Source of the DNA: an uncultured Clostridia bacterium
GTDB taxonomy: Bacteria > Bacillota > Clostridia > Oscillospirales > JAAYOS01
Length of the DNA: 64,000 nt
Direction: 5' to 3'
NCBI GenBank assembly: GCA_947631015.1
Contig: CANRJS010000001.1
Location: forward strand, 31,561 to 95,560
Shown here piece after piece: positions 1 to 64,000 of the stretch (the stretch's first letter is position 1; the number at the start of each line of letters is the position of its first letter). The position numbers and the translations under genes were made by a program. Under the pieces are notes generated by a model. It was not told where the DNA came from and did no database searches. It saw nothing but the letters and a program-made list of their open reading frames with translations.

Positions 1-2
1 TG

Positions 3-128
3 CCGTTCAGCGCCGGCGCGAGGATGGCAATAGAAAAGCTGCTGCGCGGTGACAGAACAGTCGACGAAGCGTATGACGCAAAAATAGACGCGTTCTGCGA
101 GGACTACATCAAGAGGTTCGGGGACTGA
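3..128 (+). CDS. C-terminal end of an unidentified protein (5' truncated by window edge)
   Basis: Open frame PFSAGARMAIEKLLRGDRTVDEAYDAKIDAFCEDYIKRFGD* ending 2 nt before the next ATG. Confidence 0.55.
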   Translation, partial: PFSAGARMAIEKLLRGDRTVDEAYDAKIDAFCEDYIKRFGD

Positions 129-129
129 T

Positions 130-1008
130 ATGTACGAACTGACTCTTGCCGCCGGAAACAGCTTTTATCTTCAGTGTCCCGCCAAGATAGGGCTCGTGCG
201 GCTGGACGGAGGCGACGTCTGCCTCATAGACAGCGGCGGAGACAGAGACGCGGGCAGAAAGGTCCGCCGCCTGCTCGACGAGAACGGCTGGCGTCTCCGC
301 GCCATATACAACACACACTCCCACGCCGACCACATCGGTGGCAACAGGTTCCTTCAGGACAGGACCGGATGCAGGATCTACGCCCCCGGCGCGGAGCTCG
401 GCTTTGTGAGGCATCCGACGCTTGAGCCGTCCTTGCTTTACGGCGGCTGTCCGCCGGACGAGCTCCGCCGAAAGTTCCTCCTTGCGGAGCCGAGCGACGC
501 CGAGCCTCTGACGCCGGAGGTCCTGCCGGACGGGTTTGAGGTCATTTCCCTGCCCGGCCACTTCCTTGACATGGCGGGCTTCCGCACGCCGGACGACGTC
601 GTCTACCTCGCGGACTGCCTCGCGAGCCGCGCGACGCTTGAGAAGTACGGCATAGCGTTTATCTACGACGTCGGCGCGTACCTCGCGACGCTTGAAAAGG
701 TAAAGACGCTCCGGGCAAAGCTGTTCGTCCCGTCCCACGCGGACGCGGCGGAGGACATAACAGAGCTTGCCGACTTCAACATCGCGGCGACGCACGACAC
801 GGCGGACAGGATAGAACGCCTCCTCGCGGAGCCGATGACCTTTGACCTGCTTCTCCGGCGGGTGTTTGAGGAGTTCTCGCTTGTGATGACCTTCGAGCAG
901 CACGCGCTCATCGGCGCTACCGTGCGCTCCTACCTCACATGGATGAAGGGTCTTGGCCGCGTCACGGCAGAGCTCTCGGACAATACTTTCCTCTGGCGGA
1001 GAGCGTAG
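130..1008 (+). CDS. MBL-fold metallo-hydrolase
   Basis: 292 aa ORF with THSHADHIGG (HxHxDH) motif and later GH and SHAD motifs. Confidence 0.9.
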   Translation: MYELTLAAGNSFYLQCPAKIGLVRLDGGDVCLIDSGGDRDAGRKVRRLLDENGWRLRAIYNTHSHADHIGGNRFLQDRTGCRIYAPGAELGFVRHPTLEPSLLYGGCPPDELRRKFLLAEPSDAEPLTPEVLPDGFEVISLPGHFLDMAGFRTPDDVVYLADCLASRATLEKYGIAFIYDVGAYLATLEKVKTLRAKLFVPSHADAAEDITELADFNIAATHDTADRIERLLAEPMTFDLLLRRVFEEFSLVMTFEQHALIGATVRSYLTWMKGLGRVTAELSDNTFLWRRA

Positions 1009-1076
1009 AAGCATGGATATGTACGCCAAATGATACGACGCGTAGCCTACAGCTGCAATACCGCAAACTTTACACG

Positions 1077-1113
1077 AAAAAACGGCGAGCGCGAAATCGC
1101 GCCCGCCGTTTTT
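1077..1113 (+). terminator. Intrinsic terminator-like hairpin downstream of the MBL gene
   Basis: AAAAACGGCG...CGCCGTTTTT stem-loop with T run. Confidence 0.7.
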
Positions 1114-1141
1114 CAGCTTATCAAGAAGTCTTCTTGTCAAA

Positions 1142-1242
1142 AGCCTCGCAGAGTTTCGCGCCTTTGGCGCGAAATAAGGTTAAATCCGTTTTTTTCGGCG
1201 GCGTGTACGTCGGAAAAAACTCCTCTCGCGGAGCGTGCGTCG
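1142..1242 (+). repeat. Dispersed extragenic repeat, copy 1 (modules R1 1142-1208 and R2 1212-1242)
   Basis: Matches the reverse complement of 9972-10048 (R1) and 9847-9877 (R2, 29/31 identical). Confidence 0.85.
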
Positions 1243-1286
1243 ATTTTACGCCGCAGGCGGAAAACTCGGCGCGGAGCGGAGCGAAT

Positions 1287-1352
1287 GCTGTCGGTAGGGC
1301 TTCGCCCTATCCGACAGCTTCACTTGAAATTGCGCCTGCGCAATTTCAAGTG
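1287..1352. repeat. Two adjacent long hairpins (1287-1318 and 1321-1352)
   Basis: GCTGTCGGTAGGGC-TTC-GCCCTATCCGACAGC (one bulge) and perfect CACTTGAAATTGCGC-CT-GCGCAATTTCAAGTG. Confidence 0.8.
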
Positions 1353-1406
1353 AAAGCCTCGGCGCGAAAGGGTGCGCAGCGAAGCGAGCACATTTCGCGC
1401 CGATGT

Positions 1407-3593
1407 TTAAAATTCTGTGAAGTGCAGCTCGAACGGCGCGTAGTCTCCCCAAGTGCGCGGGAGAAGTATCCCACCGTTCATCAGCGCCGTGCCAGAGTAT
1501 ATCTTTCCGTCGGCATCGAAGCGGTAGAGCTTTTCCGGATCAAGTCCGCGAAGAAGGATCCGATAGCGCATCGCGCTAGGCTCGGTGCGGAAGACCATGC
1601 CGTGGACCAGCGCCTCGGTCCGGTCAAAGGACACATATTCCCACGCGGCGAACCTGTCCGCCGTCGGGTCGGAGAGACGGTGGTAGCTGCCGTTGTGAAT
1701 GAGGTCGTCGTATCTTCTGAAGCGCGCAGTCTGCTCCTTCACGGCGGCCTTCTCCTCATCCAAAAGCCTGCCGAGGTCGAGCTCATAGCCGAAGCTGCCC
1801 GCCATGGCGGTGACTGCGCGCGCCTCGAGCGGCGTCACGCGGCCGGTCTGGTGGTTCGGGACGGCGGAGACGTGCGAGCCGACAGCGGAGACGGGATATA
1901 TAAAGCTCGTGCCGTACTGTATCTTTGTGCGCTCGTAGGCGTCGGTATCGTCGCTGCACCATATCTGCGGCGTGTAGTAGAGCATGCCGGCGTCGAAGCG
2001 TCCTCCCCCACCGCTGCAGCCCTCGAACAATACGTCCGGGAAGTCGTGCGTGAGGCGTTCGAGAAGTTCGTAAAGTCCGAGCATGTAGCGGTGCGGCATC
2101 TCGCCCATACACTCCTTAGGTATGCCGTGGGAGTACCAGTCGCAGATGCTGCGGTTGAAGTCCCACTTCACATAGGAAATATCCGCGCTGTTCAGTATAT
2201 CGTTTATCGCGCCGTAGAGGTACTCGCGGACGTCCGCGCGCGTGAGGTCGAGCAGGAGCTGGCTGCGGCTCAGCACCGGCGCGCGTCCCGGAACGGCTAT
2301 CGCCCAGTCGGGGTGCGCACGGAAGAGGTCGCTGTCCTCGCTTACCATCTCCGGCTCAAACCATATACCGAACTTCATTCCGAAGCTCTTTACCTTGTCC
2401 ACAAGCGGCTTGAGGCCGCCTTTTAGCTTGCTTTCGTTTACCGTCCAGTCGCCGAGGCCGGATGTGTCGCTCGAACGCTTGCCGAACCACCCGTCGTCCA
2501 TGACAAAGAGGTCCACGCCGAGCTCGGAAGCCTGCTTTGCTATCGCGGCAAGCTTTTCTTCGTCGAAGTTGAAGTAGGTCGCTTCCCAGTTGTTTATGAG
2601 TATGGGACGCGGCGCGAGCTTGTACTTCCCGCGGCAGACGTTGTTGCGTATGACGCCGTGGAAGTTCTGCGAGAGACGGTCAAAGCCCTCGCCGCTGTAC
2701 GTGATTATCGCCTCGGGGGTGTAGAAGTCTTCCCCCGCCCCGAGCTCCCAGCTGAAAAGGTCGGGGTTTATGCCCATAGTGAGGCGCGTTCCGCCGAGCT
2801 GGTCACGCTCTACCTGCGTCTTGAAGCTCCCGCTGTACACGAGCGCCGCGCCGTAGCACTCGCCCGACGTCTCGGTACAGTCCTTCGAGCAGAGTATGAC
2901 GGACGGGTTCTGCTGATGGCTCGACGCGCCCCTCACGCTCGAGCTCTCGTGTATACCGGGGTCTACCGGCCGGCGGTCGGGCACGCGCTCCATGGCGTGA
3001 CGGCCGACAAATGTCATCCTGTCCCACTCTCCGAACGGAATGTCGAGACAGAAGCTCATGGCGTTCTCGAGGCGAATAGGGCTGCTTCCTTTGTTGGAGA
3101 TAACGGCGCTCCTCGTGATAACGTCGTACTGCGGCAGGATGCCGTAGCGGAGACGCACCACAAGCTCGCTTGCGACGTCCTGAAGGTATATCTCAAGCGT
3201 CTCCGCGTCGTCATCGGAGGCGTAGACAGCGGGAAGTCCGGGTATTGAATACTTCCCCTTTTCTATCGTGTATCCGATGTAGCGGAGGTCGACCGTGCGC
3301 GAACCGTCCGGAAATACGACGCTTATCGACGGCACGCGGTAGTCCGCGCCGCCGCTGCACCCGTACTCCTGCGGAAGCGTGTCCGGCGAGTATTCGCGCC
3401 GGTCGCCCGACTCGTGGATGTTGCCCGCAAAGCCTATCCCGGGATAGTCGAGGAGATGGTCCATATCGTCCCAGACCGGGCGGCCGTACCAGACGTGCTT
3501 GAGTATGCCGAACCTGTCGACCTTTATCTGGTACTCGGTGTTGTTTGTGAGTATGCGTATCGTGTTCGCGTTCTTGTTTGCTTTAATCGGCAT
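1407..3593 (-). CDS. Alpha-galactosidase, GH36 family
   Basis: 728 aa; KWDFNR nucleophile region, CSGGGGRFD acid/base region, FVMDDGWFG motif. Confidence 0.93.
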   Translation of the reverse strand: MPIKANKNANTIRILTNNTEYQIKVDRFGILKHVWYGRPVWDDMDHLLDYPGIGFAGNIHESGDRREYSPDTLPQEYGCSGGADYRVPSISVVFPDGSRTVDLRYIGYTIEKGKYSIPGLPAVYASDDDAETLEIYLQDVASELVVRLRYGILPQYDVITRSAVISNKGSSPIRLENAMSFCLDIPFGEWDRMTFVGRHAMERVPDRRPVDPGIHESSSVRGASSHQQNPSVILCSKDCTETSGECYGAALVYSGSFKTQVERDQLGGTRLTMGINPDLFSWELGAGEDFYTPEAIITYSGEGFDRLSQNFHGVIRNNVCRGKYKLAPRPILINNWEATYFNFDEEKLAAIAKQASELGVDLFVMDDGWFGKRSSDTSGLGDWTVNESKLKGGLKPLVDKVKSFGMKFGIWFEPEMVSEDSDLFRAHPDWAIAVPGRAPVLSRSQLLLDLTRADVREYLYGAINDILNSADISYVKWDFNRSICDWYSHGIPKECMGEMPHRYMLGLYELLERLTHDFPDVLFEGCSGGGGRFDAGMLYYTPQIWCSDDTDAYERTKIQYGTSFIYPVSAVGSHVSAVPNHQTGRVTPLEARAVTAMAGSFGYELDLGRLLDEEKAAVKEQTARFRRYDDLIHNGSYHRLSDPTADRFAAWEYVSFDRTEALVHGMVFRTEPSAMRYRILLRGLDPEKLYRFDADGKIYSGTALMNGGILLPRTWGDYAPFELHFTEF

Positions 3594-3626
3594 AACGTAT
3601 CCGCCTTTCCGAAAATCTCCGTAAAA

Positions 3627-4646
3627 TCAATGAATGAACATCGCATCCCCGAACGAGAAGAACCGCATTTTATGCTCGACCGCCGCCCTGTAAGCCTCGA
3701 GGATGTGCTCCCTTCCGGCGAGCGCCGAGACGAGCATTATAAGCGTGCTCTCCGGCAGATGGAAGTTCGTTATGAGCGCGTCGACAGCCTTGAACCTGTA
3801 TCCGGGATAGATGAAGATGTCCGTCCAGCGCGAGCCCGGTTCCATCGTCCCGTCCTCCCGCGCGAAGGTCTCAAGCACGCGGCAGGAGGTCGTTCCGACG
3901 GAGATCACCCGCCGACCCTCGCGCTTCGCGCGGCTCACGGCCTCGGCGGTGTCCTCCGGGAGGATGCAGAACTCGGAGTGCATCGGGTGATCCTCTATCT
4001 CGTCCTCGCTCACCGGGCGAAAGGTCCCGAGCCCGACATGCAGCGTCACGAACTTCTCCTCCACGCCCTTTTCCCGTATGTGTTGCAGCAGCTCCTCGGT
4101 GAAGTGGAGCCCCGCCGTCGGCGCGGCGGCGGAGCCGAGGTGCTTTGAGTAGACAGTCTGGTAGCGCTCCGGGTCGTCGAGGGTCTCCTTGATGTACGGT
4201 GGGAGCGGCATCCGTCCGAGCCGCTCGAGTATCTCGAGAAATATTCCGTAGTACTCGAAACGGACAAGGCGGTTGCCGCCCTCCTCGACGGATACTATCT
4301 CGCAGGAGAGCTCGTCCCCGAAGGTGATGCGCGCGCCGGGGCGGAGCTTCCTCCCCGGGCGCACGAGACATTCCCAAAGGCCGCCCTCACGCTCGCGGAG
4401 CAGAAGGACCTCCGCCGCGCCGCCGCCGCGCCGCGAGCCGATAAGACGCGCGGGAAGGACGCGCGAGTCGTTCATGACGAGAAGGTCGCCCTCGTGAAAG
4501 AAATCCGCTATCTCGCGGAAGACGTGGAAGGAGTACTCCCCAGTCGTCTTGTCGAGGAGCATAAGCGACGAGCCGTCCCGCTCGGGGGACGGAGTCTGCG
4601 CTATCAGCTCCTCGGGGAGTTCGTACCAGAAATCGCTCTTTTTCAT
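3627..4646 (-). CDS. queA: S-adenosylmethionine:tRNA ribosyltransferase-isomerase
   Basis: [30 protein letters not shown]...; [11 protein letters not shown] and [17 protein letters not shown] motifs; start trimmed to ATG at 4646. Confidence 0.95.
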
Positions 4647-6463
4647 CTGCCGAGTACCTCTTGTATGTTCATGACCTTTGCGCCGGTGTAGTAGTATTCG
4701 AGAATAGACACATAGTCCCAGCCAGCCTCGGCGCGTCCCCGGCTCCCCCACTGGCTTAGGCCGACGTTGTGGCCCCAACCGGTGCCGCTCACTACGAACA
4801 CTCCGCTTGTGGATTCGGAGCGGAGAGCGTCGGTGCCGTTTGCCGTCAGAACATACACCTCGCCGGGGTTCCGAAGTCCCTGAATTTTGCCGTCCGCACC
4901 TATGACCTGCGCGGTGGAGGCGGAAATCGAAGTTCCGCTCTCGCCCGCGGCTATCTCGACCGTCCCGCTCGAGATGGTGTACCGCTGGCTCCGCGTACCC
5001 TTTCCGAGGGTGCTGCTTGTGAGGATGGTGCGCGCCGCCTCCTTTGAAAAGCTCAGCTTCTTTCCGCTCGCGTCCATAAAGCTCACGGTGTATACGTTCC
5101 CTGCGGGGGTGAACTTCTCGACCCACGCATTTGTGACCGTGCCGATAGAGTAGTTCTTCTGATTGAGCACCCACGCTATTTCCTCGCCGGTGTAGGTGTA
5201 GCTCCAGCGCCCGTACTGGGCGCGGTCAAGGTCTTCGTAGGTGTCGGGCACGGCCTTCAGGTACGGGTAGTCCACGCCCCAGACGTTTACCGCGTCCTCG
5301 GTGTAGCCTCCGTTCGTGGAGTGGTAAACCGTGTCGCATATCTTGCCGTCGTAGAACATCGCGAGACCTGCGACGGCGTCGCAGTAGGCGTTCGACTGCG
5401 CGGTGGCGCGGTTCAGCCCCTGATAGACCTGGCAGTGGTCGGTGTTGCAGACGTCAAAGCCGTAGGCGCTGTGGCGGTTTTTATTGAATACGACGTAGCT
5501 TGAGGCGCAGACCGCTCCGACCTTTGTACCCTCCTCGGTCCAGTTGGTGCCTATCTCGTAGGGTATGACCCCCTTGGTATAGTCGCCTATTTCGACGACG
5601 TTTATAACGACGAGCGAACCCGACGAGTTCCGCCTGTACTCAAAGCCGCCCGCCCACTTGTAGCCCTTGTGCCAGGTGACCGGCTCCTCCGAGCCTATCG
5701 GGCGTATGCCGAAGCGGTCGCCGCCGTTGTCAAACTCGAATATGATGGTCCCGGTGGGCGTCACCGCCACCGTGTAGCAGGTATTGGACGCGCCGACGAC
5801 CGTGCCGTTCGGCACGCCGAGTGAAGCCGCCGCCTCTTCCGCCGCGCCGGACGAGCGGTATGAGCCGACGCGGACGCGCCACTCCCCGTTTATGTATGCC
5901 GGAAACGCGGATGCGTATGCTCCGGCGGCGGCGAGCGCCTCCTGGTAGGTCGGATAGGAGTCCGGCGTCTGGACATGGTACGCGCCTATCGACGTCGCGC
6001 CGGAGGGAGCGATCGAGTCGTAATATGTGCTGTCCTTGACGTACATGTTTCGGTCGGAGAAGGTAGTTATCCTCTCCTGCGCGGTATAGCCGACGGCGGT
6101 GAAAGCCCCGTCCTTGTCGTACCAGCCGAACATATACCCCGAGCCGTCAAAGTTCTGGAGATTTGCGGAGGCAAGCGCCGTGGAACCGTAGTACAGTCCG
6201 GCGCGGACGATATACTCCTCCGGCTCGCACACTATGGGGTATGTTACGGAAGCCGGGTCAACGGCAGTGGAGACGTAGGACACCGGCTGTGCCGCCGTGG
6301 GGGAAGCCTCGGGCGCTGCGGATGCGGCAGGCTCGGCGGACGCAAACGGATCCGCCGAATTCTCTCCGGTAGCGGGGATAAATCCGGCCCCTTCGCTTGC
6401 GGCAAAGGCCTCGCCGCCGAGAAGAAGCGCGAGAACAAGCAGGAAAGAAGTAAATCGTTTCAT
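4643..6463 (-). CDS. SpoIID/LytB-domain protein with signal peptide
   Basis: C-terminal [36 protein letters not shown] typical of SpoIID/LytB; ATGA overlap with queA. Confidence 0.9.
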
Positions 6464-6644
6464 TTTGTTCCTCCGAACGGGGTTTGCGTTGACAGAAAGT
6501 ACATGCTGTGCTACAATTATATCCGGCGGGAGAAGTCCCGCATATTATGTAAACAAAGCACCTCTCTAATTATAGCATAATTTGTCGTTTTTTCAACGGC
6601 TTTTTGATAACTTGATAAACGGCATATATTCGGAGGAGATCAAG

Positions 6645-7718
6645 ATGAAAAAGTACAGAGTCGGCGTCATCGGCGCTACAGGCATGGTCGGGCAGCGGTT
6701 CGTGATGCTTGTGAGCAGGCACCCGTGGTTCGAGCTTGCGGCTCTCGCCGCCTCTCCCCGCTCAGCGGGCAAGCTCTACCGTGACGCGGCGCATTGGATG
6801 ATGAGCGAGCCGATGCCGGAGAGCGCGGCGAATATGACCGTCCTCGACGCTACGGCGGACATCGACAAAATAGCGGGCGAGGTCGACTTCGTCTTTTCCG
6901 CCGTCAACATGACAAAGCAGGAGATCTATGCGCTCGAGCTCGAGTATGCGAAGCGCGAATGCCCGGTCATATCCAACAACTCCGCGCACCGCGGCGACCC
7001 GGACGTTCCGATGGTCGTCGCCATGATAAACCCGGAGCACATTCGGGTGATAGACAGCTTCCGCAAGCGCCTCGGAATAAAGCGCGGCCTCATTGCCGTG
7101 AAGTCGAACTGCTCGATACAGTCCTACGTCCCGGCGCTCCATCCCCTGCTGAAGTACCGTCCCACGAAGGTGCTCGCCTGTACCTATCAGGCGATAAGCG
7201 GCGCGGGCAAGAACTTCGGTACCTGGCCGGAGATGATAGATAACGTCATCCCCTACATAGGCGGCGAGGAGGAAAAGAGCGAGCTCGAACCGCTGAAGAT
7301 ATGGGGGCACATCGAAAACGGCGTCATTGTGAACGCCGAGACGCCGTCCATCACGACGCAGTGCATCCGCGTCCCCGTCACCGACGGCCACCTTGCGGCG
7401 GTGTTCGTCTCCTTTGAGGAGAAGCCGTCCATAGAGGAGATAAAAGCCGCGTGGGCGGGATATCGCGCGCGTCCGCAGTCGCTCGCGCTTCCGAGCGCCC
7501 CGAAGCAGTTCATCCACTACTTCGAGGAGCCCGACCGTCCGCAGACCCGCCTCGACCGCGAGCTCGAGGGCGGCATGGCGGTGTCGGTAGGGCGTCTGCG
7601 CGAGGATACGCAGTACGACTACAAGTTCGTTTCGCTCTCACACAACACCCTCCTCGGCGCCGCCGGAGGCGCGGTGCAGCTCGCGGAGCTGCTCTGCGCG
7701 GAGGGTTACATCGACTGA
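6645..7718 (+). CDS. asd: Aspartate-semialdehyde dehydrogenase
   Basis: MKKYRVGVIGATGMVGQRF, VKSNCSIQSYVP active-site Cys, ISGAGKNFGTWPEM; GGAGGAG RBS at 6632. Confidence 0.95.
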   Translation: MKKYRVGVIGATGMVGQRFVMLVSRHPWFELAALAASPRSAGKLYRDAAHWMMSEPMPESAANMTVLDATADIDKIAGEVDFVFSAVNMTKQEIYALELEYAKRECPVISNNSAHRGDPDVPMVVAMINPEHIRVIDSFRKRLGIKRGLIAVKSNCSIQSYVPALHPLLKYRPTKVLACTYQAISGAGKNFGTWPEMIDNVIPYIGGEEEKSELEPLKIWGHIENGVIVNAETPSITTQCIRVPVTDGHLAAVFVSFEEKPSIEEIKAAWAGYRARPQSLALPSAPKQFIHYFEEPDRPQTRLDRELEGGMAVSVGRLREDTQYDYKFVSLSHNTLLGAAGGAVQLAELLCAEGYID

Positions 7719-7772
7719 ACGCACTAGGCAGTCCTATCAACTTACGACATTCTGCAAAAGGAGCCGAAAATT

Positions 7773-8660
7773 ATGAAGCAGCCGATTTTTACGGGAGTAG
7801 GTACGGCGATAATCACGCCGTTCACGTCCGATTTCGTCAACTTCGAGAAGCTCGGTGAGCTCATCGAGCAGCAGATCGCCGCCGGGGTCGAGGCGCTCGT
7901 TGTCTGCGGCACCACCGGCGAAGCGCCCACGCAGACCATCCCCGAGCACCTCGCCACCGTCGAGTACGCGATAAAGCGTGCGGCGGGCAGGATAAAGATA
8001 ATAGCCGGCACCGGTTCGAACGACACGGCTCACGCCATCATGATGAGCCAGAACGCCGAGAAGAGCGGTGCGGACGCGCTCCTGATGGTCACACCCTACT
8101 ACAACAAGACGACGCAGCGCGGACTTGTGCGCCACTTCGAGGCCGTCGCGGACAGGGTGAACATCCCGATAATCCTCTACAACATCCCGAGCCGCACCGG
8201 CATGGGCTTCACCGTGGACGCCTACAGGGAGCTCTCAAAGCATCCCAACATCAACGGCGTCAAGGAGGCTAGCGGCGACTTCGAACTCGTCAGCCGCACG
8301 AAGATGGTCTGCGGCGACGAACTCAACATCTGGAGCGGGGACGACAGCGCGACGCTGCCGATGATGTCCCTCGGCGCGAAGGGAATAATCTCGGTCCTCT
8401 CGAACATCCTCCCCGGCGCGATGGTCGAGCTCTCCCATGCCTGTCTCGAGGGCGACTTCGAGCGGGCGCGCGAGCTGCACTACAAGTATTACCCTCTTAT
8501 GCGCGCTCTCTTTGCCGAGACAAATCCGATACCGGTCAAGGCGGCGATGAATATGATGGGCATGGGCGTCGGGCCAACGCGTATGCCGCTCGTCGAGATG
8601 AGCGAGGCAAACGAGAAGATGCTCCGCGACACTCTTGCGGAATACGGGCTTCTCGGCTGA
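7773..8660 (+). CDS. dapA: 4-hydroxy-tetrahydrodipicolinate synthase
   Basis: GTGTAIITPF, VVCGTTGEAPT, ILYNIPSRTG, GVKEASGDF motifs. Confidence 0.96.
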   Translation: MKQPIFTGVGTAIITPFTSDFVNFEKLGELIEQQIAAGVEALVVCGTTGEAPTQTIPEHLATVEYAIKRAAGRIKIIAGTGSNDTAHAIMMSQNAEKSGADALLMVTPYYNKTTQRGLVRHFEAVADRVNIPIILYNIPSRTGMGFTVDAYRELSKHPNINGVKEASGDFELVSRTKMVCGDELNIWSGDDSATLPMMSLGAKGIISVLSNILPGAMVELSHACLEGDFERARELHYKYYPLMRALFAETNPIPVKAAMNMMGMGVGPTRMPLVEMSEANEKMLRDTLAEYGLLG

Positions 8661-8682
8661 TCTTCAACAGGAAAAATAACTG

Positions 8683-8704
8683 AGGGGGCGAGCGTTCGCC
8701 CCCT
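8683..8704 (+). terminator. Hairpin between dapA and dapB (attenuator/terminator-like)
   Basis: AGGGGGCGA-(GCG)-TTCGCCCCCT stem-loop; no long T tract. Confidence 0.45.
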
Positions 8705-8763
8705 GAATTCTAAAGAAAGGGACGTCCCGCCGCCGTCACGCGGCGCGGACAGAGGTGAAAGGA

Positions 8764-9531
8764 ATGACGAAGATACTTCTCTGCGGAGCCGGAGGACGGC
8801 TCGGAGGCTTCATAGCGGACGCGGCAAAGCAGGATCCGTCCTTTGAGATAGCCGCGGGCGTCGATATAAACGGAGCGGAAAAGTCGGGCTTTGAGATATA
8901 CCGCAGTCCGGCGGACTACACCGGAACTGCGGACGTCCTCGTGGACTGCTCGCACCCCTCTGCCCTGCGCGGGATACTCGACTACTCCCTCCCCCGCTCA
9001 CTTCCTCTCGTGCTCTGCACCACCGGCTACTCGGAGGAGCAGGAGGCGGAAGTGCGGCGCGCGGCGGAGACGCTTGCGGTGTTCCGCTCGGCTAATATGT
9101 CGCTCGGCATAGCGCTCCTCACAGCGCTTGTGGAGGAGGTCGCGGGAGTCCTTGGCGACAGCTACGACATCGAGATACTTGAGCGGCACCACCGCAGAAA
9201 GCTCGACGCGCCGTCCGGCACCGCCCTCACGCTTGCGGACGCCGCGCGCAGAGCGCAGGGTGGCTCGGCGGAGTATGTCTACGACCGCCACGAGCGCCGC
9301 CGCGAACGTCCGCGCGGAGAGATAGGGATAAGTTCGATACGCGGCGGGACGATAGTCGGCGAGCACGAGGTCATATTCGCCGGAAACGACGAGATAATAG
9401 AGCTGAAGCACACGGCGCAGAGCCGCGCGGTGTTCGCGGAGGGCGCGCTCCGCGCCGCGAGGTTCATCTCGGAGCGCAAGGAGCCGGGGCTGTACGGAAT
9501 GGACGATCTGATGAAAGAATATCTAAAATAA
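8764..9531 (+). CDS. dapB: 4-hydroxy-tetrahydrodipicolinate reductase
   Basis: MTKILLCGAGGRLG, LERHHRRKLDAPSGTAL motif; alternative GTG start at 8755. Confidence 0.94.
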   Translation: MTKILLCGAGGRLGGFIADAAKQDPSFEIAAGVDINGAEKSGFEIYRSPADYTGTADVLVDCSHPSALRGILDYSLPRSLPLVLCTTGYSEEQEAEVRRAAETLAVFRSANMSLGIALLTALVEEVAGVLGDSYDIEILERHHRRKLDAPSGTALTLADAARRAQGGSAEYVYDRHERRRERPRGEIGISSIRGGTIVGEHEVIFAGNDEIIELKHTAQSRAVFAEGALRAARFISERKEPGLYGMDDLMKEYLK

Positions 9532-9592
9532 TTTCGCTGACGCGTCGGCGACCGCGTGGGAGCCCTTCCGATTAAAATGCTCGTGCGGAACA

Positions 9593-9820
9593 CGAGGGCG
9601 CCGACATATTTCTCATCGAAACCTATTCAGCCCTCGTGAACTTTGCCCGCTTTGCGGGCAAAGCCAAACATTGATATAATCGCCTGCGCGAAGTTGGCGG
9701 CTTTGCCGTGGGCTTCAACCGCTGCGAACCGCGAGGGCGCGAACCAATTTCTCATTCGACATTTTACAGCCCTCGCTCGCAATATTCGCTTTGCGAATAT
9801 TGCCCGACATTGAGCTAATT
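9593..9820. repeat. Tandem degenerate structured repeat A1 (9593-9680) and A2 (9732-9820)
   Basis: Both units: CGAGGGCG...(same 37-nt offset)...GCCCTCG, then a long hairpin with GCTTTGC apex, then CATTGAKMTAAT. Confidence 0.75.
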
Positions 9821-9846
9821 AAAATGCGGAAAGCGTCTGCGGCGCT

Positions 9847-10048
9847 CGACGCACGCTCCGCGAGAAGTGTTTTTTCCTTCAATTAGCAGAAAGTCGGGAC
9901 GTCGGCGCTAAGCGCCGAGGTCTGATGCGCCCGGCAAAAGGTTGGCTGCTGTATGGGTTTGAGGGCGCATTGTACACGCCGCCGGAAAAAACGGATTTGA
10001 CTTTATTTCGGCGCCTGTCGCAGACAGGCGCCGAAACTCTGCGAGGCT
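9847..10048 (-). repeat. Dispersed extragenic repeat, copy 2 (R2 9847-9877, R1 9972-10048) with 94-nt spacer
   Basis: Reverse-complement match to 1142-1242. Confidence 0.85.
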
Positions 10049-10051
10049 ATG

Positions 10052-10086
10052 AACGATAGGAGCGGGCTTTGCCCGCTCCTGTCGTT
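10052..10086. terminator. Terminator hairpin downstream of recN
   Basis: AACGATAGGAGCGGGC-TTT-GCCCGCTCCTGTCGTT. Confidence 0.75.
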
Positions 10087-10114
10087 TATAATATACGCCC
10101 ATTTCGCGCGATAT

Positions 10115-11800
10115 TTACAAATTCTGTTTGTATCGCTCCGCCGCATCGATGAGCTCCCGCGCGCTTTTGAGGATGGTGTCCGTCACCTCTTCGCCGCCGA
10201 TGATGCGTGCGAGTTCACGTTCGCGTGCCTCGCCGTCGAGATTTGTCACCGACGTGAAGGTGCGGCCGTTCCGCTCGCGCTTCTCGACAAGGAGCTGGCA
10301 GTCCGCCATGGCCGCGAGCTGCGACAGGTGCGACACGCAGAGCACCTGTCTCGTGCGCGCTATCTTTGCGAGCTTTTCCGCGACGCGCTGCGCCGCCCGT
10401 CCGCTCACGCCGGAGTCGACCTCGTCAAATATCAGCGTGGCGACCTCGTCGCCCGACGTCAGCACCGACTTCATCGCAAGCATTATCCTCGACAGCTCGC
10501 CGCCGGACGCTATCCTGCTGAGCGGCTTCGGCTCCTCGCCCGCGTTAGCGGAGATGAGGAAGCGGACGCCGTCGCCGCCGTCCGCGCCGAGGGCGCTCTT
10601 TTCAACCTCGGTGACAAACCGCACTCCCGGCATGTCGAGCTCGCGGAGCTCGCGCTCTATCGCTTCGGCGAGGCGGACGCCCGCCTCGCGGCGCACCGCG
10701 CCGAGCTCATCCGCTATCTTCTCCGCGCGCTTCAGTGTATCCGTTTCGCGCCGGCGGAGCTCCTCAAGCGCTTCCTCCGAAAACTCTATGTCCGAAAGCT
10801 CCGCGCGCCACTTGTCGAGGTCGGAAAGAAGCGTCTCGACCGTGCCGCCGTAGCGGTGTTCGAGCGTGTTTATGACGTCGAGGCGGCTTTCCACCTCGTC
10901 TATTTCCTCCGGCGAGAAGTCGTACTCGCCGCGAAGTCTTCTAAGGTCGTCCGCCGCGTCCTCTGCGGCAAAGCGCAGGTCGCGGAGTTTTGAGGCAAGC
11001 TCCGCGAGGCTCGCGTCTGTCTGCGCGGCTTCGTCTATGCGGCCGGACGCGCTCTCGATAAGCGCAAGCGCGCCGGAGTAGTCCTCGCCGCCGTAGAGCT
11101 CGGAAATACTGTCGTCCACGGCGTCGGAGAGCTTCTGCGCGCTCTGGAGGATCTTCCGCCGCGCAGCAAGCTCCTCCTCCTCTCCCGCTTCGAGCTCCGC
11201 TCCCTCGACGTCCTCTATCCTCCGCCGCAGGAAGTCCGCGCGGAACGCTTTCTCCTCCTCGCCGATGGTGTGCCTTTCTATATCACGGCGTATTTCGCGC
11301 AGTTCGTTCCAGACCGCGCGGTAACTTGAAAGAAGCTCGCCGTCTCCCGCAAATCCGTCGAGGTAGCCGAGGTGCTCGTGCTCGTCGAGCAGACGTCCGC
11401 TGTCGTGCTGACCGTGTATGTTGACAAGGAGCGCACCGAGCTTCTTCAGCGCGGACACGCTCACCGGACGGTCGCCTATCCGGCAGAGGTTACGTCCGTC
11501 CGCCGACAGGCTCCTGCGTATGATGAGCGAGCCGTCCTCGTCCGGCTCGTAGCCGTTTTCCTCGAGCCATTGAAGCACGCTCGGGGCAAGCGGCGAAAAG
11601 CACGCGCTCACGGTGGCGCTCTTCTCGCCGGAGCGTATGAGGTCGCGCGGCATCCTTTCGCCGAGGACGGCGTTTATCGCGTCTATGACGATGCTCTTGC
11701 CCGCGCCGGTCTCGCCGGTGAGGACGCTGAACCGCTCCCCCGGCTCGACCTCCGCGCGCTCCACCACGGCTATGTTTTCGATTTGCAGAAAGAGAAGCAT
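10115..11800 (-). CDS. recN: DNA repair protein RecN
   Basis: ALTGETGAGKSIVIDAI Walker A, SGGELSRIMLAMK signature, FDEVDSGVSGRAAQ Walker B. Confidence 0.96.
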   Translation of the reverse strand: MLLFLQIENIAVVERAEVEPGERFSVLTGETGAGKSIVIDAINAVLGERMPRDLIRSGEKSATVSACFSPLAPSVLQWLEENGYEPDEDGSLIIRRSLSADGRNLCRIGDRPVSVSALKKLGALLVNIHGQHDSGRLLDEHEHLGYLDGFAGDGELLSSYRAVWNELREIRRDIERHTIGEEEKAFRADFLRRRIEDVEGAELEAGEEEELAARRKILQSAQKLSDAVDDSISELYGGEDYSGALALIESASGRIDEAAQTDASLAELASKLRDLRFAAEDAADDLRRLRGEYDFSPEEIDEVESRLDVINTLEHRYGGTVETLLSDLDKWRAELSDIEFSEEALEELRRRETDTLKRAEKIADELGAVRREAGVRLAEAIERELRELDMPGVRFVTEVEKSALGADGGDGVRFLISANAGEEPKPLSRIASGGELSRIMLAMKSVLTSGDEVATLIFDEVDSGVSGRAAQRVAEKLAKIARTRQVLCVSHLSQLAAMADCQLLVEKRERNGRTFTSVTNLDGEARERELARIIGGEEVTDTILKSARELIDAAERYKQNL

Positions 11801-11801
11801 T

Positions 11802-12260
11802 TTAGTCCTCGATAAGTCCGCGCAGCTGCTCGCAGAGTTCGTGTGCCTGTTCTTCGCTTCGTACTATGATAAGCCCCGTGTCGTCACCCGCGAGAGTGCC
11901 GACTATGCCGTCGTACTTCATGCCGTCTACCGCCGCGCACGCCGCGCTGCCGAGGGCGGCCATGGTCTTTATGACGATGATGTTTGCCGCGTAGTCCACG
12001 CCGTAGACGCTCTTGCGGAAGATGTCCTGAAGGCGCTCGTCGCCGGTGGTGCTGTCCGGCCGCTCGTCGGGAAGAACGTACCTGTATCCGAAAGAAGGGG
12101 CGGCCGCCTTCTGCAGCCGCAGCTCCTTGATGTCCCGGGAAATAGTAGCCTGAGACACGTCGTAGCCCGCTTCGCGCAGCATATCGACGAGCTCATCCTG
12201 TGTGCCGACCTTGCTTGTCCTCACAAGCTCGATTATCTTCTCGTGACGTTCCTTTTTCAC
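11802..12260 (-). CDS. argR: Arginine repressor ArgR/AhrC
   Basis: VKKERHEKIIELVRTSKVGTQDELVDMLREAGYDVSQATISRDIKEL; GGAGGTG RBS 8 nt before GTG at 12260. Confidence 0.95.
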   Translation of the reverse strand: MKKERHEKIIELVRTSKVGTQDELVDMLREAGYDVSQATISRDIKELRLQKAAAPSFGYRYVLPDERPDSTTGDERLQDIFRKSVYGVDYAANIIVIKTMAALGSAACAAVDGMKYDGIVGTLAGDDTGLIIVRSEEQAHELCEQLRGLIED

Positions 12261-13108
12261 AGATTGCCCACCTCCGATATTTGTGTCTGCCAAAGTTTCG
12301 TACCAATGATACCATAAAAGTCATAATTTTGCAAGCGTATCAATGTAGTTTTTTTGGCGTATTTGCCGATGAGCACACTGTCTCCCGCTTCGAGCCGCGT
12401 TCCCGTCCTGCCGTCTACCGTCAGGACGGCGCTCTCCGGCGCTTTCAGCCTCACTTCGGAGCAGAGCGGCAGCACGATCGGGCGCGCGTAGGGCGTGTGC
12501 GCGCAGACCGGCGTCAGGACCATGCAGTCGGAGCGCGGGTCGATTATCGGCCCTCCTGCCGAGAGCGAGTACGCCGTCGAACCGGTCGGTGTAGCGGCGA
12601 TGACGCCGTCGCCGCGCAGGACGGCGACGCGGCTCCCTCCGCAGGAGATCTCCACGCGCACCATCCTTCCGAGCTCGCCTGCGGAGATGACTGCGTCGTT
12701 GAGCGCCGCCGCGCGGAAGAACTCCCCGACGCCGCGCTCCGCGCGCACGGAAAGAAGGGCGCGTTCGTCGGTGACGTAACCGCCCTCAAGCACGGTCTCG
12801 AGCGCGGCTTCGTCGGAGGCGTCGAACCCGCTCATAAAGCCTATATTTCCGAGGTTTATCCCGAGTATCGGAACGCCCGCCTCCGCCGCCGGAACGGCGG
12901 CGGAAAGTATAGTCCCGTCCCCGCCAAGCACCGCCGCCATGTCCCGCCCTGAAAGCAGGGAAAGAAGCTCCCCGCGTCCGCAATGCGAGTCGCAGAGCGT
13001 GACGGAGACGCCGAGGCGGCGCGCGATGTGCTCCGCCTTCGCGGCGTACAGAAGGCCGGGGTCGCGCTCGGGGTTCGAGTATATCACTAGAGACTTTACC
13101 GCCGTCAC
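12257..13108 (-). CDS. nadK: NAD(+)/NADH kinase
   Basis: VLGGDGTILSA, GINLGNIGFMSGF, TPTGSTAYSLSAGGPI motifs. Confidence 0.95.
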   Translation of the reverse strand: MTAVKSLVIYSNPERDPGLLYAAKAEHIARRLGVSVTLCDSHCGRGELLSLLSGRDMAAVLGGDGTILSAAVPAAEAGVPILGINLGNIGFMSGFDASDEAALETVLEGGYVTDERALLSVRAERGVGEFFRAAALNDAVISAGELGRMVRVEISCGGSRVAVLRGDGVIAATPTGSTAYSLSAGGPIIDPRSDCMVLTPVCAHTPYARPIVLPLCSEVRLKAPESAVLTVDGRTGTRLEAGDSVLIGKYAKKTTLIRLQNYDFYGIIGTKLWQTQISEVGNL

Positions 13109-13917
13109 CTTTCGCTCTCCCTTCCGTCGAGCGCGGCGTGCGAGTTCTCCACGAGCCGCTTCAGGTCAAAGTCGCCGCTCTCGCCCTCGCATGAGAGGTA
13201 AGCAAGATACTCTATGTTGCCCTCCGGGCCCCGCACAGGAGAGAAGTCCAGCCCCTTCACGGCAAATCCCGCGTCATGAGCGTGAGTGAGGAACGCTTCG
13301 AGGACCTCGAGGTGCGTCTCCGGGTCGCGGACGACGCCCTTCTTTCCCACCTTCTCGCGCCCCGCCTCAAACTGGGGCTTCACGAGCGCGACGACGGTTC
13401 CTCCGTCCCGGAGGAGCGGCTTCACGCACGGAAGGACTATCCTGAGCGAAATAAAGCTCACGTCTATCGACGCGAAGTCGAGCGGTTCGCCTATCATCTC
13501 CGGTGTGACGTTACGGATGTTCGTCCGCTCCATGACGACGACGCGCTCGTCCGTTCGGAGCGACCAAGCGAGCTGTCCGTAGCCGACGTCTATCGCATAG
13601 ACTTTCGCCGCGCCGTTTCGGAGCATACAGTCGGTAAATCCTCCGGTGGATGCGCCGACGTCCGCCGCGCGGACGCCCTCGAGCTTCACAGGGAAGACGG
13701 TGAGCGCCTTTTCGAGCTTCAACCCTCCACGGCTGACGTAAGGTATCGCGCGGCCGCGGAACTCCACCTCCGCGTCCTCCGGCACGGACGCGCCGGCCTT
13801 GTCCACGCGGACGCCCGCGACAAACACCTCGCCGCTCATTATCGCGGCACGGGCGCGCTCGCGGCTCTGAAATATCCCGCGCTCCACGAGGAGCACGTCA
13901 AGCCTCATTTTTGCCAC
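13105..13917 (-). CDS. tlyA: TlyA family rRNA (cytidine-2'-O)-methyltransferase
   Basis: S4-like N-terminus RLDVLLVERGIFQSRERARAAIMSGEV; ADVGASTGGFTDCML. Confidence 0.92.
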   Translation of the reverse strand: MAKMRLDVLLVERGIFQSRERARAAIMSGEVFVAGVRVDKAGASVPEDAEVEFRGRAIPYVSRGGLKLEKALTVFPVKLEGVRAADVGASTGGFTDCMLRNGAAKVYAIDVGYGQLAWSLRTDERVVVMERTNIRNVTPEMIGEPLDFASIDVSFISLRIVLPCVKPLLRDGGTVVALVKPQFEAGREKVGKKGVVRDPETHLEVLEAFLTHAHDAGFAVKGLDFSPVRGPEGNIEYLAYLSCEGESGDFDLKRLVENSHAALDGRESER

Positions 13918-15728
13918 AGCGACACCTCCGCTATGCTACCGGCGTCGATGCCGTAATATTTTTCGAGCTCCGCGACGGGGCCGTGAGTGCAGAACCTGTC
14001 GCCGAGGTCCACAAGCCTTATCCCGAACGTCTCACCGGCGCACGCCGCTTCCGCCGCGAGGCGCTGCCCGGCGGAGCCTGCCTTGACGCAGTCCTCCGCC
14101 ACGACGAGCCGACCCGTCCTCCGCGCGGATGCAAACACCGTTTCGGCGTCGAGCGGCGAGAGAGTATTCAGCTTCACTATCTCGGCGGAGACGCCGCGCT
14201 TTTCGAGGATACCAGCGGCGTCAAGAGCGTTTGTGAGCATGTGTCCGTAGGCGGCTATCGTCACGTCCGAGCCGCTTCTTATGACCTCCGCCGCACCCTC
14301 GGAAACTCCCGTGAACCTGCCCTCGTCCCCACCTCGGGGATAGCGTATCGCGCTCGGCGCGCCGCAGGAGAGCGCGAGGCGCAGATACTCCCGCGTCTCC
14401 GCCGCGTTTGCCGGGCAGTAGATCCGGACTCCCGGAGCCTGCGCGAGAAAGCCGGGGTCGAAGATGCCGTGGTGCGTCGCGCCGTCCTCGCCGACGAGCC
14501 CCGCGCGGTCGACGGCTATGACGACCGGCAGTTTTTGCAGAGCGACGTCGTGCAGCAGCTCGTCATAGCTTCTCTGCGCGAAGGTGGAGTAGACGGCAAA
14601 CACCGGCTTCATCCCCGCAGCCGAGAGCCCCGCTGCCATCGTCATGGCGTGCTCCTCCGCTATGCCCACGTCGAAGAAGCGCTCGGGAAACTCCCGCGCG
14701 AACTTCTCAAGCCCGGTCCCGCTCTCCATTGCCGCCGTGATGGCGCATATTCTGCTGTCCTCACGCGCGAGCTCGACGAGCGCGTCCCCGAACGCGCGGG
14801 AAAAGCTCATCCCCGGCTTTGCGCTGCCCGCCGGAGCGACGCTGTGGTACTTCTCCGGGTCGTTTTCCGCAGGGCCGTATCCCCTGCCCTTGACAGTGAC
14901 CGCGTGTATCAGCACGGGTCCGTCGTAGCTCTTTGAGAGCTCGAGCAGCCGGCAGAGATTTTTCACGTCATGCCCGTCCACCGGGCCGAGGTAGGTAAAT
15001 CCCATGTCCTCGAATATATTCGAGCGGATGATAAGGCTCTTGAGAAACTGCTTGACGCCGTGGACGAAGCGGTACAGGGCGTGTCCAAAGCGTCCCCTGC
15101 TGGTGGCGGCGCGGAATTTGTCCTTCGCGCGCATGTATCCCGGGCGGAGGCGCAGTCTTCCGAGCATCTGCTCCACGCCGCCGACGTTGTGCGCTATCGA
15201 CATCTCGTTGTCGTTCAGTATGACTATGAGGCGCTCGCGGGACTGTCCCGCGTCGGTAAGCGCCTCATATGCAAGTCCGCCGGTGAGAGCCCCGTCGCCG
15301 AGCAGGGCGACAACGTTGCCGTCCTCCCCCTTCAGCGTCCTCGCCCGCGCCATGCCGAGCGCGGCGGACACCGAGGTGGAGGCGTGGCCGGCGCGGAACG
15401 CGTCATGCTCGCTCTCGGCGGGGTCGGGAAAGCCGGAAAGTCCTCCGAAGCGGCGGAGAGTGTCGAAACGCTCGCGGCGTCCTGTGAGGAGCTTATGCGC
15501 GTATGACTGATGGCCTACGTCGTAGACTATCTTGTCCTTCGGGGTCGAAAAAACACGATGAAGAGCAACTATGATCTCCACCGCGCCAAGACTTGAGGCG
15601 AGGTGCCCGCCCGTGCGGAGCACCCCGTCCGTTATTTCACGGCGCAGCTCGGCACAAAGTTCGTCAAGCTGCGCCATATCCAGCTTTTTTACGTCTTCGG
15701 GGGAATGTATCCCTTCGAGGATGGACAC
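13905..15728 (-). CDS. dxs: 1-deoxy-D-xylulose-5-phosphate synthase
   Basis: VYDVGHQSYAHKLLTGR, GDGALTGGLAYEAL, YLGPVDGHD, DRAGLVGEDGATHHG. Confidence 0.96.
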   Translation of the reverse strand: MSILEGIHSPEDVKKLDMAQLDELCAELRREITDGVLRTGGHLASSLGAVEIIVALHRVFSTPKDKIVYDVGHQSYAHKLLTGRRERFDTLRRFGGLSGFPDPAESEHDAFRAGHASTSVSAALGMARARTLKGEDGNVVALLGDGALTGGLAYEALTDAGQSRERLIVILNDNEMSIAHNVGGVEQMLGRLRLRPGYMRAKDKFRAATSRGRFGHALYRFVHGVKQFLKSLIIRSNIFEDMGFTYLGPVDGHDVKNLCRLLELSKSYDGPVLIHAVTVKGRGYGPAENDPEKYHSVAPAGSAKPGMSFSRAFGDALVELAREDSRICAITAAMESGTGLEKFAREFPERFFDVGIAEEHAMTMAAGLSAAGMKPVFAVYSTFAQRSYDELLHDVALQKLPVVIAVDRAGLVGEDGATHHGIFDPGFLAQAPGVRIYCPANAAETREYLRLALSCGAPSAIRYPRGGDEGRFTGVSEGAAEVIRSGSDVTIAAYGHMLTNALDAAGILEKRGVSAEIVKLNTLSPLDAETVFASARRTGRLVVAEDCVKAGSAGQRLAAEAACAGETFGIRLVDLGDRFCTHGPVAELEKYYGIDAGSIAEVSLWQK

Positions 15729-15757
15729 AGAAACACCCCCGTCCCTATGTGTCCGTC

Positions 15758-16390
15758 TTATTTGTGTTTATGTCTTCCGAAGGTGAAGGGACGCTTGACA
15801 AAGTACACAACGCGCCCCGCATAGTGGACTATCATCGTGCTGTAATTTATCGCGAGGCTCTTGCCGACGGCCTTTCCGCCGACCGTGAGGGCGGAGATCA
15901 TTCCGCTCATCAGGAGGCTCACGATAACATTCGGCAGGCTGAAGCTCGCGACAAGACGCGCGGCGATTATGGCGCCTGTAGCGCCGGAGATGATGCCCGA
16001 GATATCTCCCACAACATCGTTGCAGAAGGAGGACACCTTGTCCGCCGACCGCACGAGCGCGAGCGCTTCGCGCGCGCCGCTCACCTTGCGGGCGGCCATG
16101 GAGTTGAGCGGCTTTTCGTCCGCCGCAGTTACCGCAACGCCTATAACGTCAAAAACTATACCGAGCAGTATGAAAAAACCGAGCACACAGAACGCGACTA
16201 TGTCTCCCACCCCGCGCAGAGCTTCGTTTGCGACAAACGACATAGTCATGGATATCGCCATCGTCACAAAGAAAAGGGTTATTATCCAGCGCGGGTTGAA
16301 GTTTTTCTTTGATGACGGCGGCTTCTTTTTCTTGTCGGTAAGCCGCGCGTCGCTTCGTTTCGGTTCGGTGCTACTTCGGTCGCCTTCCAT
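15758..16390 (-). CDS. OapA-like (OLE-associated) small DUF21-like multi-pass membrane protein
   Basis: 210 aa, Lys/Arg-rich N-terminus then several TM segments; DUF21-like VTAADEKPLNSMAARKVSGAREALALVRSADKVSSFCNDVVGDISG; lies between dxs and the ~640-nt RNA interval. Confidence 0.75.
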   Translation of the reverse strand: MEGDRSSTEPKRSDARLTDKKKKPPSSKKNFNPRWIITLFFVTMAISMTMSFVANEALRGVGDIVAFCVLGFFILLGIVFDVIGVAVTAADEKPLNSMAARKVSGAREALALVRSADKVSSFCNDVVGDISGIISGATGAIIAARLVASFSLPNVIVSLLMSGMISALTVGGKAVGKSLAINYSTMIVHYAGRVVYFVKRPFTFGRHKHK

Positions 16391-16455
16391 AAAATATCCG
16401 CTCCTTGAATCAAAAAAGTTACAGGTTCCGTCCCGCCGCAGGGCGGTGGGATACG

Positions 16456-17097
16456 CATAATAAAGTGGCGGCAGCGAAAGTAAATCTTACGGCTTAGGTC
16501 CGGTCTGATTTCCACGGAGGGCTGCCCCGCGTCGCCGCAGGGGGCGGTTTCCCTTTGAAGCCCTCGCCCAAAACGGGTACCGGATTACCACTTAGTCCGT
16601 ACTGCAATCCTCTCGCCGCCCCAGACATAAGTCTCGGACAGCCTAGGTGATTTCCACAGCAGGCAAACCGACTCTTAGCCTCTTTTGCAGGCATGATTTC
16701 TTCGAGCGATAACGAGTCCGCCGCGGCCGGCGTCGAACTCGCCTGATCCCGGATCCGCCATGCCCACTCAAGGCAGGCTACGCTGCACACAGCGCTACAC
16801 GGGCCGCGAACGGCCTTTCGCACCGCAATACAGGTTTCACCCCGCCTCGTACCGATTACCCCGGGGCGCTTTCGCGCGTCCGATAGGAGTACGGCACAAC
16901 AACGGGTCTCCACGGAAACAGGGTCGGGGGATGCATGCCGTTGCAAGCCGCCCTGAAACCTTAACCCCCAGCATCCACCCCAGTCTGGGCGAAAGAAGCA
17001 AACACCAGGGACTTCATCGATGTGCCCTTCAACGGATTTTTAGGCCCGTCCTAGGAGCCGGCTGCTCTGACTAGGATACTGCGCCACCATTATGCAG
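16456..17097 (-). ncRNA. OLE RNA-like large structured non-coding RNA
   Basis: ~640 nt without a plausible CDS; 5' GCATAATGGTGGCGCAG can pair with 3' CTGCCGCCACTTTATTATGC; own sigma-A-type promoter; ispA-RNA-oapA-dxs context. Confidence 0.85.
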
Positions 17098-17103
17098 TTT
17101 CTT

Positions 17104-17132
17104 ATTATAACACAAACCTCCCCTTTATTCAA
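17104..17132 (-). promoter_or_regulatory. SigA-type promoter of the OLE-like RNA
   Basis: On minus strand TTGAAT (17132-17127)-N17-TATAAT (17109-17104), 7-9 nt before the predicted RNA 5' end. Confidence 0.8.
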
Positions 17133-17173
17133 GGGGAGGAATAAATTCTGTTTAACGGATCAAATAGCTGCGG

Positions 17174-17644
17174 TCACATAAAGAAACCCACGGCGACGCC
17201 GAGGAGCATCCCCACGAACACCTGGAGCGGCGTGTGCCCTAGCAGCTCCTTCATCTGCCGTCCGAACAGCTCGGGGGACTGCTTGTCCGCGCTCTGTATC
17301 ATGACGTTGAGGACGTGGGAGTGCTCCCCCGCCGCGCGGCGGACGTTCACCGCGTCAAATATCACGATGAACGCGAATATCGCGGATATGCCGAACTCGA
17401 CGCTCTGTATCCCGGCGACGCGCGCGACTGCGACCGTCGCCGCGCAGACGCAGGCGGAGTGCGAGCTGGGCATCCCGCCCGAGCCGACAAAGAACCGCCT
17501 CCACACGAATTTCTTCAGGCGGAGCGACTCCACTATTACCTTCGTCACCTGACCGATAAGCCATGCCGCGACGGCGGCGTTTATTATCCTGTTGCCGGTG
17601 AGAAAGCTCACCGCCGCTGACAAAGACAGATACGGAATAAACAT
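17174..17644 (-). CDS. Divergent PAP2 family membrane protein (YuiD-like)
   Basis: RFFVGSGGMPSSHSACVCA and FDAVNVRRAAGEHSHVLN motifs. Confidence 0.88.
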   Translation of the reverse strand: MFIPYLSLSAAVSFLTGNRIINAAVAAWLIGQVTKVIVESLRLKKFVWRRFFVGSGGMPSSHSACVCAATVAVARVAGIQSVEFGISAIFAFIVIFDAVNVRRAAGEHSHVLNVMIQSADKQSPELFGRQMKELLGHTPLQVFVGMLLGVAVGFFM

Positions 17645-17668
17645 CTTGTCACCTTCCGAATGTATTGC

Positions 17669-18538
17669 CTAGAAGCTGCGCCGGGTGAGCTCTTCGGCGA
17701 GCGCCGTAAGCTCCTCCGAGCCGGGTATGTCTCTTATCGCGTCCGCCGCCCCGTCGGTGAGGGAACGGATAAGCCTTTCACATTCCTCGCGGCCGAGCTC
17801 TGAGGCAAACGTGCTCTTTCCGCGCCTCGCGTCCGCGCCGGTCGCCTTGCCGAAGCTTTCGGCACTGCCGACGACGTCGAGCAGGTCGTCCATAACCTGG
17901 AACGCGAGGCCAACGCCCTCCGCGTACTTCCGCGCCGCCGCGCGTCCGGCGGCGTCCGCGCCGCCGAGTATCGCGCCCATCTCGCAGGCGGCGGAGATGA
18001 GCGCGCCGGTCTTGAGGCGGCAGGTGGTCTCGAGCCGCTCGCGGGAGGCGCGCCGCGTCTCGTTCTCAAGGTCGAGGAGCTGCCCGCCGCACATCCCCTC
18101 GGGACCGGCGGCGCTCGCCGCGACGCGCAGAGCCTCCAGTCCCACCGACGGACATTCCGCCGCCGCGAGCGCCATCTGCTCGAAGGCAAAGGTCTGGAGC
18201 GCGTCGCCCGCGAGCACGGCGACATTCTCGCCGAACGCTATGTGGCAGGACGGTTTTCCGCGCCGCATATCGTCGTCGTCCATGCAGGGCAGGTCGTCGT
18301 GGATAAGCGAGTAGGCGTGTATGCATTCCAGGGCGCATGCGAATTTCATCGCAAGCTCTTTGTCACCGCCGAACAGCTCGCAGAACTCGAGGAGCATCAC
18401 CGCGCGGAGGCGCTTTCCACCGTTCAGAACGCTGTAACGCATCGCCTCGTACAGGCGCGACATCTCGCCGCCCTCCGGCAGGAGCGCGTCAAGCGCCGCG
18501 CTCACCTCGCGCGCGAGCGCGTCACGGTGCGCGCTCAT
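17669..18538 (-). CDS. ispA: Polyprenyl synthetase (farnesyl/geranyl diphosphate synthase)
   Basis: NGGKRLRAVML, HDDLPCMDDDDMRRGKPSCH (FARM) and FQVMDDLLDV (SARM). Confidence 0.95.
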   Translation of the reverse strand: MSAHRDALAREVSAALDALLPEGGEMSRLYEAMRYSVLNGGKRLRAVMLLEFCELFGGDKELAMKFACALECIHAYSLIHDDLPCMDDDDMRRGKPSCHIAFGENVAVLAGDALQTFAFEQMALAAAECPSVGLEALRVAASAAGPEGMCGGQLLDLENETRRASRERLETTCRLKTGALISAACEMGAILGGADAAGRAAARKYAEGVGLAFQVMDDLLDVVGSAESFGKATGADARRGKSTFASELGREECERLIRSLTDGAADAIRDIPGSEELTALAEELTRRSF

Positions 18539-18786
18539 TCCTCCGCTCCTCCGAACGGCTCGATGACGGGTTCGCCCTCCTCGGACGTTCCGACGAGGAT
18601 GCTCACCTTCGTCTCCGCTTCCTCGAGGATCTTATTGCAGTCCTTGAGGAGCGCCGCGCCCTCCTCGAAGAGCTTCAGCGACTCCTCTATCGGCGTCTCG
18701 CCGTTTTCGAGCAGAGCCGCTATCTCCTCGAGCCTTTTGAGCGACTGTTCAAAGCTCGGTTTCTTCTTTTCCGCCATATATTTCAC
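18535..18786 (-). CDS. xseB: Exodeoxyribonuclease VII small subunit
   Basis: KPSFEQSLKRLEEIAALLENGETPIEESLKLFEEGAALLKDCNKIL. Confidence 0.95.
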   Translation of the reverse strand: MKYMAEKKKPSFEQSLKRLEEIAALLENGETPIEESLKLFEEGAALLKDCNKILEEAETKVSILVGTSEEGEPVIEPFGGAEE

Positions 18787-18792
18787 CTCGAA

Positions 18793-20055
18793 TTATAATA
18801 TCTCAAGCTGCTCGGGCGGCTCGTCCGCGCCGGAGGGCTTCTGCCGCCGCTTCGGCGCACCGCCGCCGGTCACCGCCGCCTCCGCCGTACCGTCGGCAAA
18901 TCTCAGCCGGAGCGCCATGCCCGGCTTCAGCGTCTTTACGCTTCGGACCGCCGTACCGTCCGGCAGGCTCGCGATGGAGTAGCCGCGTGCAAGGACGGCG
19001 AGCGGACTCAGCGCGTCGAGCGACGCCGCTATCCTTGAAAGCTTCGCCCTCTCCCGCTCGACCTTCTTCTCCGCCGCGCCGAGGAAAGCGCTCTCCGCGA
19101 GGTCGAGGCGGTGCCGCCTCTCGCGGAGCGTCCCCTCCGGGCCGGAGAATACCGGCTTCTTCGCGAGCGCGTCGAGGCGCATCCGCGCGAGCCGTATGTG
19201 CCTGTCGGCAAGCGCGCGGAGGCGCGCGCCGGAGCCGTCAAGCTGTATTCTCACCTCGTCCGCGTCCGGCACGGCGAGCTCCGCCGCGTTCGACGGCGTC
19301 GCCGCGCGGAGGTCCGCCACCGAGTCGGATATGGTGAAGTCCGGCTCGTGGCCTACGGCGCTTATGACAGGTATCTTCGAGCGGAATATGGCGTCCGCCA
19401 CCCGCTCGTCGTTGAACGCCCACAGGTCCTCTATCGAACCGCCGCCGCGCCCCGTGATGATGAGGTCGCAGGGGATGTGCTTATTTACATAGTCGATGCC
19501 GGAGGCTATCTCCGCCGGAGCTTCCTCGCCCTGTACGCGCGTCGGGACTATTACGACCTCCGCCACCGGCCAGCGTCCGCCGAGTATGCGGAGCATGTCC
19601 CGCACGGCCGCGCCGGCGGGCGAGGTGATAAGGCAGATCTTCGCGGGATACCTCGGTATCGGCTTCTTGTGCGCCTCGTCAAAATAGCCCTTTTTCTCAA
19701 GCTTCTGCTTTAACTGTTCGTAGGCGACGTAGAGCGCGCCCACGCCGTCCGGTATCATCTCAGAGGCGTAGAGCTGGTACGTGCCGTCCCGCGGGTAAAC
19801 CGCGACGCGTCCGCGTATGATGACTTTCATCCCGCTCTCCGGCTTGAAGCGGAGCTTTGAAGCTTCGCCACGGAACATGACGCATTTCAGCGTGCTTTCC
19901 GCGTCCTTGAGGGTGAAGTAGTGGTGGCCGGAGGGGTAGGTCTTGTAGTTTGAGAGCTCGCCGGAGACATAGACGTCCGCGAGGGCGCGGTCGCTCTCGA
20001 CGAGCATCTTGACGTGATACGTTATCTCCGAGACGGTGTAGACCGTGCGGTTCAT
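18793..20055 (-). CDS. xseA: Exodeoxyribonuclease VII large subunit
   Basis: VYVSGELSNYKTYPSGHHYFTLKD, GRGGGSIEDLWAFNDE, SAVGHEPDFTISD. Confidence 0.96.
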   Translation of the reverse strand: MNRTVYTVSEITYHVKMLVESDRALADVYVSGELSNYKTYPSGHHYFTLKDAESTLKCVMFRGEASKLRFKPESGMKVIIRGRVAVYPRDGTYQLYASEMIPDGVGALYVAYEQLKQKLEKKGYFDEAHKKPIPRYPAKICLITSPAGAAVRDMLRILGGRWPVAEVVIVPTRVQGEEAPAEIASGIDYVNKHIPCDLIITGRGGGSIEDLWAFNDERVADAIFRSKIPVISAVGHEPDFTISDSVADLRAATPSNAAELAVPDADEVRIQLDGSGARLRALADRHIRLARMRLDALAKKPVFSGPEGTLRERRHRLDLAESAFLGAAEKKVERERAKLSRIAASLDALSPLAVLARGYSIASLPDGTAVRSVKTLKPGMALRLRFADGTAEAAVTGGGAPKRRQKPSGADEPPEQLEIL

Positions 20056-20990
20056 CCTCTCCCCTCCCTCACGAACAGTTTCTCCGCGAGCAGCGCGACG
20101 CCGCAGGCGTTGTCGCTTGAAAAGGACGGCTCCGCGAAGTGCGCGCCGAACCTCTCCTCAAACCGTGTGCGTATTATACCGTTTGACATGACGCCTCCGG
20201 CGCAGAGAAGTTCGAGCCCGGGGCGCTCCTCGAGGGCGCGCGCCGCCGCGCGCTCGAGCACCGCAGACACGCTCTCTATGACGAACCGCGCTATATGCTC
20301 CGGCGGTCTCACGCCTATCAGCTCGCGGAACTTGTTTTCGATTCCGGAGAGCGAGAAGTCCCCGCCGGAGGTTTTCGGCAGGAACGGCCTTACCGGCTCG
20401 CTTTCGAGGGCGAGGCGTTCAAGTTCCGGCCCCGCCGGGAACCCGAGCCCGAGCGCTACTCCGCAGCGGTCTATCACCTGTCCCGCGGCGAGGTCTGCCG
20501 TGCCGCCGACGCGGCGGCAGACCGGCAGTCCGTCCTCTCCGGGCGTGACATAAAGAAGCTCGGTCGTGCCGCCCGAGACGTGGTACGCGAGGAACTCACG
20601 GTCGAGCAGGTCGAATCTCCCCGCCGACCACGCGGCGGCGGCGATGTGTCCCTGCTGGTGCGACACCGCGTAGAACGGTACGCCCGCAGCCGCCGCGAGC
20701 GTCCTCCCCTGTCCCTCGCCCACGAGAAAGCAGGGCATGTACGAACCCTCGACGGCGCGCGGACGCGTGGACGCCGCGACGGCGGCTATACCGCCGCCGA
20801 TACATGAAAACAGCGCCTCCGCAAGCTCGGGGAGGCGTTTTGTGTGTGCGAATACAGCGTCGCTCTGCCGAAGGCCGAGCTCGCCCGGCTTTACGTCGAG
20901 AAGGCGTTTCTTTCCCACGACCTCGCCGCCGCAGACGGCGGCTGTTGAGGTCGTGTAGTTCGAGGTATCAAAGCCGAGAAAGAGGCTCAC
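20052..20990 (-). CDS. Kae1/TsaD-like paralog (O-sialoglycoprotein endopeptidase family)
   Basis: FLGFDTSNYTTSTAAV, HQQGHIAAA, YHVSGGTTELLYV, LLCAGGVMSNGIIR; distinct from the canonical tsaD at 42437. Confidence 0.88.
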   Translation of the reverse strand: MSLFLGFDTSNYTTSTAAVCGGEVVGKKRLLDVKPGELGLRQSDAVFAHTKRLPELAEALFSCIGGGIAAVAASTRPRAVEGSYMPCFLVGEGQGRTLAAAAGVPFYAVSHQQGHIAAAAWSAGRFDLLDREFLAYHVSGGTTELLYVTPGEDGLPVCRRVGGTADLAAGQVIDRCGVALGLGFPAGPELERLALESEPVRPFLPKTSGGDFSLSGIENKFRELIGVRPPEHIARFVIESVSAVLERAAARALEERPGLELLCAGGVMSNGIIRTRFEERFGAHFAEPSFSSDNACGVALLAEKLFVREGRG

Positions 20991-21490
20991 TTTACATCGT
21001 CCTCCGGCTCGGGCGGTTCGGACGCTTCCGCCGTCTCCGGCGCTTCTCCGCCGTGCTCCGAGCGATAGTACGCGCCGAGGATGCCGTTGACAAAGGGAGC
21101 GCTGTCATCCGCATCGTAGCATTTGAGCATGCGTATCGCCTCGTTTATCGCGACCGAGGCGGGCACCGTGTCGCTCATGTATCTGAGCTCGCAGATGCAC
21201 AGCCGCAGCACCGCGAGGCATATCCGGCTTATCCGCGAGATCTTCCAGCCGTGGGAATACTTTGAAATATATCCGTCTATCTCGTCATAATGCTCGACGA
21301 TGTTGTTTACGACCGCGTTTATGTAGCCGAGAGAATCGCTGTCTATCGGCATGTCAAAAAGCTCGGTCTGGTCGGAGAGGCTCTTCAGTCCGTCGTCGCT
21401 GAGGCGCCAGTTTGCCGCCTCATACGGTATCTTGAAGCTCATCTCGAAAACTATCTGCAGCGCTGCCTCGCGCGCGGCACGTCTTGTCAT
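20987..21490 (-). CDS. nusB: Transcription antitermination factor NusB
   Basis: MTRRAAREAALQIVFEMSF; RLCICELRYMSDTVPASVAINEAIRMLKCYDADDSAPFVNGILGA. Confidence 0.94.
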   Translation of the reverse strand: MTRRAAREAALQIVFEMSFKIPYEAANWRLSDDGLKSLSDQTELFDMPIDSDSLGYINAVVNNIVEHYDEIDGYISKYSHGWKISRISRICLAVLRLCICELRYMSDTVPASVAINEAIRMLKCYDADDSAPFVNGILGAYYRSEHGGEAPETAEASEPPEPEDDVK

Positions 21491-21840
21491 CAGCTGTTTT
21501 CCTCCACAGGGTCAAGCCCTACGACGTGAATGTTTACGGCGTCGGTCGGAAGTCCCGCCATCGCCTCGAGCGCCTGCATGACAGACTTCTGAAGCTCTGC
21601 CGCCGCGGACGGTATCTTCGTGCCGCGCTTCACCGAGACCGCTATGTCCACCAAGGCGGAGGCGTCTCCGAGGGTCACGCGCACGGCTCTGCCCCGTCCG
21701 CCGGCGAGCGTAAATTCCTTCACCTCGCCCACGGCGGCGGACGCTATCGAGCATATCACTTCCTCGGATATGCTGATGCTTCCGAACTCGTCCTCGCTTC
21801 TGATGTATTCCTTGTTGTCGGGCATTTTCCGCACCCCCAA
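21490..21840 (-). CDS. Asp23/Gls24 family envelope stress response protein
   Basis: GSISISEEVICSIASAAVGEVKEFTL...VDIAVSVKRGTKIPSAAAELQKSV...VNIHVVGL. Confidence 0.92.
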   Translation of the reverse strand: MGVRKMPDNKEYIRSEDEFGSISISEEVICSIASAAVGEVKEFTLAGGRGRAVRVTLGDASALVDIAVSVKRGTKIPSAAAELQKSVMQALEAMAGLPTDAVNIHVVGLDPVEENS

Positions 21841-21874
21841 AGCAGATTGTGACGGTTACTCCGTATATATCCCG

Positions 21875-21903
21875 ATTATAACACGCCCGCAAAAAAAAGA
21901 CAA
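21875..21903 (-). promoter_or_regulatory. SigA-type promoter of the asp23-nusB operon
   Basis: Minus strand TTGTCT-N17-TATAAT. Confidence 0.6.
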
Positions 21904-21944
21904 GGTATTTCCCGCGATCCGTCCCGGCTTCCGCCGTGCGGACG

Positions 21945-21985
21945 CAAAACAGCGGACGGTGCCGTTCGGCCGTCCGCCGTTTTGT
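21945..21985 (-). terminator. Terminator at the end of the spoIIIA operon
   Basis: AACAGCGGACGGTGCCGTTCGGCCGTCCGCCGTTTTG stem-loop just after the spoIIIAH stop. Confidence 0.7.
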
Positions 21986-22599
21986 TATGCCCCGACTATC
22001 CTCACGTTTTCTATCGGGATATCGGTTTTGCTTAATACTATGTCCTTTATCTGCGAGACCTGCTCGCTGACGAGCCCGCCTTCCGGCGCGGCGACGATGA
22101 CGTCTATCCCGCCGTCGGATATGTACGCGACGCAGTCACTAAAGCCCTTTGCCATGACGAGACCTTCGATCTCCGCCTCCTTGAGAGCGTTCGCGGCGAT
22201 GAGGTTCGCCGCCGCTATCGACTCGTCCCGCGCCTCCTGCGACGCGGTCTCAGTCTCGCCCGACTCACGGAGTATCGCAATAGAGCTTGCCCGCGCCTGC
22301 TCGCGGCTGAGGCGCGCTTCGGCAAAGTACTCGTTTGCCTCCGGCGCGTCCGCCGCCGACGTCTCCCCCGACGGCTCCGACGCCGCCGGCTCGGTGCTCG
22401 CTCCCACGACCGAAAGCTCCGTCGAGCCGCCGTCGTCCCCGCCGGACACCTTCGTTCCGGACGCCGCCGGGGACGGAGAGACCTCCGCCACGGCTGCGGC
22501 GTCTCTCCCGTAGGACCAGTTGAGGTACACCGCCACGCATACGAACAGTATAACGGTGGCGAGCACCGCGTTTTTCTTCCAGATCTTTGCGTTCTTCAT
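21985..22599 (-). CDS. spoIIIAH: Stage III sporulation protein AH
   Basis: N-terminal TM, C-terminal domain FSDCVAYISDGGIDVIVAAPEGGLVSEQVSQIKDIVLSKT; last gene of spoIIIA operon. Confidence 0.9.
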   Translation of the reverse strand: MKNAKIWKKNAVLATVILFVCVAVYLNWSYGRDAAAVAEVSPSPAASGTKVSGGDDGGSTELSVVGASTEPAASEPSGETSAADAPEANEYFAEARLSREQARASSIAILRESGETETASQEARDESIAAANLIAANALKEAEIEGLVMAKGFSDCVAYISDGGIDVIVAAPEGGLVSEQVSQIKDIVLSKTDIPIENVRIVGA

Positions 22600-22623
22600 T
22601 GCCTGAACTCCTCTCTTTACCTG

Positions 22624-23136
22624 TCAGTCTGCTCCGCGCTTCAGTACGGTGATGCTGTCGCCGGAAAGGCCCGTGAGCGTCTCCACGGCCCGGGTCACCT
22701 CCAGCCGGACGCTTGCGCTCGACGCTCCCTCGCACACCACGAGCGCTCCGCGAAACTTGGGATATATCCGCTCCCGCACTACCGCCGACTGCGTGCCGGA
22801 GCCGGTGTTCTCTAACACCGTGTCGCTCCTGCGGGAGGCGGAGCCGTCCCGCTCGTCGCTTGTAAGGTCGGACTGGTAGACAGTCTCCATCGTGGACCCC
22901 AGTGTCAGAACCACCTCCGTTTTTCCCACGCCGTCTATCTTCTCAAGCGCGCTCTCTATCCTGCGCTCAAACTCGGCAAGCTCGAAGGCTTCGAAGTCCG
23001 GCGCGGCCGAAGGCTCGCTTTCGGTCTTCTTCCCGGTGGGAAGCAGCAGAAGAAGCAGACCCGCCGCTATGACTATCAGCATATACCTGTAGCGCTTCGC
23101 CGCCTCCGTCAGCTTTTTCAGGACGTCCTGTCTCAT
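22624..23136 (-). CDS. spoIIIAG: Stage III sporulation protein AG
   Basis: VEKIDGVGKTEVVLTLG-type region and YPKFRGALVVCEGASSASVRLEVTRAVETLTGLSGDSITVLKR. Confidence 0.9.
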   Translation of the reverse strand: MRQDVLKKLTEAAKRYRYMLIVIAAGLLLLLLPTGKKTESEPSAAPDFEAFELAEFERRIESALEKIDGVGKTEVVLTLGSTMETVYQSDLTSDERDGSASRRSDTVLENTGSGTQSAVVRERIYPKFRGALVVCEGASSASVRLEVTRAVETLTGLSGDSITVLKRGAD

Positions 23137-23618
23137 CCTCCGTCAGCTCCCCAGCTCTGCGACGCGCGCGGTATCCCGAGGTCGCGCGCAACGGCGTCCG
23201 CGAGGCGCTCGCGCGCGTCCTCGTCCCCCGACCAGACTCCGTGCAGCGATACCGGCACCGGCACGCCCTCCTCGTCTGAGCACATCACGTCTACGTCGCA
23301 CGCCACCCCCAGCTCATCCGCTTTGTCCAAAATATATGCTTTCGCCTTCTCCTCTATGACCGACCTCATAAACTCAAACCTTTCGCGCTCCATGCGCTCC
23401 GCCTCGGCGGCGTATTCGTCCGAGAGCTCCCCGGCTTCGAGTGCGAGGGCGCTCAGGTCCGCCTTAGCTATCGGAGCGCAGACCGCTATAAGTACGCACG
23501 CGCCGCCGGCGAGCCGCACTGCGCGCTTTGCCGTGCCCTCCGGCGCGAGCGAATACACGGCGGCGTAGAGTATCGACGCCGCGCATATCCCGACTATCCA
23601 GTTATGTATAAATTCCAT
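23133..23618 (-). CDS. spoIIIAF: Stage III sporulation protein AF
   Basis: Two N-terminal TM segments, position between AE and AG. Confidence 0.88.
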   Translation of the reverse strand: MEFIHNWIVGICAASILYAAVYSLAPEGTAKRAVRLAGGACVLIAVCAPIAKADLSALALEAGELSDEYAAEAERMERERFEFMRSVIEEKAKAYILDKADELGVACDVDVMCSDEEGVPVPVSLHGVWSGDEDARERLADAVARDLGIPRASQSWGADGG

Positions 23619-23670
23619 TGTTCTGCCTCACAAAGCGCCGTGCGGACGGTGCTGTTTATAACGGGTCGGG

Positions 23671-24768
23671 TTATCCCGACGAAAGGGAGATCATACTCAG
23701 TGTGGAGACAAGCGTAATGAGCGAGCACGCCCCCAGCATACCGAGAAGCATCCCGAACGCCCCGGTAAGATTTTCGATGAGCTTTGAAAGCCGTCCCTCG
23801 CACACGAGCGGGCTTACCGCCGCCGCGAGCTTCAGGAACAGGTAGCGGAGGCCTATGTGGAGAAACGGAGGAAGCACCAGCGCCGCGAACGCAATAAGTC
23901 CGGTTATCCCCGCCGCGCTCCGCACAGCGCGGGTGGACACTATCACCGTCTCGCTCGCGTCGCTCAGCACTCCGCCCACCACAGGCACCGCGTTCGATAT
24001 GACCGTCTTTGCCGCCTTTATCGCGAGCGCGTCCGCGCCGCCCGCTGCTATGCCGCTGAGGGCGAGGTAGAGCGTGAACGCCGCAAGCAGCGTGCCGAGC
24101 GCGGCCGTCACGGCGCTCTTTATCAGCTTTGCGAGCCCCGCGAGCGAGTCTCCGCCCACCGCCGCGTCCGCCGTTGCGACCGCGACGTAAACGTAGAGCG
24201 CGGGTACGGCTGCGCGCTCTATCACCGTTGCGAGCGCGTCCGAAAAGATCATCGCCGCCGTGTACCGTGCCGCCGCGCCTCCCGGCGAGCCCAATACGCC
24301 TCCCGCCGCCGCGAGCGACGCCAGAAGTCCCTTCGAGAAGGAGTTGAGGGTCTCGACAGCGCTCCGCCCCATGTCCATAAGGGACGCGAGGTCGGAGCCC
24401 GCCGCCGCGACTATCGTAAGCGCTCCCGCGAGCGGTATGACCTTCACCGTCCTGTCCCGCCCCGCGAATGCCGTCTCGGCCGCGCCGCAGAAGAGCGCCG
24501 CCGTGAGCACCGTCACGGCGGGGAGCGCGGCCGCGCGGAGTATCCCGCCGGAGTGCGACGCGATACCCTCCGCAAGCGCGCCTATTCCCTCGTCAAGCGT
24601 CATATTTTCCGGGCTCCCGCCGAGAAAGTCCTCCGCCTCGGCGGGAATATCGAACGACATATCCGGCGCGGCGGCGTCCTCCCCAACGCTGTGCGGATGG
24701 AGCTCCGCCGCTAACGCCCCGCAAAGCCACGCAAGAATGAGAACACAGCCGATAGAAGCGGCAGCGAT
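23671..24768 (-). CDS. spoIIIAE: Stage III sporulation protein AE (start uncertain; first in-frame ATG is 24660)
   Basis: Polytopic membrane protein homologous by order and VPVVGGVLSDASETVIVSTRAVRSAAGITG; signal-peptide-like IAAASIGCVLILAWLCGALAAE precedes the first ATG. Confidence 0.8.
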   Translation of the reverse strand: MAAASIGCVLILAWLCGALAAELHPHSVGEDAAAPDMSFDIPAEAEDFLGGSPENMTLDEGIGALAEGIASHSGGILRAAALPAVTVLTAALFCGAAETAFAGRDRTVKVIPLAGALTIVAAAGSDLASLMDMGRSAVETLNSFSKGLLASLAAAGGVLGSPGGAAARYTAAMIFSDALATVIERAAVPALYVYVAVATADAAVGGDSLAGLAKLIKSAVTAALGTLLAAFTLYLALSGIAAGGADALAIKAAKTVISNAVPVVGGVLSDASETVIVSTRAVRSAAGITGLIAFAALVLPPFLHIGLRYLFLKLAAAVSPLVCEGRLSKLIENLTGAFGMLLGMLGACSLITLVSTLSMISLSSG

Positions 24769-25103
24769 ACGACAAGCGCGGCAGCTCCGCCCGCGAGGTC
24801 TATCGCGGCTCCGACGCCGCGCTCCCCCGCGTCCCGGCAGCTCTCCGAGGCTATGTGCGCGGCGGATGCCACCGCAAGCACGCGAAGGAGCGTGCCGAGT
24901 ATCTCGCCCGAGAGTCCCGCCGCCTCCGCAAGCTCCGAAAGGAACTCCGCCGCGGGAGAGAATATTCCCGCCGCTGCTGCCAGTATGACGGTCCCGACGG
25001 CGAGGGCAAGCACGAACGCTCCGGCGGGATTGTCCTTCTTTAAGGCAAGCACCGCCGCCACCGCCGTAAGTCCCGCGACGGCGGCCTTCAACGCAGTTTC
25101 CAT
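24711..25103 (-). CDS. spoIIIAD: Stage III sporulation protein AD
   Basis: ~130 aa multi-TM protein in conserved order. Confidence 0.92.
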   Translation of the reverse strand: METALKAAVAGLTAVAAVLALKKDNPAGAFVLALAVGTVILAAAAGIFSPAAEFLSELAEAAGLSGEILGTLLRVLAVASAAHIASESCRDAGERGVGAAIDLAGGAAALVVSLPLLSAVFSFLRGFAGR

Positions 25104-25111
25104 ACATCTCT

Positions 25112-25306
25112 CTAAAGCCCGAAGAGGGTGCGCACCGTCTCAAACAGGTTGTTTATTTCCTGAAGGAGTATCATGAGCACCACAACAAGTCCCGCAAGCG
25201 TTGTCATCATCGCCTGCTCCTCGCGTCCCGAGCGCACGAGGAGCTGATTGAGCACCGCGACAAGGATACCTATCGCCGCTATTCTGAATATCAGGTCTAC
25301 CTGCAC
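25112..25306 (-). CDS. spoIIIAC: Stage III sporulation protein AC
   Basis: 64 aa, two TM segments, VDLIFRIAAIGILVAVLNQLLVRSGREEQAMMTTLAGLVVVLM. Confidence 0.95.
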   Translation of the reverse strand: MQVDLIFRIAAIGILVAVLNQLLVRSGREEQAMMTTLAGLVVVLMILLQEINNLFETVRTLFGL

Positions 25307-25322
25307 ACAGACATCCCTTTCT

Positions 25323-25817
25323 CTAAAGGAGCATCACCACTGCGGCCGCTCCTCCGCATATCCCGAAGGTTATATACATCCGTCCAGAGCGCCGCCGCTC
25401 GTCCTCCGCCGCGTCTCGGAGGCGCTCTATGCGCAGCTCCGCCTTCTCGAGGGCTCTGCTCTGTTCCTCCGCAGCGCACCGTCCCAGGAGCGGCGCAAGC
25501 TCCGCAAGTATCCCGCGTATCTCCTGCGGCGCGGCGGAGCACGCTTCCAACCAACACCCGGAGGCGTCCGCGCCGCCGCGCGAGCGTATACCGCAGAGCA
25601 CGCTCCCTGCGAAGTCCGGCGAGGCGTCCGCGCGGACGGCCGCCGAAAGAGCCTCCTCGAGCGTCGCAAGCTCCGGATATATCTCCCGCCTCAGCACGCC
25701 GAGCATCGCCGCGTAGGACGAAAGCGTCCTCACCCGCGCGGCGGCGGCGCGGAACGCCGCCACTCCCGCGCCGGACGAGCCGAGTATCACGAGCGCGGCG
25801 CCGACGGCGCGCATCAT
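25323..25817 (-). CDS. spoIIIAB: Stage III sporulation protein AB
   Basis: MMRAVGAALVILGSSGAGVAAF...; ATGA overlap with spoIIIAA stop; start trimmed. Confidence 0.9.
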   Translation of the reverse strand: MMRAVGAALVILGSSGAGVAAFRAAAARVRTLSSYAAMLGVLRREIYPELATLEEALSAAVRADASPDFAGSVLCGIRSRGGADASGCWLEACSAAPQEIRGILAELAPLLGRCAAEEQSRALEKAELRIERLRDAAEDERRRSGRMYITFGICGGAAAVVMLL

Positions 25818-26710
25818 GTGCGGCGCGGCATATCGGATATGCTCGCCCTCCGCCCGTCCTCGCGGCGCTCTATCAGCACCGCCTTCTCGAAAATATGTAT
25901 AACGCCGGCGAGCGCGGGGCGCGCCGCCGCCTCCTCCGGGGACGCGGCGTGTACCGTCGCGAATACCGCCGTCCCGCAGCCTGAGGCGTGCAGGAGCACG
26001 CGGGCGTCGGCGGGGTCGGTTATCTCGTCGAGCGCCAGCACCTGCGGATTCATGGCGCGGAGCAGCGTGAGCGCGCTCCACGCCTTCGGCGCGCCGGAGA
26101 GCACGTCGGTCCGCATGCCCACGTCAAAGCCCGGAACGCCGCCGGAGCACGCCGCTATTTCGCCGCGCTCGTCCACAAGCGAGACGCGAAAGCCGAGGTC
26201 GCTCACCGTTCTCACAAGGTCGCGGAGCAGCGTCGTCTTCCCGCCGCCCGGGGGCGATACTATGAGCGTCGAGCGCACCCGTCCGCCGGAGCATATCTCC
26301 CCGGAGATGCCGTCCGCCGCGCTGCGAACCTCCTTGGATATTCTGAGGTCAAGCGACGAGAACTCCCGCAATCCGACACATTCCCCGCCGCTCATCGCGG
26401 CGCGTCCGCAGACGCCGAGGCGGTACCCTCCGGCGGCGGTGAGAAATCCCGCCGCCAGCTCGCCCGCGAAGGTGTGAAGCGACCCTCTCGCCGCCCGTGT
26501 CAGAGTGTCGAGGATGTCGTCCGGGGTCACTGGCGGCCCGTCGAGGTCGTGCTCGCCGGACGCCGACGCGACTGCGGGCGCTCTCCCCGTGCGGAGGCGT
26601 ATCTCCTCCGCCTCCGCCATCATCGCCTCGCTCACAGCGAGCGCCCGCAGGCGCAGCTTTGACGGAAGCAGCTCGCACGCCCCGAGATAACGCGAAATAA
26701 AGTAGTCCAT
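25814..26710 (-). CDS. spoIIIAA: Stage III sporulation protein AA (ATPase)
   Basis: LIVSPPGGGKTTLLRDLVRTVSD Walker A, SLVDERGEIAAC; start trimmed to MDYFISRYLG with AGGGGGTG RBS. Confidence 0.93.
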   Translation of the reverse strand: MDYFISRYLGACELLPSKLRLRALAVSEAMMAEAEEIRLRTGRAPAVASASGEHDLDGPPVTPDDILDTLTRAARGSLHTFAGELAAGFLTAAGGYRLGVCGRAAMSGGECVGLREFSSLDLRISKEVRSAADGISGEICSGGRVRSTLIVSPPGGGKTTLLRDLVRTVSDLGFRVSLVDERGEIAACSGGVPGFDVGMRTDVLSGAPKAWSALTLLRAMNPQVLALDEITDPADARVLLHASGCGTAVFATVHAASPEEAAARPALAGVIHIFEKAVLIERREDGRRASISDMPRRT

Positions 26711-26809
26711 ACCGGTGCACCCCCTTGTCCACTGAAAAGATATGCCTGTCCGCCCAAAATATGCATTGGCAGAGCAAAGCTTTGCGACACTTTGCAGGCG
26801 AAGCCCGCC

Positions 26810-26996
26810 ACCTTGCGGGGAAGCACCGCGTCCGAGTGGGCAGAGCCCACACCCGTATAGCGGGGCAGACCCCGCGAGTATTCGCGGGGGCGACCCCCGC
26901 GTCCTGAAGTGAGGCTGAGCCTCACGGGTACTTTGCGGGGGTTGCGCCCCCGCGCCCTGCGTTACTTTTTGCTTGTGCAAAAAGTAACCAAAAAGC
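26810..26996. repeat. Serial array of short hairpins upstream of spoIIIAA
   Basis: GTGGGCAGAGCCCAC, GCGGGGCAGACCCCGC, GCGGGGGCGACCCCCGC, GTGAGGCTGAGCCTCAC, GCGGGGGTTGCGCCCCCGC, TTACTTTTTGC...GCAAAAAGTAA in tandem. Confidence 0.85.
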
Positions 26997-27426
26997 ACAC
27001 ATAGGGGAGAAAACAAAGTTTTCTCCCCTATGTACCCCTCTTTCCTTTGACCGGGAAGTCTCTGCTACGCGGGGCGTCCGTCCGTAGCTTAGTACAAGCT
27101 TCCACGCCCATACTTTCCCCTAGAACCGAAAGTTCCGTCTTCTCGGGGAAGTATCTGCATTACGCTTATAGTGTGAGCGTAGGACCGGACTTTTATATCT
27201 ACTACGCAGGAACTGTTCGATGTCGTCGAATACAGTGGGAAAGTCGGATAGAAACTCACCCGGTCGGATGACAGATTTGTTTGAATCAGTGTGTCGTCCT
27301 ATTCTGGCAGTAATGGTGTTGTGTCTGTATTGGGAGAGGAATCATTAAGGGAGAGGGCTTCGCCCTCTCCCTTAATCGCGCTTTTTGATTACTTTTTGCG
27401 CGAGCAAAAAGTAATGCAGGGGTGCG
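26951..27426. repeat. ~475-bp segment bounded by imperfect inverted repeats (26951-26996 / 27380-27426)
   Basis: Left CGCGCCCTGCGTTACTTTTTGCTTGTGCAAAAAGTAACCAAAAAGC vs reverse complement of right CGCACCCCTGCATTACTTTTTGCTCGCGCAAAAAGTAATCAAAAAGC. Confidence 0.8.
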
Positions 27427-27523
27427 GGGCGGCACAGCCCCGCCGGGGATGCGGGGGCAGCGCCCCCGCAAGCCCTCGGAACCGCCAGGTTCCGCATAAA
27501 ACCTCGAAGTTTTACTTCGTAAA

Positions 27524-29542
<2,019 letters not shown>

Positions 29543-29578
29543 TTAGATTATACCACCGCCGTCCCCGCGCCGCAAGAG

Positions 29579-29956
29579 TCAGAGAAGATTTCCGAGCGTC
29601 AGACGCTCGCCGTCGCTTATCAGCTGAAGCTCCTCTATCGCCTCCGAGTACGCCTCCGCCGCGGCGGTGGGGTCGCTCTTGAGCAGGCGTATCAGCACGT
29701 CCAGCCGTCTCTCCGCCGAGGCGGAGGCTTCTCCGTGCAGCGCCGCGCCGAAGAACTGCCGGGACGTCTCCCAGCGCTCGCGCGCAGACTGCGCGAGCAC
29801 GAGCGCGCCCTGAATGTCTCCCGCAATGAACTTCTTCTCCGAAAGAGTGAGTTCTTCGGAGATCTCATCCATGCACCGCTCGAGCGTGATGCCGGAGACG
29901 ACGCATACCGTCCCGACCGCCACGAGCACCGCAAGCCCTATCATAAGGTAGCGCAT
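29579..29956 (-). CDS. DUF4363-like membrane-anchored protein
   Basis: MRYLMIGLAVLVAVGTVCVVSGITLERCMDEISEELTLSEKKFIAGD...; start trimmed. Confidence 0.7.
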   Translation of the reverse strand: MRYLMIGLAVLVAVGTVCVVSGITLERCMDEISEELTLSEKKFIAGDIQGALVLAQSARERWETSRQFFGAALHGEASASAERRLDVLIRLLKSDPTAAAEAYSEAIEELQLISDGERLTLGNLL

Positions 29957-30633
29957 CAGCTCTCCTCCTTGCGTTCGACGTATATCTTGCCGATGTCGTC
30001 TATCGTCATGAGAAATATCCTCTCCGGCGACGGGTGGCCGTTCTCGCGGAGCCACTTCTCAAGCCCGCTCCTGTCCATGCCGCGAAGCGAGAGGTTGCGG
30101 CCTATCACCCGCCCGTCGCTTATTATCGTCATCGGCAGACCGTGCTCCTTCGGGGTGACGCCGAGGTCCTTCGGCGTCGCGCTGTCGTCTGCGGAGTAGC
30201 GTATGGCGCTCACCTCTCCGCCCGGCTCGAGAATGACGTACCGCAGGGTGTCGAGGTCGGTGATGCCCTTTTTGCGGAGCTCCTCTATGAGCTCGTCTAC
30301 AGACATGCGGCTCCGGTGCAGCTCGCGCTGGTCTATCTTCCCTTCTCTTAGGACTATGGCCGGCCGCCCGCTCACGATCGCGCGGAAGCGCAGGCTTTTC
30401 AGCGCCCCGAATGTGGAGATGTATTCCAGCCCGACGAGGACTATGATCGGTATCAGCCCGTAAAGCAAGGGGATGTTGTTGTCCTGCATGGGTATCGACG
30501 CAAGTTCGCTTATCATCATCGCCACAACGAACTCGCTTGCCGAGAGCTGTCCCAGCTGCCGCTTGCCCATGGCGCGCATGGCGGCGATTATCGTAACATA
30601 GAGGATAATGGCCCTCACAAACAATACCTGCAA
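29956..30633 (-). CDS. YetF/DUF421 family membrane protein
   Basis: LYVTIIAAMRAMGKRQLGQLSASEFVVAMMISELASIPMQD; SVDELIEELRKKGITDLDTLRYVILEPGGEVSAI; TTG start with GGAGG RBS. Confidence 0.85.
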   Translation of the reverse strand: MQVLFVRAIILYVTIIAAMRAMGKRQLGQLSASEFVVAMMISELASIPMQDNNIPLLYGLIPIIVLVGLEYISTFGALKSLRFRAIVSGRPAIVLREGKIDQRELHRSRMSVDELIEELRKKGITDLDTLRYVILEPGGEVSAIRYSADDSATPKDLGVTPKEHGLPMTIISDGRVIGRNLSLRGMDRSGLEKWLRENGHPSPERIFLMTIDDIGKIYVERKEES

Positions 30634-30749
30634 CTGCCCCGCCTCCCAAAATTCTGTCGCTTGACCATTATACTTGCCCGCTTGTCGCCGGATTATGCGC
30701 AACGGGACAGGCGGCGGCGCATACACTTGATACGGCGGGAGGTGTTTAT

Positions 30750-31502
30750 ATGCGGAGGATAATGCCGTCGCTTCGGACGGCACTGGCGCGGCGAAGGGTG
30801 CGCCGCGCGGCGTCCGGACGGAGGAGCTTCGAGCGGCGTCTGCTTGTGCGGCTTGCAGTAATTCTCGCGGCGGCGGCGCTGATGTTCGCGTGGTTTCAGA
30901 GAAGGCTCCGCCCCGTGGTGGAACAGCTTGCGGCAAGCCGCGTCGCGTATCTCGCGGGCGAGGTGATAAACAGCGCCGTAAACGAGCAGATAGCCGAGAG
31001 CGGCGCGGGCTACGACGACCTCGTCCTGCTCGAAAAGGACGCCTCCGGGAAGGTCACGGCGCTGAAAACGAATATGTCCGCCATAAACCGGCTCAAGACC
31101 GATATAACGGCGCTCGTGCTCGAGAGGATAAACAATATGGACACCTCCGAGCTTGCCATCCCGCTCGGAAACATCATCGACGGCGAGCTGTTCAGCGGAC
31201 GCGGCCCGGAGATACCCGTGCTGGTCGTACCGGTCGGGACGGCGGAGGCGGACTTCTCCACGGCGCTCGTGACCGCCGGGATAAATCAGACGCGCCACCA
31301 GATGATAGTCACCGTGACGGCGGATATTTCCGTACTGCTGCCGGGCTACGAGACATCGACGAGGGTGTCCTCAAAGGTAGTCGTCGCCGAGACGGTGATA
31401 GTGGGAGACGTGCCGGAGGCGTATACATACCTAGAGGACACCGGCGCTTCCCCGCGAGAGCTCTACGGCGACTATGACATAGTGGCGGAGCCGCCGGACT
31501 GA
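30750..31502 (+). CDS. yunB: Sporulation protein YunB
   Basis: 250 aa; NSAVNEQIAESGAGYDDLVLLEKDASGKVTALKTNMSAINRLKTDIT and C-terminal ALVTAGINQTRHQMIVTVTADISVLLPGYETSTRVSSKVVVAETVIVG. Confidence 0.9.
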   Translation: MRRIMPSLRTALARRRVRRAASGRRSFERRLLVRLAVILAAAALMFAWFQRRLRPVVEQLAASRVAYLAGEVINSAVNEQIAESGAGYDDLVLLEKDASGKVTALKTNMSAINRLKTDITALVLERINNMDTSELAIPLGNIIDGELFSGRGPEIPVLVVPVGTAEADFSTALVTAGINQTRHQMIVTVTADISVLLPGYETSTRVSSKVVVAETVIVGDVPEAYTYLEDTGASPRELYGDYDIVAEPPD

Positions 31503-31504
31503 GC

Positions 31505-31533
31505 TTGTATTGTCCGCGCGGATGTGCTACAAT
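31505..31533 (+). promoter_or_regulatory. SigA-type promoter upstream of the SLH-GH18 gene
   Basis: TTGTAT-N17-TACAAT. Confidence 0.55.
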
Positions 31534-31574
31534 CATACAAAGGACTTTGATGAGCCCGAAAAGGAAGTGACGCT

Positions 31575-33215
31575 ATGCGCAAAAGACTTGTATCGTTCGT
31601 GCTCGCAGTTATTATGCTTCTGCCGGCGGTCTCCGCCTCCGCCGCGCCTGCGGAGGAGCCGTATTCGGATATGCCCGCCGCCGGGTGGGCGCGGGACGCA
31701 GTGTCAAAAGCAACGGAATACGGTCTGATGGAGGGCGTCGGCGGCGGACGTTTCGGCACCGGCAGAATCATCCTACGCGAACAGTTCGTGACGATACTTT
31801 TCAGAATGTTCGGCTGGTCGGAGGAGCCGGAGGACGTGTTTGACGACATCTCCGGCCGCTGGTCCCGCACATACATAAACGCGGCGGCAAAGCACGGCGC
31901 GGTGGACGCCGGCGGCGATTTCCGACCCGCAGACCCGATAACCCGCCGCGAGATGGCGGTGATGCTCGTCCGTGCGCTCGGATACGGCGGCGCGGCGGAA
32001 GCGTCCGAAAACTGGGACGGACTTCCGTTTGCCGACGTCACGGAGGACAAGGGATACATCTCGGTCGCATACGATATCGGTATGACTACCGGCGTCTCGG
32101 AAACCTCCTTTGCCCCGGAGGGATACGCAAAGCGCGAGGAAGCGGCGGCGATGCTCGTGCGTATCTACGAACGCCGCGTCTCCCCGCTCGGATGGCGGCA
32201 CGCCTTCTACGCCATCTCTTCATACAGCCAGCTCGAGCTTGCAAAGTCGCTTGACGCGGTGAGCCTCGGCTGGAGCCGTATGCGCATAGAGGACGGCGCG
32301 CCACGGCTCGTCACCACTCCGTCCGGCGGGAACGAATACTGCGTGCCGGACGGGTATGAGGAGGTCACGGAGGCGCTGCATGACAGCGGCGTCACCCTGC
32401 ACCTCGACATCGTGATGACGGGCGTGACGAGCGCCGCGTTTGTCGATGCCTTCTCCCTGCCGGAGAACCGCTCCGCCGCCGTGGATATGATACTCGGCGA
32501 GATAAAGAAGCTCGGTCTCGACGGCGCGACAATAGACTTTGAGGGACTTCGCGCTACCGCCCGCGAGCCGTTCGAGCTCTTCCTGCGCGAGCTCGACGGG
32601 GCGCTCGAGTCGGCAGGGTTCACCCTCTACGTCGCGGTGATGCCGGCTACCGCCGACGGGGTCTACTACGACGGATACGACTACCGCGAGATAGGCGAGC
32701 TTGCGGACAGGGTGATACTCATGGCGCACGACTACGCGCCGCGACAGATTGAGGAAAACCTTCTCGGCTCGACCTTCTACAAAAACGCCGCGCTCACCCC
32801 GATAAACTCGGTCTACTACTCGCTCCGCGCGGCGTGTGACCCGAAGACCGGTGTCCGCGATAAATCGAAGCTCGCCCTTGCCGTCAGCATGACGGCGATG
32901 GCGTGGGAGACCGATGACTCCGGAAAGCTCACCTCCACGCAGCCGCAGTACCCGACATACGAAACGGTGCTCCGCCGCATCGAGGGCGGCGCGACGATGG
33001 GCTGGTCGTCCGCGCTCGGCAATCCGTACCTCACCTACAGCACCGAGGACGGGCAGAACATCTTCCTGTGGTACGAGAATGAGCGGAGCATCGGCGAAAA
33101 GCTTGACCTTATGCGCCTCTTCGGCGTCACGGGAGTGTCGGTGTGGCGGCTCGGGCTCATCCCCGAGGCTCAGGACGCCGCCGCGCGCCTCAACGTGGCG
33201 GCTCTGCTGGGATAA
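31575..33215 (+). CDS. S-layer homology domain / GH18-type glycosyl hydrolase protein
   Basis: Signal peptide, SLH-like segments, then GH18-like LDGATIDFEGL and YVAVMPATADG. Confidence 0.87.
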   Translation: MRKRLVSFVLAVIMLLPAVSASAAPAEEPYSDMPAAGWARDAVSKATEYGLMEGVGGGRFGTGRIILREQFVTILFRMFGWSEEPEDVFDDISGRWSRTYINAAAKHGAVDAGGDFRPADPITRREMAVMLVRALGYGGAAEASENWDGLPFADVTEDKGYISVAYDIGMTTGVSETSFAPEGYAKREEAAAMLVRIYERRVSPLGWRHAFYAISSYSQLELAKSLDAVSLGWSRMRIEDGAPRLVTTPSGGNEYCVPDGYEEVTEALHDSGVTLHLDIVMTGVTSAAFVDAFSLPENRSAAVDMILGEIKKLGLDGATIDFEGLRATAREPFELFLRELDGALESAGFTLYVAVMPATADGVYYDGYDYREIGELADRVILMAHDYAPRQIEENLLGSTFYKNAALTPINSVYYSLRAACDPKTGVRDKSKLALAVSMTAMAWETDDSGKLTSTQPQYPTYETVLRRIEGGATMGWSSALGNPYLTYSTEDGQNIFLWYENERSIGEKLDLMRLFGVTGVSVWRLGLIPEAQDAAARLNVAALLG

Positions 33216-33229
33216 ACCTTCTAAAGAAA

Positions 33230-33266
33230 GAAACCGAGGCACAGCAAAAAGCTGCGCCTCGGTTTC
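33230..33266. terminator. Bidirectional terminator
   Basis: GAAACCGAGGC...GCCTCGGTTTC stem-loop between convergent genes. Confidence 0.8.
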
Positions 33267-33285
33267 TGTTATCTCGGAATTCACT

Positions 33286-33885
33286 TTATTTTCCTTCCCA
33301 CGCGGCTGTGACCGCCGCGCGGAGCGGTTCGATGTTCTCCTTCTTCCTTGCGGAGTAGAGAATGACCGGGTCGCGCTCGTCGAGCGTGAGCGTCTCGCGG
33401 ATAGTCCGCACCGCATCCTCCCGCGCGCTTTTCTTCAGCCCGTCAGACTTGTTCGCCGCGACGAGGAAGGGATACCCGCACTGGCGGAAGTAGTCGCACA
33501 TATTCCGGTCGTCGGCGGTGGGCGCGTGGCGGCTGTCTACGATGAGGACGCAGAGCACGGGTCCCGCCTCGCGGTCGGCGAAGTAGTCCTCCATCATCTC
33601 GCCCCACCTGTCCCGCTCCTTCTGCGAGACCTTCGCAAAGCCGTAGCCCGGCAGGTCGACAAGGTAAGCCTTCCCGTCTATTGCGAAGTAGTTGACATGC
33701 GCGGTCTTGCCGGGGCTTTCGCTCACCCGGGCAAGCGAGTTGCGGTTGAGAATGGCGTTTATCGTCGAGCTCTTTCCGACGTTTGAGCGCCCCGCGAACG
33801 CCACCTTCGGCAGTCCGTCGCGTATGAAGCCGCTCTTTCCCGCGGCGGAGCGCAGAAATTCGGCGTTATGCAGATTTATCGGCAT
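33286..33885 (-). CDS. engB: Ribosome biogenesis GTP-binding protein YihA/YsxC (EngB)
   Basis: [37 protein letters not shown]. Confidence 0.95.
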
Positions 33886-36235
33886 ATTTTGCAGGCTCCT
33901 TGCTCCCCACGGGCAGAATGGCGGCCTTGAACACGTCGAGCGCGCTCCCCGCCGTGACGAAGTTCAGCGCGGCGCGGACGGTCGGGTCTATCTCCGCAAG
34001 GTCGCTCTCGTTGTCCTCGGGTATTATCACCGTGCGGATGCCGTTCCGATACGCCGCCATCGTCTTTTCCTTGAGGCCGCCTATCGGCAGGACGCGGCCG
34101 CGTATCGTTATCTCTCCCGTCATGGCGACGTCCGAGCGGACCGGCGCGCCGAGGAGCGCCGAGCATATCGCCGTCGCTATCGTGACGCCGGCGGAAGGCC
34201 CGTCCTTCGGAATAGCGCCCTCCGGGAAGTGGATATGTATGTCCTTTGTCTTGTAGAAGTCCGGGTCTATGCCGAGCTCGTCCGCCACAGAGCGGATATA
34301 GCTTATCGCGGCGCGGGCGCTCTCCTTCATGACGTCGCCAAGGTTGCCGGTGAGCTCTATCTTCCCGGTGCCCGGCATAACGCCGGCCTCGGTCTCAAGT
34401 ATCTCTCCGCCGACCGACGTCCACGCGAGGCCGCAGACAACGCCCGCCTCGTCCCGTCCGCTCCGGCGCTCCGGCTTGTAGCGATGCGGCCCGAGAAGCG
34501 TCTCGAGGTCGCGCACGCGGATGTGGACAGACTCCTCTCCGGACGCCACCCTCTTTGCCGCCTTGCGGCAGAGCGAGGCAAGCTCACGCTCGAGGCTGCG
34601 GACGCCGCTCTCCCTCGTGTATAGCGTGATAACGTCCCGTATGGCCTTGCTGTCGACGCGCATGGTCTTAGGTGTGAGTCCGTGCTTTGCCGTCTGCTTT
34701 GGAAGAAGATACTTCGTTGCTATCTTCATCTTCTCCTCGTCGGTGTAGCTGGAAAGTTCTATGACTTCCATGCGGTCAAGCAGCGGACGCGGTATCGTGT
34801 CGAGGGTGTTCGCCGTTGTCACGAACAGCGTCTGCGAGAGGTCGAAAGGTATCTCTATGTAGTGGTCGCGGAAGGCGTGGTTCTGCTCCGCGTCAAGCAC
34901 CTCGAGAAGCGCCGCGGCGGGGTCGCCGTGGAAGTCCGCGCCGAGCTTATCCACCTCGTCGAGAATGAGTACGGCGTTCTTCGAGCCAGCCTGCGCGAGG
35001 GCGTTCATGATGCGCCCCGGCATCGCGCCGACGTAGGTCTTGCGGTGGCCGCGTATCTCTGCCTCGTCGCGTATGCCGCCGAGACTTAGGCGCGCGGTCT
35101 TCCGTCCCATAGCGGACGCGAGGCTCATCGCTATCGAGGTCTTGCCCACTCCCGGAGGACCGACGAGGCATATCACCTGTCCGCCTATGTCCGGCTTCAG
35201 CTTGCGCACTGCAAGAAACTCAAGTATGCGCTCCTTGACCTTTTCGAGGCCGTAGTGCTGCCTATCAAGTATGCGGGCGGCGCGGGCGAGGTCGGTGTTG
35301 TCCTTCGTCTCGACGTTCCACGGGAGCTCGAGGACGGTGTCGAGGTAGGTGCGCGAGACCGCCGCCTCCGCGGACGACGGGTGCATCATCTCGAGCCGCG
35401 CGACCTCCTTAGTAAGCTTTTCCTTATACTCCGGAGCAAGCTGCAGCTCGGCTATCCGGCGGCGGTAATCCTCCGCGCCGGTCTCCTCCGGCTCCTCGCC
35501 GAGCTCCTCGCGTATGGCGCGGAGCTGTTCGCGCAGGAACTGCTCCCTGTGGCTCTGCCCCACGCGCTGGCGCACGCGGTACTGTATGCCCCGGTCGAGC
35601 TCGATTATCTCGGTCTCGCTCTCGAGCAGCGCCGCGACGCTCTCAAGGCGCTGCGCCACGCGCAACTCCTCGAGTATCGACTGCTTTGCCTCCACCGCCA
35701 CGGGGAGGTTCTGGGCTATGTAGTCGGAGAGATAGGACGCGTCGTCCGCGCCGAGCACGCCGTGAAGTATCTCCTGCGAGATGCGCGGCGACATTTCGGC
35801 GTACCGTTCAAACTCGCTGTGCGTATGGCGGACAAGCGCCTCGAGCCGCTTTGCCGACATCCGCGCGGACGGCCTATCCTCGAGCCGTTCGACGTCGGCG
35901 ACGTAACAGCCGCCCTCGCTCGTGACCCCGGCGCGGCGGGCGCGGAACAGACCTTCCACGAGGACGCGGACGGTCTCGTCCGGCAGCTTGAACACCTGGC
36001 ACACCTTCGAGACTGTGCCAACCTCGTAGACCTCGTCCGGCGACGGGTCTTCCTTCTGGACGTCCTTCTGCGCGGCAAGGAACACGAGCTGGTCCGAGGA
36101 GCGCAGCGCCGCGTCGATAGCGGCGGCGCTCTTCTCGCGCGCGACGTCGAAGAACATTATCATGCGCGGGAACACGGTGAGCCCGCGCAGAACAAGCATC
36201 GGGAGAGTTGTGACGTTTTTCTCTGTATTTTCCAT
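33866..36235 (-). CDS. lon: Endopeptidase La (Lon protease)
   Basis: [44 protein letters not shown] catalytic Ser; Lys dyad region [10 protein letters not shown]; start trimmed to MENTEKNV. Confidence 0.95.
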
Positions 36236-36351
36236 TTTTACCTCATAAACACGGCGCGGCGTTCCGCCGCTCCGAAAAGTTGATATTTGAAAAAAGCCGG
36301 GCATACGCCCTAAAAATATTTTACGACAAAAACCGTCCCGACGCAAGCGTT

Positions 36352-37062
36352 TCACATCATTTTCTTTATTTCCCTTTTCAGCCTCGCTATTATTTTCTTC
36401 TCGAGGCGGGATATGTAGCTCTGGGATATGCCCATCGCGTCCGCCACCTCCTTCTGCGTCTGCTCCGGCCTGCCGTCTAGCCCGAAGCGGCGGGTGATAA
36501 TGTCCCTCTCTCGGACGGACAGCCGCTCTATCGCCGCGCGGAGCATCATCCTGTCCGCCTCGTCCTCTACGGGACGGTGTACGACGTCCGGCTCGGTGCC
36601 GAGCACGTCCCCTAGAAGGAGCTCGTTGCCGTCCCAGTCGGTGCTGAGAGGTTCGTCTATAGAGATCTCTCCCCGCCGCGAGGAGTTTTTTCTGAGGTAC
36701 ATCAGTATCTCGTTTTCTATGCAGCGCGAGGCGTAGGTAGCGAGCTTTATCTTCTTTGCGGGGTCGTAGGTGTTTATCGCTTTTATGAGCCCTATCGTGC
36801 CTATCGAGACAAGGTCCTCCAACCCGACGCCGGTGTTGTCAAATCTCCGCGCTATGTACACGACGAGGCGCAGATTGTGCTCTATAAGCGTCTTTCGCGC
36901 CTCGGCGGAGCCCTCCGCGAGAAGCTGTATCTGCCGCGCCTCCTCGTCCGGCGGAAGCGGCGCGGGCAGCAGCTCGCTTCCGCCGACGTAGTGCAGGAAG
37001 CCCCCTCGGAGCCGCGCCGCCGCGCCGCGTATGAGTTCAAGAAGCCTTTTCAAGATTCGCAC
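36352..37062 (-). CDS. sigE: RNA polymerase sporulation sigma factor SigE
   Basis: [70 protein letters not shown]; adjacent spoIIGA. Confidence 0.95.
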
Positions 37063-37903
37063 GTTTTTCCCTCCCTTCCCCTTCTATTTCTCCCATGAGC
37101 GCGGGGAACGCCCCCAGAGGCTCGCGGCACACCGCCGCGAGGATATGTATTTTCCGGCCGTCCGCCTCCGCCGAGTCCGGCCGGAACGCCGGCGCGAGCC
37201 GCGAGCCTGCGGCGGTCACGAACGGCAGGAGCCGCCACTTCACCTCCGGCGGAAGCTTCTCCATCACGTCCGCCGGGAACGGACTGCGCAGCAGCCGCAG
37301 CGTCTCCGACGGGAACAGCGGCGCGAGCGCGTCCGCCTCGACCACGAGCACCGGCGAACCGTCGAGCGGGTCGCGGAGAGTGTTCCCGCTGTCCTGAAGC
37401 GCCGAAAACTCCGCCGTCCTCCCGCCGACCGTCAGCCGTATGCGGACGCTCCCGCTTTCCCGCTGACGGGAGCTTCCGCGCGAGGCGGCGCTTATCGCGC
37501 CCACCGCCGCCGCGCTCGCGAGTATGGCGGCGCGGAGCGTCCACGGTGCGTAGATCATCCCTCCCCGGGCGTCCGCGCCCATGGCAAGCGAGAGCGCGTA
37601 TGCCGCGCCGCCCATTATCGCGGAGTATACCGCAAGCGCCGCCGCGCGGCGGAGAAAGAGCCTCCGCGAGACGTATCCGAACGCCGTGAGAAGCATCGCG
37701 GCGGCGGAGACAAGCTTCGCGGGGAGGCTCCCCGTCGCCGGAAGCAGATATGCCGCGACGGCGTACAGCCCTCCGAACGCCGCGCCCGCGAGCAGCCGCA
37801 GACGGCTGTAGTGGGCGGCGGAAGTCTGCGCCGCGCCGTAAAGCAGGATATAGTCCGCCGCAAGATTCAGCAGGAACAGCTCGTCAATATAGACCGTCCG
37901 CAT
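37037..37903 (-). CDS. spoIIGA: Sigma-E processing peptidase SpoIIGA
   Basis: [46 protein letters not shown] (aspartic protease DSGN); start trimmed. Confidence 0.92.
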
Positions 37904-38015
37904 ATCCGCACCCCCTGTCCACCCGGATATTATAGCGCCGGAGCAGGGGTGAAACCGAGCGAAACTTTGTGCATCCCGCATTCGACCCGCTCCGCGCCGC
38001 GTCCCGCGCGAGGCG

Positions 38016-38044
38016 TTGCAGTTTGCGGATTTCGGTGGTATGAT
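38016..38044 (+). promoter_or_regulatory. SigA-type promoter for the GNAT gene at 38076
   Basis: TTGCAG-N17-TATGAT. Confidence 0.6.
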
Positions 38045-38075
38045 ATGTGTAAATAGAGATATAGGAGGAAACACC

Positions 38076-38630
38076 GTGCAAAGGATGATCAAGTCGATGG
38101 AGGAAAAATACCTTCTTCCGTCGCTGGAGCTCGTGGAGGACGTCTTTTCGAAGTGGGACAGTCCGGAGGAAGGCAGGACCGTTCGGCGGCTGGTCGAAGA
38201 AATTCGCCGCAAGAGATATTATATCCCGGAGTTGGAGCTTGTCATGTTGGACGAGTATGACGAGGTAGTGGGATACGCCATGTTCTCCCGGTTCCACATC
38301 GAGGGAAGATATGAGGATGAGCTGCTGATGCTGACACCAGTGGCAGTAAAAACGGAACTGCAAAGACAGCACATCTCAAAAGACCTGCTGGAATACGGCT
38401 TTGAAAAAGCAAAATCTCTGGGGTTCAAGGCCGTACTCGTCGAGGGAAATCCCGAAAACTACAGATCGCGCGGCTTTCTGCCGAGCTACCGATTTGGGAT
38501 AGAGGCGGGTCCAAACATACATCTGCCTCACCCTGACTGTCTGATGGCAAAGGAGCTTGAAGAAGGCGCGTTGGACAGGATGAGCGGTCACGTCGACTAC
38601 TCGTTTTACGAAGCCCTGCACGAAGGCTGA
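38076..38630 (+). CDS. GNAT family N-acetyltransferase
   Basis: LTPVAVKTELQRQHISKDLLEYGFEKAKSLGFKAVLVEGNPENYRSRGF; GTG start with AGGAGG RBS. Confidence 0.88.
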   Translation: MQRMIKSMEEKYLLPSLELVEDVFSKWDSPEEGRTVRRLVEEIRRKRYYIPELELVMLDEYDEVVGYAMFSRFHIEGRYEDELLMLTPVAVKTELQRQHISKDLLEYGFEKAKSLGFKAVLVEGNPENYRSRGFLPSYRFGIEAGPNIHLPHPDCLMAKELEEGALDRMSGHVDYSFYEALHEG

Positions 38631-38643
38631 CCGCGCCCTCGTC

Positions 38644-38672
38644 TTGACCGCGCCCCGGGCGGGTGCTATACT
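38644..38672 (+). promoter_or_regulatory. SigA-type promoter upstream of thiN
   Basis: TTGACC-N17-TATACT. Confidence 0.65.
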
Positions 38673-38704
38673 CTTGATATCAACGACACCACGGAGGAAC
38701 GGTC

Positions 38705-39340
38705 ATGGGAAAAAGCTGTCTTATAATATCCGGCGGGGACTTCTCCCGCGAGGGCGTCTCCGGGCGGTTCGACCTCGTCCTCGCGTGCGACCGCGGGTAC
38801 GAGTACGCCGCGCGGCTCGGCGTCGCGCCGGACGCCGCCATCGGCGACTTCGACTCGGCGGACGCGCCCGACTCGGCGGGTATCCCGATAGTCCGCTTCC
38901 CCTCCGTCAAGGACGACACCGACACGATGCTTGCCGCAAAGTACGCGCTCGAGCGCGGGTGTGACGACATCGCCGTCTGCTGTGCCTTCGGCGGACGGCT
39001 CGACCACGCGCTCGCGAACATCCAGACGGCGGCGTACATCGTGGCGCACGGCGCGCGGGCGTGCATCTTCGGCGCAGACACCGCCGCCGAGGTATTCTCG
39101 GGCGGCGCGCGGCGCTTTCCGCGCCGCGACGGTTGGTCGCTCTCGGTGTTCGCCCTCTCGGACAGGTGCGCGGGCGTCTCGATAAGCGGAACGAAGTACG
39201 AGGTTCGCGGCGCGGAGCTCACGAACGGCTTCCCCCTCGGCGTGAGCAACACATGGGCGTCGAACGCGGCGGAGGTGTCGGCTGAAAGCGGGACGGTACT
39301 CGTACTTATGTCAAGGCTCAGACCGGGCGAACATATATAG
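38705..39340 (+). CDS. thiN: Thiamine diphosphokinase
   Basis: LACDRGYEYAARLGVAPDAAIGDFDSAD; FPSVKDDTDTMLAAKYALERGCDDIAVCCAFGGRLDHALANI. Confidence 0.92.
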   Translation: MGKSCLIISGGDFSREGVSGRFDLVLACDRGYEYAARLGVAPDAAIGDFDSADAPDSAGIPIVRFPSVKDDTDTMLAAKYALERGCDDIAVCCAFGGRLDHALANIQTAAYIVAHGARACIFGADTAAEVFSGGARRFPRRDGWSLSVFALSDRCAGVSISGTKYEVRGAELTNGFPLGVSNTWASNAAEVSAESGTVLVLMSRLRPGEHI

Positions 39341-39342
39341 AA

Positions 39343-39371
39343 AGACGGACGGCGCGAAGCGCCGTCCGTCT
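39343..39371. terminator. Terminator hairpin after thiN
   Basis: AGACGGACGGCGC-GAA-GCGCCGTCCGTCT. Confidence 0.8.
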
Positions 39372-39400
39372 CTGTTGTGACCCTGTTCTGCCCGGAGGCT

Positions 39401-40312
39401 TCAGCTGTTTGCCGCCGCCTGCCGGCCGCTCATAATGTAGCGGTCGAGCTCCATGGATACGGAAATTATATATCCCGATACGCCGTTCTTTGCGACCTTC
39501 ATCGTCACGAGGTGGTCGACGTTGTCCGGGTCGCGCCATATAGCGGTACCCTCGGGTACTTTGCCGTCCGCAGCAGCGTCCGCCACGACCTTGTCATTGA
39601 GCGAATTGTCGTAGGAAACGTGAGTATCGCCCACGTCGTACTCCGTCAGAGCGTCAACGCCGCCGCAGCTCTTCACCATCTCGGCGTAAAGCGCCTGAAC
39701 GAGCTTCAGCACGTCCGCGTCGCTCGTCTCGCTTGTGAGGGTGAGCGTGTAGCCGACGCCGGACAGGAAGGCCTTCATGTACTCCGTTTTCACCTCCGCC
39801 GTGTCGAGAGCCTTGTTTGCATAGACGCTGAACGAGAGCCGCTTTTCAAACTCCTGCCCACCGAACTGCGTCTTGCCGACGGTTATATCGCTTCTGTCAC
39901 GCTTGACGTCGTCCTCCGTCAAATCGAGGATGTCGAGCATCTCCGCGTCTGTTTTCATCTGGATGTAGCTGCCGAGCGAGAAGTCGAACGTCTCCGCGCC
40001 GCTGTTCAGCACGACGGTGTTCGTCTGCGGATCCCAGTCCACGTCAAGACCCAGCGCGCCCGCAACCGCTCTCATGGGCAGGTAGGTGGTCCCGTCGACG
40101 ATGAACGGCTCAACGGTCTTTCCGTTTACGTCCTTTGGCTCGAGGGTGACGCCGTCAAGCGTTATTTTGATATCGTTGAAGCTTGCGTCAAGCTGCTTTT
40201 TCACCGCAGTCGCCGCCTCCGCCGACACACACACGGAGACGACGATGCCGATAACGCAGACGAACGCGAGAACTCTGCGCAGATACTTTGATTTCATAAG
40301 TCCTTTCTTCAT
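39401..40312 (-). CDS. Copper amine oxidase N-terminal (stalk) domain-containing secreted protein
   Basis: DIKITLDGVTLEPKDVNGKTVEPFIVDGTTYLPMRAVAGALGLDVDWDPQTNTVVL. Confidence 0.85.
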   Translation of the reverse strand: MKKGLMKSKYLRRVLAFVCVIGIVVSVCVSAEAATAVKKQLDASFNDIKITLDGVTLEPKDVNGKTVEPFIVDGTTYLPMRAVAGALGLDVDWDPQTNTVVLNSGAETFDFSLGSYIQMKTDAEMLDILDLTEDDVKRDRSDITVGKTQFGGQEFEKRLSFSVYANKALDTAEVKTEYMKAFLSGVGYTLTLTSETSDADVLKLVQALYAEMVKSCGGVDALTEYDVGDTHVSYDNSLNDKVVADAAADGKVPEGTAIWRDPDNVDHLVTMKVAKNGVSGYIISVSMELDRYIMSGRQAAANS

Positions 40313-40314
40313 TT

Positions 40315-41697
40315 TTAATTCCTCCCGTAAATAGAATCAATAATTTGCTTCAACTGCTTTACGCTGAGGCTGCTGCCGGCAAGAATACATTCGCAGTTTT
40401 CGTTGAGCCAGCTCGCCTGAGTGTACCGGAGGTTCGTCATGATGTAGTGATCTATGCCGCCTGTCTCATATATCTCTACATCTCCGGCGTCCTTTTCCAC
40501 ATAGCTGAAATCCGGATTTGTCCGAACATGGATGCTTGCGGTAATTTCCTCGCCGTCGGAAGAAACATAGCGTGCAAAAAAGTGGATTTCTTCCAGAATC
40601 TTGGCTGCCGAAACGCCGCTGAAACTGTACTCCTTCGGTATCCACGTAGGAGCGAGCGGAACGGTCACGTCGTAGGCGTCGAGCGCCCGCTGAAGACTTG
40701 TGTACACCGCCTCTCCCTCCGGCACGTCGGACGGGACGTCCATCGTCAGCCTGCCGCCGCGGTCGGACTCGTATGCATTGTGCGCTTGTCCTTCCTTGTC
40801 GTAGATCGAGCTTACGATCGTTTCCAGCTGTCCGAAAGTAATGCCGACTCCGGATATGCAGCACTCGAAATCCTCATTTACCCATGCCGCCTGTATGTTG
40901 CTACTGTTGGTCATGAGATAGTGGCATATCCCGCCGTCCCAATACTCCAGCACCGGGTCGTCCGTCTTTTCAAAAATACCGAAGTTATCGTCATTACATC
41001 GCAAAGCGAAAAAAGATATACACACATCTTCATCTTCGTCGAGCGTATACATGGCGTAAAAGGCAAGCTCATTGTCGTACCGGACGACGTTGACCATGCT
41101 TAGCGAGTACTCCTTCGGTATCCACTTCGGCGCGAGCGGAAGGGTCACGTCGTAGGCGTCGAGCGCCTCCTGGAGGCTTGAGTACTTCGCGCCGTCCGGC
41201 GAATCGCACGGGACGTCCAGCGTCAGCTTGCCGCTCCTGCCGCGGAAGGTGAATATCTCGTTTGTCCACGTTCCGACAGCGCCGAACAGGTCGTAGCCGG
41301 ACGCACGCGCAACGCCGACCCCCGCAAATCCCACCGCGAGAATAACGAGCGCGATACACGCGACGCGGGAGAGAACGGTAAAGCGCCGCCGTCCGCGAGG
41401 CTTCCGAGCGTGCGGGTCGTCATGGGCATCGGGCTGTATGTGCTTGCTGTTGTTCTTCGCCGGCGCTTCTGCGCGGGGCAGATAGTTTTCCGTGAAGTCG
41501 CGCCACGCTTCCTCCGTGTTCGCATCGTTTTCGTTTTCTCTTCTTTCGACCACCTCCATGACGTACAGCACGGCCTCCATCTCCGCGCTGTCCTCCGCTA
41601 TTTCCGGCGCTCCGAGATAACCCCAAAGGAACAGCTTCAGCTCCTCCGTGGTCATGGCGTCGAACCGGGAAAAGTCGTTTTTAGTTTGCCCGCCCAT
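40315..41697 (-). CDS. Membrane protein with two tandem DUF4367-like domains (putative anti-sigma factor)
   Basis: Single TM; internal duplication LTLDVPCDSPDGAKYSSLQEALDAYDVTLPLAPKWIPKEYSL / LTMDVPSDVPEGEAVYTSLQRALDAYDVTVPLAPTWIPKEYSF. Confidence 0.75.
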   Translation of the reverse strand: MGGQTKNDFSRFDAMTTEELKLFLWGYLGAPEIAEDSAEMEAVLYVMEVVERRENENDANTEEAWRDFTENYLPRAEAPAKNNSKHIQPDAHDDPHARKPRGRRRFTVLSRVACIALVILAVGFAGVGVARASGYDLFGAVGTWTNEIFTFRGRSGKLTLDVPCDSPDGAKYSSLQEALDAYDVTLPLAPKWIPKEYSLSMVNVVRYDNELAFYAMYTLDEDEDVCISFFALRCNDDNFGIFEKTDDPVLEYWDGGICHYLMTNSSNIQAAWVNEDFECCISGVGITFGQLETIVSSIYDKEGQAHNAYESDRGGRLTMDVPSDVPEGEAVYTSLQRALDAYDVTVPLAPTWIPKEYSFSGVSAAKILEEIHFFARYVSSDGEEITASIHVRTNPDFSYVEKDAGDVEIYETGGIDHYIMTNLRYTQASWLNENCECILAGSSLSVKQLKQIIDSIYGRN

Positions 41698-41753
41698 GAA
41701 ACAAACCCCTTTCAGTGTATATATGTCAAAAGAAAGAGAAAAATATCGCGTCT

Positions 41754-42269
41754 TTAAGAAAAATTTTTCAGCGCCTTCATCAGCTTCTTTTTTATTCGGA
41801 CGGCGCGGTTGCGGCAGTTAGCGGCCTTTGTACCGTACTTCGCCTCAAGCTCCCCGTCCGAGAGCTTATATACGCGGACGTCCTTGAACAGCGCGTAGTC
41901 TTCCTCGCCCACCGCCCGCGTGAGGAGATCTTCAAGCTCGAAGCCGTAGTCGTCTACGCTTGACGGGACGTATCCCGCTTCGGCGTCGGGGCCGAAGCTG
42001 TCGTCCGCCGCGGGAAGTATAGTCGGCGACTTGGCCCTTTCCCGTTTGTCGTTTTTTATCAGGTTTTTGAGGGTGTTCACAAGCCACCCCTCGCGGTTGC
42101 TGCTCGCGAGGAGCCTGTCCGCATTCCGAACGGCCGTGCAGAACGTGTCCTGAACCAGCTCGTATGCGTCTTCCTCGCCGTAGCCCGCCGTCCGCGCGAG
42201 GCGCAGCAGCCTTGCAAACATTTCGGAGTACAGCTCCGCTATCAGCTCTGTCACGCTATCCGTCGCCAC
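41754..42269 (-). CDS. ECF-type sigma-70 family RNA polymerase sigma factor
   Basis: ELYSEMFARLLRLARTAGYGEEDAYELVQDTFCTAV...NREGWLVNTLKNLI; GTG start with GGGAGGTG RBS. Confidence 0.85.
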   Translation of the reverse strand: MATDSVTELIAELYSEMFARLLRLARTAGYGEEDAYELVQDTFCTAVRNADRLLASSNREGWLVNTLKNLIKNDKRERAKSPTILPAADDSFGPDAEAGYVPSSVDDYGFELEDLLTRAVGEEDYALFKDVRVYKLSDGELEAKYGTKAANCRNRAVRIKKKLMKALKNFS

Positions 42270-42397
42270 GCCGTCACCTCCCGCCGGGTAAAATTCAAGC
42301 ACTTTCGATGTGTTCCGCGGATATTATAGAGCATTTCGGACGGTTTTTCAACAATTATTAACACTTCTCGCCGTCCCCGCAAAATACGACAACGAAA

Positions 42398-42423
42398 ACG
42401 GACGGCGAAAATTCGCCGTCCGT
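42398..42423. terminator. Terminator hairpin after tsaD operon
   Basis: ACGGACGGCGAA-AA-TTCGCCGTCCGT. Confidence 0.75.
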
Positions 42424-42436
42424 TCGTACCCCTCAA

Positions 42437-43462
42437 TTATTCCCTTGGCAGAAGCTTGTAGTCCGCGTCGAGCGAGGCGTATGCGTTCTGCTCCATACCG
42501 GACGTGTGGCCCGCCATGAGCTCGTAGTAACCCTGCGCGCCGATCATCGCCGCCGCGTCTCCGCAGAGGCGAACCGGCGGGATGAACAGCCGGAGCGACT
42601 TCTCCCCCGCCGCTTCCGTCATCATCTCACGCAGGCGCTTGTTCGCGGCGACGCCTCCGGCGAGCACGACCTTACCGTACCCTTCGGAGACGGCGCAGTC
42701 TATGACGCGCGGGACTATCTCCTCGCAGACCGCGAGACGGAAGGACGCCGCGAGGTCCCCCGTGGGCAGCGTCTCGCCCTTCTGCTCCGCGTTGTGGACG
42801 AGGTTTATCATGGCGGTCTTGAGCCCGGAGAAGCTCATGTCGTGCGGCGCGCCGTCCACGCTGGACTTCGGGAGCGTGTAGGCGTGCTCGTCCGCGCCCT
42901 CCGCCGCCCGGTCTATCGCGACGCCGCCGGGGTACCCGAGCCCCATCACCCGCGCGACCTTGTCAAACGCCTCTCCCGCCGAATCGTCCCGCGTGCAACC
43001 GAGTACGCGGTAGTCGGTGTAGCCGTCCACGCCGAGGATGAGCGTGTGTCCCCCGCTCGCGACGAGCGCGCAGAACGGCGGCTCGAGCTGCGGGTGCGCG
43101 AGGTAGTTCGCCGCGACGTGTCCCCTGTGGTGGTGGACAGGCACGAGCGGACGGTCGAGCGCGAACGCGAGCCCCTTCGCGAAGTTCAGTCCCACGAGCA
43201 GAGCGCCGATGAGTCCCGGCGCGAAGGTTGCCGCAACGGCGTCTATCTCTTCCGGCCGTATGCCGGCCTCGCGTATCGCCTCGCGGTACAGTCCGGCAAT
43301 CGCCTCCGCGTGACTGCGGGACGCGAGCTCCGGCACGACGCCGCCGTATATCGCGTGCATCTCGACCTGACTTGCGACCTTGTCCGAAAGGACCTCCCTA
43401 CCGTCCCGCGTGACGGCAACGGCGGTCTCGTCGCAGGAGCTTTCAACAGATAAAATTAGCAT
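42437..43462 (-). CDS. tsaD: tRNA N6-adenosine threonylcarbamoyltransferase
   Basis: LSVESSCDETAVAV, HHHRGHVAANYL, ASGGHTLIL, LAGGVAANKRLR. Confidence 0.96.
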   Translation of the reverse strand: MLILSVESSCDETAVAVTRDGREVLSDKVASQVEMHAIYGGVVPELASRSHAEAIAGLYREAIREAGIRPEEIDAVAATFAPGLIGALLVGLNFAKGLAFALDRPLVPVHHHRGHVAANYLAHPQLEPPFCALVASGGHTLILGVDGYTDYRVLGCTRDDSAGEAFDKVARVMGLGYPGGVAIDRAAEGADEHAYTLPKSSVDGAPHDMSFSGLKTAMINLVHNAEQKGETLPTGDLAASFRLAVCEEIVPRVIDCAVSEGYGKVVLAGGVAANKRLREMMTEAAGEKSLRLFIPPVRLCGDAAAMIGAQGYYELMAGHTSGMEQNAYASLDADYKLLPRE

Positions 43463-43917
43463 TATTCGTCCTCTTTTAATGTCTTTTCGTATATCACGGC
43501 GTCCTCGGTAGGCTTTATGTAGTACCTTGGGCGCACGGCTATCGCCTTGAAATCCAGCTTTTCGTATGCGGCGCGCGCCGCCGAGTTCGACTCGCGCACC
43601 TCGAGAAGCATCCTCACGGCGCCGCTACCCCGCGCGATACCCTCGAGCCGCCGCATGAGCGCCGTCGCCACGCCGCTCCGTCTCGCGTCCGGGCGGACGG
43701 CGACGTTTGTTATGTACGCTTCGTCGAGGACGACGTGCATACCTGCGTAGCCCGCGACCCTGCCGTCCCCGTCCTCGGCGACGTAGTAGACGGCGTACTC
43801 GTTTGAGAGCTCGTCCTGAAGGCTCGCGCGGCTCCACGGCATCGAGAAGCAGACCTGCTCGAGCTCCGCCATCTCGTCGAGGTGCGAGAAGGTCATCGGC
43901 AGTATGGAGAAGGTCAT
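43462..43917 (-). CDS. rimI: Ribosomal-protein-alanine N-acetyltransferase
   Basis: MTFSHLDEMAELEQVCFSMPWSRASLQDELSNEYAVYYV; ITNVAVRPDARRSGVATALM; start trimmed. Confidence 0.93.
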   Translation of the reverse strand: MTFSILPMTFSHLDEMAELEQVCFSMPWSRASLQDELSNEYAVYYVAEDGDGRVAGYAGMHVVLDEAYITNVAVRPDARRSGVATALMRRLEGIARGSGAVRMLLEVRESNSAARAAYEKLDFKAIAVRPRYYIKPTEDAVIYEKTLKEDE

Positions 43918-44348
43918 TTCAGTCTCTCCTTCAGCGCGGAAAGTATCGAATCTATCGCGTCGCGTATCTGCACGGCGCACTTGCGGTAGTCGTCGAGTGT
44001 GCCGCCGTAGGGGTCGGCTATATCGCGGCCGGAAAGCGTGAAAATTTTGTCGGAATACTTCGGAAACGCATTTTTCAGGGCGTAAAGGTGACGCGCGCTC
44101 ATACAGAGGACGACGTCCGCGCGGCAAAGCTGTTCCTCCGTCACCTGCCGCGCGGTGTGGCGCGATATGTCCGCGCCGAGCTCCGCCGCCGCCGCGACGG
44201 CGTTTTCGCTCGCGGGAACGCTTATCGCCGCGAGCCCGCAGGACGAGGCGTGTATCGGGAGGTTTTCCCGCGCCGCCGCGAGGTTCATCAGTCCCTCCGC
44301 CATCGGACTGCGGCAGGTGTTGCCGGTGCATACGAAAAGTATCTCCAA
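43914..44348 (-). CDS. Low-molecular-weight phosphatase, YwlE (protein-arginine-phosphatase)-like
   Basis: MEILFVCTGNTCRSPMAEGLM P-loop with Thr; DPYGG. Confidence 0.85.
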   Translation of the reverse strand: MEILFVCTGNTCRSPMAEGLMNLAAARENLPIHASSCGLAAISVPASENAVAAAAELGADISRHTARQVTEEQLCRADVVLCMSARHLYALKNAFPKYSDKIFTLSGRDIADPYGGTLDDYRKCAVQIRDAIDSILSALKERLK

Positions 44349-44361
44349 AGACCGCGCCTCC

Positions 44362-46992
44362 TCAGTTCTTCGCGTCGTACCAGGTGCGGCCGCTCGCCGC
44401 GTCCGCCACGAGCGGGACGCGGAGCCGCATCACGCCCTCCATCTCCTCGCAGAGCAGGCGCTTTACATCCTCCGCGCGCTCCGACGGCGTCTCGACGATA
44501 AGCTCGTCGTGGATCTGCATGACAAGCTTCGCCTCCGGCACGTCCCGGCGGAGCCGGTCGCGGACGCGGAGCATCGCGAGCTTTATCACGTCGGCGGCGC
44601 TGCCCTGTATCGGGGCGTTCATCGCCGCGCGCTCGCCGAACGAGCGCAGGTTGAAGTTCTTTGACTTCAGCTCGGGGAGGTAACGTCTCCGCCCGAGCAG
44701 CGTCGTGACGTATCCGAGCTCCTTTGCGCTCTCGCGCGAGCGCTCCATGTAGTCCCGGATGCCGTGATAGTGGCTGAGATAGCTGTCTATATAGTTCTTC
44801 GCTTCGGCGTTCAAGACGTGCAGGTCGTCGGCAAGCGAGAAGGCGGATATGCCGTACACGATGCCGAAGTTGACGGCCTTCGCGCGGCGGCGAAGCTCGC
44901 CCGTGACCTCGCCGCGCGGCACGCCGAACACCTGCGACGCGGTTATCGTGTGGATGTCCTCGCCCTCGGCAAAGCCCTTTATCATCGCCTCGTCGTTTGC
45001 AATATGAGCAAGGAGGCGAAGTTCTATCTGCGAATAGTCCGCGTCGACGAGGGTGCAGCCCTCCTCCGCGCGGAAGCAGCGGCGGATCTCGCTCCCGAGC
45101 TCGCGCCGCACCGGGATGTTCTGGAGGTTCGGGTCGGTGGAGCTGAGGCGACCGGTGGCGGTGGCGGTCATGTTGAAGGTCGTCCTCACTCGCCCGTCCG
45201 CGTCTATGACCTTGAGGAGCCCGTCGCAGTAGGTACTTTTCAGCTTCGTGAGCTGGCGGAACTCGATGATGCAGTCGATTATCGGGTGCTTTCCGCGGAG
45301 CTTCTCGAGCACGTCGATGTCGGTCGAGTATCCGGTCTTGGTCTTTTTCACCGGCGGGAGACCCAGCGTCTCAAACAGCAGCTCGCCGAGGAGCTTCGTG
45401 GAGTTGATGTTGAATTTCTTGCCCGCGAGCGAGTATATCGTCGCCTCGAGCTCCGAAATGCGCGCGCCGAGAGTATCCCCGAAGGCACGGAGCGCCGCGC
45501 CGTCGAGCGCCATTCCCGCGCGCTCCATCTCCGCAAGCACCAGCGCGAGCGGCTGTTCAAGCTCGCAGAGAAGCGGACGCATATCGAGCGAATCTATCCT
45601 CTCTCCGAGCAGCTTTCGGAGCTCCCACACCGCTTCGGCGTGGGAGCAGAGCGCGTCCGAGGCCGCTTCCGCGTCGCCGAGCACGCCGAAGCTGTCCTCG
45701 CCGGCATACGCCGACGCGGACGGAAGCTTTCGGCCGAGGTAAGAGAAACCCACCCGCTCGAGCGGGTACTTCCCGAGCGACGGGTCGATAAGATACGCCG
45801 CAAGCTCGGTGTCAAACTCCGCCGGGGACGGCTCCACGCCGCACTCCATCAGCTCCCGGAAGAACTGCTTCGAGCCGTGCAGAGCGAGCTTCTTTTCCCC
45901 GCCGAACGCCTTTTTCAGCAGGTCGTTGTAGCCTTCGCGCGTGAAGCCGGAGGCGCGGACGAAGAAGCTCTTTCCGTCCGCCGCCGCCGCGAACGCGCCG
46001 AGACCCGGCTGCCACGCGACGGCAAAGCCGTCGAGCGCGAGCAGCTCCCCCGCCGACGCTTCGTCGAGCTCTTTCCGCTCGAACTTCTCCGCGGTATGCT
46101 CCGGGACGGAGCCGCCGGAGCCGTCCGAGAGTCCGAATTTTTCTATGAAGGAGCGGAACTCCAGCTTCACGCAGAGAGCGTACAGCTTGGAGTTGTCCGG
46201 GTTTGCAGGTCCGATGTCGTCCGGGCCGAAGTCGAGCGGCATGAACCTGTCTATCGTCGCGAGGTCGTAACTCGAGTAAGCGCTGTCCTTTCCTTCGACG
46301 AGCTTGCGGCGCATGGCGGGCTTTATCCGCTCGTCGTCAATGTTTTCGTACACGCCGTCAAGCGTGCCGAACATGTGAAGCAGATCGCCTGCGCCCTTCT
46401 TCCCTATGCCGGGAACGCCGGGGATGTTGTCCGACGAGTCGCCCATAAGCGCCTTCAGGTCGATGAGGCGAAGCGGCTCGAAGCCGTACTCCTCAAAGAA
46501 GCTCTCGGGGGTGTAGACCTTTGTCGTCGTCTGCCCCTGCGCCGTCGAGACGAACTTCACGCACACTTTCTCGCCCGTGAGCTGGAGCATGTCGCGGTCG
46601 CCGCTGACGACGACCGTCTCCCCGCCTCTCTCCGCGTTGAGGCGGCTGAGCGTTCCTATGATGTCGTCCGCCTCGTAACCGTCCGCCGAATAGCGGCGGA
46701 CGCCCATGGCGTCGAGCAGCTCGTCGACAAGCGGCATCTGTTCGAGAAGCTCAGCGTCCATCGGGGAACGCTGAGCTTTGTAGGCTTCGTATTTCTGTCT
46801 TCGGAAGGTGGGCGCGTGCGTGTCCAGCGCGACGAGCACTCCGTCCGGCTTCTCCTCCTCGAGGAGTCGTACAAGCGTCGTGAAAAAGCCGTAGACGGCG
46901 TTCGTGTGCAGACCGTCCTTCGTTGTGAACGGGCGTATCCCGTAGTAGGCGCGGTGGACGAGGTTCGTCCCGTCAAGCAGCATGAGCTTCAT
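44362..46992 (-). CDS. polA: DNA polymerase I
   Basis: 5'-3' exonuclease domain MLLDGTNLVHRAYYG; polymerase motifs DADYSQIELRLLAHIA, KAVNFGIVYGIS, MQIHDELIVE. Confidence 0.97.
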   Translation of the reverse strand: MKLMLLDGTNLVHRAYYGIRPFTTKDGLHTNAVYGFFTTLVRLLEEEKPDGVLVALDTHAPTFRRQKYEAYKAQRSPMDAELLEQMPLVDELLDAMGVRRYSADGYEADDIIGTLSRLNAERGGETVVVSGDRDMLQLTGEKVCVKFVSTAQGQTTTKVYTPESFFEEYGFEPLRLIDLKALMGDSSDNIPGVPGIGKKGAGDLLHMFGTLDGVYENIDDERIKPAMRRKLVEGKDSAYSSYDLATIDRFMPLDFGPDDIGPANPDNSKLYALCVKLEFRSFIEKFGLSDGSGGSVPEHTAEKFERKELDEASAGELLALDGFAVAWQPGLGAFAAAADGKSFFVRASGFTREGYNDLLKKAFGGEKKLALHGSKQFFRELMECGVEPSPAEFDTELAAYLIDPSLGKYPLERVGFSYLGRKLPSASAYAGEDSFGVLGDAEAASDALCSHAEAVWELRKLLGERIDSLDMRPLLCELEQPLALVLAEMERAGMALDGAALRAFGDTLGARISELEATIYSLAGKKFNINSTKLLGELLFETLGLPPVKKTKTGYSTDIDVLEKLRGKHPIIDCIIEFRQLTKLKSTYCDGLLKVIDADGRVRTTFNMTATATGRLSSTDPNLQNIPVRRELGSEIRRCFRAEEGCTLVDADYSQIELRLLAHIANDEAMIKGFAEGEDIHTITASQVFGVPRGEVTGELRRRAKAVNFGIVYGISAFSLADDLHVLNAEAKNYIDSYLSHYHGIRDYMERSRESAKELGYVTTLLGRRRYLPELKSKNFNLRSFGERAAMNAPIQGSAADVIKLAMLRVRDRLRRDVPEAKLVMQIHDELIVETPSERAEDVKRLLCEEMEGVMRLRVPLVADAASGRTWYDAKN

Positions 46993-47077
46993 GTTGCGCT
47001 TCCCTCCGAATATTTTATCGGCAATGCCGTAAAGTTATATATTTCACAGCGTTGTGCAAGCTGTAAAGCTGAAGCCT

Positions 47078-48469
47078 TTACGCTTTTACTGCCTTCACGC
47101 CCTGCGGCGTGTCGATGAGTTTTATGCCCTTTGCCGCGAGCTCGTCGCGGATGCGGTCGGCCTCGGCCCAGTTCTTCGCCTTCTTGGCGGCGGTGCGCGC
47201 GTCGATGAGCGCCTGAGTCTCGGCGTCCGGGACGTACTCGTCCTCCGCCTGCTTCTCCGGCTCTCGGGTAATATCGACGGCAAGCACCTCGTCCAACCTC
47301 TTCATCAGCTCGTAGACGTCGTTCGACTTCTCCGCGCGGCGCGCCGCGCCCCAGACGACGCCGAGAGCCTTCGGGATATTGAGGTCGTCGTTTATAGCCT
47401 CGTCAAATGCGGCGACGATGGAAGCCTTCTCCTCCTCCGGGAGCACGCCGGGCGCGCCCTTGTGCGCGTGGACTGCGGCGCGTAGGTTCTTCAGGCCGGA
47501 CTTTGCGGAGTCCATGCCCTCGAATGTGAAGTTCAGCTTGTTGCGGTAGTGCGCGCCGAGGCAGAAGTAGCGGAAGTCGAGCGGGTCATAGCCGCGCTCC
47601 ATAAGCTGGTCTATTGTGTAGGTGTTGCCGAGCGACTTGCTCATCTTTCCGCCGTCGACGAGCATGAACTCGCCGTGCATCCAGATACGCGCCGCCGGGT
47701 GTCCGAAAAGGCCCTCCGCCTGCGCTATCTCGTTCTCGTGGTGTATCGGAATGGCGTCCACGCCGCCGGTGTGGATGTCAAACTCCTCGCCGAGGTACTT
47801 GAGACCCATCGCCGAGCATTCGATGTGCCAGCCGGGGTAACCCATCCCCCACGGCGACTCCCACTGCATGATGTGCTCCTTGGGAGCCTTCTTCCAGAGC
47901 GCGAAGTCGGCGGGGTGACGCTTCTCGGTGTTCACCTCGACGCGCGCGCCGGCCTGCTGCTCCTCGAGGTTCGCGCGGGAGAGCTTGCCGTAGTCCGGGA
48001 GCTTCCCGATGTCGAAGTAGATGCCGTCGGACGTCTCGTAGGCGTAGCCGCGCTCCATAAGCGCCACGACGTAGTCTATCATCTCTTTGATATGGTCGGT
48101 CGCCTTGCATATTATCTCCGGCCTGCCGATATTCAGCCGGTCGATGTCTTTCATAAACTGCGCGGTGTAGAACTCCGCTATCTCCCACGGGGTCTTCTTC
48201 TGCTCACGGGCGGTCTTTGCCATCTTGTCCTCGCCGTCGTCCCCGTCGCTTACGAGATGGCCGACGTCGGTGATGTTCATGGCATGGCGGAGCCCGAAAC
48301 CGTTGTACTTCAGCACGCGGCGGAGCTCGTCCATAAAGACGTAGGTGCGCAGGTTGCCGATGTGCGCGTAGCCGTACACCGTCGGACCGCAGGAGTACAT
48401 GCGGACCGTGTTCCCCTCGAGCGGACGGAACTCCTCCTTCTCGCGGCTGAGTGTATTATAAACTCTCAT
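47078..48469 (-). CDS. cysS: Cysteinyl-tRNA synthetase
   Basis: [28 protein letters not shown] (HIGN), KMSKSLGN. Confidence 0.97.
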
Positions 48470-48534
48470 AGCAGTATTACCTCCGTATCGTTATTCGACG
48501 GCCGCCGCAGGCACCCGCGGCGTAAGCCGCCGGC

Positions 48535-49092
48535 TCAGAAACTGTTTATCACGTCGCGGTTCCTCACGAGATACTCTATGCCCGACCAGAGCGTCACCGC
48601 CGTCATAAGTATGACGAGCAGGTCGTTCACCGTGACGGCGCCGAATACCGCGACGGAGCCGACGCTTCCCACCGCGCCGAATAATGGCTCAATGAGCAGC
48701 GCCGCAAGCACGACGCACTGCACCACCATCTTTATCTTGCCGGAGACGGATGCGGCAAGCACCCGCCCGTCGCTCATCGCGACGACGCGCAGGCTCGTCA
48801 CTATAAACTCCCGCGCGATTATGAGGATGGCGTACACCGTGCCGACCGTTCCGCTCTTCACGAAGAGCAGCAGCGCGGAGGTTATGAGCAGCTTATCCGC
48901 GAGCGGGTCAACGAATTTTCCGAAGTTTGTCACCTGGTCGTAGTGGCGCGCGATGTATCCGTCGAGCTTGTCTGTGACGCTCGCGACGACGAACACGGTA
49001 AACGCCGCGTACCACGGCAGGAAGTACCACGCCGCTATGAACACCGGCACGAGCGCGATACGAATAAGCGTGATGATGTTTGCTGTTTTCAA
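48535..49092 (-). CDS. pgsA: CDP-diacylglycerol-glycerol-3-phosphate 3-phosphatidyltransferase
   Basis: ASVTDKLDGYIARHYDQVTNFGKFVDPLADKLL (CDP-alcohol phosphotransferase motif). Confidence 0.94.
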   Translation of the reverse strand: MKTANIITLIRIALVPVFIAAWYFLPWYAAFTVFVVASVTDKLDGYIARHYDQVTNFGKFVDPLADKLLITSALLLFVKSGTVGTVYAILIIAREFIVTSLRVVAMSDGRVLAASVSGKIKMVVQCVVLAALLIEPLFGAVGSVGSVAVFGAVTVNDLLVILMTAVTLWSGIEYLVRNRDVINSF

Positions 49093-49199
49093 GGGGGTGT
49101 CCCTCCTTATGAACTCCGGCGGAGGCAGTCTCCGCGCGGAGGAGTCAGCGGCCGTCCGCAGCGGACGCCGCGTTTCGGAGCATCTTCTGTCCCAACGGC

Positions 49200-50540
49200 T
49201 CAGAGCATCTTGCCGAAGAGGTCTCCGTCAATGACTTCGTTGATAAGCACCTGCCGGATGTCTCCCGGCTTTGCGCTGCCGCGCGGCGGGAAGAACACCT
49301 TCCCGTCTATCTCGGGCGCGTCCGCATAGGTGCGGCCGTAGGCAAGCTTGATTATCGGGTCGGCGCCCTCGCAGAGCACATCCACGACCTTGCCGACGAG
49401 GCTCTCGTTGTACTCCTCGACTATCTCGTCACGGATCATCTCCGCTGCCTCCATGCGGCGGGAGACTATGTCCTCGTCGGGGTAGTCCATCTCCGCCGCC
49501 GGCGTTCCGTCCTCCGGGGAGAACGCGAAGAACCCGGCGCGCTCAGGACGGTACTCCCGCAGGAATTCGCAGAGCTCCGCGAACTCCTCCTCCCCCTCGC
49601 CGGGGAGGCCAATGATGATGCTCGTGCGGAGCACGACGCCCTCCAGCTCCTCGCGGAGCTTGCGGAAGAGGGCGCGGATCTCGTCGCCGTCGGTGCGGCG
49701 GCGCATCTTCTTCAAAATCCCGCTGTTGATGTGCTGTATCGGTATGTCGAGACAGCGCAGGACCTTCGGGTTGCGCTTTATACACTGTATAAGCTCGTCC
49801 GTGACTCCCTCCGGGTAGAGGTAGAGGAGCCGCAGCCACTTTACCTCCTCTATCTCGCATATCCTGTCGATAAGCTCGGGGAGCAATGACCGTCCGCAGA
49901 GGTCGCGGCCGTACATCGTGAGGTCCTGCGCGACAAGGATTATCTCCTTTGCGCCCATCTGCGCGAGCGCTTCCGCTTCTTCAAGGACGCGCTCCGGGTC
50001 GCGGCTGCGGTACTTACCGCGCAGCTTCGGTATGACGCAGTAGGCGCAGTTGTTCGAACACCCCTCCGCTATCTTGAGGTAGGCGGTGAAGCTCTCACCC
50101 GTGATGAAGCGCGGCGTCTCGGTCACGGGCGCGTTGATGTCTCCGAACTCGCTCACGCGCTCGCCCGCGAGCACCCGCTCCACGACGTCCTCAATCTCGT
50201 CGTAGCTGCCGCAGCCGACGACGGCGTCGACCTCAGGTATCTCGTCAAGTATCTCGTCGCGATAGCGCTCGGCCATGCACCCTGTCACGATTATATGCTC
50301 CACGTTGCCGCCGATGCCGTCTATGCGGTTCTTTACCATGGCGGCGATTATCTCGTGGATGTTCTCCACCGACTCCTCGCGAGCAGGCTCTATGAAGGCG
50401 CAGGTGTTTATCAGCACGACCTCCGCCATCTCCGGCATTTCGACTATCTCGTGCCCGGCGCTCATCAGCCGCCAGAGCATCTGTTCTCCGTTGATAAGGT
50501 TTTTGTCGCACCCGAGCGACACAAGACCCACTTTTGCCAT
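49200..50540 (-). CDS. rimO: Ribosomal protein S12 methylthiotransferase
   Basis: MAKVGLVSLGCDKNLINGEQML, EGCSNNCAYCVIPKLRGKYRSR radical-SAM, TRAM domain; start trimmed. Confidence 0.95.
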   Translation of the reverse strand: MAKVGLVSLGCDKNLINGEQMLWRLMSAGHEIVEMPEMAEVVLINTCAFIEPAREESVENIHEIIAAMVKNRIDGIGGNVEHIIVTGCMAERYRDEILDEIPEVDAVVGCGSYDEIEDVVERVLAGERVSEFGDINAPVTETPRFITGESFTAYLKIAEGCSNNCAYCVIPKLRGKYRSRDPERVLEEAEALAQMGAKEIILVAQDLTMYGRDLCGRSLLPELIDRICEIEEVKWLRLLYLYPEGVTDELIQCIKRNPKVLRCLDIPIQHINSGILKKMRRRTDGDEIRALFRKLREELEGVVLRTSIIIGLPGEGEEEFAELCEFLREYRPERAGFFAFSPEDGTPAAEMDYPDEDIVSRRMEAAEMIRDEIVEEYNESLVGKVVDVLCEGADPIIKLAYGRTYADAPEIDGKVFFPPRGSAKPGDIRQVLINEVIDGDLFGKML

Positions 50541-50545
50541 AAATC

Positions 50546-51142
50546 CTATTCCTCCGTATACTCCCTCAGAATGGGCGCTATATCCTGCCAACGGAAGCCC
50601 CGGCGCATGAGCGCGTCGGACACCTTCTTTGCTTCCTTTCGGTCGAGCAGTCCGTCCCCCGCTCTTGAGAGGATGAAACTCTCGATGGCTTCCTCACCCG
50701 TGCCGAGCTCGTCAAGCACTTCCTCGGTTATATCGTCGTCCACGCCGCGCCGCCGAAGCTCGCTCCGTATCCGTATCGAGCCCCAGCCGCGCGCGCGGCG
50801 TTCCTGCGCGAAGAGTCTCGCGTACTCCGCGTCGTTAAGAGCGCCATAGCTCTCGAGCCTGTCCGCCGCGCGCTCCGCAAGCTGCCCGTCGTGGCCCTTG
50901 TCCTCAAGCTTCTCAATGAGCATCGCGCGCGTCATGGGACGCATCGCGAGCGCCGCCGCGCCGTCCGACAGGGCGGGCTTTGTGAGCACGCACCACAGCT
51001 CTTCCTCGTCCTCGCGGTCGAGCTCCGCGCCGACGAGCGGACGGAGCGACGTGAGGTCTCCCTTAAAGGATATCTCACCGTAAGGCTCGAGTTCTATAAC
51101 GTATCCGTCCTCCGACGGGGAGAGCGCGAGTATCCTCGCCAT
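50546..51142 (-). CDS. recX: Regulatory protein RecX
   Basis: ALRPMTRAMLIEKLEDKGHDGQLAERAADRLESYGALNDAEYARLFAQERRARGWGSIRIRSELRRRGV; adjacent to recA. Confidence 0.92.
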   Translation of the reverse strand: MARILALSPSEDGYVIELEPYGEISFKGDLTSLRPLVGAELDREDEEELWCVLTKPALSDGAAALAMRPMTRAMLIEKLEDKGHDGQLAERAADRLESYGALNDAEYARLFAQERRARGWGSIRIRSELRRRGVDDDITEEVLDELGTGEEAIESFILSRAGDGLLDRKEAKKVSDALMRRGFRWQDIAPILREYTEE

Positions 51143-51145
51143 CGC

Positions 51146-52255
51146 TTACTCCTCGCCGCCCTCGGCGTCCTCGTCTCCCGCGTCGATGTCCACGGCCTTT
51201 GCGGACGACTTTGCGGGCTTCGCGGCCTTGGCCGTCTTTGCGCCCTTCTTTGCGTTGAAGATGGCGGGATCGTCGCGGTAGAGCTCGTGTATCTTGCGGT
51301 CAAGCTCCTCCGCCACCTCTGGGTGATCGGAGAGGTACTGCTTGACGCTGTCGCGCCCCTGACCGACGCGCTCCTCGCCGATGCTGTACCACGAACCGCT
51401 CTTGCTTATCAGACCCGCGCGTTCGCCGAGCTCGACTATCTCGCTCTCGTGGCTTATGCCGGTGCCGAACATAATGTCGAAGTAAGCCTCACGGAAAGGC
51501 GGCGCCATCTTGTTCTTGACCACACGCGCGCGGGTGTAGACGCCGATGTTCTCGGTGCCCGACTTTATCCAGTCGGCGCGGCGGATGTCAATGCGCACCG
51601 AGGAGTAGAACTTCAGCGCGCGGCCGCCGGTCGTGACCTCCGGGTTGCCGTACATGACGCCGACCTTCTCTCGGAGCTGGTTGATGAATATGACGGCGCA
51701 GTTGCCCTTCGAGACGACGCCCGCGAGCTTGCGGAGCGCCTGGCTCATCAGTCTCGCGTGCAGACCGACGAAGCTGTCTCCCATCGCTCCCTCTATCTCC
51801 ATCCTCGGAACGAGCGCCGCGACGGAGTCGACCACTATGACGTCGACCGCGCCGCTTCTCGCGAGGGCTTCGGTTATCTCAAGACCCTGCTCGCCGGTGT
51901 CCGGCTGGGAGATGAGAAGGTCGTCCACCTGGACGCCGAGCGCCGCCGCGTAGGTCGGGTCGAGCGCGTGCTCCGCGTCGATGAACGCGGCGACGCCGCC
52001 GAGCTTCTGCGCCTCGGCTATGATGTGGAGCGCCACCGTGGTCTTGCCGGAGGACTCCGGGCCGTATATTTCGACTATCCTTCCGCGCGGTATGCCGCCG
52101 CAGCCGAGTGCGAGGTCGAGCGAGAGCGAGCCGGTGGGTATCGAGCTGACGTACATGTCGCTCTTTTCGCCGAGACGCATGACGGCGTTCTTGCCGAACT
52201 GCTTCTCGATGCCCGCTATCGCGGTCTCCAATGCCTTTTTCTTTTCGCTGTCCAT
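51146..52255 (-). CDS. recA: Recombinase RecA
   Basis: [46 protein letters not shown]. Confidence 0.98.
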
Positions 52256-52305
52256 ATCCTTACCTCCGTATATGTGTCCTAATTAGTATACATCCGAAAT
52301 GTACA

Positions 52306-53157
52306 TTAAGCAAGCGTACATTTTACGACTCTTTCAATGCCGGAGAGGTCGCAGAGTATCTCCGGCGCCGGCCATCCGTTCCGACGGAATATCTCCGCGG
52401 CTTCTCTCGCTTCCCCCGCCCCGACCTCGACGGCGAGGAGCCCTCCGGGCTTCAGCGCACGCTTCAGGTTACGGGCAAACGCGCGGTAGAAGTCGAGTCC
52501 GTCTGCGCCGCCGTCGAGCGCTATATGCGGCTCGAAGTCTCTCACCGACGGGTCAAGCGACGGTATGTCGACCGCCGGTATGTAGGGCGGATTGGAGACT
52601 ATGACGTCAAACTGTCCGAGCGCTTCCGCCGGAGGCTCCGTCGCGTCTCCGCAGATGAAGAACGCTCTGCCGGTGACGCCTAGCCGCCTCGCGTTCCGCT
52701 TCGCCACGGCGAGCGCCGGCGGCGAGAGTTCCACCATTACGGCGTTCACGTCCTTCCGCTCCGCGAGCACGGAGAGACCGACGCACCCGCCGCCGCAGCA
52801 GAGGTCGAGCAGCTTGCCGTTCTCGGGAAGCGCCCCGAGCGCCGTCTCGCAGAGAAGCTCGGTGTCTGAACGGGGAATGAGCGTGTCCTGCGTCACCTCG
52901 AAGATGCGGCCCATGAAGCCCCACTCCCCGATTATGTACGCGAGCGGTTCGCCCGAAAGCCGGCGGCGGAGGTATTCCGCCACGGCGTCAATCCGTTCTG
53001 CGGACGGGTAGATACGCAGGTCACGCAGGAGCTCGTCCGGCGTCTTCCCCGCCGCCGAAGCGACGAGCAGCCGCGCCTCCAGTCCGGCGGAGCTGACGCC
53101 CGCCTGTTCGAGCGCTTTCCGCGTATCGACGACTATCTCCTGATACGACGCGCTCAC
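52306..53157 (-). CDS. prmC: Peptide chain release factor N(5)-glutamine methyltransferase
   Basis: LIPRSDTELLCE, LDLCCGGGCVGLSV, VSNPPYIP. Confidence 0.95.
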   Translation of the reverse strand: MSASYQEIVVDTRKALEQAGVSSAGLEARLLVASAAGKTPDELLRDLRIYPSAERIDAVAEYLRRRLSGEPLAYIIGEWGFMGRIFEVTQDTLIPRSDTELLCETALGALPENGKLLDLCCGGGCVGLSVLAERKDVNAVMVELSPPALAVAKRNARRLGVTGRAFFICGDATEPPAEALGQFDVIVSNPPYIPAVDIPSLDPSVRDFEPHIALDGGADGLDFYRAFARNLKRALKPGGLLAVEVGAGEAREAAEIFRRNGWPAPEILCDLSGIERVVKCTLA

Positions 53158-54113
53158 CAGCGGTCCTCGCCTTCCACCTCGGGTATGACCGCCTTCAGGG
53201 ACGCTATGGCGACCTCTATCATCGAGTCGTCCGGCTCATTCGTGGTGAGGTTCTGCAGCCACATCCCCGGCGCGCGGAGCACGCGCGAAACTATGTTGTC
53301 GTGCCGCCCCGCCCACATATTGAACTCGTAGCTTATGGCGACTATCACCGGCAGGAGCGCGAGGCGCAGTCCGGCGCGCGCAAGGGGGTTCGATATGTTC
53401 GCAAAGCCGAGGAGGCTCGTGACGAGTATGCTGATGATTATGACGACAAAGAGGAAGCTCGTGCCGCAGCGCGGATGCTGCCGGCGCTGGATTCTCACGT
53501 TCTCGACCGTGAGGTCGAGCCCCGCCTCGTAACAGTATATCGACTTGTGCTCCGCACCGTGGTAGGCAAACGTCCGCTTCATGTCCTTCATGAGACTCAC
53601 GAGGAAGAGGTAGAGTATGAATATCGCTATCCTTATCGCGCCCTCGACGAGGCTGCGGAGAATGCCGGTCCCGAGCCACTTCCCGAAAAGTCCTGCAATA
53701 AAGCTCGGCAGGAGGAAGAACAGCACTATCGGAATAGCTATGCCGAACACCAGCGCGACGGTGGTTATGATAGTGTCTATCGTCTTTTTGGAGAAGTGGC
53801 GGTCGAGCCACTTATCAAACTTCGAGGGCTCCTCCCCGTCGTCCGTGCCCTCCACCGCGAGGTCGGCGGAGCGGAGAAGCGACTTCACGCCTATCTTCAT
53901 CGACGAGCCGAAGCCGATGATACCGCGTATGAACGGCACGCCCCATATTTTATGCTTCTCCTTCGGCGCGACGTAGTCCTCCGTCTCGGTCACTATCCCG
54001 TCCGGCGTGCGGACCGACATGGCTATCTTGTGCGGCCCGCGCATCATCACGCCCTCAATGAGCGCCTGACCGCCTATCGACGTCTTGAATTTTCCGTTCT
54101 CCTGCTTTTTCAC
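53154..54113 (-). CDS. DUF1385 domain-containing membrane protein
   Basis: GGQALIEGVMMRGP, YHGAEHKSIYCYEAG, HPRCGTSFL. Confidence 0.93.
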   Translation of the reverse strand: MKKQENGKFKTSIGGQALIEGVMMRGPHKIAMSVRTPDGIVTETEDYVAPKEKHKIWGVPFIRGIIGFGSSMKIGVKSLLRSADLAVEGTDDGEEPSKFDKWLDRHFSKKTIDTIITTVALVFGIAIPIVLFFLLPSFIAGLFGKWLGTGILRSLVEGAIRIAIFILYLFLVSLMKDMKRTFAYHGAEHKSIYCYEAGLDLTVENVRIQRRQHPRCGTSFLFVVIIISILVTSLLGFANISNPLARAGLRLALLPVIVAISYEFNMWAGRHDNIVSRVLRAPGMWLQNLTTNEPDDSMIEVAIASLKAVIPEVEGEDRW

Positions 54114-54118
54114 TGCTT

Positions 54119-55582
54119 TTACTTCCTTTTCTTCATATCTGCTTCCATCGAGAGCGGCAGGCGTATCGTCACCGCCGTGCCCTCGCCCTCGTTCGAGTCG
54201 ATGTCAAGGCTGCCGCCGTGAAGCTCGACTATCTCGTTTGCCACGGCGAGACCTATGCCGCTGCCGCGCGTGGAGCTCGCGCCCTTGTAGAACTTCTGCT
54301 TGACGTAGGGCAGGTCAGCCGCCGGGATGCCCGCGCCGTAGTCGCGCACCCGTATAAGTATCTCGCTCCCGTTGCAGGTGACCGAGGTGGTTATCCTTCC
54401 GCCCGAGCCGCCGTGCTTTGCGGCGTTGTCGAGTATGTTGTAGAACACCTGCTTGAGACGCTCCGCGTCTCCCGTTATCTCGGGGATATCCTCGCCGCAG
54501 CTGTACTCGAGCTGTATGTTCTGCGCCTTCAGCGTGTCGCGGTAGACGAACATTACCTCCTCGAACTCCGCCGCCGCGTCCATCTGCTCCATGTGGAGCT
54601 TCATCCGGCCGCCGTCTATCGACGTGAACACAAGCAGCTCCTCGACAAGCGACGTGAGCCGCCGCGCCTCCTTGAGTATCGTCTCGACGCCGCTTTTCAT
54701 CTCCTCCGGGTCGTCCATGTACATTATCGTCTCCGCCCAACCGGCTATGACGGTGAGCGGCGTGCGGAGCTCGTGCGAGACCGAGGCTATAAAGTCGTTT
54801 TTCATCTTCTCGGTCTTGGATATCTCGGCGGACATCTCGTTTATCGTGTCGCAGAGTTCTCCTATCTCGTCGTCAAACTTCGCGTCTATCTGCGCGCCGT
54901 AGCTTCCCTTCGTTATCTGCTTTGCAAAGTCGTTTATCTCGCGGACGGGGTTGACTATCGAGCGGATGAAGAATCGGTTCGACGCCACGACGAACGCGAC
55001 TATCACCGCACCAATCGCTATCGCGCCGAGGACGAAGGTTATGACGCGCGCATCTACCTTTGAAAGCGAGGAGACGTATCGCACGAGTCCGACCGGCTGT
55101 CCGTTCGCGAGCGTTATCGGGCAACTCACCGCCATGATGCGCTCGCCGGTTTCGGGGTCGCGTCCGCTCCAGGAGGAGGTCTCGCCCGACGAGAGCGCCG
55201 TCGCTATGTCCTGCGTGCCGGGGTCGGAGCCCGCAAGCAGTCCGCTCGAGGAGAAGTTCAGCCTCCCCGTGGAGCTGAGGAACTGGAGCTCGAGACGGTT
55301 CCTCTCCGAAAAGTTCTCGACATACGATTTGGCCGACGCGTAGTAGGTGCTGTAATTTGAGGTGTAGTAGTCGCTGAAGACCTGCGCCGTGGACTTCGCG
55401 CTCTGCTCCAGAGAAGTCCTCATATTGGAATAGTAGTAGCCGGAGACAAAGGTACTCACCGCAATGACCGCCGCAAGCAACACGATAAAGACGATGCTGA
55501 GGCTGTTGAGCATCCAGCGTCGCTTTATCCCCGGCCCGCGTCGCGGCCGTTCCGCGGTTATCGTATCAATGGCTTCGTTCAC
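54119..55582 (-). CDS. Sensor histidine kinase (HAMP, HisKA, HATPase)
   Basis: NDFIASVSHELRTPLTVIAGWAETI; VFYNILDNAAKHGG; GSGIGLAVANEIVELHGG. Confidence 0.95.
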   Translation of the reverse strand: MNEAIDTITAERPRRGPGIKRRWMLNSLSIVFIVLLAAVIAVSTFVSGYYYSNMRTSLEQSAKSTAQVFSDYYTSNYSTYYASAKSYVENFSERNRLELQFLSSTGRLNFSSSGLLAGSDPGTQDIATALSSGETSSWSGRDPETGERIMAVSCPITLANGQPVGLVRYVSSLSKVDARVITFVLGAIAIGAVIVAFVVASNRFFIRSIVNPVREINDFAKQITKGSYGAQIDAKFDDEIGELCDTINEMSAEISKTEKMKNDFIASVSHELRTPLTVIAGWAETIMYMDDPEEMKSGVETILKEARRLTSLVEELLVFTSIDGGRMKLHMEQMDAAAEFEEVMFVYRDTLKAQNIQLEYSCGEDIPEITGDAERLKQVFYNILDNAAKHGGSGGRITTSVTCNGSEILIRVRDYGAGIPAADLPYVKQKFYKGASSTRGSGIGLAVANEIVELHGGSLDIDSNEGEGTAVTIRLPLSMEADMKKRK

Positions 55583-55598
55583 TCGGCGCCTCCGTCTG

Positions 55599-56288
55599 TT
55601 ACTTTCCCCACTGGTAGCCGTAGCCCCAGATTGTGGTCAGGAATTCGGGGTTCTGCGGGTCCTGCTCTATCTTCATGCGGAGGCGGCGGACGTTCACGTC
55701 GACTATCTTGAGGTCGCCGAAGTAGTCCTTGCCCCAGACCGCGTTCAGTATCTCCTCGCGGGAGAGCGCCTTTCCCGGGTTCTCCATAAAGAGCTTCACT
55801 ATCGTGTATTCGACCTGCGTGAGCTTGATATGCCTGTCCCCTCTGTCAAGCGTGCGGCTCTCCATGTTCAGCGTGAACGGGCCGCTCCGAAGCTCGTTCC
55901 GCTTCGGCTGAGGCTCCTCGCCCCGGACGCGGCGGCATACCGCGTCTATCCGCGCGATGAGCTCGGTCGGCGAAAACGGCTTTGTAACGTAATCGTCCGC
56001 ACCGGTCATGAGTCCCGTGACCTTGTCTATCTCCTGCGTGCGCGCGGTGAGCATGATTATCCCCACCGACAGGTTCATGGCGCGTATCCTGCGGCAGACC
56101 TCGAACCCGTCGATGTCCGGAAGCATGATGTCGAGCAGCGCCACCGAGACGTCGGGATTTTCGACGAGGCGCTCGATGGCCTGCTCGCCGGTGCCGGCTT
56201 CGACAACGTCGTAACCGGCGCGTTTGAGGTTGATGACGACGAAGCTGCGAATCGACTCCTCGTCCTCGAGTACAAGAATCTTTCTCAT
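55599..56288 (-). CDS. OmpR/PhoB-family response regulator
   Basis: MRKILVLEDEESIRSFV, LLDIMLPDIDG, MTGADDYVTKPFSP, winged-helix C-terminus; start trimmed. Confidence 0.95.
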   Translation of the reverse strand: MRKILVLEDEESIRSFVVINLKRAGYDVVEAGTGEQAIERLVENPDVSVALLDIMLPDIDGFEVCRRIRAMNLSVGIIMLTARTQEIDKVTGLMTGADDYVTKPFSPTELIARIDAVCRRVRGEEPQPKRNELRSGPFTLNMESRTLDRGDRHIKLTQVEYTIVKLFMENPGKALSREEILNAVWGKDYFGDLKIVDVNVRRLRMKIEQDPQNPEFLTTIWGYGYQWGK

Positions 56289-57721
56289 CAGTTTGTCAAC
56301 TCCCCGGTTATCCATTCTGTCTGAGTGAGGCGGAAAGCGTCGGTCACCTGCTCCTCGGTAAGCGCGTAGCGTTCAAAGGCGGTGCCGGTAAGGTCGAGAA
56401 GCTGCGCCGCGTATATCGTTGAAGCGACCGTTCTCGTCTGCGAATTGAGTATCGTAAATCTCCCCGGAAGCTCGCTGCGGCTCACGCGGTTGTCTCCCGT
56501 GAGAGTGAAGAGGCGCAGTATCGGGACGGGCTCTCCCGTATCCGGATTCAGCACGGAGAATGTGATCGTCCTCTCCCCCGTCACGCCGGACTGTCTGTCC
56601 GCCGCTATCTGCGCGTCGTACCAGGTCTCCGGCAGGACGAAGTACCAGCCGTCCGCCTGATTGTGGAAGGTCTGGAGCACCTCCGCGCTCGCGCCCGAGA
56701 GCGAGTAGTCCCGCCATATCGTCTTGCGGAAGACCTCGTTCGAGTTCCTGCCCTCGTAGGTCGCGAGCAGCACCGGCATCGGGAGGTCGAACACGCCGTC
56801 TCCGTTGATGTCCGCCGCGTTCACGTCGTAACCGGGCACGACCTCGCGGCTGCGCTCCAGCTCCGGGTCGAGTGTGATGTTTGCAAGCGTTCCGTCCCGA
56901 TAGGCGCAGACGTCGGTGAGCATCTCGCCGGAGTTCATGGCGGCGGTGACGAACACCGCCGGAACACCGTCGGTGAGGTAGCCGGTCCTGAGACGGCGCA
57001 GGGACGATATGTCGCGGCTGAGCTCGGCGCTTCCGTCGAGGAGCATTGTGCCGTCCGCGGCGCTGTACCGGTAGACCTCGACGACGCCGCTTGAAAGCTC
57101 CAGATCCTGCCGCGCTATTATCAGCTCGAGGCGTCCGTCCGAATCCATGTCGAGCTGCGTGCAGCCCGAGTAGGTTGCGGAAAGCAGCTGCGAGAAGCCG
57201 TCCGGCCCGAGCGAGAGCACCGAGAGCGCCTTAGGAACACCGCTGCCGAGGCTCCGTCCGACGAGCAGGTCGAGTGTTCCGCCGCCGGTGAGGTCGGCAT
57301 AGCCGACGCTGTCGAAGTTCACCCCTTCGCCCTCCGCCTCCGCAAAGAGCGAGTAGCTGCCCTCGGAGTCCTGCTCGTAGACGCAGATCTTCAGCGTCTC
57401 CGGCATCCTGAGAAAGAGTATGGCCTCCTCCGTCCCGTCTCCGTTCAGGTCGGACATCTGCACAGACTGCCGGTTGAGACCTCCCACCGGCGCGGAGTAT
57501 TCTCCGCCGCCCTCCATCGCTTCGTCTATTGCGGACTGGAGCGCAAGTATCGCGCCGGCCGTCTTCGGAAGCGCGAACAGCTCGTCCCCCGACCCGTCGA
57601 AGCCGGAGCATCCGCCGAGTATGAAGCAAAACGCGAGCGCCAAACACAGAGCCCGCGTTGCCGCGCGCCGCAGAGTTACGGTATTTGCCGCATGGCGGCG
57701 CTTGTCATCCATTTTGCACAT
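56288..57721 (-). CDS. FG-GAP/VCBS-like repeat lipoprotein
   Basis: Lipobox FILGGCSG; repeated DLNGDGTEEAI, DLTGGGTLDLLVG, DMDSDGRLELIIA, DINGDGVFDLP; ATGA overlap with response regulator. Confidence 0.8.
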   Translation of the reverse strand: MCKMDDKRRHAANTVTLRRAATRALCLALAFCFILGGCSGFDGSGDELFALPKTAGAILALQSAIDEAMEGGGEYSAPVGGLNRQSVQMSDLNGDGTEEAILFLRMPETLKICVYEQDSEGSYSLFAEAEGEGVNFDSVGYADLTGGGTLDLLVGRSLGSGVPKALSVLSLGPDGFSQLLSATYSGCTQLDMDSDGRLELIIARQDLELSSGVVEVYRYSAADGTMLLDGSAELSRDISSLRRLRTGYLTDGVPAVFVTAAMNSGEMLTDVCAYRDGTLANITLDPELERSREVVPGYDVNAADINGDGVFDLPMPVLLATYEGRNSNEVFRKTIWRDYSLSGASAEVLQTFHNQADGWYFVLPETWYDAQIAADRQSGVTGERTITFSVLNPDTGEPVPILRLFTLTGDNRVSRSELPGRFTILNSQTRTVASTIYAAQLLDLTGTAFERYALTEEQVTDAFRLTQTEWITGELTN

Positions 57722-57797
57722 ACGAATATATTATATCATAGGAACGAACGAAAGTACAGAGCAGACTTTGAACAAACAATGAAATTTTCTTATTCGG

Positions 57798-57826
57798 TTG
57801 ACAATCGGCTCCGGTGATGATATGAT
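57798..57826 (+). promoter_or_regulatory. Strong SigA-type promoter
   Basis: TTGACA (57798-57803)-N17-TATGAT (57821-57826). Confidence 0.8.
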
Positions 57827-57855
57827 TAAGTTACAGCAGACGGAGGGTTTAAGAT

Positions 57856-57951
57856 ATGTTTTCAATACATACTCACAACTGCATAATTACCGTCGTTATG
57901 TCGATAGGCCTTGCAGCCGTATCGGCCTTGCCGCCTGCATCGTTCTTTTGA
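57856..57951 (+). CDS. Putative 31-aa micropeptide
   Basis: MFSIHTHNCIITVVMSIGLAAVSALPPASFF; GGAGGG RBS 8 nt upstream; strong promoter and downstream terminator. Confidence 0.45.
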   Translation: MFSIHTHNCIITVVMSIGLAAVSALPPASFF

Positions 57952-57975
57952 GTTATAAAAAATATAACATCAAAA

Positions 57976-58018
57976 CGGCGGTGTGGCGCGTATAGTTACC
58001 ACACCGCCTTATATTTTT
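57976..58018 (+). terminator. Intrinsic terminator of the 31-aa micropeptide unit
   Basis: GGCGGTGTGG...CCACACCGCC followed by TTATATTTTT. Confidence 0.85.
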
Positions 58019-58102
58019 GCTTCCCTTCCCATAACATTTGACAATTCCGATGCCTTAGACATATGCGATCATAAAACACAAACTTTCAAAGGAGAAACCA
58101 CC

Positions 58103-58684
58103 ATGGCACTCAATCACACCGGCACGGTCGAACTGGAAACAAACAGGCTGAAGCTCCGCCGCTTCGTTTGCGAGGACGCGGAGATGATGTTTGCAAACTG
58201 GGCGGGCGACCCCGTCGTCACCGAATATCTGTCGTGGGACCCGCACTCCTCCCCCGACGCGACAAAGTCCCTGCTCGATATCTGGTGCGCACAGTATGAG
58301 AACTCTGACTACTACAACTGGGCGATAGAGTACGAGGGCGAGATAGTCGGCAACATCTCGGTCGTGCAGGTCCGCGAGCGGAACGAGCGCGCCACTATCG
58401 GCTACTGCCTCGCTCACCACCACTGGGGCAAGGGCATAATGCCGGAGGCGTTTTCTGCGGTCATCGACTATCTGTTCGGCACCGTCGGATTCCACGCGAT
58501 AGAGGCCGAGCATGACTCACACAATCCAAGCAGCGGACGCGTCATGGTAAAATGCGGCATGACGCGGGACGGCGTCCGCCGCGAGGCGTGGCACCACCGG
58601 GACGGGACGTGGCACGACCTCGAGGTCTACTCCATCCTCCGCAGCGAGTGGCGGCAGTCGTGGCTCAAGCGCTGCAAGGCGTAG
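58103..58684 (+). CDS. GNAT family N-acetyltransferase (RimJ/RimL-like)
   Basis: ELETNRLKLRRFVCEDAEMMFANWAGDPVVTEYLSW; GYCLAHHHWGKGIMPEAFSAVIDYLF; GGAG RBS. Confidence 0.93.
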   Translation: MALNHTGTVELETNRLKLRRFVCEDAEMMFANWAGDPVVTEYLSWDPHSSPDATKSLLDIWCAQYENSDYYNWAIEYEGEIVGNISVVQVRERNERATIGYCLAHHHWGKGIMPEAFSAVIDYLFGTVGFHAIEAEHDSHNPSSGRVMVKCGMTRDGVRREAWHHRDGTWHDLEVYSILRSEWRQSWLKRCKA

Positions 58685-58760
58685 CGGAATACATAGGTCA
58701 CCCGGCGGCATCGCGCCTCCTGCCGGACGAAAGCTGCTTTCCTGAAGTCCGCAAAATATC

Positions 58761-58789
58761 TCGACATACGCCGAGATATGTGTTATCAT
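58761..58789 (+). promoter_or_regulatory. SigA-type promoter overlapped by a 24-bp palindrome
   Basis: TCGACA-N17-TATCAT; ATATCTCG-N8-CGAGATAT at 58756-58779. Confidence 0.65.
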
Positions 58790-58852
58790 ATTAACGTGAA
58801 TATCGGGGCGGTCCTTCACACCCGAAAAACTCCCCCGAAAGAAGGAAAAATC

Positions 58853-58936
58853 ATGCTGATACTGAAAATTGCCGCGATCTTCTTCCCGATCGCCGTGGTC
58901 TTCGAGATACTTCGCCACAGAAGAGATAAGATATGA
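58853..58936 (+). CDS. Putative 27-aa single-TM micropeptide, type I toxin-like in form
   Basis: MLILKIAAIFFPIAVVFEILRHRRDKI; purine-rich AAGAAGG RBS, promoter upstream, terminator 4 nt downstream. Confidence 0.5.
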   Translation: MLILKIAAIFFPIAVVFEILRHRRDKI

Positions 58937-58939
58937 ATT

Positions 58940-58971
58940 AAAAATCCCCCGGTGTGAACCGGGGGATTTTT
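58940..58971 (+). terminator. Intrinsic terminator
   Basis: AAAAATCCCCCGG-TGTGAA-CCGGGGGATTTTT. Confidence 0.9.
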
Positions 58972-58989
58972 ACATATGGCGGAGCCGCA

Positions 58990-59024
58990 CCCCACAAAGT
59001 ACCCGTGGGGCTCTGTCTCACTTT
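58990..59024 (-). repeat. Dispersed copy of a hairpin module also at 26907-26940
   Basis: Reverse complement AAGTGAGACAGAGCCCCACGGGTACTTTGTGGGG vs AAGTGAGGCTGAGCCTCACGGGTACTTTGCGGGG. Confidence 0.8.
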
Positions 59025-59035
59025 GAAGCATCGGG

Positions 59036-60373
59036 TCAATGCTCCCAGGCAAACTCCGTTGCCGTCGCTTCCGGGACGTTCTCCTCGTCCCAATAGTGGC
59101 CGGTGTCGTGCAGATACTCGCTTGTGACGTTGAAGTACTGGTGACGCTCGAAGTCGCTGTGTGTGACGAGTCCCACCGGGTCGTCCCACGTCACGTCGAC
59201 GCAGTACCACTCCCCTCCGAGGCGCACCATGTTCCACGCGTGCTCCTCGAGGTCTGCGTGCGCCGCGCCGTTCACCGTGATGCATTCGATGCCGAGCATA
59301 TCCATAAACAATTGGAACGTGCCGGAATACCCGGAGCATATCGCGCGGCCGTTTATGAGCGTTCCGTAGGGATTCGAGTTGTCCGGGTCGGGCGAGCCGA
59401 GGCCGGGATAGAGCTCCGCGCGGTCATAGTCGCTGATGTCAATGATGTAGTCGTGGATGGCGAGCTCCTTTTCGTAGTCGCTCATACCGTCGGTGACGAG
59501 CGCCGCTATAGCTTCCGTCATGCACTCGTATATGGCGGCATTCTTCGGTGAGAGCGCGGACGCGTCGCCGCTCGTATACGCCGCGAGCAGAGTGTCGTGG
59601 TCATACACGTCGTCCGGCGAGGGAGAATATATCTCCGGCGTGGGCGATGTCTCCCGGGACGGCTCCGCGCTCTGTGAAGCCTCCGGGGACGGCGCGGCGG
59701 TCTCGGGCGGCACCTCGCTCGGCTCCGCGACGGTTTCGATGTCGGACGGCTCCGGGGACGGCTGCTCGACGCTCTGCGGCGGCGTGACCTCCGGCGACGG
59801 CTTTCCCGTCGGCGGTGCCGAGACTTCGGACGAAGGCTCCGCACTCGGCGACGGCTCTGCCGCAAGCATTGCGTCGAGCGTCCCGGACGGCGCCGCCCCG
59901 TCCATGCACGCAGCAAACGCCGCGGCTGCCGCGTCCGAGTCGCGGAAGACCGCGAGCAGGACGACGCGCCCGTCGCGGACTACCCTGCCGCTTTCCACGA
60001 GCGCCGCCTGCTCGGGGGCGTAGCCCTCGAACGCGGAGGCGCGGGAGAGCAGGTAGTCCGACATGCTCGTTTCGGCGGTCTCCGCCGCTTCCGTGTCCGC
60101 AAAGCGAAGCACCGCGAGCTCGGTCGCGTCCACGCCGTAGGGGTAGCATATCACGCCGTCCGCGACCGTCGAAACGTCGCCGACGTACAGGGCGGCATAA
60201 TCCTCAAAGCCGTCCTCGCCGTACCGCACGGCGTAGAGCTGCGGAGCCGAGTCCTGACTCTCGAGCACGGCGGCCGCGAGCTGTTCCGCGGACGGCTCCG
60301 CCGCCTCGCTTCTCTCGGCGCAGGACGCGATAAGAAATATGAAAAACAGGCACACAGCCGCGATCCTTTTCAT
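59036..60373 (-). CDS. Transglutaminase-like domain lipoprotein with long P/S/E-rich linker
   Basis: Lipobox-like LIASCAE; C-terminal INGRAICSGYSGTFQLFMDMLGIECITVNG...HAWNMVRLGGEWYCVDVTWDDP (Cys-His-Asp). Confidence 0.9.
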   Translation of the reverse strand: MKRIAAVCLFFIFLIASCAERSEAAEPSAEQLAAAVLESQDSAPQLYAVRYGEDGFEDYAALYVGDVSTVADGVICYPYGVDATELAVLRFADTEAAETAETSMSDYLLSRASAFEGYAPEQAALVESGRVVRDGRVVLLAVFRDSDAAAAAFAACMDGAAPSGTLDAMLAAEPSPSAEPSSEVSAPPTGKPSPEVTPPQSVEQPSPEPSDIETVAEPSEVPPETAAPSPEASQSAEPSRETSPTPEIYSPSPDDVYDHDTLLAAYTSGDASALSPKNAAIYECMTEAIAALVTDGMSDYEKELAIHDYIIDISDYDRAELYPGLGSPDPDNSNPYGTLINGRAICSGYSGTFQLFMDMLGIECITVNGAAHADLEEHAWNMVRLGGEWYCVDVTWDDPVGLVTHSDFERHQYFNVTSEYLHDTGHYWDEENVPEATATEFAWEH

Positions 60374-60461
60374 TTCATCTTCCTCTCAAAAGGTTTCCGA
60401 AAATCATTATAGCCCCGTGCCCCCGGGCGAGTCAATAAACAAATTGTGAACGAAAAGGAGA

Positions 60462-60492
60462 AGCTCCGAACGGCTGGATGCCGTTCGGAGCT
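60462..60492. terminator. Terminator hairpin
   Basis: AGCTCCGAACGGC-TGGAT-GCCGTTCGGAGCT. Confidence 0.8.
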
Positions 60493-60508
60493 TTCATGAT
60501 TTCCGTGT

Positions 60509-63500
60509 TCAGCGGTTCCGGTAGGAATAGACCTGCGCCGCGAAGCTCTCCGACATCAGGCGAAGAACCGCCGGTTCTATTGCGATATACGGGTAGTCGG
60601 TGACGCCGTCCTCAGTCCAGACCGTGCGGACAAGCAGGCAGCCGAACCCTGCCGCAAATAGCCGGCAGCTCCCGTGCGTGCCGTCGGCAGCTTTCTCGTA
60701 GACGCCATTGTCCGAGGCTTCAAAGCCCTGCGCGAGAAGCAGCGCTTCCTCGTCTGCGACCGAGTTTTCGGAGCGGGACACCGTAAGCATTGAGCCGGTG
60801 CCGTACTCCGACTCCCACGCGGCTTCGCTTCCGTCCGGCTTCACCGGCGTCCACGCCTGTACCGGGATGTATATGTACCACCCGTCGCCGTCATAGCGGT
60901 GAGCCGGGAAAGACCCGAAATTTTCTCCCTTCAGGCTGTCTGTCCAGTCCTCGACATAGAGCGGCAGTTCGTCCATGCCGTACTCGGTGACGTACCAGTC
61001 GTAAAGCGACTCCTCCACCGTGTTGCGGTACATCCCGAAGCTCAACGCATCCGGCTCGGCAAGGACTTCGAAACCGCCGTCGTCCCGTTGGAGCGCTATC
61101 GTGAACACACCGCTCCCCTCGCCAAGGTAGCCGTCCTCCGTGACGTACTCGCCGCCGATGGGGGCTATCTCGCGCCCCCCGGCGTTAGTCGGCTTTATCT
61201 CAAGGTACCACTCCCAAAGTTCGAGCGTTCCGTCCGGCGCGAGGCCGTCCAGCTCGCCGAGCTTTTGCAGGCCGACTGCGCGTGCGTCCGCGACGGTGTC
61301 CCGCACCGTTTCGGTGAGCTCCCCCTCCTCACGGAAGTATGACACCGTGACCGACTCCGCATCCAATGCGCGCTGCTCGGCGTAGTTCACTATGGGACCG
61401 AGGGAAGCGTAGTCCGACACCGTTACCTCCGCCGTCTCCCATGTGTCGCCGAGGTCGCGGGAGGTCATAACGTACCACGCGGACGAGTACCCGGAGGACC
61501 CGATCTTCATAGTGACCGTGCCGCCGTCCGACGTTATCGACTGCACCTGAAGGTCCTCGCCGGGAAGCGGGATCTCCTCCCATGTCCCGCCGCCGTCCTT
61601 GGTGATGAAGCACGGCGCACCGTCAAAGAGACGCTTTGCCACTATCAGCCGCTCGGGGCTTATAAATCCCACCGTCCCCACAAGCCAGCCCTCCTCGGGC
61701 CGCGCGGTCTCGGTCCAGGTGACGCCGCCGTCCGTCGTTCTGTAGACGTATGTGTCCGCCGACGAGACCCCGCGCGGGTAACAGGCGACGAGCCATCCGT
61801 CTGTTTGAGAGACCAGCCGCGCCCACAGCTCGGTGGTATCGGGGTAAACAAAGAGCGCGGAGACCTCGTTCCGGCCGGCAAGTCCTTCGTCTCCGCCGTC
61901 GACGTCCGCCGCCCACTCCTTTGGCGGCGCTATCGGCTCACCGAGGCGCTCCCACTCATCCTCGGGAGAATATCGGATATACGGAACGCCGCTCTCGTCC
62001 ACGGTTATCTCCGCCGTCTCCGGGTCCTCCACCCCTGCTATTAACGCCATCGGTCCGGGAATGCAGGAGAGGCGCACCGTGCAGCCGCCCTGCCGGAAGT
62101 CTCCCACAAGCGACAGCGTATAGTAGGGGTTATCCGGGAAGGCCCATCCTGCGCCGCAGAAATCGACGTCCTCGCCCGCGAGCATTTCCGCGACGGTGTC
62201 TTGTATGACGGGGCTGCCGTACTTCTCCGTGAGGTCGTTATACAGCTCTGCCACGACCTCCTTCGCCTCATCCTCGCTTTCCTCCGGCAGAAAGAGGTTG
62301 TAGGCGATATTGTTAAGCGTCGGCACGGCTTTGTCCGCGAACTCCGCGTCGGGGAGCTTCGACATGAAATTCAGCCACTCGCCGAACTCCCGTCCCCTGT
62401 ACTCGACCGAGCCGATAAAAAGACCGCCCATATCAAGCTCCGCCTCGTCCCCGGAAAGGCCGAGCTCCTCGACTATGTCGTCGTAAGTGGAGCGCGCTAT
62501 GCGGTCGTAAAGCGAGAAGTCAAAGACGGCAAGCGCGTCCTCCTCGGGCTCCGCCGGTTCCCCGGACGTCTCCGCCCCGGTGAACGTGCATCCCGCCGCG
62601 ACAGCCGCGACCGTAAGCACCGCAACGAGCGCAAGCACGGTCGTTCTCGGCTTCTTTGCAATAAACATTATGCGCTCCTTTATGCTCCCGGCGCTGCCGG
62701 TCATGGTGGTGGCAAGGCCGAGAAGGTTCGGGCGCTTGCGGCAGGTCATGCCGATGAGCGTCCTGCCGTATTCGGCGCGCTCGCTCTCGCCGAGGCGCTT
62801 TACCGTAGCCTCGTCGCAGGCGAGCTCGGAGTCGCGGCGGGACAGCAGCGCCGCGCACCAGACGAGCGGGTCGTACCAGTGGAGCGCGAGGCACACTCCG
62901 CGCAGCAGCGACCAGACGTTGTCGCCGCGGCGGAAGTGCGTGAGTTCGTGCTCGGTGACGTGGCGCAGCGCGGCGGCGTCCTCCGCCGCCTCCGGCGTGA
63001 CATATATCGAGGGCAGGACAAGGCCGAAAAGGCAGGGCGTCTCGACCGCGCCCGAGACGTACACATCCAGCGTCCCGCGAGTCCCCAGCTTCTTTCGCGA
63101 CCGTCTGAGCCGCGCGTATAATTTCAGATTTGAGAACACAAACGCGCACCCGACGGCGGCGCTTCCCGCCGCCCACACGACAGTCAGCACCTCGCGGACG
63201 GTGAGTCCGCCGTTCATGCGCGAAAGCGCCTCGCGGTCTGCCACCTCACGCTCCTCCGGCGGCAGCTCCGAAATGTCGACGCCTCTTTCCGCGTACTCCC
63301 GCGACACCTCGGAATACGCGGCGTTGTAGGTCATACGCGGAAGCTCTGTCTTCGCGAAGGAGGTTATCGCCTGCCCCGTCTCTGTTCCGGAAGCTGCCTG
63401 CACCAGATTGTTTACGCTCACCTGCGTCGAGCCGAAGCTGACGGGAATGAGCAGGCGCAGCAGCACCGGCAGCCAGAGAGCGTATTGCAGGCGCGGGCTT

Positions 63501-63577
63501 ATGCGTCCCTTCAGCGCGGCGCGAAGCGCCGTCACCGCAAGGATGAGCACCGCGGATGAGACTATCCACTCAAGCAT
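60509..63577 (-). CDS. BlaR1/M56 family metallopeptidase with large C-terminal extracytoplasmic region containing BNR/Asp-box-like repeats
   Basis: N-terminal M56: RHVTEHELTHFRRGDN (HExxH), SRRDSELACDEATVKRLG; C-terminal YRTTDGGVTWTET, ITKDGGGTWEEI, TSRDLGDTWETA. Confidence 0.85.
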   Translation of the reverse strand: MLEWIVSSAVLILAVTALRAALKGRISPRLQYALWLPVLLRLLIPVSFGSTQVSVNNLVQAASGTETGQAITSFAKTELPRMTYNAAYSEVSREYAERGVDISELPPEEREVADREALSRMNGGLTVREVLTVVWAAGSAAVGCAFVFSNLKLYARLRRSRKKLGTRGTLDVYVSGAVETPCLFGLVLPSIYVTPEAAEDAAALRHVTEHELTHFRRGDNVWSLLRGVCLALHWYDPLVWCAALLSRRDSELACDEATVKRLGESERAEYGRTLIGMTCRKRPNLLGLATTMTGSAGSIKERIMFIAKKPRTTVLALVAVLTVAAVAAGCTFTGAETSGEPAEPEEDALAVFDFSLYDRIARSTYDDIVEELGLSGDEAELDMGGLFIGSVEYRGREFGEWLNFMSKLPDAEFADKAVPTLNNIAYNLFLPEESEDEAKEVVAELYNDLTEKYGSPVIQDTVAEMLAGEDVDFCGAGWAFPDNPYYTLSLVGDFRQGGCTVRLSCIPGPMALIAGVEDPETAEITVDESGVPYIRYSPEDEWERLGEPIAPPKEWAADVDGGDEGLAGRNEVSALFVYPDTTELWARLVSQTDGWLVACYPRGVSSADTYVYRTTDGGVTWTETARPEEGWLVGTVGFISPERLIVAKRLFDGAPCFITKDGGGTWEEIPLPGEDLQVQSITSDGGTVTMKIGSSGYSSAWYVMTSRDLGDTWETAEVTVSDYASLGPIVNYAEQRALDAESVTVSYFREEGELTETVRDTVADARAVGLQKLGELDGLAPDGTLELWEWYLEIKPTNAGGREIAPIGGEYVTEDGYLGEGSGVFTIALQRDDGGFEVLAEPDALSFGMYRNTVEESLYDWYVTEYGMDELPLYVEDWTDSLKGENFGSFPAHRYDGDGWYIYIPVQAWTPVKPDGSEAAWESEYGTGSMLTVSRSENSVADEEALLLAQGFEASDNGVYEKAADGTHGSCRLFAAGFGCLLVRTVWTEDGVTDYPYIAIEPAVLRLMSESFAAQVYSYRNR

Positions 63578-63959
63578 CTCTGTCCTCCTCCATTTTCTTC
63601 AGAATGTCGTAGAGCTCGTCTATTTCCTTTTTAGAGAGAGGCTGTTTCTGTGTAAAGGAGCTCACGAGCAGGCTGAGGCTGCCGTTGTAGACTCTGCCGA
63701 GGAAGTCTTCGGTCTCCTTCATGGCTATCTCGTCGCGCCCCACGAGCGGGCGGAAAGACTTCTTCCCGCCCGACATGTCTCCCGCGACCGCGCCCTTGGC
63801 CTCCATCCTTCCTAGCAGCGTCAGCGTCGTCGAACGGCTCCAGCCGCACCGCTCGCGCAGAGCGTCGGTGAGCTCGCGCCCGGTCATCGGCGAGCGCTCC
63901 CAAAGGCATTCCATCACGCTCCACTCGGCGGGCGTGAGGCTGATGTTTTTCCCGTCCAT
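63570..63959 (-). CDS. BlaI/MecI/CopY family transcriptional repressor
   Basis: LTPAEWSVMECLWERSPMTGRELTDALRERCGWSRSTTLTLLGRMEAKGAV; overlaps the BlaR1-like gene. Confidence 0.94.
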   Translation of the reverse strand: MDGKNISLTPAEWSVMECLWERSPMTGRELTDALRERCGWSRSTTLTLLGRMEAKGAVAGDMSGGKKSFRPLVGRDEIAMKETEDFLGRVYNGSLSLLVSSFTQKQPLSKKEIDELYDILKKMEEDRDA

Positions 63960-63979
63960 CGGATATCCACCCCTTTTGT

Positions 63980-63991
63980 TTACATCTGTAA
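63980..63991. promoter_or_regulatory. Putative BlaI-type operator
   Basis: Palindrome TTACATCTGTAA ~20 bp upstream of the blaI-like start, matching the known TACAnnTGTA operator form. Confidence 0.65.
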
Positions 63992-64000
63992 TCAAATTAT

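Follow-up and report, generated by a model that had tools for sequence, protein, structure and literature searches.

A long gap in a minus-strand gene cluster of an uncultured Clostridia bacterium is, with a probability that we put at about 97%, a genuine OLE RNA gene, having its own promoter and followed by oapA; by analogy, the RNA would act as a membrane ribonucleoprotein. The gap occupies positions 16391-17173 of the 64,000-nucleotide stretch of contig CANRJS010000001.1 analysed here (the window), between minus-strand open reading frames at 15758-16390 and 17174-17644, in agreement with the original prediction of a gap of some 640 nucleotides in such a cluster. This analysis establishes to which family the RNA belongs and what structure it has, as well as the sequence of its promoter, the presence of partner genes and the lack of an MpfA-type protein.

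Identity and extent of the RNA

The suggestion that the gap encodes an OLE homologue was assessed by Infernal comparison with the Rfam OLE model, which yielded a full-length match:

16449-17103, minus strand: OLE RNA (RF01071), full length, model positions 1-616; cmscan score 435.4 bits, E-value 1.6e-124, with covariation in support

The gathering score of RF01071 is 50, and this is the sole Rfam family within the window to exceed its own gathering score. A sub-threshold L20 leader at 1071-1198 was treated as a chance match, there being no ribosomal operon downstream. The limits given by Rfam are slightly wider than the 16456-17097 originally proposed. Like the Rfam members from H. halodurans, C. 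acetobutylicum and C. botulinum, the window copy has the full-length structure and its own promoter, and the conserved loops and joining regions of the family are also present. It differs from them in an insertion of 22 nucleotides beyond the model at OLE nucleotides 287-308 (approximately 16796-16817); this G+C-rich segment varies in both length and sequence among relatives.

Secondary structure and covariation

The window copy contains 154 Rfam base pairs, 140 of them canonical, and the counts below were made on these 140 alone. In an alignment of the window sequence and 24 relatives (25 sequences), 90.7% of cells are paired, and both partners have changed at 96 of the 140 pairs. Pairing falls to 38.6-47.3% when the partner is slid by 1-3 columns in the same alignment, although part of this difference arises by construction, since the counted pairs were pre-selected as canonical in the window. 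The counts of changes on both sides are thus stronger evidence than the gap in paired cells, and the observed values were reached by none of 500 shuffles. The minimum-energy fold of the window OLE is only modestly better than those of shuffled sequences (z -2.1).

It had also been proposed that the two extreme ends of the RNA can pair, an interaction lying outside the Rfam structure. This pairing is real: its inner 5 bp are paired in 96.8% of cells of the 25-sequence alignment, with changes on both sides at four of the five pairs, while the outer, A/T-rich 7 bp are paired in only 51% of cells. This end pairing is probably the terminal stem described in the literature.

Promoter and upstream hairpin

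The near-consensus promoter noted earlier is found immediately upstream of the RNA, with 10 of 12 matches and a TG before the -10 box:

17104-17132, minus strand: sigma-70-type OLE promoter, TTGAAT-17-TATAAT
17117-17139, minus strand: terminator-like hairpin 3' of the DUF212 gene, with a loop that includes the OLE -35 box; its function is suggested by the sequence

The promoter ends at 17104, which implies an OLE start near 17097, the boundary first proposed. A promoter-like pair of boxes (at least 9 of 12 matches) is found 5' of the RNA at 106 of 136 OLE loci, compared to approximately 20 expected from shuffled sequence. The hairpin has the stem CCTCCCC / GGGGAGG and the loop TTGAATAAA; the locus L130, from the same genus, has a comparable hairpin of altered stem sequence around a TTGAAA upstream of OLE.

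Gene neighbourhood and OapA

On the minus strand, from upstream to downstream, the order is TsaD-like, xseA, farnesyl diphosphate synthase, DUF212, OLE, a 210-amino acid open reading frame, dxs, tlyA, NAD kinase, argR and recN. The nearest genes are:

17669-18538, minus strand: farnesyl diphosphate synthase, a gene of the isoprenoid context (family searches)
17174-17644, minus strand: DUF212 / divergent PAP2 family gene, the upstream neighbour (PF02681, E-value 3.3e-42)
15758-16390, minus strand: oapA, encoding OLE-associated membrane protein A (210 amino acids)
13905-15728, minus strand: dxs, downstream of oapA (family searches)

The isoprenoid, xse, recN and argR context that had been expected is thus present around the window OLE, which shares dxs, recN, argR, xseA, a prenyl synthase and a downstream oapA with the Rfam OLE loci. 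As also anticipated, oapA lies directly downstream of the RNA. Homology of its product to OapA was established through OLE-adjacent open reading frames: homologues of the 210-amino acid protein, from many Bacillota, occupy the position directly 3' of the RNA at 118 of 123 OLE loci. The window protein shares with known OapA its place directly downstream of OLE, its hydrophobic segments and a weak CNNM match (E-value 0.0037), OapA having been described as a distant, CNNM-like relative of that family (PMC11332333). It was identified via these Bacillota homologues rather than via the H. halodurans sequence itself. Searches of Pfam and NCBIfam at normal thresholds placed the OapA candidate in no family, a PDB search gave chance matches only and a search of viral contigs found no relative.

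Partner proteins elsewhere in the genome

Candidates for the other published partners are encoded away from the window OLE. A 97-amino acid open reading frame between map and infA has OLE-associated protein B (PDB code 7k9b) as its best PDB match, with an E-value of 3.3e-6; it was located by this synteny, a search with PF00467 (KOW) having found no OapB. The OapC candidate is a 94-amino acid L7Ae protein encoded between rpoC and rpsL, whose best PDB matches are L7Ae-like proteins of the YbxF type (E-value 1.3e-13), YbxF being OapC (PMC9723947). A gene for bS21, a further published OLE partner (PMC12054373), is also present in the genome. For comparison, approximately 60% of OLE carriers have OapB and approximately 45% have OapC (PMC11332333).

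No CorC_HlyC (MpfA-type) protein was found in the host genome, while 11 of 14 control genomes gave a match. The host therefore fits the pattern of OLE carriers, which have zero or at most one protein of this type. MpfA, a CNNM-CBS-CorC_HlyC Mg2+ exporter, has been published as a possible functional counterpart, and proteins of its type are reported to be anti-correlated with OLE (PMC11332333), a relationship reproduced here within the order.

Predicted contact sites for dimerisation and for partner proteins

Elements corresponding to published contact sites can be located in the window copy:

17035-17043, minus strand: A-rich loop of L4, CUAAAAAUC; published A-A dimer bridge B1 (PMC12286853)
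17013-17021, minus strand: J4a/5, AUCGAUGAA; belongs to the OapC kink turn described in the literature, near the OapA site (PMC9723947)
16725-16728, minus strand: GGCC palindrome of L9.3, from sequence and cmscan alignment; published symmetric kissing loop, bridge B3 (PMC12286853)
16567-16577, minus strand: P12.2, a 4-bp stub lacking the usual GGNRAC cap (alignment)
16531-16536, minus strand: P13 terminal loop GGCGAC, intact; published OapB binding region (PMC12265935)

The OLE dimer is held by an A-A bridge, B1, in L4 and by a symmetric GGCC kissing loop, B3, in L9.3 (PMC12286853). Both sequence elements, CUAAAAAUC and GGCC, are at the expected places, as read from the sequence. Of 133 complete OLEs, 129 contain AUCGAUGAA, a biased figure in that approximately 118 of them were fetched with a motif overlapping it.

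The OapB binding region consists of P12.2 together with the P13 stem and loop (reviewed in PMC12265935), and here the window copy departs from the Rfam family. Its P12.2 forms only a stub of about 4 bp, with no GGNRAC cap, and the same holds for L135, L133 and L130, three loci of the same genus, and the reduction is common to the sampled genus down to 81% RNA identity. The cap is carried by most other OLE copies, although the true frequency of its loss is inexact, most of the other copies listed as capless being failures of the text pattern. In L129, from the same family, P12.2 bears a long insertion instead of a stub. Members of the genus retain the OapB gene as well as the P13 loop. With one element of its contact shortened in this way, OapB may bind differently in this genus. 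A tentative and rather unlikely further reading is that the genus has rebuilt OLE domain 2, losing the capped P12.2 while keeping OapB and the P13 loop, such that OapB would recognise P13 only.

The P6 arm, too, differs from that of H. halodurans OLE: the exact CCUCCU anti-Shine-Dalgarno mimic was not found in the order (OLE nucleotides 181-190 in the window), so that the bS21 interaction may differ. A related pattern was seen in only one of 66 parsed OLE copies, on which grounds the mimic may be lineage-specific. Its absence nevertheless carries little weight, because published mutants with an altered mimic retained bS21 binding.

Distribution among related genomes

Among the 59 genomes compared, all related to the host, 29 carry OLE, and an OapA homologue was detected in exactly those 29. 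CorC_HlyC proteins scoring over the cut-off are present in three of the 29 OLE-positive relatives and in 26 of the 30 that are OLE-negative. OLE is thus patchy in the order, always accompanied by OapA and largely exclusive of CorC_HlyC; the three genomes with both are G042, G048 and G053. One genome, G014, has two OapA homologues (C94:6614-7165 and C41:15710-16267), of which only one adjoins OLE. All sampled members of the genus keep OLE. An apparent loss of OLE and OapA in one of them, G004, was rejected since a contig ends inside the RNA. Three of 119 exact 18-mer matches, in Roseomonas (L080), Acidaminococcus (L043) and TA06 (L119), were put down to chance, a nucleotide profile detecting no OLE there.

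Host and lifestyle

The host genome of 1.89 Mb, in 43 contigs, is 98% complete, and the window has a G+C fraction of 0.62, as befits the high-GC organism that was foreseen. Spore formation, also suggested earlier, is supported by the presence of Spo0A and SpoIVA genes, from which sporulation is likely. Two genus members, L052 and L096, are probably animal-gut metagenome bins, the latter from rabbit, and for this reason the host is probably no extremophile. A gut-dwelling, spore-forming, non-extremophile lifestyle is accordingly likely, the last two traits as the earlier description had it.

Alternative readings of the gap

Three other explanations of the gap were weighed. The original prediction saw only short open reading frames in it, and conserved coding potential was examined since the gap, instead of being an RNA gene, might encode a small diverged protein. 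Two open reading frames of at least 100 amino acids do lie within it, one of 150 amino acids on the minus strand (16494-16946) and one of 104 on the plus strand, but neither is conserved. The 150-amino acid frame is broken by frameshifts or stops in every tested relative, the same-genus L133 and L130 included, with the sole exception of the near-identical L135. Furthermore, changes track base pairing and the Rfam E-value is 1.6e-124. The frame breaks in close relatives already refute a coding region, and we assign it a negligible probability. Scarcely more probable is a decaying OLE pseudogene retained in the operon by chance. The truncation of P12.2 relative to the family consensus would suit such decay, but the same reduction is found genus-wide, down to 81% RNA identity, and OLE is kept by every sampled genus member, that of G004 being cut only by the contig end. 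The 140 canonical pairs of 154, the intact promoter and the presence of oapA, oapB and oapC candidates likewise speak against decay.

A little more credible, though still improbable, is that the RNA is one of the published shortened OLE variants (variant 1, TANB77-type) instead of a full-length copy. The gut-associated host, its small genome of 1.9 Mb and the reduction of part of the OapB region (P12.2) are all in keeping with variant 1, in which P7-P9 are short, the end of P13 is often lost and the clades concerned largely lack OapB and OapC (PMC11332333). Against this, the RNA matches the Rfam model over its full length, its P13 loop is intact and candidates for both OapB and OapC are present; alignment to the full-length model revealed neither shortened P7-P9 nor loss of the P13 end. 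A genuine, full-length OLE RNA gene thus remains our preferred reading.

Proposed mode of action and significance

Studied OLE RNAs form a membrane-associated, dimeric ribonucleoprotein connected with Mg2+, cold, alcohol and energy stress (PMC12265935, PMC12286853, PMC11332333, PMC12054373), and it is from this literature that we infer dimerisation, membrane location and function for the window OLE. By analogy, the RNA of approximately 640 nucleotides would fold into two domains and would dimerise through the A-A bridge in L4 and the GGCC kissing loop in L9.3. OapA would be bound at the membrane, while the kink turn near P5, P13 and P6 would receive OapC, OapB and bS21, respectively. The resulting membrane ribonucleoprotein might then tune the stress response, notably to Mg2+ load but also to cold, alcohol and energy stress.

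The value of the new copy for the OLE covariation model, as implied by the original prediction, was overstated: 2,822 OLE hits in Bacillota, gut clades included, are already published (PMC11332333), so that one extra copy changes the model little. The occurrence of OLE in gut clades is likewise already published, the novelty here being a small lineage-specific change, that in P12.2. Taken alone, the window OLE opens no new question. OLE is among the largest structured bacterial RNAs, and the search around the window copy independently reproduces, within one order, the co-occurrence of OLE with OapA and its anti-correlation with MpfA. The window copy itself combines a complete set of partners (OapA, OapB, OapC and bS21), without MpfA, in a high-GC and probably gut-dwelling genus, and its truncated P12.2 provides a natural test of how much helix OapB requires.
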